Positions 1-42,678 of a stretch of DNA of 42,678 nucleotides are shown piece by piece. This DNA is from Caldisericia bacterium (lineage in GTDB: Bacteria > Caldisericota > Caldisericia > UBA6126), in NCBI GenBank assembly GCA_023146045.1, contig JAGLCW010000245.1, forward strand, positions 1-42,678. Reading direction: 5' to 3'. The position numbers and the translations under genes were made by a program. Each line of letters opens with the position of its first letter. Position 1 is the stretch's first letter. The notes below the pieces were generated by a model that was not told the origin of the DNA, ran no database searches, and saw nothing but the letters and a program-made list of their open reading frames with translations.

Positions 1-3000
1 AAAAAAGTAATGATTATCGGCTCCGGACCAATTATTATAGGTCAAGCTGCAGAATTTGATTATTCTGGAACACAAGCATGCAAAGCAATCAAAGAAGAGT
101 TAATAGAAACAGTACTTGTAAACAGTAACCCAGCAACTATTATGACTGATAAGCATATTGCAGACAAGGTTTATATCGAACCAATAACTGTAGAAGTATT
201 AGAAAAGATTATTGAAATTGAAAAACCAAACGGTATTTTAGCCGGTTTTGGCGGACAAACAGCACTAAATATTTCAATGAAACTAGAAAAATTAGGAATA
301 CTAAAAAAGCATAACGTATTGCTACTCGGTATGAATGAAGAGACTATACATAATTCCGAAGACAGAGAAGCGTTTAAAGATTTAATGAACAGTATTGAAG
401 AACCAGTACTAACTAGTATTGTTGCTACAACTGTTGAAGAATGTTTATTTTTTGCAAAAGAGCATCCGCTTCCTCTGATTGTTCGTCCTGCCTACACTCT
501 TGGTGGTACTGGTGGTGGGATTGCTAATACAGAAGAAGAATTGATACAAATTTGCCAAAACGGAATAGATAAAAGTCCTATTTCTCAGGTATTACTAGAA
601 AAGAGTGTTGCGGGATGGAAAGAAATCGAGTATGAAGTTATTAGAGACAAAAAAAATAATTGCATTATTGTATGTAATATGGAGAACATGGATCCTGTTG
701 GTGTTCATACTGGAGACAGTATCGTTGTAGCTCCATCGCAAACTTTGACTGATAGTCAATATCAAATGCTCAGAAGAGCTTCTATAAAAATAATTAGGAG
801 CTTAAACATTGAAGGTGGCTGTAATGTTCAGTTTGCTTTAGATCCTAAAAATGATGATTACATTGTTATAGAAGTAAATCCAAGGGTAAGCAGATCAAGC
901 GCATTAGCGTCTAAAGCTGCAGGATACCCAATTGCTAAAATATCAGCTAAAATTTCTCTAGGCTATAGTCTAGACGAATTAAAGAATTATGTCACAAAAA
1001 CTTCTAGTGCATGCTTTGAGCCTTCTTTAGATTATTGCGTAGTTAAATTTCCAAAATGGCCATTTGATAAATTCAATACAGCATCTAGAAAACTCGGCAC
1101 CCAAATGAAAGCAACAGGCGAAGTCATGGCAATTAGCAGAACTTTCGAAAGTGCACTACTTAAAGCAATTACATGTCTTGAAGGTAAATTCAATGGCTTA
1201 CGAATGTATTCGCTTATGAAAATAACCAATGATCTGCTGTTTTATAAGATGAAACAATGCGACGACGAAAGAATATTTTGTATAGCAGAGGCATTCAGAA
1301 GAAATATATCGATAGAAATAATTCATGATAAAACTATGATAGATACATGGTTCTTAAATGGAGTAAAAAATATTGTAGATGTCCAGTTAAAGTTAGAAAA
1401 AAATGATTTTTCTATTGATCTTCTTTATGAAGCCGAATCTATGGGTTTCACAGATACTGAAATATCAGATTTAACAAATATAGATCGAGAACAGATTTTT
1501 AGATTTAAAAAGAAGTATAATATTTTTCCAAATTACAAGATGGTTGATACTTGCGCAGGAGAATTCTCTGCCGAAACTCCGTATTTTTATTCCTCATACG
1601 AGAAATACGATGAAACTAAACCTTCATCAAACAAGAAGGTTCTAGTTATTGGTTCAGGTCCAATCCGAATTGGACAGGGTATTGAGTTCGATTATTGCTG
1701 CGTTCAAGGAATATGGGCAATACAATATGTAGGCTACGAAGCAATCATTGTTAATAACAACCCAGAAACTGTAAGCACAGACTTTGATATTGCTGATAAA
1801 TTGTATTTCGAACCTTTATATATTGATGACATAATGAACATTGTAAGAAAGGAAGATCCTGTTGGCTGTATCGTGCAATTTGGTGGACAAACATCAGTAA
1901 ATTTAGCTGCGAAGTTGGATAAAAACGGAGTTAATATTTTAGGTACATCAAATGAATCTATCGATTTAGCCGAGGATAGAACTAAGTTTTGTATGTTTTT
2001 GAGTAAACTAAACATTCCTTATCCAAAAGGCGATTCATTCCACTCAGTTGATGAAGCTTTAGAAAATATTAAAGAGTTTAACTACCCTCTAGTTGTTAGG
2101 CCTTCATTTGTCATTGGAGGAAGAGGTATGCAAGTAGTGAATGAAGAAAAAGCTCTTGTTAAATATTTGAAGGAGGCTGTCACGATAACAAAGAATAATC
2201 CTGTTTTAGTTGACAGATACATTGATGGAATTGAAATTGAAGTAGATGCCATTTCAGATGGTGAAGACATTTTAATTCCCGGTATTATGGAGCATATTGA
2301 GCATACCGGAGTTCATTCCGGAGATAGTATTACTGTTTATCCAACTATTAATTTATCTCAAAGCGTTATTGATTTAATATTTGACTACACAAAAAAGATA
2401 TCTCAGAACCTGAAGATTAAGGGTTTAGTAAATATTCAATATGCATGGGATGGAAACAAGTTGTATGTCATTGAAGTAAATCCAAGGGCGTCTAGAACTG
2501 TACCAATTTTGTCAAAAATTACTGATACACCAATGATACAAATTGCAGTTGATATTATGCTTGGCAAAAAGCTTATTTCTTGCGGTTATGGAGTAGGTTT
2601 AAAGAAAAATAAAAAAATATTTGCTGTTAAAGTACCTGTTTTTTCTAGCGAAAAGCTAACAGATGTCGATACATTTTTAAGTCCAGAAATGAAGTCTACT
2701 GGAGAAGTTTTAGGAATAGACTATTCGTTCACAAATGCACTTTACAAAGCTTTTCTAGCAACAGATATTTGTATACCTACAAAAGGTGAAATATATGTTT
2801 CTCTAAATTCAAACAATATAGATAGAGGAATAAACTTAATTAAGGAGTATAAGAAGCTTGGTTTCACATTTTTTTCATCAAAAGGAACTACTGAAAATTT
2901 ACACGAGAATGGAATTGAATCAAAATGCATAAAACCAGACGAAGTACTCGATATGATCAGTAAGAAAAAAATATCAATCATTATAAACACACCAACAAAT

Positions 3001-3171
3001 GGGAATAATCAAGTCTCAAATGGATTCAAAATTAGAAGAAAAGGTGTTGAGAATCATATACCAGTCTTTACTTCAATCTATACTGCTGAAGCATTTAAAA
3101 AAGCTGTAATCAAAAAACGTGAAAATCCTACATATTCTGTTAAAACAATTAGGGAATATATAAAAAATTAA
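1..3171 (+). CDS. carB: Carbamoyl-phosphate synthase large subunit (5' end cut by window)
   Basis: Makes carbamoyl phosphate from bicarbonate, ATP and ammonia supplied by the CarA glutaminase subunit, feeding pyrimidine and arginine synthesis in the cytoplasm. The protein has the duplicated architecture of the family: two carboxyphosphate/carbamate halves, each opening with a GSGP..IGQ..EFDY motif (start of the visible protein and about residue 550), each with an ATP-grasp fold containing GVHTGDS or GVHSGDS and an EVNPR.SR signature, then a C-terminal MGS-like allosteric domain from about residue 920. The frame is open to base 1 (Lys-Lys-Val precede the first visible Met), and family members normally carry about 5-10 residues before GSGP, so the ATG at base 10 is probably internal and the true start lies outside. 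carA is presumably upstream, out of view. The stop codon is only 2 bases from the stop of the convergent gene, with no terminator hairpin between them. Confidence 0.97.
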   Translation, partial: KKVMIIGSGPIIIGQAAEFDYSGTQACKAIKEELIETVLVNSNPATIMTDKHIADKVYIEPITVEVLEKIIEIEKPNGILAGFGGQTALNISMKLEKLGILKKHNVLLLGMNEETIHNSEDREAFKDLMNSIEEPVLTSIVATTVEECLFFAKEHPLPLIVRPAYTLGGTGGGIANTEEELIQICQNGIDKSPISQVLLEKSVAGWKEIEYEVIRDKKNNCIIVCNMENMDPVGVHTGDSIVVAPSQTLTDSQYQMLRRASIKIIRSLNIEGGCNVQFALDPKNDDYIVIEVNPRVSRSSALASKAAGYPIAKISAKISLGYSLDELKNYVTKTSSACFEPSLDYCVVKFPKWPFDKFNTASRKLGTQMKATGEVMAISRTFESALLKAITCLEGKFNGLRMYSLMKITNDLLFYKMKQCDDERIFCIAEAFRRNISIEIIHDKTMIDTWFLNGVKNIVDVQLKLEKNDFSIDLLYEAESMGFTDTEISDLTNIDREQIFRFKKKYNIFPNYKMVDTCAGEFSAETPYFYSSYEKYDETKPSSNKKVLVIGSGPIRIGQGIEFDYCCVQGIWAIQYVGYEAIIVNNNPETVSTDFDIADKLYFEPLYIDDIMNIVRKEDPVGCIVQFGGQTSVNLAAKLDKNGVNILGTSNESIDLAEDRTKFCMFLSKLNIPYPKGDSFHSVDEALENIKEFNYPLVVRPSFVIGGRGMQVVNEEKALVKYLKEAVTITKNNPVLVDRYIDGIEIEVDAISDGEDILIPGIMEHIEHTGVHSGDSITVYPTINLSQSVIDLIFDYTKKISQNLKIKGLVNIQYAWDGNKLYVIEVNPRASRTVPILSKITDTPMIQIAVDIMLGKKLISCGYGVGLKKNKKIFAVKVPVFSSEKLTDVDTFLSPEMKSTGEVLGIDYSFTNALYKAFLATDICIPTKGEIYVSLNSNNIDRGINLIKEYKKLGFTFFSSKGTTENLHENGIESKCIKPDEVLDMISKKKISIIINTPTNGNNQVSNGFKIRRKGVENHIPVFTSIYTAEAFKKAVIKKRENPTYSVKTIREYIKN

Positions 3172-3173
3172 TA

Positions 3174-3662
3174 TTAAAAAACTTTACCCATACTGAGAGT
3201 TTTCTTTGACTTAAACTTGATCAATTTAGATATTGTATGTGATATCAAGAAAATTGTTAATCCAGAGAGAATCATCATGGCTAAAGCGATTTTATCTGAA
3301 TCCTTGATAGCTTTAAACTCTGCTTCGCCGTCACAAATTTGTATATATCCAAGTGGTGTCGTCTGAATATCAATCCATATCCCACTACCAGTTGCTTTAT
3401 TTGCTTCGCTTTCCTTTTTACTAGTAGTTTCTACTTTTTCGTTACCGTCTAGTTGTTCTTCTGTGCTATCTTCTTTTGATTCTTTTGGCTTTACGCCTAG
3501 CAAGTGAGCACTTCCAGAACCGGCTCCACCTATTGAATGTAACTTTGCTACGGTAATTATCGTTAAATTATCTTTTTCAATTGGTTCACCGAAACACACT
3601 TTTACATTACCAGATCTTTCAAAATTGTCTGTTATTTCTTTCATCATATCTTTAGTATTCAT
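3174..3662 (-). CDS. GerW/YtfJ-family sporulation-associated protein with C-terminal membrane anchor
   Basis: Resembles the GerW (YtfJ) family, found in spore formers, where B. subtilis YtfJ/GerW acts in spore germination. Visible family features are the N-terminal helix, the F/V-GEPIE segment, a TVAKL-type strand followed by a Gly/Ser-rich GGAGSGS loop, and a later Ile/Asp strand pair ending in GYIQICDG. Two things differ from the short Bacillus protein: a charged, low-complexity insert of about 35 residues (Lys/Glu/Ser rich, about residues 57-92), and a hydrophobic helix near residues 126-146 followed by a basic tail, which would anchor it in a membrane. The ATG has a good ribosome site (TGGAGG, 7 bases upstream). 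It follows the YibE/F gene by 56 bases on the same strand and may be cotranscribed. Family call fairly sure; precise role unproven. Confidence 0.75.
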   Translation of the reverse strand: MNTKDMMKEITDNFERSGNVKVCFGEPIEKDNLTIITVAKLHSIGGAGSGSAHLLGVKPKESKEDSTEEQLDGNEKVETTSKKESEANKATGSGIWIDIQTTPLGYIQICDGEAEFKAIKDSDKIALAMMILSGLTIFLISHTISKLIKFKSKKTLSMGKVF

Positions 3663-3718
3663 TATGAACCTCCATCATTGTATAATAATTATATGTTAAT
3701 GAATTGATGTAAAAATAT

Positions 3719-4870
3719 CTAATTTTTTAGAGCTTTATTTAAAGAAACATTATTTTTTGAATGTTTAATCAAATAACCAGAAACAAATGCTGTTACAGGA
3801 ACTGACAAAACAAGTCCAATACTACCGACAAGTGCTCTTATTATTTCTGTTGAGATAATTTCTAAATTGAATACTTTTACACTAGAAACATTGTATGTTG
3901 CGTACAAAAACATCAAAGGCAAAGAGCCTCCAGTATAAGCTAGAATAAGAGTATTGGTCATTGTACCCATTATATCTTTACCAACATTCATTCCTCTTCT
4001 GATTAATTCTTTTCTAGACAGAGTATTATTAGCTCTATGAATTTCTTCAATAGAAGACGCAATAGACATCGTTACATCCATAATTGCTCCTAATGCTCCA
4101 ATTATAATCCCAGAGAAAAGAAGTCCCTCTAAGTCAACTTCAAGACTAGGCGATAAAAGAATCATTCTACATTCCTCTGAAGCAATCCCATTCAGATGAC
4201 AGAGTTCTCCGAATACTAACGCTAAAAGGCCTGCAATTAGTACTCCAGCAATTGTTCCTATCATTGCTGATACAGATTTTCTAGTAAAACCAGCAATTAT
4301 TATCATTGTTAATACCGTTACAAGAGCTGCAACGAATATTGTTATAGGAAGAGGTGAGTAACCGTTTACAATTGCTGGGATTAATAGTTTAAAAATACCC
4401 AATATTGTAAAACCTAATGCCACTATCGCCTTTACTCCTTTCCAACCACCAATCAATATTAGTAGAAAGACAAACAAAATCATTAAGACAGAAAGCCAGT
4501 CAAATCTTGCGATATCTGCAATATGAATATCAACTAATTCTCCGCCTTCTTCATTTAAATAAATGATTACTTTATCTCCTTCGATTATTTTTATATCCAT
4601 GCTTGGATTACCAGAATGTGTAAAAGTTGTTTTAAAAGTCTGACCTTTGTACTTTCCAGAAAGCATTTTAAGTTCTACCTTATATTCTTGTAAGTAGTTA
4701 TCTTTAGATTGTCCTTGTACATCAAGTATTTTTAGTATTTTAGCTTTCTCGTAAATTTCGTTACTAGCTGGAATATTATCATTTTTAAAAAGAACTTTAT
4801 TACATGAAGAAAAAGCAATAAACCCTATTAACAAAACAAAACAGATAAGAAGTAATTTTTTAACTTTCAT
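3719..4870 (-). CDS. YibE/F-family membrane protein
   Basis: Integral membrane protein of the YibE/F family, whose biochemical role is unknown (efflux or export has been suggested for some members). It begins with a hydrophobic signal segment ending in a Ser-Ser-Cys near residue 23, which could be a weak lipobox. Next comes an extracytoplasmic beta domain (about residues 35-120) with the KYKGQ and GDKV motifs usual before the membrane part, and then about seven or eight hydrophobic helices. The hallmark motif GALGAIMDVTMSIASS lies near residue 260. The start overlaps the upstream permease gene by 11 bases, so it belongs to the same transcript as the two permease halves. I see no nucleotide-binding or enzymatic motif. 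Confidence 0.85.
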   Translation of the reverse strand: MKVKKLLLICFVLLIGFIAFSSCNKVLFKNDNIPASNEIYEKAKILKILDVQGQSKDNYLQEYKVELKMLSGKYKGQTFKTTFTHSGNPSMDIKIIEGDKVIIYLNEEGGELVDIHIADIARFDWLSVLMILFVFLLILIGGWKGVKAIVALGFTILGIFKLLIPAIVNGYSPLPITIFVAALVTVLTMIIIAGFTRKSVSAMIGTIAGVLIAGLLALVFGELCHLNGIASEECRMILLSPSLEVDLEGLLFSGIIIGALGAIMDVTMSIASSIEEIHRANNTLSRKELIRRGMNVGKDIMGTMTNTLILAYTGGSLPLMFLYATYNVSSVKVFNLEIISTEIIRALVGSIGLVLSVPVTAFVSGYLIKHSKNNVSLNKALKN

Positions 4871-5399
4871 TTTTATATTTTTGCTCTATCAATAGTATTT
4901 CATTTTTAGATAAAAAGTACTTGCATATTAAAAAAGACATGATTATGATTCCTGGAATATCTATTAATAGTCTAGTGATTCCAAATTTCAGTCCAAGGGA
5001 TTCAATCTCAAATAAAATCATTGGTATTTTTGTAGTAGACCAAGCTCCGATAAATATAAGAATATTTGAAAATTTAACTCCTTTTTTCATTAAAACAGCA
5101 GCAACTGGAAATGCTCCGTATAAAGGTCCTGCCGTAGCCGACCCAAGAAGAAATGCAAGTGCGATTCCCTTTATGCCAGATCCTTCGCCCATAAATTTTA
5201 TCATAGTTTCCCTTGGAACCCATACATCGAGAAGTCCTAACACTAAAAATATTGCTGGTAGAATAAGTATCAGCTGTCCTAAGGTATTTCCAGAAATCAT
5301 TATGGCTTTTAAACCAATATTGGTGTTAAAAGTAAATAAAATAGAAATCAAAATTATAGAGATTAAAAACAAATAGTATTTTTTTAATACCTTCATCAT
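4860..5399 (-). CDS. Permease, second half of a split YraQ-like pair
   Basis: Hydrophobic protein with about five membrane segments, resembling one repeat of the YraQ/ArsP-type permease family (DUF318-like). The diagnostic stretch is a Gly-rich helix followed by GSATAGPLYGAFPVAAVLMKK. The same pattern (GS, Pro, FP.A..M) recurs in the gene just upstream, so the two look like the two homologous halves of a permease that is a single chain of about 300-340 residues in many bacteria. It overlaps the upstream half by 4 bases (ATGA-type coupling) and the downstream YibE/F gene by 11 bases, implying coupled translation and stoichiometric production. Substrate unknown; metal or arsenical export is known only for distant relatives. 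Confidence 0.75.
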   Translation of the reverse strand: MMKVLKKYYLFLISIILISILFTFNTNIGLKAIMISGNTLGQLILILPAIFLVLGLLDVWVPRETMIKFMGEGSGIKGIALAFLLGSATAGPLYGAFPVAAVLMKKGVKFSNILIFIGAWSTTKIPMILFEIESLGLKFGITRLLIDIPGIIIMSFLICKYFLSKNEILLIEQKYKNES

Positions 5400-5881
5400 A
5401 TACCCACCATGACTATACTAATGATATATGCTACGAAGAATGTGAAAATAAAGGCAAACACATTCCTTATTACTGTTAGCTTTTTACCAAAATACTTTAT
5501 TTCCATTGGCATTGTAACAACACCTACCATCATTAAGGATGAAATGAAAGCCCCTATTTGCATGTACCCAGCTCCATTATTTATCATCATTGCAGCAGTA
5601 GGAAAAGCAATCATACCAGGTATTAAAGTTATTGATCCAACTAAATTGCACAGTGTCACTCCGATCCAACCAGATTGTTTACCAATAAGAGTGGAAATTG
5701 TATCAGGATCTAAAAATGCAATCGCAATACCAACAATAACTACAACAAACAAAAATTCTGGAAGAATGTGGTCTAGAGATTTCCAGGATTTTTTTAAAGC
5801 CTCTTTTGTCTTTTTTCGATCTTTTTTAAATGAAATTGTAAAAAGTAGAATAATTAATATATATAGTATAGTAATACCCAT
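5396..5881 (-). CDS. Permease, first half of a split YraQ-like pair
   Basis: First gene of the operon running leftward. The protein has an N-terminal membrane helix, a short basic cytoplasmic segment (residues about 18-32, rich in Lys), and four more hydrophobic segments. Its core contains GSITLIPGMIAFPTAAMM, matching the GS..P..FP.A..M pattern of the downstream half, so the two probably assemble as a heterodimer equivalent to one full-length YraQ-like permease. The ATG is preceded by AGGAG at a good distance (5 bases) and by a strong sigma-A-type promoter about 28 bases further upstream. Function is inferred only at the level of membrane permease. Confidence 0.75.
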   Translation of the reverse strand: MGITILYILIILLFTISFKKDRKKTKEALKKSWKSLDHILPEFLFVVVIVGIAIAFLDPDTISTLIGKQSGWIGVTLCNLVGSITLIPGMIAFPTAAMMINNGAGYMQIGAFISSLMMVGVVTMPMEIKYFGKKLTVIRNVFAFIFTFFVAYIISIVMVGI

Positions 5882-5908
5882 TTGTACTCCTGGTGATTAA
5901 TTTTAGGT

Positions 5909-5937
5909 ATTATGCCATAGATAACAATATATTTCAA
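5909..5937 (-). promoter_or_regulatory. Sigma-A-type promoter for the permease/YibE operon
   Basis: On the minus strand TTGAAA and CATAAT are separated by exactly 17 bases, and the -10 hexamer is preceded by TGG (an extended -10). Transcription would start near 5902, about 20 bases before the first permease ATG. This is one of the best promoter matches in the window and indicates that the operon is transcribed separately from the kinase gene upstream. Confidence 0.65.
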
Positions 5938-6042
5938 TTAAGCATTTTCTGTAGTTAATTTTAAATCACAATAGATTTGTTATGTACCCTTATGTTAACT
6001 AAATTAAGACTCATATGAAAATTGTTGAACACAAAAAGGATA

Positions 6043-7872
6043 TTAAAATGCTCTTTTATTTGGTATTTTTATTGTGAATATACTGCCTTTTCCCACTTCT
6101 GATTTTACGTCGATTTTACCATCAAAATCTTTTATAATTTTTAAAGCGATAGATAGACCAAGTCCGCTTCCTTCTATTTTATTGTTACTATTTGTGTTGT
6201 TTATTCTAGTAAAAGGTTCAAATATTTTTTCTACTTTATCTTTTGGTATTCCACATCCAGAATCAGCAATTCGAATAGTTAAATGCTTATCATCATGTTT
6301 TGAAGAAATTCTAACTACACCTCTATCAGTATATTTTATAGCATTTGATACAATATTGTTAAGTAAACATATGATGTCTTCTTTGTTGATATATACCATT
6401 GGAATACTGTTCTGGAGGGCTGTTTGAATCCTAATATTCTTGGTTTTAGCAATAATACTAAACTCATCGACTATACTAGATATTAAAATGTTGATGTTTA
6501 TCAAGGAATCTTGTTTTTCCGTAATACAATCAAGTCTTTCATAGTCTAATACCTGATTTACCAACCCAGATAATCGAATAATATTTCTTCTACATATGTC
6601 TTGTAAATGTGACTGCAAATGTGTTTTAGAAATATTCCATGATCCCATAAGCATATTGAATGATTCTTTTAAAGACATGAGTGGAGTTCTAAGTTCATGA
6701 GTAGTAGTGTGGATAAAATCGGATTTGACTTTCTCTAAATTATGCTCTTCAGATGTATCATTAAATAAAGCTCCGAATAATAAATCTTCCATTGGAAAAA
6801 TATTTACGCTGAATGTTTTTTTGTTTGTTTTGTTATAAAGTTCAAATGAAATAGGTTTTTTATAGGTATTCAAGTATTTAATTTTTTCATACCATATACT
6901 GTCTAAATTCGTAGAATGTCTATTCATTATATGGTTTTCTATAATACTATCTTGGCTGTTTATGTTCATATCGAATGATTTATTTGTTTTTACAACTCGA
7001 TATCCTTCATAATCGCCTTCAGGACTTAAATCTACTTTAGTTATAGATAGTCCATTTGACATATAGTTAAATATACTCTTATATTGTTTATCCTTCTTCT
7101 GTGACTCTTCTATCAAGTCCTTAATTGGATCGCGAATTCCAGACAATACGATCATGCGGATTATAAGGAAATATGACATAATACGTGCGAAGTGCATTGA
7201 TAAACAGTAAATACTTGCGTTCAAAGAATGCATCCAATTGTGGAAGAAAAAATAAACTGTCAAGAAAACAATATTTATGCTAATTGACGCAATAATCAAA
7301 ACATATACGTTTTTACTAATATTATCTCTAATCTTGTAGATGTTAAATCCAGCAAATACAAATATCATGGTGGTAATGATTATCAGTAAAACGTATAAAG
7401 GGTTTTCAACGCCAATATCTTGTACAATATTGTGGTATAAAACAAAGTAAGATAAAATTAATAGTGACAGAAAGTATAGTGTACACACCATGACAAAATT
7501 CTTTTTGGGTTTCAAAAACAAAGGTGCGAGTAAAAAAGAAAAACCTTGAACTAGCAAAGCATAAAAACCAATATTTTGAAAATTCCGATATCTATCAGGC
7601 TGAAGTAATGCTATGTGGTCAGAAGATATAAAATGTAGAGCTATCAAACCTCCAAGTACAAGGTATGTTATACCAAAAAAATTGAAAAAGTCAGTTTCAA
7701 CATATTCATATGTCAACGAAGCTAGAATAAATATTCCAAAACATAAAACAACAGACAGTATATCAATTAGTGAAAGAAAAAAAAGATAGTTGCTACCAAG
7801 CATAAAAAAAAGCAAAAAAACTACTGTAACTAAAAAAACCGTAGATAGCGTTCTACTGTTTAGATTTATCAT
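6043..7872 (-). CDS. Orphan sensor histidine kinase with MASE3-like membrane sensor
   Basis: Membrane histidine kinase of about 609 residues. Order of parts: a MASE3-like sensor of about eight helices (residues about 10-245); a short linker; a PAS-like domain (about 262-370); HisKA with the phospho-acceptor His in HTTTHELRTP (about residue 392); and a HATPase_c domain with N box (NNIVSNAIKYTD, about 505), G1 (DSGCGIP, about 537) and G2 (GSGLGLSIA, about 570). The start is placed at the ATG at 7872 because AGAAGG lies 9 bases upstream; an in-frame ATG nine codons further up lacks a convincing ribosome site. No response regulator gene is adjacent, so its partner must be elsewhere. It lies 105 bases downstream of the six-gene envelope operon on the same strand and could be its distal gene. 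The MASE3 ligand is unknown. Confidence 0.9.
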   Translation of the reverse strand: MINLNSRTLSTVFLVTVVFLLFFMLGSNYLFFLSLIDILSVVLCFGIFILASLTYEYVETDFFNFFGITYLVLGGLIALHFISSDHIALLQPDRYRNFQNIGFYALLVQGFSFLLAPLFLKPKKNFVMVCTLYFLSLLILSYFVLYHNIVQDIGVENPLYVLLIIITTMIFVFAGFNIYKIRDNISKNVYVLIIASISINIVFLTVYFFFHNWMHSLNASIYCLSMHFARIMSYFLIIRMIVLSGIRDPIKDLIEESQKKDKQYKSIFNYMSNGLSITKVDLSPEGDYEGYRVVKTNKSFDMNINSQDSIIENHIMNRHSTNLDSIWYEKIKYLNTYKKPISFELYNKTNKKTFSVNIFPMEDLLFGALFNDTSEEHNLEKVKSDFIHTTTHELRTPLMSLKESFNMLMGSWNISKTHLQSHLQDICRRNIIRLSGLVNQVLDYERLDCITEKQDSLININILISSIVDEFSIIAKTKNIRIQTALQNSIPMVYINKEDIICLLNNIVSNAIKYTDRGVVRISSKHDDKHLTIRIADSGCGIPKDKVEKIFEPFTRINNTNSNNKIEGSGLGLSIALKIIKDFDGKIDVKSEVGKGSIFTIKIPNKRAF

Positions 7873-7977
7873 TAACAATTGCCTTCTTATTCTACACATT
7901 TGTTATAAACAAAAATTAAACTTCTTACACTAAAATACTATCATAAATACTTTCCATTTCAAAATATTTACAAGCTG

Positions 7978-9969
7978 TTATTTGTTGACTTTGTTGTCAG
8001 AAATATGCCAGTTTTTTCCTTTATTGTTGGAATATACTATTCCGTTGTTTTTAGTTCCAGCATATATAATGCCAGGATCTATAACATCTGCAAAAAGACA
8101 TGAAAATAAAAAATCATTATTCTTGGAAGTTTGCTTTGACCACTTAATGCCGTCACTATCTGACATATAAAATTGGTTTCCAGTAGAAAAATAAATGGTT
8201 CCTTTGTTGATTGGATCAAAAATAATATCGCTAACTGAACCAATTTTATTTTCATACTCGTTCAAAATACTAGAAATTGTGTAGCAATTGTCGTATGATA
8301 CAAATAGGCCACTCATAGTACCAATGTAAACCGTGTCTTGTGAGAATGGATCTTGCTTCATGCATGTTATCGTTTTAGTAAAATCAGTAAAGTAGAAAAT
8401 GAGCTTTTCTGTGTCCCAACCGTATAAACCGTGTCTTGTTCCTATCCAATGCTGTTCTCTTTTGCCTTTCATCGATATTATAGATGTAATTCTTGATGGA
8501 AATATTATTGGATACCACTCCCAACCATCATTTATTGTGTAATACAATTCAGATTGTTCGTATTTTCTATTCCATGTTCCAACTATTATGTGTCTTGGAT
8601 CATCAATATCATACGACAAGGCGTCTATTGTTAGAGAATTCATTAACTTGTTTTGTGGCATCCAGTTTTGGCCTTTATTTAATGAAAAATATAATCCATG
8701 GTTTTTTGTACCAGCATAAATTCTGTGGGAATCATGAGTAGTAATTATCATTTCTTTGATATCTAAATATTCCACTCCAGTATTTGTCGGTTTCCACACT
8801 TTACCATGATCAAATGAACAAAAAACTCCGCTACCATCTGTTATTGCATAAAGTTTGGTTTTAGGTGAAACATCGCTATATATTCCGTTTACTGTGCATT
8901 CATAAATTTCTTTTTGCCTACATTCCCAAATAAATAGGTCCTTTGAATAAAACACACCATGCATTTTTGAAAGAGCGTAATAGTTTTGATTCTTTGAACC
9001 GTATTCAATACTGACAATGTTGTTTCCAGCAGGTACATACGATTGTATCCAGTTTAAACCAAAATCTACACTGTATGAGATTTTATTACCAGAAACAGCT
9101 ACAAGATAATCATTTTCAAAAAAGCAATCTGTTATGTCCTTTCTCAGCAATATGGGACAAATAGTGTCTTTCCGTGAAGCATCAAAAAAAACAGTTCTTT
9201 CGAATAATCCTTCCGTTGTTAAAAAAAGTAGTTTGTTTTCTTTGATTGTCACAACATCAATTATTGTACCATTAGAAAAAGTACCTTTGTCTATAAGTGT
9301 CTCAGTTTTGTAGTTGAATAAAAATACATAATTGCTTGAGTCGACTGCGATAATCGAATTCAGTTCTGGAAGATCATTTACAATAGTAAATTCTTTACTT
9401 GTAAGCATTTTTGACATATGTTGCCAGCTATTTGCATTATTAGTAGATACATAAATGCCATTTGTCGTAGCGCAGTAAAGCGTATTTTTTAAATAAAAAG
9501 GATAGCAGATATCTAACACATCCCAAGTATTTTGTATTTTACTGGTTCTATTTATTGGTTGCAAGAGCGATTTAAATTTTCTTTTAAAGGTATAATTTGG
9601 TTTTTGAAGACCATTGATTTTTAGAGTCCAGTTTTTCCCATTGTCGTTCGTTAAATAGATAGATTTTGAAGAGTATGCATACCAAATATTTTCTACATGA
9701 GGATGTGATATTATAGCTTCTATTGGATCAGATGGTATAGGTTGTTTCGATACACACTCCCAATTTTTTGTGCTATCTGTTGAAAAATATATACCATCAA
9801 AACTGCTTAGTAAAACATTGTTTTTTTTAGTTCTAGAAGCTTTCATGCATATTACGCTTGCATCATTTGGTGAAGCTTTGAATGCTATGCTGCTTTTACT
9901 CTTACAATTTGTTAGGCATAAAATTAACACTAGAACAATAACGAATCTAATCTTAATTAGCGTATTCAT
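7978..9969 (-). CDS. Predicted lipoprotein with Asp-box (BNR) beta-propeller repeats
   Basis: Begins with a type II signal peptide: a basic start, a hydrophobic core and a lipobox ending LTNC (Cys near residue 22). It should therefore be lipidated by Lgt, trimmed by LspA and anchored outside the membrane. The rest is made of repeated strands carrying Asp-box-like signatures of the form S/T-x-D/N-x-G-x-x-W. Clear examples are TNDNGKNWT, STNNANSWQ, SVDFGLNWI, SFDHGKVWK, SLNKGQNWM, TINDGWEWY and SNNKGKNWH, about nine in all. This predicts a sialidase-like or YCF48-like propeller, possibly two in tandem. No sialidase active-site Arg triad is evident, so a binding or scaffolding role is more likely than hydrolysis. 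The start overlaps the exporter stop codon as TAATG, showing translational coupling. Confidence 0.85.
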   Translation of the reverse strand: MNTLIKIRFVIVLVLILCLTNCKSKSSIAFKASPNDASVICMKASRTKKNNVLLSSFDGIYFSTDSTKNWECVSKQPIPSDPIEAIISHPHVENIWYAYSSKSIYLTNDNGKNWTLKINGLQKPNYTFKRKFKSLLQPINRTSKIQNTWDVLDICYPFYLKNTLYCATTNGIYVSTNNANSWQHMSKMLTSKEFTIVNDLPELNSIIAVDSSNYVFLFNYKTETLIDKGTFSNGTIIDVVTIKENKLLFLTTEGLFERTVFFDASRKDTICPILLRKDITDCFFENDYLVAVSGNKISYSVDFGLNWIQSYVPAGNNIVSIEYGSKNQNYYALSKMHGVFYSKDLFIWECRQKEIYECTVNGIYSDVSPKTKLYAITDGSGVFCSFDHGKVWKPTNTGVEYLDIKEMIITTHDSHRIYAGTKNHGLYFSLNKGQNWMPQNKLMNSLTIDALSYDIDDPRHIIVGTWNRKYEQSELYYTINDGWEWYPIIFPSRITSIISMKGKREQHWIGTRHGLYGWDTEKLIFYFTDFTKTITCMKQDPFSQDTVYIGTMSGLFVSYDNCYTISSILNEYENKIGSVSDIIFDPINKGTIYFSTGNQFYMSDSDGIKWSKQTSKNNDFLFSCLFADVIDPGIIYAGTKNNGIVYSNNKGKNWHISDNKVNK

Positions 9970-11729
9970 TAGTCTGGAATATAACCTTTATATTGGGCTT
10001 TGTAAAGTGAGTAGTATCTACCTTTTTTCTGTAGTAATTCTTCATGTGTTCCCTTTTCTTCTATTCCAGTATCGGCAATTACTAATATTTGATCAGCATG
10101 GCGAATAGTTGATAGTCTATGAGCAATAATTAAAGTAGTTCGATTTTTGGATACTTTTTCTATTGAATGTTGAATCATTGCTTCGGAAAGATTGTCTAGT
10201 GAAGACGTTGCTTCATCCAATATCAAGATTGATGGATTCTTTAAGAACGCTCTAGCTATTGATAATCTTTGTTTTTGACCACCGGAAAGTTTCACACCTT
10301 TTTCACCAACATAAGTGTCATAGCCATTAGGTAATCCGCTAATGAATTCATGTATATTAGCATTTTTTGCTGCTTCTATTACTTCTTCGTGTGTAGCATC
10401 GGGTTTTCCGTAAAGAATATTTTCATAAACACTTCCCCAAAAAATTATGGCGTCTTGTTGAACAATTCCTATATGGTTTCTTAAACTTTTCAATTTTATT
10501 GACTTGATATCTGTATCATCTATTTCAATATGCCCGTCATTTACATCGTAAAATCTTAGAAGCAGATTAGATATTGTAGTTTTACCAACACCAGAAGGTC
10601 CTACTAATGCAATTGTTTTACCCTTTTCAATATTCATAGAAAAATCATGTAGTATTACATCATTATCTTCATCATATTGAAACCTAACATTCTTAAAACA
10701 GACTTTCCCTTCTACATGATCAAGTGTAATAGATTTATCGGTATCTGTAATTTCGGGTTTTTCATCCATTATTTCACAGAATCTTTTAAAACCAGCTATT
10801 CCTGATTCGAATTGCTGCACAAACTGTATTAAACGTCTTATTGGTTGCATCATTATATTAGAGAAAAGGAGATACATAATTAAATCGCCAATATTTATAA
10901 GTTTTAGGTATACAAAATAACCACCAACACTCAGCACAGTGATATTTAATATGCCAGATAAAAAGCCGGTCCCAGCTTGAAATTTACCTAAAACCTGATA
11001 TGTACTTCTCCATGATTCTCTATATTCAATATTAACCATATCAAATTTTTCAATTTCAATATCTTGATTCCATAATGATTGTGTTAACTGAATGCCAGAT
11101 AAACTTGTCTCAAGTTGCTCATTTATCTCTGCATGTCTATTTCTAACTGATCGAAACGAAGATCTCATTAGTCTTCGTTGTTGTACAGCAAAAATTGCTA
11201 ATATTATTACAACAACGTAAACAAGAATTGTTAACGGTACATTGATCGATATAAGTATTATGAAACTTCCCATTATCATTACAGACGAAATAAACAAATC
11301 TTCTGGTGCATGATGTGATACTTCTGAAATTTCTCTAAGGTCACCAACAAGCCTACTCATAATTTGACCAGTCTTCATTTCCGTAAAAAATCTAAAAGAA
11401 AGAGTCTGTAGATGCCCAAAAAGATCTTTACGCATATCATACTCTATTCTTGCACCCATAACATGACCCCAATATCCTACATAATATGCAAAACCAGCTC
11501 TAAAAGTATATAGACCAACCATTACCAATGATATAGTGAAGATACCAAACATATTACCGTTAGGTATTTCTACATTTACAATCTGCCTAGAAAAAACAGG
11601 GAACGTAAGGTCAACTAAAGACATTAATAAAGCAAATATCAGATCAAATTTAAGTATTTTTTTATGAGGTGTGTAGTATTTTACAAATCTTTTTAAAATA
11701 CTCTTATCACTATTTTGTTTTTTAGACAT
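9969..11729 (-). CDS. ABC transporter, fused permease and ATPase (type IV exporter half-transporter)
   Basis: Half-transporter of the MsbA/LmrA/BmrA type: an N-terminal six-helix transmembrane domain (residues about 1-320) and a C-terminal nucleotide-binding domain (about 340-586). The ATPase has Walker A GPSGVGKTT, a Q loop (VQQDAIIF), signature LSGGQKQR, Walker B ILILDEATSSLD and an H loop (IAHRLST), so it should be active and form a homodimer. There is no peptidase-C39 domain, so it is not a bacteriocin-processing exporter. The gene follows the aminopeptidase gene with no gap and has little ribosome-binding sequence of its own, so translation is probably coupled. Exported substrate unknown; the operon context of secreted propeller proteins suggests an envelope or peptide-related substrate (inference). 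Confidence 0.93.
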   Translation of the reverse strand: MSKKQNSDKSILKRFVKYYTPHKKILKFDLIFALLMSLVDLTFPVFSRQIVNVEIPNGNMFGIFTISLVMVGLYTFRAGFAYYVGYWGHVMGARIEYDMRKDLFGHLQTLSFRFFTEMKTGQIMSRLVGDLREISEVSHHAPEDLFISSVMIMGSFIILISINVPLTILVYVVVIILAIFAVQQRRLMRSSFRSVRNRHAEINEQLETSLSGIQLTQSLWNQDIEIEKFDMVNIEYRESWRSTYQVLGKFQAGTGFLSGILNITVLSVGGYFVYLKLINIGDLIMYLLFSNIMMQPIRRLIQFVQQFESGIAGFKRFCEIMDEKPEITDTDKSITLDHVEGKVCFKNVRFQYDEDNDVILHDFSMNIEKGKTIALVGPSGVGKTTISNLLLRFYDVNDGHIEIDDTDIKSIKLKSLRNHIGIVQQDAIIFWGSVYENILYGKPDATHEEVIEAAKNANIHEFISGLPNGYDTYVGEKGVKLSGGQKQRLSIARAFLKNPSILILDEATSSLDNLSEAMIQHSIEKVSKNRTTLIIAHRLSTIRHADQILVIADTGIEEKGTHEELLQKKGRYYSLYKAQYKGYIPD

Positions 11730-12962
11730 CTAATTCATCAGTTTTTCTATTTCGTCAATTTCTTTTGGTATTTCCTTCGATAAAACTTCACAACCATCCT
11801 TTGCTACAATAACATCATCTTCGATACGAATCCCAATGTTTTTTTCTGGAAAGTACAATCCTGGCTCAACTGTGAAGACCATTCCAGGTTTTAAATCTAC
11901 ATTTCTAAACCCTACATCGTGCGTATCTAGACCTAGATAATGGCTTACACCATGGAAATAGTATTGGAATAATTCTTCTTCAGTTTCAATAATTCCCAGT
12001 TCTTTCAAGCCTACAAATAGAACATTCCTAGCAGTTTTTTGTAAATCAGAGAATGGTATTCCAGGTTTGATAGATTTTATAACTTCTTTATTTGCTTTCA
12101 AAACTAATCCATATAAATCTTTTTGCTCTTGACTAAATTTACCATTAACGGGAAAAGTTCTTGATATATCTGCATTGTATTGATTCCACTGTGCACCAAG
12201 GTCAAAAAGCACCATGTCGCCATCGTTTAGCTTTTTACAGTTTTCTTCATAATGAAGTGTCGCGGCATTTTTACCTCCAGCAGCAATTGTGTTGAATGCA
12301 TGCCATTTTACGTTGTTCTTTTTTAACACAAAATCAAAATGTGCTTCCATTTCATTTTCGAATGTATTTGGTTTAAGATTTTTAAGAATACTGCGTACGC
12401 CTTCGTTCGTAATTGATATTGCTTTTCTTAGCAAGTCGACTTCAAATGGTTTTTTTATCATTCTTAATCTATGCACTATTGGGTTAATATTTTTAACTTT
12501 AAGATATGGATATTTTTCAAGTAGATCTTTTGCAAATTTTTCTTCAAGAGATTGTCCCATGTTTTTAGATCTTCGATCAAATCCAGCATATATATATTCC
12601 ATATCTCCGTTTAGCAATATCATATCCATAAATTTTGTAAAACCATGAATATTTCTCACATCATCTATTTCAGATATTAAAGATGCTTCATCTTTATGAA
12701 TTACATCTCCGATCCATTTTGCTTCTTGAGCTTCCCTCTCAATTACCCATAGAGTTTCTTTAATTTTGTTACCATATTTGTACAAAGTGAATATCTGATT
12801 GGGTTCAGTCATTCCTGTTAGATAATAAAAATTTCTTTCTGGCCAATAAAGATAAAAAGCATCAGCAGATTTATGTGGTGGATTTCCAGAAAACAATACA
12901 ACAATAGAATTCTCTTCAATATTTTCAAGCATTTCTTCTCTATTAGCTTTAAACATATTCAT
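11730..12962 (-). CDS. pepP: Xaa-Pro aminopeptidase (aminopeptidase P, M24B)
   Basis: Metallopeptidase that removes an N-terminal residue preceding proline. It has the N-terminal AMP_N (creatinase-like) domain (residues about 1-140) followed by the pita-bread catalytic domain. The five dinuclear-metal ligands are visible: Asp in LFDLGAQW, Asp in NADISRTFP, His in GVSHYLGL, Glu in FTVEPGLYF and Glu in IRIEDDV. The substrate-binding His in THDVG is also present. There is no signal peptide, so it should be cytoplasmic. The 410-residue length suits the family. It sits between a metallo-beta-lactamase-fold gene (7-base gap) and an ABC exporter (no gap), so it may process or recycle a peptide connected with that exporter (inference). 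Confidence 0.93.
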   Translation of the reverse strand: MNMFKANREEMLENIEENSIVVLFSGNPPHKSADAFYLYWPERNFYYLTGMTEPNQIFTLYKYGNKIKETLWVIEREAQEAKWIGDVIHKDEASLISEIDDVRNIHGFTKFMDMILLNGDMEYIYAGFDRRSKNMGQSLEEKFAKDLLEKYPYLKVKNINPIVHRLRMIKKPFEVDLLRKAISITNEGVRSILKNLKPNTFENEMEAHFDFVLKKNNVKWHAFNTIAAGGKNAATLHYEENCKKLNDGDMVLFDLGAQWNQYNADISRTFPVNGKFSQEQKDLYGLVLKANKEVIKSIKPGIPFSDLQKTARNVLFVGLKELGIIETEEELFQYYFHGVSHYLGLDTHDVGFRNVDLKPGMVFTVEPGLYFPEKNIGIRIEDDVIVAKDGCEVLSKEIPKEIDEIEKLMN

Positions 12963-12969
12963 GTATCAC

Positions 12970-13737
12970 CTATTTTTCTATTGGGACATAACCAATTTTT
13001 TCTAAGCTTTCTAAATTTCTTCTATGTATATTTCTATACTGTTTTCTCTGATAAGTAGATAGTCCGGTTTGATCCATTATGGAAGTTAAATATTTCATAT
13101 TTTTTTTAATAATTTTGGGTTTAGGTAAGTCTTCTTCATTCCTCATATGACCAGGTATCAAAACTTTAAAGTCGAGGTTATCATATTTTTTCATTGTTTC
13201 AATATACTGGTCAAATTCTTTATTTTCAAGGCTTGGAATTGGATCTTCTATGTTATCACCAACATACAAAACCCTATCTAACATGTCGTAAAGAGATGAA
13301 GAATCAAATGTGTGTCCAGGTGAATAAAATATAACTATTTTCTCATTTGGGAAAGATATCGTGTTTCCAAAAACCATGTTAGGTTTTACAATTTTTACAT
13401 TACCTTGTTTGTATTTCTTGTTTGAAAAAAGTTCTGCTTCGCCATAAATATTTATCATATTCACGGTTGACGTGTGACTTATAATCAAGGAATTTGGAAA
13501 TGCGCAATTACCCCATATATGGTCCCAGTGATAGTGGCTGTTAAAAACAATAAACTGTTTTTCACCAAAATTTTTAAACAGTAACTTTTTGATTTTGTTC
13601 ATTGGTTCTGGTCCTAGGTACGTATCACATACAAAATAGTAGTCTTTACATCTAATTACAAATACATTTGTATACAAACCATCAATGTCATCAAAAGTAA
13701 ATAACCAGCCTCTAGAACGAATTTGTGTTGTTTTCAT
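12970..13737 (-). CDS. Metallo-beta-lactamase-fold hydrolase
   Basis: Predicted Zn-dependent hydrolase with the full metal-binding set of the superfamily: the HxHxDH motif in SHYHWDH (about residue 67-73), a later His in SPGHTFDSSS, Asp in YVGDNIED and a C-terminal His in IPGHM. It lacks a signal peptide, so it is probably cytoplasmic. The motif cannot tell apart a lactonase, glyoxalase II-like thioesterase or phosphodiesterase; the short C-terminus argues against an RNase J-type nuclease. The ribosome site GGAGAAGG precedes the ATG closely, and the gap to the upstream stop is 12 bases, consistent with one operon. Confidence 0.88.
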   Translation of the reverse strand: MKTTQIRSRGWLFTFDDIDGLYTNVFVIRCKDYYFVCDTYLGPEPMNKIKKLLFKNFGEKQFIVFNSHYHWDHIWGNCAFPNSLIISHTSTVNMINIYGEAELFSNKKYKQGNVKIVKPNMVFGNTISFPNEKIVIFYSPGHTFDSSSLYDMLDRVLYVGDNIEDPIPSLENKEFDQYIETMKKYDNLDFKVLIPGHMRNEEDLPKPKIIKKNMKYLTSIMDQTGLSTYQRKQYRNIHRRNLESLEKIGYVPIEK

Positions 13738-13749
13738 ACCTTCTCCTAT

Positions 13750-15972
13750 TCACCGTTCAAAAGATATTACTATGTATGGCGGATCGTTTGTTTCAGGTTT
13801 GTAAAATTTAATCTCTGCACCGAATGCTTCTGCGACAAAACGTATGGGTACAAAGACTCTGCCTTGAAATATTATTGGTGCAACATCCATTATCAGCTCT
13901 TCTCCATCAATAATTGCAATAGTATTGTTAATTTTTAGAATAATTTCCATACCACGTTTTGGTAACGCAATTCTTACCTGTTTCTCTTCTGCAAACCAAT
14001 CTACTTTTGCTCCAAAAGATTCCGAAATAAATCTTATTGGTATAAGGGTTCTCCCTGATAATATAAAAGGGACAATTCGTTTATTATTTTCGTCTATAGG
14101 AGCATCGACACCATTTACTTGAGCTGTGGCATTGCCAATTGTTATTCTAATGATTACAACAGGAAAGCCACACAATACCCTTACTTCGTATTTTTCTTTA
14201 CCTCCATTTGTATCTATATTAATATAGCCTTTTTGAAGACCATTCTTCATCCTTTCAGGATGTAAATTTACAACTATCATTTGATCATTACTAAAAAATG
14301 AACTTTTTTCTAATGTTATCCAATCAGTTTCAGACTTTAGCTGACCATAAAGATTCGTCCTGCCTTGGTTGATAATTCTAAATTCTTTTTTTAAAACATC
14401 TCTATCTCTAATTAACCCAAAATCTAAAGTTTTAGGGACAATGGTGAGAACTGGAGAATTATCTATTACAACGATGTAAACATATAGTTTAATATCTCCA
14501 CCATTTGATGTAATATATATCTCACCTTGGTATCTTCCCTCAAGTAACTCATCTGGTAAAACATTCACAATTATTTGAAGGGATCCGAAGGTTGGGATAA
14601 TAAATGATCTATCCGAAGTAGTTATCCAACGATCTGAAGTTGATATAAAACCACTCAAGAGACCTTCTCCTCCATTCTCAAGAGTTATATATTGTTTTTC
14701 TCCATGTCCAGTTTTCTTAACTATTCCAAAGGATAATGTATTTTTATTGACGTATAAAGCTGGCCCATCTTCAAGGATTGGTGCTAGCTTAACGATAAAA
14801 CCTTGTAATTTACCTTTAGTACCAGACATTGATCTACCTACGAGTAAAAACCCAAGATCGGTAGTTCTAATAACAGATAAAAAAGCGTCATGACCTTTAT
14901 ATCCATATTTTTCGTCTGCAAGTTTATTTCCATGTGTATCAACAAATAGTGTATAAGCATCAGCTGATCCATTTTGGTTAAGCACATCGTCTATACTTAC
15001 GTTTGTAGCCCCAACAATAATATAGCCTTCTTGATTTGTTGGTATAATATCCTTACCAATCGATGAAGAATTGTTATCATAGAATTTTTCCCATTGTTTT
15101 TTTCCTGTTTCGTCAATCTTCATAAGATATATACCGATATTGTCTGTATATGCGTCTGTTTCACCTAGTATTAAATATCCATGATCGTTAGAAATAATGA
15201 TTTTGTTAGCAGCATAATTATTCTTGCTGGTGTAGACTTTTTTCCATATTTTTACACCATAAAGATCTGTTTTCAAAAGCGTTACATTTATAAGTCCATG
15301 GTCAGAGATTGATTCACCAACAAAAAGAAAATTTTCATCGTACAACTGTACACAATCTTTTCCAATCTCGTTTTTAGAATCACTATATACCTTCTCCCAA
15401 ATTATTTTGCCTTGGAGTGAAATATTAGTGATGTACATTGCTTGTTTGTCTTGCTTTTTTGTTTCGCTATATCCAAGCATAACGACGGTATGATCAATTG
15501 TCAATATGGAATTATATATGTATTGATCAACATCGCTACCGATGCTTTTTTCCCACATTATTTTACCATCTCTGGTTAAATTTATTATACAAATACTCCA
15601 TTTTCCAGTGTCTTCTGAAATGTAATTACCTATTGCAGTTAGAGTATTATTTGGATTGAGGTGGATATTGACACCAATGGCCTGTTTAGAGATTTTAATT
15701 GATTTGTTCCAAATTTCGTTTCCGTTAAAATCCGTTTTGAAAACAATTATCTGTTTTTCTTCAAGATTTATTTTATTTGTCCCACAAAAATAGTATTCTT
15801 CAAAAGGAGTTTCGATTGAAGCGTTTATTTGAAAATCGCCATCTCTTTGACAATTCAATTCCCACTCAACAGGCGGTGAATTCAATTTTGCATACGAACC
15901 ATTATTGCTGTCTATTAACGTAAAAGCAAAAAAAATGCTAATGATTAATACTAAAGCAACAATTTTTCTCAT
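13750..15972 (-). CDS. Secreted protein: beta-propeller, two BACON/ASH-like domains, copper-amine-oxidase-N stalk
   Basis: 740 residues with an N-terminal signal peptide (hydrophobic stretch to about residue 28, no lipobox Cys). Residues about 35-395 form six or seven repeats with the pattern G-x-x-x-W-x-K (GNEIWNK, GKIMWEK, GKIIWEK, GVKIWKK, GKKQWEK) alternating with DHGYLILGET-like strands, as in secreted propellers. Two Ig-like repeats of about 95 residues follow (about 405-500 and 505-600), each starting with a TLSFG or TLDFG motif and containing a WIT strand, like BACON or ASH modules. The C-terminal part holds a copper amine oxidase N-terminal-like domain (GRTLIPIRFISESFGA and GRVFVPIRFVAEAFGA), a wall-associated stalk in Firmicutes. 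I see no catalytic motif, so a surface recognition or scaffold role is inferred. It directly abuts the GerMN lipoprotein gene. Confidence 0.83.
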   Translation of the reverse strand: MRKIVALVLIISIFFAFTLIDSNNGSYAKLNSPPVEWELNCQRDGDFQINASIETPFEEYYFCGTNKINLEEKQIIVFKTDFNGNEIWNKSIKISKQAIGVNIHLNPNNTLTAIGNYISEDTGKWSICIINLTRDGKIMWEKSIGSDVDQYIYNSILTIDHTVVMLGYSETKKQDKQAMYITNISLQGKIIWEKVYSDSKNEIGKDCVQLYDENFLFVGESISDHGLINVTLLKTDLYGVKIWKKVYTSKNNYAANKIIISNDHGYLILGETDAYTDNIGIYLMKIDETGKKQWEKFYDNNSSSIGKDIIPTNQEGYIIVGATNVSIDDVLNQNGSADAYTLFVDTHGNKLADEKYGYKGHDAFLSVIRTTDLGFLLVGRSMSGTKGKLQGFIVKLAPILEDGPALYVNKNTLSFGIVKKTGHGEKQYITLENGGEGLLSGFISTSDRWITTSDRSFIIPTFGSLQIIVNVLPDELLEGRYQGEIYITSNGGDIKLYVYIVVIDNSPVLTIVPKTLDFGLIRDRDVLKKEFRIINQGRTNLYGQLKSETDWITLEKSSFFSNDQMIVVNLHPERMKNGLQKGYINIDTNGGKEKYEVRVLCGFPVVIIRITIGNATAQVNGVDAPIDENNKRIVPFILSGRTLIPIRFISESFGAKVDWFAEEKQVRIALPKRGMEIILKINNTIAIIDGEELIMDVAPIIFQGRVFVPIRFVAEAFGAEIKFYKPETNDPPYIVISFER

Positions 15973-16713
15973 TTAGGGTTGTAAAACCACACTTTCGTCT
16001 CCATTCAATTGAATCACTACAGTTTTAATCTCTGTGAATTGGTAAAATGTTTTTTCGATTTGCTCTCTTGCGCTCAGAACATTGCAAGAGCCATTTACAT
16101 CTAAGTTTAAGAAATTTATTACTATTTTTTCACCATCGTCTAGAACTTTAATTTCATTAAAAGAAGTGTTTCTAGGAATTGATGTAAGATAACTGTTTTC
16201 AACTTCGTCTGGCGAAGGTCCGTTTATTAAGTCTGTTAATACAAGGTTGTATTTCAATGCACCTTTCATGTTCCTTTTGCCTTTTATAAATCTTGAAACA
16301 GAAAAAACTTCTTTACAATCATTATCTTTTGATGCAAATTTTGTATTATTGAAAAAAAGCTTGTATGAAAGAGATTCTGAAATTTCTTTCTCATTCTTTG
16401 TTAACCAAGCTTCTTTAGCTTTAATCTCATATTCGCTATTTCTGTATCCACTTATTGATAGTTCACTTGAGTCTTCAATATTCTCGAAATAGATAAACTC
16501 TTCGTTGTCTATATAAATTGGTGTTTCAAAGCTAAACTCAATTTTCCATTCTTTTCCATTATTATCTAGCAAATCTAGTTTTGATTCACTCCGATATTTT
16601 CTTTGTACAACTCCTTCAACATCAATAAGATTGTTCACATCTTTTGAATTTTGGCACGAAAACAAACTAAACATACACAAAACCAAAACAATACGCAACA
16701 GTCTTTTACTCAT
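15973..16713 (-). CDS. Predicted lipoprotein with C-terminal GerMN domain
   Basis: The type II signal peptide ends with the lipobox LFSC (Cys near residue 20), so the mature protein should be a membrane-anchored extracytoplasmic lipoprotein. Residues about 120-245 match the GerMN domain: LTDLINGPSPDE, a SIPRNTSF segment, the KIVINF strand, then a helix and a terminal VVIQLNG strand. GerMN occurs in GerM of spore formers and in many surface lipoproteins of Firmicutes, often beside wall-related genes. The middle region (25-115) is a small beta domain I do not recognise. This is the first gene of the six-gene envelope operon; a ribosome site (GTAGGAG) precedes the ATG. The gap to the recombinase gene upstream is only 44 bases, and I could not place a convincing promoter in it. 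Confidence 0.85.
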   Translation of the reverse strand: MSKRLLRIVLVLCMFSLFSCQNSKDVNNLIDVEGVVQRKYRSESKLDLLDNNGKEWKIEFSFETPIYIDNEEFIYFENIEDSSELSISGYRNSEYEIKAKEAWLTKNEKEISESLSYKLFFNNTKFASKDNDCKEVFSVSRFIKGKRNMKGALKYNLVLTDLINGPSPDEVENSYLTSIPRNTSFNEIKVLDDGEKIVINFLNLDVNGSCNVLSAREQIEKTFYQFTEIKTVVIQLNGDESVVLQP

Positions 16714-16757
16714 GTTAGTCTCCTACTTAAAATTGTAGCAAATATTTTTTAAAATAC

Positions 16758-17759
16758 TCACATTTTTAATGTTTCTAGCAATTTATCAATTTTATTTTCT
16801 GGTGCATTTTCAATTCTATTAATGTTATGTGCATAAATCATTGTTGTGTTAATATTTGCATGACGTCCTAACGCTTGTGCTTCTTGAATTGATGCCCCAC
16901 CTTTTAATGCTAATGTTATTGCAGTATGTCTAAGGCTATGTGCTGTTAACCTGCTGTTGTCAATGCCTACGGAAACAAGTCTTTTTTTAACTATTCTTGA
17001 AATAGAACGAGTGGTCAGTTTCGATCCATAGTTTCTACTACTATGAGACATGAATATTGGAGATCTATCTCTTTTTGTATTCTTTGGTCTTGAAGAAAGA
17101 TATTTTTCTATAGGGGTTTTTGTGTCTTTAGTAAGAACAACAAATTCATCTTTTGTATCTCTGCCTTTTCCTTGAATCCACAAAACACTTTCTCCGCCTT
17201 TTTGCCTTATATCTGAAAGATTTGATCTGGCTATTTCTATAGTTCTTAGTCCTGTTCTAACTAGTAAATTGATTAATGCGAAATCTCTTAAATCCCTACT
17301 TTCCGATAACTCAATACCAAATAAAATTAATTTTATCTGATCGATTGTTAAAGTATCTTTTCTAAACCCTCTACTTCTTTTCATTCCTTTAATGTCACGG
17401 GCTACATTAGGGTAGATCTTTGAGCTTTCCATCCAAGCAAAAAACTTTCTTACTACAACAATGTAGGAAGAAATTGTTAATGCTGATAAATCTTTACTAT
17501 ATAAATACTCCTTGTATTTTAGGACATCGTCCCTACTTGGTTGAACGATTTTGTTTTTTGAAGCCCATTTAACGAAACCTCTGAGTTGACGCTTATATAC
17601 ATCAACTGAAGATTTTTTAAGGTCAATGCTTAAAAGAAATAACTCCATCAAATGAAAATAGTCATCTCTTAGAGGCTCAGTGTTGCTTACGGCAAGTAAC
17701 ACATCAGTTTTAGCGCTAGTTTTTGCAGAATTAGAATAATTGTTTAAGTTTTTTTTCAT
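16758..17759 (-). CDS. Tyrosine recombinase/integrase (XerC/D-like)
   Basis: Site-specific recombinase with an N-terminal SAM-like core-binding domain (residues about 33-115) and a C-terminal catalytic domain. The catalytic set is complete: Arg in RTGLRTIEI, Lys in IQGKGR, His-x-x-Arg in AHSLRH, His in LGRHAN and the nucleophile Tyr in TMIYAH. Length 333 is slightly longer than XerC/D because of about 30 extra N-terminal residues. It is separated from groEL by a strong terminator, has a weak ribosome site, and is preceded by a near-ideal 24-bp palindrome that could be its operator or a recombinase site. No other phage or ICE gene is seen nearby. It could be a chromosomal Xer relative or the remnant of an integrated element; motifs alone do not decide. 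Confidence 0.88.
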   Translation of the reverse strand: MKKNLNNYSNSAKTSAKTDVLLAVSNTEPLRDDYFHLMELFLLSIDLKKSSVDVYKRQLRGFVKWASKNKIVQPSRDDVLKYKEYLYSKDLSALTISSYIVVVRKFFAWMESSKIYPNVARDIKGMKRSRGFRKDTLTIDQIKLILFGIELSESRDLRDFALINLLVRTGLRTIEIARSNLSDIRQKGGESVLWIQGKGRDTKDEFVVLTKDTKTPIEKYLSSRPKNTKRDRSPIFMSHSSRNYGSKLTTRSISRIVKKRLVSVGIDNSRLTAHSLRHTAITLALKGGASIQEAQALGRHANINTTMIYAHNINRIENAPENKIDKLLETLKM

Positions 17760-17773
17760 AATATATTAAGTCC

Positions 17774-17797
17774 ATATGTAAAGTTTACTTTACATAT
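17774..17797. repeat. 24-bp perfect palindrome upstream of the recombinase gene
   Basis: Arms ATATGTAAAG and CTTTACATAT are perfect inverted repeats around a 4-base centre (TTTA), beginning 15 bases before the recombinase ATG. A third half-site, TTATGTAAA, lies at 17808-17816. The layout suits an operator covering the promoter or start region, or binding sites for the recombinase itself. The half-site resembles the TTATGTAAA part of the right arm of Gram-positive dif sites, but the spacing is wrong for dif (10 bases instead of 6 between facing half-sites). Confidence 0.6.
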
Positions 17798-17817
17798 TAT
17801 ACGATATTTATGTAAAT

Positions 17818-17853
17818 AAAAAAAGGGGATAGCGTTAGCTACCCCCTTTTTTT
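17818..17853 (-). terminator. Rho-independent terminator of groESL (probably bidirectional)
   Basis: GC-rich stem (GGGGATAGC pairing with GCTACCCCC, one A-C mismatch, loop GTTA) extended by A/T pairs, with a T run on each side. It lies 17 bases past the groEL stop codon and separates the chaperonin operon from the recombinase gene. Confidence 0.9.
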
Positions 17854-17870
17854 GTAATCTCGTCTAAAAC

Positions 17871-19794
<1,924 letters not shown>

Positions 19795-19840
19795 TTTAAA
19801 ACCTCCAGATTTAAAATTATCTACTATTGTTATACCCAGA

Positions 19841-19867
19841 TTTAGCGATATTTTTCATCTCGCAAAA
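19841..19867. promoter_or_regulatory. Imperfect 27-bp palindrome upstream of groES (candidate operator)
   Basis: Arms TTTAGCGATAT and TCGCAAAA-type pair symmetrically about a central T, with 8 of the 11 positions on each side complementary after allowing the loop-proximal mismatch. It has the same total length as CIRCE but different bases. A -10-like TATAAC lies on the minus strand at 19829-19834, so a protein bound here would cover the -35 region of the groES promoter. This could be a diverged heat-shock operator; the AT-rich background makes chance possible. Confidence 0.35.
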
Positions 19868-19872
19868 AATAA

Positions 19873-21474
19873 TTACATAGAAATATAGAAAAACGGAATA
19901 ACAATGCGTGTAAATTCAAAAATTACCAGCAAAATGCTTACAATCCATATATATGTGGATACTCTTTTTTTCTCCACAGATGCAATTATTGCATACATCA
20001 ACAACGATATTGTTATTGCTATAACTATATCTTGAGTAACGATGGAAACAAGCACTGCTATCAAAAATGGAATAGTTACTTCTTTTTTTAATTTTTCAAT
20101 ATTCATCAAGGATTTGTGCAGTAGTAAAATACCAATTGACAATAGAATTGGTGCGGCTGCACTAGGTATCAAAACAAAATTTAGCAATGGAATAATAAAT
20201 AACCCAAATATTGAAACTACTCCGTATGCCACAGAAGAAAGTCCAGTTTTAGCTCCAGATAGCACATTTATACTAGTTCCTTGAGCTGATAAAGTTGATG
20301 CACTGCTAGAGATTCCTGTAAAAATTGAAGCTATTCCTTCAAAAAGAAAACCTCTTTTAAAATAGTTTTCTTCTTCCTTCATCTCGTTTTTGGTTTGGAA
20401 TTGCTGTATGGTAAAAAACGTGCATACATAAGCAATTAATTGAAAAACTAGTAATGATAATAAAGCAGGGATAAAACTTGACAAAGATTTCATTAGCAAT
20501 GGGACAGCTTTAATCGATGAACTAATAAAAACGTTACCCTCTTTGAGTGACGGGAATGCAAATACGCCATTTTGTCCTATCAACTTTGAAGGAATTAAAA
20601 CGAGTGCATTAGGGTTTCTGTACAAAAATAAACCTAAAATCAGAGCTAGACATAACATCCACAATGACTTTTCTAGCGCATATTTGACTTTCTTGTCAAA
20701 CATTATTGAGAATAAAATCAACCAACCAATTATATACGTGGATAGGACGATTGAACTGGTTACAAAATCTGAATTCATTACAGTTTTGTTCAAATACATA
20801 CCCATTAAAAGTGTAAGTACAAAACTAATCAATAGTGAATTTTTCGTTTTTAATGTGAATAACGTTATTGAGATAACTGTTCCAAAAACGAGTAAAAATA
20901 CTAGTGGGGTACTTATTGTATTAGCGATATAAATTGACTCACCATTAAATGAAATAACCCCTGCATATACAAATGCAAACAACACAAAAAAACTTCCAAT
21001 GATTCCTGAAGAACACTTTTTTAGATACTCAGGAGTTTTTTCAATCAAAATACTTGGAAGCTTAGTAAAAGCAATAAAAGTGAAAATTATTCCTTCGACT
21101 AGTATTAAACTAAATCCAGAGCTAAAAGTCATATTAAATTGACTAAAAGCACCTGCAGTCACAAAAACTGTTAATCCTGTAGATATACCAAAAACTACAG
21201 GAAGTTTTGTGAATAAGCCACCAAGTATTGAAAGTATAGCTGAAAATAGCAATATTATTGCGATAATTCCAGCAGTGTACTCAGAATGTATTTCTAAAGT
21301 ATTTGACAACAGCGTTACACTTTGAAAATAAGAAAATGATAAAATCAAAAAGGTTGTTAAACCAGCCAAAATTTCTTGTTTGAAAGTTGTTCCACGTTGG
21401 TCAAGTTCAAAAACTTTGTTTAAAAAAGTTGCCTTTTTATATTCAACTTCAGCAAATTCTTTTCTATTTTTCAT
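19873..21474 (-). CDS. NCS2-family permease, AzgA/PbuG-like (purine-type)
   Basis: Polytopic membrane protein of 533 residues with about 12-14 hydrophobic segments. It resembles the AzgA/PbuG branch of NCS2 (guanine, hypoxanthine and adenine symporters). Supporting features are the N-terminal FELDQRGTTFKQEILAGLTTFL, equivalent to the opening of AzgA proteins, and a later Gly/Ser-rich segment with TGLSSVAYGVVS, equivalent to the RTGLTAV motif region. Several usually conserved polar motifs are degenerate (QSVTLLSN replaces the AYIVFVNP-type stretch), so the substrate may not be a common purine. It lies 15 bases after gyrA with its own ribosome site (GGAAGG), so it appears to be the third gene of the gyrase operon. 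No purine riboswitch precedes it. Confidence 0.75.
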   Translation of the reverse strand: MKNRKEFAEVEYKKATFLNKVFELDQRGTTFKQEILAGLTTFLILSFSYFQSVTLLSNTLEIHSEYTAGIIAIILLFSAILSILGGLFTKLPVVFGISTGLTVFVTAGAFSQFNMTFSSGFSLILVEGIIFTFIAFTKLPSILIEKTPEYLKKCSSGIIGSFFVLFAFVYAGVISFNGESIYIANTISTPLVFLLVFGTVISITLFTLKTKNSLLISFVLTLLMGMYLNKTVMNSDFVTSSIVLSTYIIGWLILFSIMFDKKVKYALEKSLWMLCLALILGLFLYRNPNALVLIPSKLIGQNGVFAFPSLKEGNVFISSSIKAVPLLMKSLSSFIPALLSLLVFQLIAYVCTFFTIQQFQTKNEMKEEENYFKRGFLFEGIASIFTGISSSASTLSAQGTSINVLSGAKTGLSSVAYGVVSIFGLFIIPLLNFVLIPSAAAPILLSIGILLLHKSLMNIEKLKKEVTIPFLIAVLVSIVTQDIVIAITISLLMYAIIASVEKKRVSTYIWIVSILLVIFEFTRIVIPFFYISM

Positions 21475-21489
21475 TTGAGTCCTTCCGTA

Positions 21490-23961
21490 TTAAGTAGCGG
21501 AAATCTTTGGTTCTCTAGCAACAGCAATAACTTTATCACCAGAGTCTACTTTAATTATTGAAACACCTTGAGTTACTCGGCTTAAGTTTGGAATCTGTTT
21601 TGTATCTATCTGCATCATTTTTCCACTTAGGGTAACAACTACAAGGTTCATTCCTCCGATAGGAATAGAAGCACAGGCTGCAATTCTTTCACCCTTATGC
21701 AATCTCATGGCTTTTACGCCTTTTGAGCCTCTGTTTGTTTTTCTAAATCTTGTGTAAGCAGTAACTTTACCTTGACCTCTTTCTGAAATACAGAACAGTG
21801 AGAATCCTTTGTGTTCAATCTCCATGTCAAGAACCGAATCGTCTTCGCTAAGTCGTATACCTTTTACCCCGCGTGCTGTTCGCCCAAGAGATCTAAGTTG
21901 CATTAATTCAAACCTTGCTGCTTGACCTTTTTGTGTAATTATGAACACTGTGTCATTTTCCTCAACAAATCTTACAGCTACGACATATTCACCCTCTTTA
22001 AGTGTAATTGCCTTAACCCCAGTTCTTCTAATGTTAGTGTAGTTTTGTGCATTCGATTTTTTAATAACACCAGTATTTGTTACCATCGCTACAAAACTGT
22101 CTTGCTTCAATTCTTTATATGAACACATTGCAGTAACTTTTTCTTCTGGTTGAATTGCAGGAATAAGGTAAGATATTGGGTTACCTTTTTGCTTTTTATC
22201 AGCTTCTGGTATTTTATAAGCTTTAATTTCATATGCTTTACCTTTATCTGTGAAAAGTATTACTGTTTGGTGGTTTGAAGAACAGAATACATTAAACAAT
22301 TCATCATCTTTTCTTCTTAATCTATCTTTGGAACCTTTCCCACCACGTTTTTGTGTTTTTTGAGCACTTACTTTCATTCTTTTGACATACCCATCTCTAG
22401 AGACAGTAATGATAACTTCGTCATCATGGATGAGTTTCATTTCATCTTCTTTGTCATCTTTGTCATCAAACCCGATTTCTGTAATCCTATCATCACCAAA
22501 CTTTTTCTTAAGCTCAAGAAGTTCATCTTTGATAACAGAATGAAGGTTTTCAGTTGTTTCCAAAATCCACTCTAATGATGAAATATATTTAAGAAGTTTA
22601 TCAATTTCTGTTTGTATTTTCTGTTGCTCCATGCCTGTTAGTCTGCTTAACGACATGTCTAATATTGCATTCACTTGTAATTCAGTGAACTCAAAACGTT
22701 CTACTAGTTTAATTTTAGCTTCTGCAGAATCTCGTGATGACCGTATTAATTTAATCACTTCGTCGATATTTTGAATCGCAAGCTTCATTCCATCGAGAAT
22801 GTGTAATCTTGCTTTTGATTTTCTTAACTCAAAATTTGTTCTTCTTGTAATAATGTCTTCTCTATGTTCAATGAAAAGATTAATAAGTTTTTTCATTGGT
22901 AAAACCATAGGTTGTTTATTAACTAAAGTTAGCATTATTGAACCAAACGAAGTCTGATATTGAGTCATTTTATATAGTTGGTTTTCTAATATTCTGGGAT
23001 TAATATTTTTCTTTACGGTGATGACAACTCTCATACCGTTTCTATCGGATTCATCTCGTAAATCAGAAATACCTTGAATCTTTTTTGTTTTAACTAGAAA
23101 AGCAATTTTTTTGATCAATTCAGATTTATTTACTTGATATGGTATTTCATCAATAACGTATTGAACTGTATTTTTTTCTTCTTCTAGATGACCTTTTCCT
23201 CTAATAATAAAAGATCCTCTACCAGTATCAAAATATTTTCTTATGCCTGTTCTTCCAACGATGTAACCACCTGTTGGAAAATCAGGACCTTTCATTATTT
23301 CCATAATATCGTCTGTAGTAGCTTCTTGATTGCCCATAAGCATTATTATGGTGTCTATCACTTCAGTTAAGTTGTGCGGCGGTACATTTGTTGCCATACC
23401 GACGGCTATACCGCTTGAACCATTTATTAAAAGTGTTGGTAGTTTCGATGGTAAATATACTGGTTCTTCCAGTGAAGAGTCAAAATTTGGCATCATTTCT
23501 ACAGTATCTTGTGTAAGTTCGTCAAGCATTTCCATAGATATTTTAGCTAATCTACACTCAGTATAACGCATCGCAGCAGCTGAATCACCATCGACAGAGC
23601 CAAAGTTACCATGACCATCTACAAGCATATATCTCATAGAAAAATCTTGAGCCATTCTAACTAATGCATCGTAAATAGCTCCATCACCATGAGGGTGATA
23701 ATTACCTAAAACCTGTCCAACAATTTTTGCACATTTTTTGTATGGCTTGTTTGGATAATTTCCGAGTTCTTGCATTGAGTAAAGGATTCTTCTGTGAACT
23801 GGTTTCAAGCCGTCTCTAATATCCGGTAAAGCTCTTCCAACAATAACACTCATTGCATAAGCGATATATGATTTCTTCATTTCATCCACAAGATCAATTT
23901 CTTGAACTTGATTTGAGATATTATCAAATAATTCTTCTTGTTTGTTGTATTCTTCAGTCAT
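21490..23961 (-). CDS. gyrA: DNA gyrase subunit A
   Basis: Breakage-reunion subunit of gyrase. Visible features: the winged-helix region around the catalytic Tyr133 in [11 protein letters not shown], the quinolone-contact helix [10 protein letters not shown] (residues 89-98), the coiled-coil tower, and a C-terminal pinwheel with a GyrA box of the form QKRGGKG (about residue 540), which identifies it as GyrA and not ParC. The 823-residue length is typical. The residue equivalent to E. coli Ser83 is Gly94 here, while the Asp87 equivalent is retained (Asp98). It follows gyrB by 8 bases with its own ribosome site (TAGGAG), so the subunits are cotranscribed. Confidence 0.98.
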
Positions 23962-23969
23962 TTTATCTC

Positions 23970-25925
23970 CTAAATATCCAAATTAGTTACTTCTTTAGCA
24001 TGCTTCTGTATGAATTCTTTTCTAGGTTGAACTTCTTCACCCATTAGTATGGTAAAAATTTGATCAGCTTTTTCGGCATCTAGAATATTTACTCTTAATA
24101 TTTTTCTTTGTTCTTCGTCCATAGTTGTATCGGACAATTGTTGAGCACTCATCTCTCCAAGACCTTTATATCGCTGGATTTCAGTTTTGCCTTCAATTTT
24201 TGAAAGCTCTTCGGCCAATTCTTCGTCGGAAAAACACCATGTTTCTTTATTCTTACCTTGCATAATTAGATATAGAGGGGGTTGTGCAATATAAATGTTC
24301 CCATTATCAACTAAATCTCTCATGTATCTATAGAAAAATGTTAGAAGAAGTGTTCGTATGTGAGCTCCGTCTACATCAGCATCAGTCATAATAAAAACTT
24401 TGTGGTAACGTAATTTTGTATAGTCGAATTCATCGCCAATACCTGTACCAAGAGCAGATATCATAGCCTGTATCTCAGCACTAGAAAGAATTCTCTCTAA
24501 GGATGCCTTTTCAACATTCAATATTTTACCTCTCAGCGGCAATATAGCTTGTGTATGTCTATTTCGAGCTTGCTTTGCATTACCTCCGGCAGAATTACCT
24601 TCGACAATGAATATTTCACTTTTTTCAGGATCTCGTTCTGAACAATCTGCTAATTTTCCTGGTAGCACAGAACTTGAAAGGAAACTTTTTCTTAAAACAC
24701 GTTCTCTTGCTTTTTGTGCGTCTTCTCTAGCCTGTTTAGAAACTAAACATCGCTCAATTATCTTTTTTGCCATTCCAGGGTTTCTGTCTAAGTAAAAGGA
24801 AAAGTTTTGATATACAATTCCATCTACAACTTTCCTTACTTTGCTATTTCCTAGTCTTCCTTTTGTTTGTCCTTCGAATTGTGGTTCAAACAATCTTGTG
24901 TTTAAGATTACAGAAAGACCTTCTTGAATATCAGCACTTCCAAACAAATCTTTTTCTTCTTTGTTATATTTTAACATTTTCGCTTTTTCGTTGATTACCC
25001 TAAGTATTCCAGATCTGAAACCACTTACATGTGTTCCGCCATCTCTTGTATGTATGGAGTTTACGAAAGACAGCAAGCTAGTTTCTGACACTGGAAGATA
25101 CGTGAAAGCAACTTCGGCGAAAATTCCATCATTCTCGTCTTCAAAAAACATTGGAGGATCTAGAAGAGGCTTAGAATCTTTTATTACGTTTTCTAAGTAT
25201 TCTTGAATACCACCTTTGAAGAGATACTGTACACAGTAATTTTCTGGTTGATTTGTAAACCTAATTTTGACATTGCGGTTTAAAAACGCCAATTCTTTAA
25301 GCCTATTTTGTATAAATTGTCTATCAAAACTTACAGTTTCAAATATTTCTGCATCCGGTTTAAAGGTAACTGTGGTTCCTACTTCATCTGTTTCTCCAAT
25401 AATTTCTAACTCGGTTACTTGATCACCGCGGGAAAATTTTTGTCGATATATCTTTCCATCTCTTCTAACTTCAACGATCAACCACTCAGCTAGTGCATTA
25501 ACCACAGATACACCGACACCATGTAGTCCACCAGAAACTTTGTAACTATTGTCATCAAATTTACCACCTGCATGTAGCATAGTTAACGCTACAGTGACTC
25601 CAGGAATTCCTAAATCAGGGTGGTTGTCTACTGGGAAACCTCTTCCATTATCGTATACAGAGATAATGTCAGGTTCAGACAAATCTACTGATATCAAATT
25701 GCAGTACCCAGCCATAGCTTCATCAATACAGTTGTCAATTATTTCTAAAGCTAAATGATTCAAACCTTTTTCATCGGTAGAACCGATGTACATTGCAGGT
25801 CTTTTTCTAACGGCTTCTAAACCTTCTAAAACTCTTATGCTTGACGCATCATATGAATTTTTTTCTTCTGACATAACATTGGATTCATTTACATCTTTAA
25901 TAATCTTTTCTTTTTCTTCAGTCAT
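23970..25925 (-). CDS. gyrB: DNA gyrase subunit B
   Basis: ATPase subunit of gyrase. GHKL motifs are clear: [10 protein letters not shown] (about residue 61), DNGRG, and GGLHGVG (about 132-138). They are followed by the transducer domain and the TOPRIM domain with [20 protein letters not shown] and DADVDG. The start is placed at the ATG at 25925 because GGAGAG lies just upstream; an in-frame TTG four codons earlier overlaps that ribosome site and is unlikely. In the TOPRIM motif, normally EGDSAGG, the Asp is Asn444, and the position equivalent to E. coli Lys447 is Arg465 (Arg is common in Gram-positives). The catalytic Glu and the DAD residues are intact. First gene of gyrB-gyrA-permease. Confidence 0.98.
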
Positions 25926-25957
25926 ATAACTCTCCAACTATAAAATTGACCATATAG

Positions 25958-25985
25958 AGTATATCAACAAGTTAATTATTGGCAA
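25958..25985 (-). promoter_or_regulatory. Candidate gyrB promoter
   Basis: On the minus strand TTGCCA and TATACT are 16 bases apart, placing the start of transcription near 25950, about 25 bases ahead of the gyrB ATG. The hexamers match sigma-A consensus at 5 of 6 and 5 of 6 positions. Confidence 0.5.
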
Positions 25986-26092
25986 CTATATGTTATTACT
26001 TTACAAATGGTACATTATTAAGGGTGTTTTTACGCTTTATTTTGTATATTTATATACTTTGCATATTAAATGTTTAATAAATAATGTTTAGG

Positions 26093-26114
26093 ACACTTAA
26101 ATCGTTTTAAGTGT
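26093..26114 (-). terminator. Hairpin at the lspA stop codon (possible terminator)
   Basis: Perfect 9-bp inverted repeat (ACACTTAAA / TTTAAGTGT, 4-base loop) that includes the lspA stop codon. The stem is A/T-rich and the T run after it on the minus strand is poor, so termination may be weak. It would separate lspA from gyrB. Confidence 0.4.
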
Positions 26115-26580
26115 TTTCATTTGTTTCATTTCTTGAATCTTTTAAGACTGAAAGTAATAACAAACCAGCTCCAACAGTTACACATACATCTGCAATATTG
26201 AATACATAAAAACTTCCAACTTTTATGAAATCTACCACATATCCATACAAATATCTATCTAGAATATTCCCAATTGCTCCACCAATAATCAATGATACTG
26301 GTACCCATGGTATTCTTTTAAATAAATAATATATCAAAGCTAAAATTACAAAAATTGAAACAATGCTTATAAATGCAAAATTTATCGGTTTATCAGCAAA
26401 CAGACCAAATACTGCACCATAATTTTCCACATACACAAAGTCGAAATATGGAAAAACGTGATATGGTTCTAATTGTAAACTTTTTATAGCCAAACTCTTA
26501 GTATATCTGTCAAAACCAATAGCTGCACAAAATAATATCAGTGAGGCAAAAAGTGCCCGATAATCTTTTATTTTTACCAT
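26107..26580 (-). CDS. lspA: Lipoprotein signal peptidase (signal peptidase II)
   Basis: Membrane aspartyl protease that removes the signal peptide of diacylglyceryl-modified prolipoproteins. The 157-residue protein has four membrane helices and the conserved blocks of the family: FDRYTK in the first periplasmic stretch, ENYGAVFG, GGAIGNILDR, VVDFIKV and FNIADVCVTVG, supplying the catalytic Asp pair. The start is set at the ATG at 26580, with AAAGGA 6 bases upstream; an in-frame TTG five codons earlier overlaps this site. It is divergent from the pseudouridine synthase gene, a common arrangement for lspA and rluD-like genes in Firmicutes (where they are often adjacent). It works with the Lgt encoded about 5 kb away. 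Confidence 0.96.
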   Translation of the reverse strand: MVKIKDYRALFASLILFCAAIGFDRYTKSLAIKSLQLEPYHVFPYFDFVYVENYGAVFGLFADKPINFAFISIVSIFVILALIYYLFKRIPWVPVSLIIGGAIGNILDRYLYGYVVDFIKVGSFYVFNIADVCVTVGAGLLLLSVLKDSRNETNENT

Positions 26581-26738
26581 GGTATTTCCTTTCAAAAATT
26601 CCGAATTTCACTTTACTACTATAAGAAAAAATAAGCATAAGTTTTTTTTGTCTTAGAACAAATTTTACATAAGCTATATAGGAACAATATTTGCATACAA
26701 TCGCATGATTAATGAGAATAATTGGAGTAAAATTATAT

Positions 26739-27845
26739 ATGCTAAAAAGTTTTTTTGTTGACGATGCATCTCACGGTGTTAGATTAGACCGATTTATTTC
26801 TGATCAATGCAATATTTCTAGATCAAAATCTGTTGAGCTTATTCTCAGAAGATTTGTTAAAGTCAATGAAACATTCATTACGAAACAAGGATACAGGGTC
26901 AAACAAACACAAAGCATAACTGTTGAATTTGAAGACCCAACAGGCTCCAACATAAAAGCTGAAGATATCCCAATAGAAATTCTTTATGAAGATTCTGACA
27001 TGATCGTAGTTAACAAACCGAAAGGCATGTTGACACATCCAACTCCAAGAGAAGAATCTGGAACATTGGTTAATGCTCTTTTATACCATTCTAAAGACTT
27101 AGCAATGCAGTATGGCATTGAAAGAGCAGGAATTGTGCATAGATTGGATAGGGCAACATCTGGAATCATTGTAACAGCAAAAAACAACAAAACACATGCT
27201 TGGATTTCCTCACAGTTTCAAGAAAGAAAGGTCACCAAGAAATATATTGCAGTCGTATACGGAAAAATGTTAAAGGACAAAATGGATATTATTGTCCCAC
27301 TACATATAGATCATAAGCTACGGAAGGTTGTCCCTTCTCCAAACGGTAAATTCGCAGCAACACGAATAAAAAGAATTAATGGCAATGATTTGTTTACAGT
27401 TTTAAAAGTTCAAATATATACAGGCCGTACTCATCAAATTCGAGTCCATATGCAATATATCGGTCATCCAGTTGTCGGTGATCTACTATATGGAGTAAAC
27501 GCACCAAATATCCCTTCTTACAAAACAGCAGCTTTCATTCCATCAAAAAGTCAGCTATCCAACTCATCAAACGAAAAAGATGTAGTTTTCAAAAAAAAGG
27601 AAATGAATTTGCATAAAGAAAACATTTCCATAATAGCCTCTAACAACCAACCCATAACAGCACTTTACAGTAAGAAACCCATAAAATCTGACGTAGACTA
27701 TTCTCAACCAGTGCCACTACTCTTACATTCATATTCTTTAAAATTCGTTGGTAGTACAGGTAGAGTATTTGAGTTTACATGTCCACCACCAAATTGTTTC
27801 GATGAATTTTTAAATAGTCATGGGATAGAAACAATATTTAAGTGA
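26739..27845 (+). CDS. RluA-family pseudouridine synthase with an internal insertion
   Basis: Isomerises uridine to pseudouridine in rRNA or tRNA. It has an N-terminal S4 RNA-binding domain (residues about 10-65), then the catalytic domain with VVNKPKGMLTHP and the motif HRLDRATSG, whose Asp (about residue 137) is the nucleophile, followed by KKYIAVVYG and GRTHQIRVHM, the RluA-subfamily signature. After VGDLLYG there is a low-complexity, Lys/Ser/Asn-rich stretch of about 60-70 residues before the closing strand LLLHSYSLKFVGSTG, where relatives have only a short loop. The start is the ATG at 26739, preceded by GGAG 11 bases upstream; an in-frame ATG nine codons earlier has no ribosome site. 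Exact target (RluD- or RluC-like) cannot be read from motifs. Confidence 0.9.
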   Translation: MLKSFFVDDASHGVRLDRFISDQCNISRSKSVELILRRFVKVNETFITKQGYRVKQTQSITVEFEDPTGSNIKAEDIPIEILYEDSDMIVVNKPKGMLTHPTPREESGTLVNALLYHSKDLAMQYGIERAGIVHRLDRATSGIIVTAKNNKTHAWISSQFQERKVTKKYIAVVYGKMLKDKMDIIVPLHIDHKLRKVVPSPNGKFAATRIKRINGNDLFTVLKVQIYTGRTHQIRVHMQYIGHPVVGDLLYGVNAPNIPSYKTAAFIPSKSQLSNSSNEKDVVFKKKEMNLHKENISIIASNNQPITALYSKKPIKSDVDYSQPVPLLLHSYSLKFVGSTGRVFEFTCPPPNCFDEFLNSHGIETIFK

Positions 27846-27884
27846 TTTGTTTAATAATTGTTAACTTTTTGTCTTTTTATCAAA

Positions 27885-27912
27885 TTGAATTAAATCGATC
27901 CTCCCATATAAT
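27885..27912 (+). promoter_or_regulatory. Candidate promoter of the suf genes
   Basis: TTGAAT and a perfect TATAAT are 16 bases apart; transcription would start near 27919, about 30 bases before the sufC ATG, which has an AAGGAG ribosome site. No convincing IscR- or Fur-like site was recognised around it. Confidence 0.55.
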
Positions 27913-27950
27913 TTAGAAGTCATACATTTAGTTTCCCAAGGAGTTTAAAT

Positions 27951-28676
27951 ATGTTAAAACTAGAAAATATTTCTGTTGAAGTTGGAAATAAAAAACTTCT
28001 TCACAATATTAATTTGCATATAAAAAAAGGAACAACACACATTTTGCTAGGTCCAAATGGTAGCGGCAAGTCAACATTACTAAAGACTATCATTGGAATG
28101 CCAAAATTCAAAATAACAACTGGTTCGATATATTTTAATGGTATAGATATTACAGATAAAACACTAGATGAACGCGCTAGAATGGGGATTGGTCTAATGT
28201 TCCAAAACCCACCTGCAGTTAAGGGAGTAACGCTAGAAGACTTATGTGAAGCAATAAAGAATAAAGACCATAAAACCCCAACTTTAAGCTATGCAAGGGC
28301 ATTAAACTTAACAAACCACATAGACAGAAATGTAAATGATGGGTTTAGTGGTGGTGAAGTTAAGAGATCAGAAGTAATGCAGATAAAATGTCAGGAACCC
28401 AAACTTGTTCTACTAGATGAACCTGAATCAGGAGTTGATCTAGATAACATTGAACTTATCGGAAAAGTGATTCATTCCATAATACAGTCTCACAAAGCTA
28501 AAAAGGAAGGCAGATCAGGCATTATAGTAACTCATGTTGGATACATACTCAAATACCTCTCTGCTACAGAAGGACATATAATGACTAACGGAAGGTTAAT
28601 TCTTCATGGAGATCCAAAAGTATTGTTTAATGATATTAAAAAACATGGTTTTATGAAAAAAGGTAAAAGACTATGA
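27951..28676 (+). CDS. sufC: Fe-S cluster assembly ATPase SufC
   Basis: ABC-type ATPase that drives conformational changes in the SufB scaffold during iron-sulfur cluster assembly in the cytoplasm. Walker A is GPNGSGKST (about residues 33-41), the Q loop is LMFQNPP, the signature is FSGGEVKRSEV (the GGE.KR form that marks SufC instead of transport ATPases), and Walker B is LVLLDEPESGVDLDN. The DEP-x-SGVD form resembles archaeal and minimal-system SufC proteins more than Gram-negative SufC (usually DE.DSGLD). The gene overlaps sufB by 4 bases (ATGA), so the two are translationally coupled. Confidence 0.95.
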   Translation: MLKLENISVEVGNKKLLHNINLHIKKGTTHILLGPNGSGKSTLLKTIIGMPKFKITTGSIYFNGIDITDKTLDERARMGIGLMFQNPPAVKGVTLEDLCEAIKNKDHKTPTLSYARALNLTNHIDRNVNDGFSGGEVKRSEVMQIKCQEPKLVLLDEPESGVDLDNIELIGKVIHSIIQSHKAKKEGRSGIIVTHVGYILKYLSATEGHIMTNGRLILHGDPKVLFNDIKKHGFMKKGKRL

Positions 28677-29917
28677 AAAACCCTTCACAAAAAAATGTTA
28701 TTGAAAGAGCAAAAACTGCATTAGAAAAAAAAGCTACATATGCTTCAGATATTGATTTAAGTATTTTTAATTTCCCAGAATACTCTGAAGAAGAACAGAA
28801 TATTGAAGATTTTCCACCTGAGATTCAAAACATTTTCAGAGCTACCGGTATGGAAATCGATGAAAAAAAAAGAAGTGCAAGCTTTATTATGGTTAACCAC
28901 TCAATAGTTTATGAAAAAATAAATCAAACTTTTAACGGACAACTTGAGATAATGGGCATATCTGATGCTATAAAAAAATATCCCGAAATACTTGAAAAGT
29001 ACTTGTGGAAATTGATATCTCCAGACAAAGACAAATACACAGCCTGGGCAGCACTTCATGAATGCGAAGGTTACTTCATTAGAGTTTTTAAAGATCAAAA
29101 AATCAGCAGACCTATACAGTCTTGTTTACTAACAAAAGATAATTTAGCAGTGCAAAATGTTCACAATATTATTGTCATGGAAGAAGGTTCTTCCGCACAT
29201 ATTATTTCAGGGTGCACTGTCCATCCAAATGTAAAAGAAGGTCTTCATTTAGGTATGACAGAAATGTACTTGGGTGAAGATTCGAACCTTACATTCACAA
29301 TGATACACAATTGGGCAGATGAATTTGCTGTAAGACCAAGAACTGTTGTAGATGTTGGCAAATCCGCTAGATTTATAAATAACTATGTTCTAACAAAACC
29401 TGCAAAAAGCATTCAATCTTATCCGTCAATTCTGTTAAGTGGTGACAACTCAAACGCTTCTTCTAATTCAATCATATATGGATTAGGCGATTCAGAAATT
29501 GACATAGGAACTTACATAGAGTTGATTGGAAAAGATTCCAAAGGTGAAATAATTTCTCGTTCAGTTGCAAAAGACAATTCGGTTGTTAATGCTAGGGGAC
29601 ATCTTCATGCAAGAACAAATAACAGCTTTGCTCACCTTGATTGCAGAGGAATATTAATGTCTGATGATGCGACTATGTATTCCGTACCTGAACTTACAGC
29701 AACAAAAGCTCCTAAGGCACGTTTATCGCACGAAGCAGCCATCGGACCAATAGCTGATGAAGAGATTGAATACTTGATGAGTAGAGGCTTAACAAAAGAC
29801 AAAGCAATATCTATGATAACAAATGGTTTTCTGGATGTAAAACTACTAGAGTTACCAGAACAACTTGAATCATATATCAAAAAAATGATAGAAGCGACAA
29901 CTGAAGAATCTCTTTGA
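28673..29917 (+). CDS. sufB: Fe-S cluster assembly scaffold, SufB/SufD family
   Basis: Right-handed beta-helix scaffold partner of SufC. The C-terminal signature of the SufB/SufD family is clear: HLDCRGILMSDDA, VPELTATK, SHEAAIGPI, and the terminal helix LMSRGLTKDKAISMITNGFLD. A Cys in the DCRGIL motif is the best candidate for cluster coordination. At 414 residues it is shorter than typical SufB (about 465-495). There is no separate sufD, sufS or sufU beside it, so this single protein may act as a SufB homodimer with SufC2, as proposed for minimal SufBC systems (inference). It is followed after 42 bases by a glutamine-synthetase-family gene with no terminator between. Confidence 0.9.
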   Translation: MKNPSQKNVIERAKTALEKKATYASDIDLSIFNFPEYSEEEQNIEDFPPEIQNIFRATGMEIDEKKRSASFIMVNHSIVYEKINQTFNGQLEIMGISDAIKKYPEILEKYLWKLISPDKDKYTAWAALHECEGYFIRVFKDQKISRPIQSCLLTKDNLAVQNVHNIIVMEEGSSAHIISGCTVHPNVKEGLHLGMTEMYLGEDSNLTFTMIHNWADEFAVRPRTVVDVGKSARFINNYVLTKPAKSIQSYPSILLSGDNSNASSNSIIYGLGDSEIDIGTYIELIGKDSKGEIISRSVAKDNSVVNARGHLHARTNNSFAHLDCRGILMSDDATMYSVPELTATKAPKARLSHEAAIGPIADEEIEYLMSRGLTKDKAISMITNGFLDVKLLELPEQLESYIKKMIEATTEESL

Positions 29918-29959
29918 TACACGTTAAGAAATTATTATAAAATTTTTGCGGAGGTAGCT

Positions 29960-31285
29960 ATGTTACTAAAAGACATTCGAGAAAATTTTCAAGCAGTAAA
30001 TCTTGAAATTATTGATTTATTTGGAAAATTGCGAAAAGTGACTGTACCAATATCCTATTTTACAGAAGAAGTTATTAAACAAGGAGTTGGGTTCGATGCA
30101 TCAAATTTCGGTTACGCAGATGTAACGTCATCAGACTTGGTTATAGTACCAGACCTTTCAACAGCTTGGGTTGATCCTTTCTTGCAAAATTCCACCGTAA
30201 ATGTTTTTGGTACAATCAATCACTTTCCAAATTCATCAAAACCTGAACCATTTTGTTTTGACCCACACATTATGCTAAACAAAGCTTTAGAGTATCTTCG
30301 CAAAACTGGTATTGCGAGTGACTTAATGATACTTCCTGAACTTGAGTTTCATATTTTTGAAGAATTTGATTTTTCAATGAATCCGATGTCTTCGTTTGTT
30401 GATTTTATTGAAAGTGAAACTCAAATCAATAATTCCAAAGGTTACCATATTTCGCGACCTGATGATCAAACATTTGAATTAAGAGCTGAAATGGTTAAAC
30501 TTATTGAACAATGTAACATTCCTGTAAAATACCATCATCACGAAGTCGGTCTTCCTGGTCAACAAGAAATTGAATTAAACTTTTTACCAGCTAACAGAGC
30601 AGCAGATGCAATATTGATTTCAAAATTTATTGTCCGTAATGTTGCTTCAAACGAAGGCTTTTTTAGCACATTTATGCCGAAACCAGTTTATAATGCACCT
30701 GGTAATGGAATGCACATGCACATGTATTTGGTAGATGACAAAGGTAAGTCAATTTTCTTTAATGCCGATCACCCATTAAAGCTAAGTAAAATAGCGTTAA
30801 ATTTCATGGGAGGAATACTAAAGCACCTAGGATCAATTATGGCTTTTTCAAATCCTTCAACAAATTCATACAAAAGACTAATTCAAGGGTATGAAGCACC
30901 ATCAAGCAAAACATTTGCAAAATCAAATCGTAATGCTGCTATACGCATACCAGCTTACACTACATTAGAAAAAACTAGATTTGAATACAGAACTGGCGAC
31001 GCTACATGCAACCCATACCTTACTATATCAGCATTACTACTTGCAGGAATTGATGGTCTAAAGAATAATATTGACCCGTTTGATGACACTGCCATAGAAA
31101 AAGAAAATGGTATTCCAACAAATTTATTCGATGCTTTTAAAGAACTTGAAAAGGATAATGATTATCTGAAAGAAGTATTCAGTATAGATTTCATTAATAT
31201 GTGGATCAGTAAAAAAACTAAAGAAGCTTTTGCTTCTGTTAATTATCCTAATCCAGCGGAATATGATGCATATATAAACTATTAG
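29960..31285 (+). CDS. Glutamine synthetase family protein (type I-like)
   Basis: Likely ATP-dependent glutamate-ammonia ligase or a close relative. It has the N-terminal beta-grasp domain (to about residue 95, ending VPDLSTAWVDPF) and the catalytic barrel with the expected metal and substrate motifs: PELEFHIFEE, HHEVGLPGQQEIELNF, GNGMHMHM, SNRNAAIRIP and FEYRTGDATCNPYL. At 441 residues it fits GSI-alpha. The adenylylation-site motif of GSI-beta (NLYDLP-like) is absent, and the position corresponding to B. subtilis Arg62, the feedback-inhibition residue of GSI-alpha, lies in GYADVTSSD and is not Arg. It may therefore be a differently regulated GS or a gamma-glutamyl ligase paralogue. A GGAGG ribosome site precedes the ATG. 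Confidence 0.8.
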   Translation: MLLKDIRENFQAVNLEIIDLFGKLRKVTVPISYFTEEVIKQGVGFDASNFGYADVTSSDLVIVPDLSTAWVDPFLQNSTVNVFGTINHFPNSSKPEPFCFDPHIMLNKALEYLRKTGIASDLMILPELEFHIFEEFDFSMNPMSSFVDFIESETQINNSKGYHISRPDDQTFELRAEMVKLIEQCNIPVKYHHHEVGLPGQQEIELNFLPANRAADAILISKFIVRNVASNEGFFSTFMPKPVYNAPGNGMHMHMYLVDDKGKSIFFNADHPLKLSKIALNFMGGILKHLGSIMAFSNPSTNSYKRLIQGYEAPSSKTFAKSNRNAAIRIPAYTTLEKTRFEYRTGDATCNPYLTISALLLAGIDGLKNNIDPFDDTAIEKENGIPTNLFDAFKELEKDNDYLKEVFSIDFINMWISKKTKEAFASVNYPNPAEYDAYINY

Positions 31286-31289
31286 TTTA

Positions 31290-31333
31290 AATAAAGAAAC
31301 TCATTAGGATAAAGCCTAATGAGTTTCTTTATT
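31290..31333. terminator. Bidirectional rho-independent terminator
   Basis: Perfect 19-bp stem with a 6-base loop (ATAAAG) lying 5 bases after the glutamine-synthetase-family stop and 26 bases before the lgt stop. The outer A/T pairs give a T run on both strands, so it serves the convergent transcripts from each side. Confidence 0.93.
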
Positions 31334-31358
31334 CTATTTTTTCTGATATTACTTTTCT

Positions 31359-32189
31359 TTAATTAATAATAACTTCGTTCGAATCCTCATCAAACTTTTT
31401 CTTGTCCCAGGTTTCTACTTTTCCTTCATCTACTTTGCCGTCTTGCATGACAATTTGTTCATGCTTGCTACCCCAAACTAAGATAAATATAGCGATTGGA
31501 ATAATTACAAAGATAGAGTATTGATTTAGTGTCCAGTTGAAAGGTGGGAATCTTAGCATATCTCGATAAAACCCAACTACTAAGGATATAGTTGAGTAAA
31601 ATATTAAGAACCAACCCATAATGATACCGTGATATTTCTTACTTTTGTATATATACAAAAGAGCGAAAAAGAACACAAAAGCCATAAAAGAAATAAACAG
31701 CTGTGTTGGATATCTGACAAAATTCTCTACTGAACTGAAATGAAAGCCAATGAATGAATTTGTTGGTAGTCCATAGCAACAACCATTTAAAAAGCAACCA
31801 ATCCTACCAATAGCGTAACCGATCATTACACCAGGCATGAGAATATCCATGAGTGCAAAAAAATTAATTTTTTTCTTTTTTGCATAGAACCAGCATGTTG
31901 CAAATCCGAATATTACAATACCAATAAATGAAAGTCCTGAACCAGACAATATTTCTTTTGGGTTTTGAATATAATATAAAGGACTGTTAGTTAGGATATA
32001 TGTAATCTTTGCACCAAGAATACACAAAACGATTAGAATCAACAACAAATCTAACATGTTGTCTTCTGTCATATTGGCATCTTTCTTTTTTTTCCATGCC
32101 ACCCAGAATCCAACAAGCGTTCCAATTGCAATAAGCAAACCATAAGCCCTTAATGAAAAATTACCAATCTGAAATAATATTGGATGCAT
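31359..32189 (-). CDS. lgt: Prolipoprotein diacylglyceryl transferase
   Basis: Transfers diacylglycerol from phosphatidylglycerol to the lipobox Cys of prolipoproteins, the step before LspA cleavage. Seven membrane helices are visible, with the family signature GRIGCFLNGCCYG (about residues 126-138, Cys-rich as in many Clostridia), the SGLSFIG stretch that replaces the usual GGxSxHG, RYPTQL, and a C-terminal VVGFYRDM. The ATG has an excellent AGGAGG ribosome site. The gene is 12 bases downstream of the alpha-oxoamine synthase gene, so lgt is the last gene of the hutU operon. The C-terminal 20-30 residues are charged and acidic. Confidence 0.96.
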   Translation of the reverse strand: MHPILFQIGNFSLRAYGLLIAIGTLVGFWVAWKKKKDANMTEDNMLDLLLILIVLCILGAKITYILTNSPLYYIQNPKEILSGSGLSFIGIVIFGFATCWFYAKKKKINFFALMDILMPGVMIGYAIGRIGCFLNGCCYGLPTNSFIGFHFSSVENFVRYPTQLFISFMAFVFFFALLYIYKSKKYHGIIMGWFLIFYSTISLVVGFYRDMLRFPPFNWTLNQYSIFVIIPIAIFILVWGSKHEQIVMQDGKVDEGKVETWDKKKFDEDSNEVIIN

Positions 32190-32201
32190 AATCCCTCCTA
32201 A

Positions 32202-33389
32202 TTAAAGTATTTTAAATATCTTGTCAGCTTCCTTAATTTTGTTAACAACGTTATCTAGATCATCTCTAGTCATTATTGCAGAAACATTCATTCTTAATCT
32301 AGAAGTATTTGGCGGAACTGCTGGCGTAACTACAGGCAAAACAAAAATATCATTATTTTGCATGAACCTGCAAACTTGCCATGTTTTTTCTTCTTCAGGT
32401 ATTATTAGCGGAATAATTGCAGTTTGCGTGTCTAGTAGGTTGAAGCCTAAATTTCTCAAAGTTCCAATAAAATACTCGATGTTTTCATTGAGTTTTTTGA
32501 TTCTCCATTTTTCGTTTTGAATAACCCTAAAAGAAGCTGTAGCAGCAGCAGTATTGGCTGGAGTAAGAGCTGCTGAAAAAACAAAAGCTCTTGACCTATG
32601 TTTTAAATGACTTATTAGCTCAGAGTCTCCAGCAATATAACCACCCATAGATGGTATTACTTTGCTCAACGTTCCCATTAGTATGTCAATTTCTCCATAG
32701 CAGTTGAAATATTCTTCAACTCCGGTTCCATTTTTTCCCAAAACACCTACCGAATGTGCTTCGTCAACAAACAGATATGTATCATATTGTTTACAAAGTT
32801 TTATGATTTCTGGTATTGGAGCTATATCACCATCCATACTGTATACACCATCTATTATTACACATCTGCTATTGTATTTTTGAGTTTGCTGAAGTCTAAG
32901 CTCAAGATTCTTCAAATCATTATGATTAAATCTTACAAATTCAGCTCCAGATAGTAAACAGCCATCTACTATAGATGCATGGTCATATTTATCGCATATA
33001 ACAGCATCGTGACGTCCAAAAAGTGTAGATATTGTAGCTAAATTCGCTGTATATCCACTAGAAAAAACAATTGAATCGTCTCTGTGTTTAAAATCGGCGA
33101 TAGTTTTTTCTAATTCTGTATGGTATGGAATTGTTCCAGCTAATATTCTTACTCCATGTGTTCCAGTTCCATAATCATCAATAGCTTTTTTAGCGTAAGC
33201 ATCAATGTCTGGGTGCCCAAGTAAACCTAAATAGCTGTAACTAGCTAGATTTATCATTTTTCTGCCATTACAGTAAACGTATTGTCCCTCGAGTTTGTCT
33301 ATTTGTTGTAGATAAAAGTAATGTTCTTTTTCTTTAAGCTCTCTTACAATCTTCTTCGTGTTCATAACACCTTCTGGATAGGTTTTCAT
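32202..33389 (-). CDS. PLP-dependent alpha-oxoamine synthase (AONS/KBL/SPT superfamily)
   Basis: Fold type I PLP enzyme that condenses an amino acid with an acyl-CoA with loss of CO2. Motifs: NLASYSYLGLLGHP at the N-terminus; GTHGVRILAGTIPYHTELE; FSSGYTANLA; the PLP ring-contact motif VDEAHSVGVLG (Asp about residue 216); and the Schiff-base Lys in GTLSKVIPSMGGYIAG (about residue 243). The substrate pair (Ala/pimeloyl-CoA, Gly/acetyl-CoA, Ser/palmitoyl-CoA or another) cannot be set by sight, and no bio, tdh or sphingolipid gene is nearby. The ATG overlaps the hutU stop as TAATG; a second ATG at 33365 with AGAAGG in front is an alternative start that would shorten it by eight residues. Confidence 0.88.
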   Translation of the reverse strand: MKTYPEGVMNTKKIVRELKEKEHYFYLQQIDKLEGQYVYCNGRKMINLASYSYLGLLGHPDIDAYAKKAIDDYGTGTHGVRILAGTIPYHTELEKTIADFKHRDDSIVFSSGYTANLATISTLFGRHDAVICDKYDHASIVDGCLLSGAEFVRFNHNDLKNLELRLQQTQKYNSRCVIIDGVYSMDGDIAPIPEIIKLCKQYDTYLFVDEAHSVGVLGKNGTGVEEYFNCYGEIDILMGTLSKVIPSMGGYIAGDSELISHLKHRSRAFVFSAALTPANTAAATASFRVIQNEKWRIKKLNENIEYFIGTLRNLGFNLLDTQTAIIPLIIPEEEKTWQVCRFMQNNDIFVLPVVTPAVPPNTSRLRMNVSAIMTRDDLDNVVNKIKEADKIFKIL

Positions 33390-35056
33390 TATTTAGTACT
33401 CTCTTCCATCATTGGAATTTTAATACCCTTTTCCATTGCTGTTTTAACGGCTCTTTGGTAACCTGCATCTACATGTCTCATTACTCCCGTACCTGGGTCG
33501 TTTGTCAAGACTCTTTCAATTCTTTTTGCCTGTTCGTCGGTTCCGTCACATACAATTACCATACCAGCATGAATAGATTTACCTATTCCAACTCCGCCAC
33601 CATGATGAACAGATACCCATGTTGCACCACTCGCCACATTCATCATTGCATTAAGAATTGGCCAGTCAGCAATGGCATCTGAACCGTCTTTCATAGATTC
33701 AGTTTCTCTGTAAGGAGAAGCAACTGAACCACAATCAAGATGATCTCTACCAATTACTATTGGTGCAGAAATTTTACCTTCTTTTACAAGTTCATTAAAA
33801 CGTAGTCCAGCCTTAGCTCTTTCGCCGTATCCTAGCCAACATATTCTTGAAGGTAACCCTTGGAATGCAACTTCCTTCTGTGCTTTTTTAATCCAATTAC
33901 ATAAATGTGTATTTTCTGGAAATAATTCTAGAATAGCTTTGTCTGTTTCGTATATATCATTTGGATCACCAGAAAGTGCAACCCATCTAAAAGGTCCTTT
34001 ACCGTCACAGAAAAGTGGGCGTATATACTCTGGTACGAAACCTGGAAAATCAAAAGCATTTTCTAAGCCATTAGTTTTAGCTTGGCCACGGATATTATTG
34101 CCATAATCAAACACTACAGAACCAGCTTTTTGCATATCAAGCATCGCCTGGACTTGCTCAGTTATTGCATCCATTGATTTTTTTATATAAGCTTTTGGAT
34201 CTTCTTTTCTTAGTATTAGTGCTTCTTCAAGTGTCATGCCATTGGGTACGTAACCATTTAAAGAATCATGTGCAGATGTTTGATCAGTTACAACATCTGG
34301 AATAATGTTTCGTTTAACCAACTCAGGAAAAATATCTGCTGCATTACCAATCAAACCAACTGATACAGCTTTTTTGTCTTTTACTGCTTTTAAACATATA
34401 TCTATCGCAACATCCAAGGATGTAACAATTTGTTGAACGTATTTATCGTGTAATCTTTTTTGTGCTCTTTTTGGATCTACTTCTACGCATAAACAAACTC
34501 CACCATTCATTGTAACAGACAAAGGTTGAGCACCACTCATACCACCTAAGCCACCAGTTACAACAAACTTACCAGTAAGATCTTTATCTTCTCCATAATG
34601 TTTTCTTGCCAGAGCACCAAATGTTTCATATGTGCCCTGAAGAATGCCCTGTGTGCCAATATAGATCCAACTTCCGGCAGTCATTTGACCATACATTGTT
34701 AAACCTAAATGCTGAAGTTTTCTAAACTCATCCCAGGTTGCCCAATCAGGTACTATCATAGAGTTTGAAATCATTACTCTTGGGGAATCTAATGTTGTTT
34801 TAAATACTCCAACAGGTTTCCCAGATTGAACAAGCAAAGTTTCATCTGCTTCTAAATCTTGTAAAGTTTTAATGATTGACTCATAACAGTCCCAGTTTCT
34901 AGCAGCTTGTCCAGATCCACCATATACAATTAATTCTTCTGGACATTCTGCAACTTCTGGATCTAGGTTATTCATTAACATTCTTAATGGCGCTTCCTGC
35001 ATCCAACCTTTACATGTTAATTTCGTACCTCTTGGAGCTCTTACGTTCTTATTCAT
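33389..35056 (-). CDS. hutU: Urocanate hydratase
   Basis: Second enzyme of histidine degradation: converts urocanate to 4-imidazolone-5-propionate using tightly bound NAD+. The roughly 555-residue length and sequence are typical: NNLDPEVAE and [11 protein letters not shown] near the N-terminus, the NAD-binding [10 protein letters not shown] (about residue 170-180), the Cys-containing [17 protein letters not shown] (active-site region), and [16 protein letters not shown]. The start is the ATG at 35056 with AAAGGA 6 bases upstream; an in-frame TTG five codons earlier overlaps that ribosome site. None of hutH, hutI, hutG or ftcD is in view. It overlaps the alpha-oxoamine synthase gene by one base. 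Confidence 0.97.
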
Positions 35057-35120
35057 ACAAAGTCCTTTCAAAATTTCAAACCAATATGAGGTATTTTTCA
35101 GCTCATGTTATTTAAGTTAA

Positions 35121-35148
35121 TTGTCATTTATATATAATACCATATTAT
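35121..35148 (+). promoter_or_regulatory. Candidate tyrS promoter and leader
   Basis: TTGTCA and TATTAT are 16 bases apart, giving a start near 35155 and a leader of about 80 bases. The leader contains CTTGTAA (35180-35186) that can pair with TTACAAG (35207-35213). The second arm can also pair with the following CTTGT. There is no T-box motif (AGGGTGGNACCGCG). Confidence 0.5.
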
Positions 35149-35236
35149 GGTGTAAATTAATAAAATTGCAGTAACTAGACTTGTAACATTCTATTAGCTT
35201 TGATTATTACAAGCTTGTGTTTTAGAAAGGTTTTTC

Positions 35237-36424
35237 ATGACAAAAAAAGAATTAAGTCTTATTGGAAAAAATACAGTAGATTTTATCGGAGAAGAAGACT
35301 TACTGAAAAGAACAGAATCTGGAGAAAAACTTCGAATTAAATATGGTGCTGATCCAAGTGCACCAGACCTTCATTTGGGTCACTATGTTCCAATATCAAA
35401 GATGAAACAATTCCAAGACATGGGGCATAAAATTATCTTCATTATTGGAGATTTTACTGCTAAAATTGGTGATCCAACTGGAAGGTCAAAAGTTCGTAAA
35501 GCTTTGACAGACGAAGAAATAAAGACAAATTCAAAAACTTATTTTCAACAAGTTGGGAAGGTGCTAGATCTTTCTAAAACTGAAATAAGGTACAATTCTG
35601 AATGGTGTTCGAAATTAACTATGGATGAATTATTGAAAATGATGTCTCATTTCACTATATCTCAGATACTAGAAAGAGACGATTTTTCAAAAAGATTTAA
35701 AACACAAACACCAATATTTCTCCATGAATTCATGTATCCGTTAATGCAGGCATACGATTCTGTTGCGATAAAAGCAGATTTGGAACTTGGTGGTTCTGAT
35801 CAACTATTTAATTTTTTGTTAGCTAGAGAATTACAAGGTTACTTCCATCAAAAACCACAGGCTATACTAACTATGCCTTTACTAGTTGGTACAGATGGTG
35901 AAGCAAAAATGAGTAAAAGTTTAGGGAACTACATAGGGTTAACTGAAAACTCAATTTCTATGTTTGGTAAGTTAATGTCAATACCAGATCCACTCCTTAT
36001 AACTTACTACCGCTTAATTCTCCATTTAAGCGATTTAGAATTAGAAACAATTCAGACTGAGATTGATATGGGTAAAAATCCAATGGAATTTAAAATGGAT
36101 CTAGCTACAAAAATTACTTCAAAATTCACAAATGAAAAAGAAGCAATTGAAGCTAAGGATCACTTTGTTACTGTACATAGAAAAAAATCAATTCCAACTG
36201 ATATTCCAGAATTTAGAATTTCAGATTCGGAAAAAGTAAGAGTTTCAGACTTCATTACAGATCAAAAAATGACTCCTACAAAATCAGAAGCCAAAAGAAT
36301 CATTAAAGGTGGTGGAGTTTCAATCAATAGTATAAAAATTACAGATCCTTTCGAAGAAATTCAATTTAAGAATGGAGACATTGTAAAAGTTGGGAAAAGA
36401 AAATTCCTAAAAATAGTATGTTAA
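35237..36424 (+). CDS. tyrS: Tyrosyl-tRNA synthetase (KMSKS type)
   Basis: Class I aminoacyl-tRNA synthetase charging tRNA-Tyr. Visible: the HIGH-type motif PDLHLGHY (about residues 43-50), the tyrosine-site region GDFTAKIGDPTGR, the QAYDS and GGSDQ motifs, the class I signature KMSKSLGNYIGL (about 225-236), and a C-terminal S4 RNA-binding domain (about 335-395). The KMSKS form (in place of KFGKT) places it in the TyrZ-like subgroup. Length 395 is normal for that subgroup. It has an AAAGG ribosome site and its own promoter, and is divergent from hutU. Confidence 0.97.
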   Translation: MTKKELSLIGKNTVDFIGEEDLLKRTESGEKLRIKYGADPSAPDLHLGHYVPISKMKQFQDMGHKIIFIIGDFTAKIGDPTGRSKVRKALTDEEIKTNSKTYFQQVGKVLDLSKTEIRYNSEWCSKLTMDELLKMMSHFTISQILERDDFSKRFKTQTPIFLHEFMYPLMQAYDSVAIKADLELGGSDQLFNFLLARELQGYFHQKPQAILTMPLLVGTDGEAKMSKSLGNYIGLTENSISMFGKLMSIPDPLLITYYRLILHLSDLELETIQTEIDMGKNPMEFKMDLATKITSKFTNEKEAIEAKDHFVTVHRKKSIPTDIPEFRISDSEKVRVSDFITDQKMTPTKSEAKRIIKGGGVSINSIKITDPFEEIQFKNGDIVKVGKRKFLKIVC

Positions 36425-36499
36425 CCATTTTGAATAAAGCTTTCTCATTACCACAAGGTTCAATGAATTTGTATCAGTATTTTAACTTAGGAGCTTAAA

Positions 36500-36745
36500 A
36501 TGAAAAACAATAACCAATTACTTGATATTGGCCCAGTCACACTAGGACAATGGCTAACAACTTATTTACTTCTTAGTATACCCATTATTGGAATAATTAT
36601 GCTTTTTGTTTGGTCGTTTTCCAAGAGGGTTAATCCATCAAAAAAAACGTGGGCACAATGCGTTTTAATAGTGATGTTTATTGTATCTGCTGTCTCCACA
36701 GTATTGTGGTTAGTAACAGGTTGGTCGTTTTTTTCAATTTTATAG
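36500..36745 (+). CDS. Small two-helix membrane protein, unknown function
   Basis: 81 residues with two predicted membrane helices (about 20-40 and 55-75) joined by a basic loop with the sequence RVNPSKKTWAQ. The arrangement GQWL.TYLL...P..G.IMLFVW.FS...NPSK..WA resembles a widespread family of tiny two-helix proteins of unknown role, which supports it being a real gene. It has an excellent AGGAG ribosome site (8 bases) and lies 75 bases after tyrS on the same strand with no clear terminator between, so it may be read through from the tyrS promoter. No function can be assigned. Confidence 0.75.
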   Translation: MKNNNQLLDIGPVTLGQWLTTYLLLSIPIIGIIMLFVWSFSKRVNPSKKTWAQCVLIVMFIVSAVSTVLWLVTGWSFFSIL

Positions 36746-36988
36746 TAAAAATACTATATTATTATTTGACTATTTAAAAATATCTATTCAATATATTTTT
36801 GATACTTAGGTTTAAAATATTATTATTTTTCAACAGGTTATTACCTTTCGTCTTAGCTCCTCACAATACGGTTTTTAAGTATTCTTAACCGCGTTTGTAA
36901 ACATTTAGATTGGCTAAAAATAGCATTTGATAAGGGTGTGACCGAGAGCGAAATATTTTTGTAATATTTTGTTTATTATTTGAGTAAA

Positions 36989-38722
36989 TTACGTTCTATG
37001 CTTTTTTATTCCAATGGTTACTACAAAAGTATATTCACCTGATATATCATCTATTCTAGCAAATTTTGTTTCAAAATAACCGTCTTGCATCAGCATCAAT
37101 TGTTTGCAAATTTTTAGACCTAATCCATTATTTTTATCTCTTTCTAAACAGGAATGATCAGTTTTCTTTATACAATCTTTAATGTTTACATAATTTTCAA
37201 CAATTAACTCAATATGAGTTTTAGTTTCATTTGTTTTTATGGATATCGGTTCCTTTGAAGTACCATGTCTTGTGGAATTAAGAATAATATTTCCAACAAC
37301 ACGATTTAAATACATTTTGCTACAGAGAATATCTCCTAAGTAATTATCAATATTCAAAGTAATTATTTTAAAACCAGCATTATTTGCGACTACATTACAT
37401 TCGTCTAAGTATTGTTTAAACAATTCATTCCAATGGGTTGATATTAATACTGCCTTTGGTTCATTTTTCAATACTAAACTGTAGCTTAAAATATTTTCAA
37501 TCATTGACCTTAAATCTTCAGATTTTCTCATTGCCCCGTTAACATATTCTTGCATTTCTTCTAGTTTTTCCCATTTCTTTTCAGAGACCAAGGTTAAATA
37601 ACCCATAATAGTTGTTACTGGGGTGAGTAAATCGTGTGAAAGGTGAGTTATTAAGATTCTTCTTGAAATGTCTAATTCTTTCTCTTTATTAAAACCATCT
37701 CTTAGAGCTTTAGTTAGCATATTTACATTACTAGCAAGACTTGTTAACTCATTATTACCAATAATTCTTATTTTAATGTCTGTATTCCCTTGAGAAATCT
37801 TCACAATTCCTTTTTCGATATTTTTTAAGTATCTACTCATTGGTTTTGTCATTAACACAAAAGATGTCAAAAAAGCCATTATTGCAAATATCAACGAGAG
37901 CATGTATAAGAACTCATAGTCGCCCTTAAAACAATATGACACAAAAAAAGTTTGACCGTCTGAAAAACTAATTGGGAAGTCAACTACATCAAAGTGTGGT
38001 TTTCTTCTAAGGGTTGTTTCGATTACATCTTTAGATATATATTTTAAACTAGTTGCTTCTCCAGAGTAAAGAGAATAATCATTCTTTAAGTAATTCTTGC
38101 TAATGTTAGTCATCACAATATTTTCTTTAGTAGAGTTCTTTACAATGAACTCTTGACTGTAAAACTTCATCAAATCGAACAAATCATCGTATTCTCTAAG
38201 TGTAAAATCCAACACAAAAGGAAACAGGAATTCTTCTCGGTTTACACTCTCTTCGAAATCTTTCTTTATATCATTAAATTTGGTTTCTTTATCGTAGACG
38301 GTTACAATAAATTCAAGCTCTTCACCAAATTTGATATACGGATAAAGTGTGTAATCAACTAGATCTTTTTTTGTTATATCCATGTGAAATACTTTTTGTA
38401 AAAACAACAAATCATCTTTAACAACTATCTCATCGTCTTCTTTTACCAGACCATGACCAGATAAATCATTTAAAACACTTTTTAAATAACTGCTTTGGCT
38501 TAGCATCCCTTTTTTATATAAATCTATTCTTCCATTTCTTTTTAAAGCAATAAACATTTCCTCTTTTGATTCAATAACTTTGTAATCTTTAGGCATTGTA
38601 TGGTAGTTTTCAAGTATATTTGAATGATAACCTACTAATGTAGAACTTACAAATAAAACTAACCCAATAAAAAGGCTACTTATGAAAATTAATAGTATTT
38701 TTAGATTTAATTTGATCTTCAA
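36989..38722 (-). CDS. Sensor histidine kinase of a PhoPR-like two-component system
   Basis: Membrane kinase of 577 residues: first helix (residues about 8-30), a large extracytoplasmic sensor region of about 240 residues (30-268) with no domain I recognise, second helix (about 270-291), HAMP (about 292-345), HisKA with the phospho-acceptor His363 in SHDLLTPVT, and HATPase_c with N box GNIILNSTRHG and G2 box NNGLGLKI. The start is a TTG with GAGGG 10 bases upstream; no ATG is available nearby and the in-frame TAA 18 bases upstream bars a longer form. It is 177 bases downstream of its response regulator gene, an unusually long gap that holds its own promoter-operator and a short leader frame. 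Confidence 0.92.
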   Translation of the reverse strand: MKIKLNLKILLIFISSLFIGLVLFVSSTLVGYHSNILENYHTMPKDYKVIESKEEMFIALKRNGRIDLYKKGMLSQSSYLKSVLNDLSGHGLVKEDDEIVVKDDLLFLQKVFHMDITKKDLVDYTLYPYIKFGEELEFIVTVYDKETKFNDIKKDFEESVNREEFLFPFVLDFTLREYDDLFDLMKFYSQEFIVKNSTKENIVMTNISKNYLKNDYSLYSGEATSLKYISKDVIETTLRRKPHFDVVDFPISFSDGQTFFVSYCFKGDYEFLYMLSLIFAIMAFLTSFVLMTKPMSRYLKNIEKGIVKISQGNTDIKIRIIGNNELTSLASNVNMLTKALRDGFNKEKELDISRRILITHLSHDLLTPVTTIMGYLTLVSEKKWEKLEEMQEYVNGAMRKSEDLRSMIENILSYSLVLKNEPKAVLISTHWNELFKQYLDECNVVANNAGFKIITLNIDNYLGDILCSKMYLNRVVGNIILNSTRHGTSKEPISIKTNETKTHIELIVENYVNIKDCIKKTDHSCLERDKNNGLGLKICKQLMLMQDGYFETKFARIDDISGEYTFVVTIGIKKHRT

Positions 38723-38737
38723 TCCTTTACTTCCCTC

Positions 38738-38770
38738 TTAAATATTTCCGATACCGGATTTCGAAGCCAT
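38738..38770 (-). CDS. Possible 10-residue leader peptide before the kinase gene
   Basis: Short frame MASKSGIGNI with a near-perfect ribosome site (GGAGGT, 8 bases from the ATG), ending 15 bases before the kinase TTG start and in the same frame. A GTG eight codons upstream would make it 18 residues. It lies between the putative kinase promoter (-10 at 38808-38813) and the kinase start, so it could couple or attenuate kinase translation. A GGAGGT is much rarer than chance ATGs in AT-rich DNA, but the peptide may simply be untranslated. Confidence 0.3.
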   Translation of the reverse strand: MASKSGIGNI

Positions 38771-38807
38771 TTCTATTACCTCCAGTGCCTTCACTTAAAC
38801 AATCCTA

Positions 38808-38866
38808 ATTTTAAAGAATTACAAGGAGTTTTAAATATGGTAAATCTTAACAAAATCTTAACATTT
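38808..38866 (-). promoter_or_regulatory. Response-regulator operator and -10 element before the kinase gene
   Basis: Bases 38842-38866 hold two TTAACA hexamers (plus strand, 38847-38852 and 38858-38863) separated by 5 bases, an 11-bp period like the sites of OmpR/PhoB/PhoP-family regulators. The same 25 bases occur again at 39664-39688. On the minus strand a -10 hexamer TAAAAT (38808-38813) begins exactly 28 bases after the operator, as at the second copy, and no good -35 is present, as expected for an activator-dependent promoter. Confidence 0.65.
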
Positions 38867-38899
38867 TTATTTTATAGTGCTTATATAGTGTGTATTATT

Positions 38900-39598
38900 T
38901 TACATTTTTAGTCTTTTTTCTTCAAAAGTATATCCTTTTCCCCAAACATTTCTCAAAAATATTGGGTCTTTTGGATATTTTTCTATTTTCAGTCTTAGCC
39001 TGTTGATGTATACCATTACTTTATTTGAAAATTTGCAGTCATAAGGCTCGTTCCATACTTTTTCATACAGTTCTTTTAAAGAAAGAACTTTATTCATATT
39101 TGACGCTAAGTAGTAAAGCATATCATACTCGCTTCTCGTCAATTGAATAACTTTATTATCAACTACTATTCTTTTGTTTACATGGTTGAAAACAAAGTAT
39201 TCTGTTTTAAATACTCTATTAGCTTTTTTGTCAAACGTGTTTCGATATCTTCTAATTGATGCATAAACTCTTGATGTAAGTGCCGGAAGAGTAAAAGGTT
39301 TTGTTATATAGTCGTCTGCTCCAGAAGTTAGACCATTAATCATGTCTTCTTCTTCAGTTTTTGCTGTTAGAAATATTATCGGCATTTCATATAGTTTTCG
39401 TATTCTTCTACAGGTTTCTAAACCACCTATCCCAGGCATTGCTACGTCAAGTAGTATCAAATGAAATGTGTCATCAACTAACATTAAAGCCTCTTCACCA
39501 TCATAAGCAATCTTTACGATAAATCCTTCGGATTCAAGGTATATTTTGATTATTCTAGCTAATTCTCTTTCGTCATCGACGATTAGTATTTTATTCAT
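38900..39598 (-). CDS. OmpR/PhoP-family response regulator
   Basis: DNA-binding response regulator of about 232 residues. The receiver domain has the acidic pair in IVDDE (residues 7-9), phospho-acceptor Asp51 in LLDVAMPG, Thr in FLTAK and the invariant Lys100 in TKPF. The C-terminal winged helix (about 135-228) contains LTRSEYDMLYYLA and the recognition-helix region KVMVYINRLRLKIE, then GKGYTF. The start is the ATG at 39598 with GAGGA 5-6 bases upstream; an in-frame ATG 17 codons earlier has no ribosome site and would add an atypical tail. Probably binds the duplicated TTAACA operators flanking this gene. The regulated process is not known; the TTAACA-N5-TTAACA site matches the B. subtilis PhoP box layout. 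Confidence 0.95.
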   Translation of the reverse strand: MNKILIVDDERELARIIKIYLESEGFIVKIAYDGEEALMLVDDTFHLILLDVAMPGIGGLETCRRIRKLYEMPIIFLTAKTEEEDMINGLTSGADDYITKPFTLPALTSRVYASIRRYRNTFDKKANRVFKTEYFVFNHVNKRIVVDNKVIQLTRSEYDMLYYLASNMNKVLSLKELYEKVWNEPYDCKFSNKVMVYINRLRLKIEKYPKDPIFLRNVWGKGYTFEEKRLKM

Positions 39599-39629
39599 AT
39601 TATTCCTCAATAATTTGCATACATTTAAA

Positions 39630-39688
39630 ATTATACCTATATATTTCATAAAACAAGGGGGTCAAATCTTAACAAAATCTTAACATTT
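39630..39688 (-). promoter_or_regulatory. Response-regulator operator and -10 element before the regulator gene
   Basis: Second copy of the 25-base sequence (39664-39688) with paired TTAACA hexamers at an 11-bp period. A minus-strand TATAAT (39630-39635) begins exactly 28 bases downstream of it, about 30 bases before the response regulator ATG. The identical geometry at the kinase gene supports a functional, probably autoregulatory, activator site. Confidence 0.7.
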
Positions 39689-39768
39689 GTTATTTTTGAA
39701 ATATATATTTATTCAATATTTTTCATATTCTTAGATTTTGTTTGAACAATGGAAAATTATGCAAAAAT

Positions 39769-39797
39769 TTGCAATTTTTAGTCTCAGTAATTATCAT
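39769..39797 (+). promoter_or_regulatory. Candidate xseAB promoter
   Basis: TTGCAA and TATCAT are separated by 17 bases; the start of transcription would fall near 39804, about 24 bases before the xseA ATG. The match is moderate in a very AT-rich stretch. Confidence 0.4.
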
Positions 39798-39827
39798 GTT
39801 AGAGAAACTTTCTACTAAGGGATGATT

Positions 39828-41123
39828 ATGAATCAAGAAAAATACGATCAAGAAAATAATACGTTTAACAAAAGTTGTCAGAGTGAAACTTTATTAACAG
39901 TTAGTGAATTTCTTGATATTGTAAATCAAAGCATGTCCTCGGTTACATTTTCCATAAAAGGAGAAATATCAAGCTTCAGCTTCAGAAAGCATGCCTATTT
40001 TTCGCTAAAAGACAATAATGATGGCAGTATGGTTAATTGTTTCATGTGGGGATCAGATTACAATATTTGTGGTGTTAACGTAAAAGAAGGTTTAGATGTA
40101 ATAATTCATGGTTTTCCAGAAGTATATAAACCAACAGGCAGGCTAACTTTTAGAGCTAGTTCAATTGAGTTAGTTGGTGAAGGGGCTTTAAAAAAAGCAT
40201 ACGAAGAATTGAAGGACAAATTCCTTGAAGAAGGTTTGTTTGACGTAGAAAGAAAAAAACCAATGCCGTTATTGCCTATTAATATTGGCGTAATAACTTC
40301 AAAATATGGTGCAGTAATAAACGATTTATTAACAAACTTAGGTACATATGGATTAAAGATTTCTCTGTTTGATTCTAGAGTTGAGGGAGTTCTAGCAATA
40401 AAAGAATTAAAAAAGGCTATAGACTATTTTAAAAATAAACCGATCGATTTATTAGTAATAATAAGAGGTGGTGGGAGTCTTGAAAGTCTTCAACCTTTCA
40501 ATAACGAAGTTCTTATACGATCTTTAGTCGACTATAGCGTGCCAATTATTTGCGGTATTGGACACGACAAAGATGTACCTTTAATCTCTTTAGTTTCAGA
40601 TTTATCTGTTTCTACACCTACTGCTGTTGCCAGAGAAATCAATAAATCTTGGGATAAATCAATTGAGAATATTCAGACAACAAGTACACACATTATTGAT
40701 CAATTTTCTCTTATTCTGTTCAACAAAAGTAACATAATTGATAAAAATATGAATCTAATACTCACATTCTATAATAACATTAGGCATTACTTTGATAAAC
40801 TTTTAGCAGAAACAAAGAAATCGATTTCAATTTTTGAATTTTCTATAAATCACACAAAAACACTTTTAGCAAAAGATATAAATATTACTTTTCAGTATTT
40901 TGAATCTTTTATAGACAAAGTTAGCTTTAGAATAGCTAGTCAAGAAAAAGAAATTTTTAAAAACAATCCGAAGTCTGTTCTGAAAAAAGGATACTCAGTT
41001 CTAACATATAATAAAAAAGTAGTACGTTCAATCAAACAAGTAAACAAAGGAAACATATTGAATGTGCGAGTTGAAGACGGGAATATCCTTACATCTGTAA
41101 TAGAAGAATCAAACAAGGAGTAA
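39828..41123 (+). CDS. xseA: Exodeoxyribonuclease VII large subunit
   Basis: Catalytic subunit of exonuclease VII, which degrades single-stranded DNA from both ends. The N-terminal OB fold (residues about 20-115, with VKGEIS-like SIKGEISSF and HAYFSLKD) is followed by the catalytic domain with the signatures GVITSKYGAVINDLL, DLLVIIRGGGSLESLQPFN, CGIGHDKDVPL and VSTPTAVA, then a long coiled coil and a C-terminal Gly-x-Ser/Leu segment (KKGYSVLT). Length about 431 is typical. The start is the ATG at 39828, where AAGGG sits 6 bases upstream; an ATG two codons earlier directly abuts that ribosome site. xseB follows after 2 bases. Confidence 0.97.
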   Translation: MNQEKYDQENNTFNKSCQSETLLTVSEFLDIVNQSMSSVTFSIKGEISSFSFRKHAYFSLKDNNDGSMVNCFMWGSDYNICGVNVKEGLDVIIHGFPEVYKPTGRLTFRASSIELVGEGALKKAYEELKDKFLEEGLFDVERKKPMPLLPINIGVITSKYGAVINDLLTNLGTYGLKISLFDSRVEGVLAIKELKKAIDYFKNKPIDLLVIIRGGGSLESLQPFNNEVLIRSLVDYSVPIICGIGHDKDVPLISLVSDLSVSTPTAVAREINKSWDKSIENIQTTSTHIIDQFSLILFNKSNIIDKNMNLILTFYNNIRHYFDKLLAETKKSISIFEFSINHTKTLLAKDINITFQYFESFIDKVSFRIASQEKEIFKNNPKSVLKKGYSVLTYNKKVVRSIKQVNKGNILNVRVEDGNILTSVIEESNKE

Positions 41124-41125
41124 AA

Positions 41126-41326
41126 ATGAAAGAATTAAACTTAACCGACACATTAAAAAAATTAGAACAAATAAATGAGTGGTTTGATAATCAAGAAGAA
41201 CTTGATATTGAAGCAGGACTAAAAAAAGTTAAAGAAGGTATTGGTCTTGTTAAAGAAAGTAAAAAAAGGTTGAAAGAAATTGAAAATCAATTTGAAGAAA
41301 TAAAAAAAGAATTTAAAGACAGTTAG
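41126..41326 (+). CDS. xseB: Exodeoxyribonuclease VII small subunit
   Basis: 66-residue, almost entirely helical, highly charged protein that binds the coiled coil of XseA in multiple copies. It follows the XseB pattern: a first helix with TLKKLEQI, the segment ELDIEAGLKKVKEGIGLVKE (the usual L-x-x-x-x-x-x-E-E-G region), then a second coiled-coil helix. The gene starts 2 bases after the xseA stop with an AAGGAG ribosome site overlapping the xseA end, so the pair is co-translated. Confidence 0.92.
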   Translation: MKELNLTDTLKKLEQINEWFDNQEELDIEAGLKKVKEGIGLVKESKKRLKEIENQFEEIKKEFKDS

Positions 41327-41701
41327 TCTAAGAGAAATTTGACCTAAAGTAAAATTTGAAAACAAACAGCTAAATATAGAACTACTTAGCACAAAGACGT
41401 TTTCTATAAAATTGTCTGATGGGGATTAAAAACTTAAAACTTTTGTAATGTCCGTAAATTGCTCATTACAGACATGTAGCTCCAAATAACAGCTCTTTAT
41501 CTCTCATTACTACAGCTCATATTAAACTTTTTATCAATATTCTTTAGCCTAAATTACTCTGAAATATATAAACACTCGTGAAACACGTTTTTCAGGCTAA
41601 GTATTTTTAGTCTTTTTTGCTAATTAGTATTTGTCCGGTAGGTAGATAATTAAAACCACTCATTCAAACAAATTACAGTAAAACTTAAAACAAGTTTTCT
41701 A
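41327..41701. other. Intergenic region with hairpins but no recognised gene
   Basis: 375 bases between xseB and the small membrane protein gene. I see no open frame with a ribosome site and no RNA family I recognise. Structure visible: a 7-bp hairpin at 41444-41470 (TGTAATG / CATTACA, 13-base loop), and a larger foldback at 41544-41600 with TTAGCCT pairing to AGGCTAA, an inner CTGAAA / TTTCA pairing and a small CGTG-AAA-CACG hairpin, followed by T-rich sequence ending in T6 at about 41613-41618. The latter could be the terminator of the xseAB transcript or part of a small RNA. A weak 7-bp hairpin (AAAACTT / AAGTTTT, 41680-41698) could end the convergent transcript. Confidence 0.5.
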
Positions 41702-42097
41702 TTACGGTTTTAATCTCAAACATCTAGACATAAATATGGATAAAATAATTTGAGCAACTGCAAGACATTCAAAAATTATAAATATTATAAGTTTACCTGT
41801 CTGGAAATGACTTATTGGAACTCCAAGTTTTGTGATCATAAAAATAGGAGTGTAAACTAGAATAAATAATGGGATTACGACAGCTAAATAATGTGCTAGC
41901 GGTATATCTGGTTTTTTAACAAATTCCTTGAAAGCGTAAATTCCAATTATAATTGTTACAATTGTGGCAAGCAGACCAAGCAACAGTGCCATAGTGCCAC
42001 AAACACTACCGAAGGCATAAAACAATACTTTGCTTACAAAATAAACTGATCCAATCAGTACATAAAATAAGTAAATTTTATTTTCTGTAATTTTCAT
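41702..42097 (-). CDS. Four-helix membrane protein, unknown function
   Basis: 131 residues with four hydrophobic segments (about 9-28, 34-56, 68-90 and 100-122) and a short basic C-terminal tail (MSRCLRLKP). No signal peptide, no enzyme or transporter motif and no family I recognise. An AGGAG ribosome site lies 8 bases before the ATG, and a plausible promoter (AAGACA, 17 bases, TATACA at 42127-42155) precedes it, which supports a real gene. It is transcribed in the same direction as the toxin gene to its right, but a hairpin terminator lies between them. Function not assigned. Confidence 0.7.
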   Translation of the reverse strand: MKITENKIYLFYVLIGSVYFVSKVLFYAFGSVCGTMALLLGLLATIVTIIIGIYAFKEFVKKPDIPLAHYLAVVIPLFILVYTPIFMITKLGVPISHFQTGKLIIFIIFECLAVAQIILSIFMSRCLRLKP

Positions 42098-42126
42098 TTC
42101 TATTACTCCTAATCAAATACTAAAAA

Positions 42127-42155
42127 TGTATAGCGGAACATAAAAGGTTTGTCTT
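42127..42155 (-). promoter_or_regulatory. Candidate promoter of the four-helix membrane protein gene
   Basis: Minus-strand AAGACA and TATACA with a 17-base spacer, about 25 bases ahead of the ribosome site and start codon. Moderate match only. Confidence 0.35.
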
Positions 42156-42210
42156 TCTTCTTAATAGTTAGCATAAATTAAGAAAACACACGGAATTACA
42201 TTAGATAAAC

Positions 42211-42238
42211 AAATACCATCCCCGAAGGAATGGTATTT
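42211..42238 (-). terminator. Hairpin with UUCG tetraloop downstream of the mazF-like gene
   Basis: Stem AAATACCAT / ATGGTATTT closed, on the minus strand, by CC-TTCG-GG, the very stable C(UUCG)G tetraloop, after one mismatch. The T run after it on the minus strand is short (TTTGTTTAT), whereas the plus strand has T6, so it may act in both directions. It lies 138 bases after the toxin stop codon. Confidence 0.6.
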
Positions 42239-42375
42239 AAGGTTTTTTGAACAAATAATGACTTAAGTTCAATTCATTTTTACCATATATTTTCAAATAA
42301 TCAATAAATATAAATAAAATATATGTTCCTCGTTTTCCATTTTGGTACAAATGAAAAAATTAAATCTTGGTCAAA

Positions 42376-42678
42376 TTACTTAACAAATATGAGAGCAACT
42401 CTTTCTAAAACTTCATCCAGTAAATCCGAATTAATGCTTTCAACGAAAGTTGCCTTTCTTGCTTTTAAATCCATTGATTTTAGATGTTCACAAAGTATAA
42501 AACCGGTTGTAGAGGTGTGATCAGCTAGAGATATATGCATAGGAAAACCATTATTTGTATTTGTAATTGGGCAAACTACAGCAAGGTTGGTATATCGGTG
42601 ATAGGATTCATTACTGATAATAAGAGCCGGGCGTTTTCCATTTTGCTCATGACCCTTTTGTGGATAAAAATCAAGGTT
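42376..42678 (-). CDS. MazF/PemK-family endoribonuclease toxin (5' end cut by window)
   Basis: The minus-strand frame is open from the right edge to a TAA at 42376-42378 and encodes the last 100 residues of a MazF-like toxin. Matching features are DFYPQKGHEQNGKRPALIIS (loop with the catalytic Arg in GKRPAL), the VVCPITN strand (Thr of the active site), then GFILCEHLKSMDLKARKA and the C-terminal helix LLDEVLERVALIFVK. The missing part is only about 8-15 residues (usually ending in G-D-I/V-x-W-L/V). Such toxins cleave mRNA at short sequences and are held inactive by an antitoxin (MazE or similar), usually encoded just upstream, here outside the window. Genes of this family also occur singly, so antitoxin pairing is inference. 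Confidence 0.88.
   Translation of the reverse strand, partial: NLDFYPQKGHEQNGKRPALIISNESYHRYTNLAVVCPITNTNNGFPMHISLADHTSTTGFILCEHLKSMDLKARKATFVESINSDLLDEVLERVALIFVK

Follow-up and report, generated by a model that had tools for sequence, protein, structure and literature searches.

A repeated 25-bp element ahead of both genes of a VanRS-like two-component system in a Caldisericia bacterium and its probable role in autoregulation

In the genome of a Caldisericia bacterium, an OmpR/PhoB-family response regulator gene is flanked by two identical stretches of 25 bases, and the question arises whether these are operators, which protein would bind them, and to what effect. The analysis covered a stretch of 42,678 nucleotides (hereafter the window; GC 32%), and the features of the locus are compiled in Table 1. 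The 25-mer AAATCTTAACAAAATCTTAACATTT occurs at both places without a single difference, the match stopping at either end, and the pair is the only exact repeat of at least 17 bases in the window. The regulator and kinase genes are both encoded on the minus strand (below, the coding strand), and in this reading direction each 25-mer contains TGTTAAGATTT twice without mismatch. Apart from these two, the window has no perfect 11-bp tandem, and TTAACA-N5-TTAACA with zero mismatches is likewise confined to the two copies, in full agreement with a preliminary description of identical repeats flanking the regulator gene, each with two TTAACA hexamers at an 11-bp period. Extra weak half-sites (a third or fourth) were not found in the 11-bp register of the window operators. 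Since about 3e-5 exact repeats of 25 bases are expected in the window by composition, and the perfect 11-bp tandems are the sole ones in it, a chance origin of the pair is excluded.

Table 1. Coordinates of the features at the regulator–kinase locus (positions in the window; promoter elements and operators are candidates)
Feature	Position	Strand	Remarks
Operator R	39664..39688	−	coding strand AAATGTTAAGATTTTGTTAAGATTT; two perfect 11-bp half-sites (TGTTAAGATTT x2); identical to operator K
Operator R, predicted place	about −62 to −41 of the regulator promoter
−10 TATAAT, regulator promoter	39630..39635	−	28 bp after operator R
OmpR/PhoB-family response regulator gene	38903..39598	−	232 aa; ATG at 39598; stop codon 38900-38902
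Operator K	38842..38866	−	regulator–kinase gap; identical 25-mer, two 11-bp half-sites
−35-like TTTAAA (weak), kinase promoter	38830..38835	−	16 bp before TAAAAT; same offset in the congener
−10 TAAAAT, kinase promoter	38808..38813	−	28 bp past operator K; counterpart in the congener TACAAT (+28)
Membrane sensor histidine kinase gene	36992..38722	−	577 aa; TTG start; stop codon 36989-36991

The regulator possesses a receiver domain (Response_reg, PF00072, 103.5 bits) and a C-terminal winged helix (Trans_reg_C, PF00486, 73.6 bits), both over the Pfam cut-off, and thus qualifies as a member of the OmpR/PhoB family. In the kinase, HisKA (PF00512) exceeds its Pfam cut-off, and HAMP and HATPase_c stay slightly under theirs. 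The best NCBIfam matches are of the VanR type for the regulator (205.7 bits, cut-off 350) and of the VanS type for the kinase (90.6 bits, cut-off 400); as both lie far under the curated cut-offs, the two-component system is, judged by its sequence, VanRS-like and not a VanR/VanS member. Between the end of the regulator gene at 38900 and the TTG of the kinase gene at 38722 there is an intergenic gap of 177 bases, as described before.

The exact distance of 28 bp between each 25-mer and a −10, reported earlier, was reproduced: on the minus strand, TATAAT and TAAAAT each start exactly 28 bases past the repeat, and for the window pair alone this equal spacing has p ~0.005 in dinucleotide shuffles. 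When five operators were aligned, two from the window and three from a congener (G001), the hexamers at offset +28 read TATAAT, TAAAAT, TATGCG, TACAAT and AATAAT, matching the −10 consensus in at least 5/6 positions in 4/5 cases. The total score at this offset was 24, compared with 17 for the second-best offset, and 0/5000 dinucleotide shuffles reached 24. With transcription assumed to start 7 bp after the −10, as in all promoter coordinates given here, the operator spans about −62 to −41 and adjoins the weak −35 position. TTTAAA occupies the −35 position in both kinase promoters (window and congener) and is a 4/6 match, 16 bp ahead of TAAAAT in the window; the earlier remark that there is no good −35 is thus adequate for the regulator promoter, but not for the kinase promoter.

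The congener, the one available for this comparison, encodes a related pair (regulator 49%, kinase 35% identical) in a syntenic setting, with genes for a small membrane protein, TyrRS, and urocanate hydratase shared with the window. Its regulator operator TCTTAAGAAAATCTTAAGATTT (L041, about 1406-1427) has the same place and core as operator R, and its kinase operator TCTTAAGAATTTCTTAAGATTT (L041, about 2206-2227) is located in the regulator–kinase gap, in the same place as operator K. The conserved core on the coding strand reads nTTAAGA-N4-nTTAAGATTT, i.e., two 11-bp half-sites ending near −41. At the G001 regulator gene, the hexamer found at +28, TATGCG, makes a poor −10, and the start codon is uncertain. 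Because this layout recurs in the sister species, where the sequence is a matching variant, autoregulation appears well supported at the sequence level. The congener also bears on the suggestion that the 25-mers are AT-rich repeats that arose by chance or duplication and have no regulatory role, to which the AT-richness of the region lends some colour; the repeat is kept at both positions in G001 with a concerted base change, which already contradicts it, and together with the minute number of exact repeats expected and the fixed spacing to the −10 leaves this suggestion a practically negligible probability. Outside the genus, no such operator was found at regulators 38-41% identical (Lachnospiraceae, other phylum class; L031-L047), three of which (L043, L046, L047) were read in one orientation, such that the scanned 'upstream' side may be the other end of the gene.

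A third G001 operator, identical to its kinase operator, is found ahead of a DUF6531/RHS-repeat (YD-repeat) gene. The RHS/YD-repeat paralogues of G001 (L061:7928-8420; L116:1-900) have a common leader and different upstream regions, one carrying the operator, the other lacking it and having a promoter of the TTGACA type, so that promoters appear to have been exchanged. In the genome of the window, the RHS homologue on contig C111 showed no operator in the stretch examined.

Taken together, it is highly probable that the 25-mers are operators of the system's own OmpR/PhoB-family regulator, a phosphorylated dimer of which would activate transcription of the regulator gene and also, through a promoter within the operon, that of the kinase gene. 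The phosphorylated regulator would bind each 25-mer as a single dimer covering both 11-bp half-sites, which are arranged head to tail and would have their downstream edge at approximately −41, just upstream of the weak −35. In this position it may recruit RNA polymerase to promoters in which the −10 is recognisable and the −35 poor. A terminator-like site was not found on the coding strand between the regulator and kinase genes, so that the kinase gene would be reachable from both promoters: transcription from promoter 1 would cover the regulator gene and run on into the kinase gene, and promoter 2, inside the operon, would drive the kinase gene separately. If both promoters are regulator-activated, activation of the kinase would raise both proteins, which amounts to positive feedback. 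From the operator position alone, we infer activation rather than repression. The mechanism put forward in the preliminary description, i.e., regulator-activated, autoregulated promoters and a promoter of its own for the kinase gene, is probably right, the congener layout supporting it and activation being the probable sign. Such an arrangement is of the ordinary autoregulatory kind that is already known; what the present analysis adds, by sequence alone, is the assignment of an operator, its orientation, and a promoter geometry for one such system in a lineage that has been little studied, as well as a correction of the motif.

It has to be considered that the same regulator binds but represses (negative feedback), or that operator R mainly silences a divergent promoter directed toward the exonuclease VII gene (xseA), with the operator TTAACA as its −35. 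Indeed, the plus strand offers TTAACA (39680), a spacing of 18 bp, and TATATT, a 10/12 sigma-70-like match toward xseA, and regulator binding could occlude this promoter (39680-39709). Both variants seem unlikely, however, as the sites are located upstream of the −35 and do not cover the −10/−35 elements, the upstream neighbour in the congener is not xseA, the conserved −10 at +28 faces in the direction of regulator and kinase, and a promoter scan of the region exceeded the background only moderately (28 found, 18.8 expected, both strands). Toward the end of the window, a PemK/MazF-type toxin gene (PF02452, 82.5 bits; 42376-42678, minus strand) is truncated at the end of the contig.

With up to 3 mismatches allowed, the 22-mer has two occurrences in the 1.95 Mb assembly, both at this locus, and the combination of operator and −10 at +28 (up to 2 mismatches) has four in 54 phylum genomes, two in the window and two in G001, with 3/4 at this two-component system; the G001 regulator operator falls outside the combined pattern owing to its weak −10. 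As a search motif for a regulon, the use proposed for it at first, the element is therefore weak: the 22-mer occurs nowhere else in the genome, and TGTTAA-N5-TGTTAA is not enriched (30 matches versus 51 in the reversed-pattern control). A wider regulon built on loose motifs was rejected, as genome-wide matches with 1-3 mismatches were no commoner than those of the reversed-pattern control. The assembly is 94% complete, hence a regulon target may be missing. In a distant phylum genome, TGTTAAGATTCTGTTAAGATTTG (L063:3325-3347) is 1 mismatch from the window operator and may be due to chance; it is located between genes for a MEMO-like protein and an htrA-like protease, in reverse orientation relative to htrA, and was rejected as evidence because the reversed-pattern control gave 5 matches in 61 genomes.

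The confinement to one locus is also relevant to the idea that another OmpR-family regulator, e.g., a PhoP- or WalR-like one, controls the system from outside. TTAACA-N5-TTAACA can be taken for a PhoP-type box, and on the coding strand TGTTAA-N5-TGTTAA fits the WalR pattern TGTWAH-N5-TGTWAH. WalR-type sites are listed in PMC5405149. A PhoP or WalR regulon, on the other hand, would place such sites before other genes, whereas in this genome they occur at this system alone; furthermore, the TTAACA form is lost in the congener, and the half-site base varies together with the recognition helix of the system's own regulator. Control from outside is accordingly regarded as very unlikely, and the encoded regulator as the probable binding protein.

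Along these lines, the initial assignment to TTAACA and the B. subtilis PhoP box fails: TTAACA is the reverse complement of the window variant, the congener operators read TTAAGA on that strand, and TTAACA-like repeats are not kept across the orthologues. By its sequence, the core nTTAAGA-N4-nTTAAGATTT appears closer to the half-sites of CiaR, PmrA, SaeR, and WalR than to the PhoP box. The CiaR operator of streptococci, NTTAAG-N5-TTTAAG, shares two TTAAG half-sites with an 11-bp period ahead of positively regulated promoters, its −10 following 10 bp after the last repeat (PMC3091779), and a CiaR-like regulator of B. anthracis binds such a site ahead of its own gene (PMC4938410). The first half and N5 fit, but the second half-site begins with G (window) or C (congener) instead of T, and the distance from the last TTAAG to the −10 is 32 bp, two turns further than the 10 bp of CiaR. 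The PmrA/BasR box, CTTAAG-N5-XTTAAT (PMC3973317), resembles the CTTAAG half-sites of G001, whose regulator shares with BasR an Asn at the PhoB Arg201 position; the window, in contrast, has GTTAAG with Arg and a regulator 30% identical, and the second half-site ends in G, not T, being TTAAG in 5/5 operators. The SaeR site of S. aureus, GTTAAN6GTTAA, found in the autoinduced sae promoter (PMC5083920), is matched exactly in half-site letters and spacing by both window operators, the congener having CTTAA, which is a likeness of sites and not membership. In sae, a single promoter, located before saePQRS, is autoinduced and another, serving saeRS, is constitutive; an operator ahead of the kinase gene alone is not described (PMC5083920). 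In enterococci, VanR binds upstream of the −35, with a poor −35 and autoregulation by VanR and VanRB, and in lying ahead of a poor −35 the present operators are positioned much as described for VanRG, and unlike those of CiaR (PMC4405338). The 12-bp VanR motif (T/C)CGTANGAAA(T/A)T (PMC4405338) does not occur in the operators, and the scores of regulator and kinase, although VanR and VanS head their NCBIfam matches, are far under the curated cut-offs as given above.

All half-sites of the window (4/4) read GTTAAG, and all those of G001 (6/6) CTTAAG. At the position corresponding to PhoB Arg201, the window regulator has Arg, and both the G001 regulator and E. coli BasR (PmrA) have Asn. PhoB Arg201 has been described as bonding a guanine. 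CTTAAG is also the type of half-site read by PmrA (PMC3973317). This comparison of one species pair suggests that operator and regulator changed in concert, and the match of one recognition-helix residue to one operator base is a proposed pairing that can be tested. As a tentative extension, this may be a genus-specific system of a little-studied small phylum, its regulon having contracted to the system's own genes and, in one species, a surface RHS gene. Regulator and kinase would each have an autoregulated promoter of their own with identical spacing, and the operator would have drifted with one recognition-helix residue (Arg-GTTAAG, Asn-CTTAAG) at every half-site; if true, it would provide a small natural example of regulator–operator co-evolution.

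The leader of the kinase gene harbours a 10-codon ORF, MASKSGIGNI (38738-38770, minus strand), which has a strong RBS (GGAGG), is in the kinase frame, and is closed by TAA ahead of the TTG start. A counterpart was not seen in G001, a stable fold was not found for the leader (z = 0.5), and the window gave no Rfam matches. A structure prediction for the extracellular domain of the kinase, made from two sequences, was unsuccessful (mean pLDDT 34.5). The ATP-binding domain apparently does without the usual G1-box Asp-x-Gly, with VENYVN in the window and VKNAAS in the congener (L062:4267-6171); the GLGL motif is retained.
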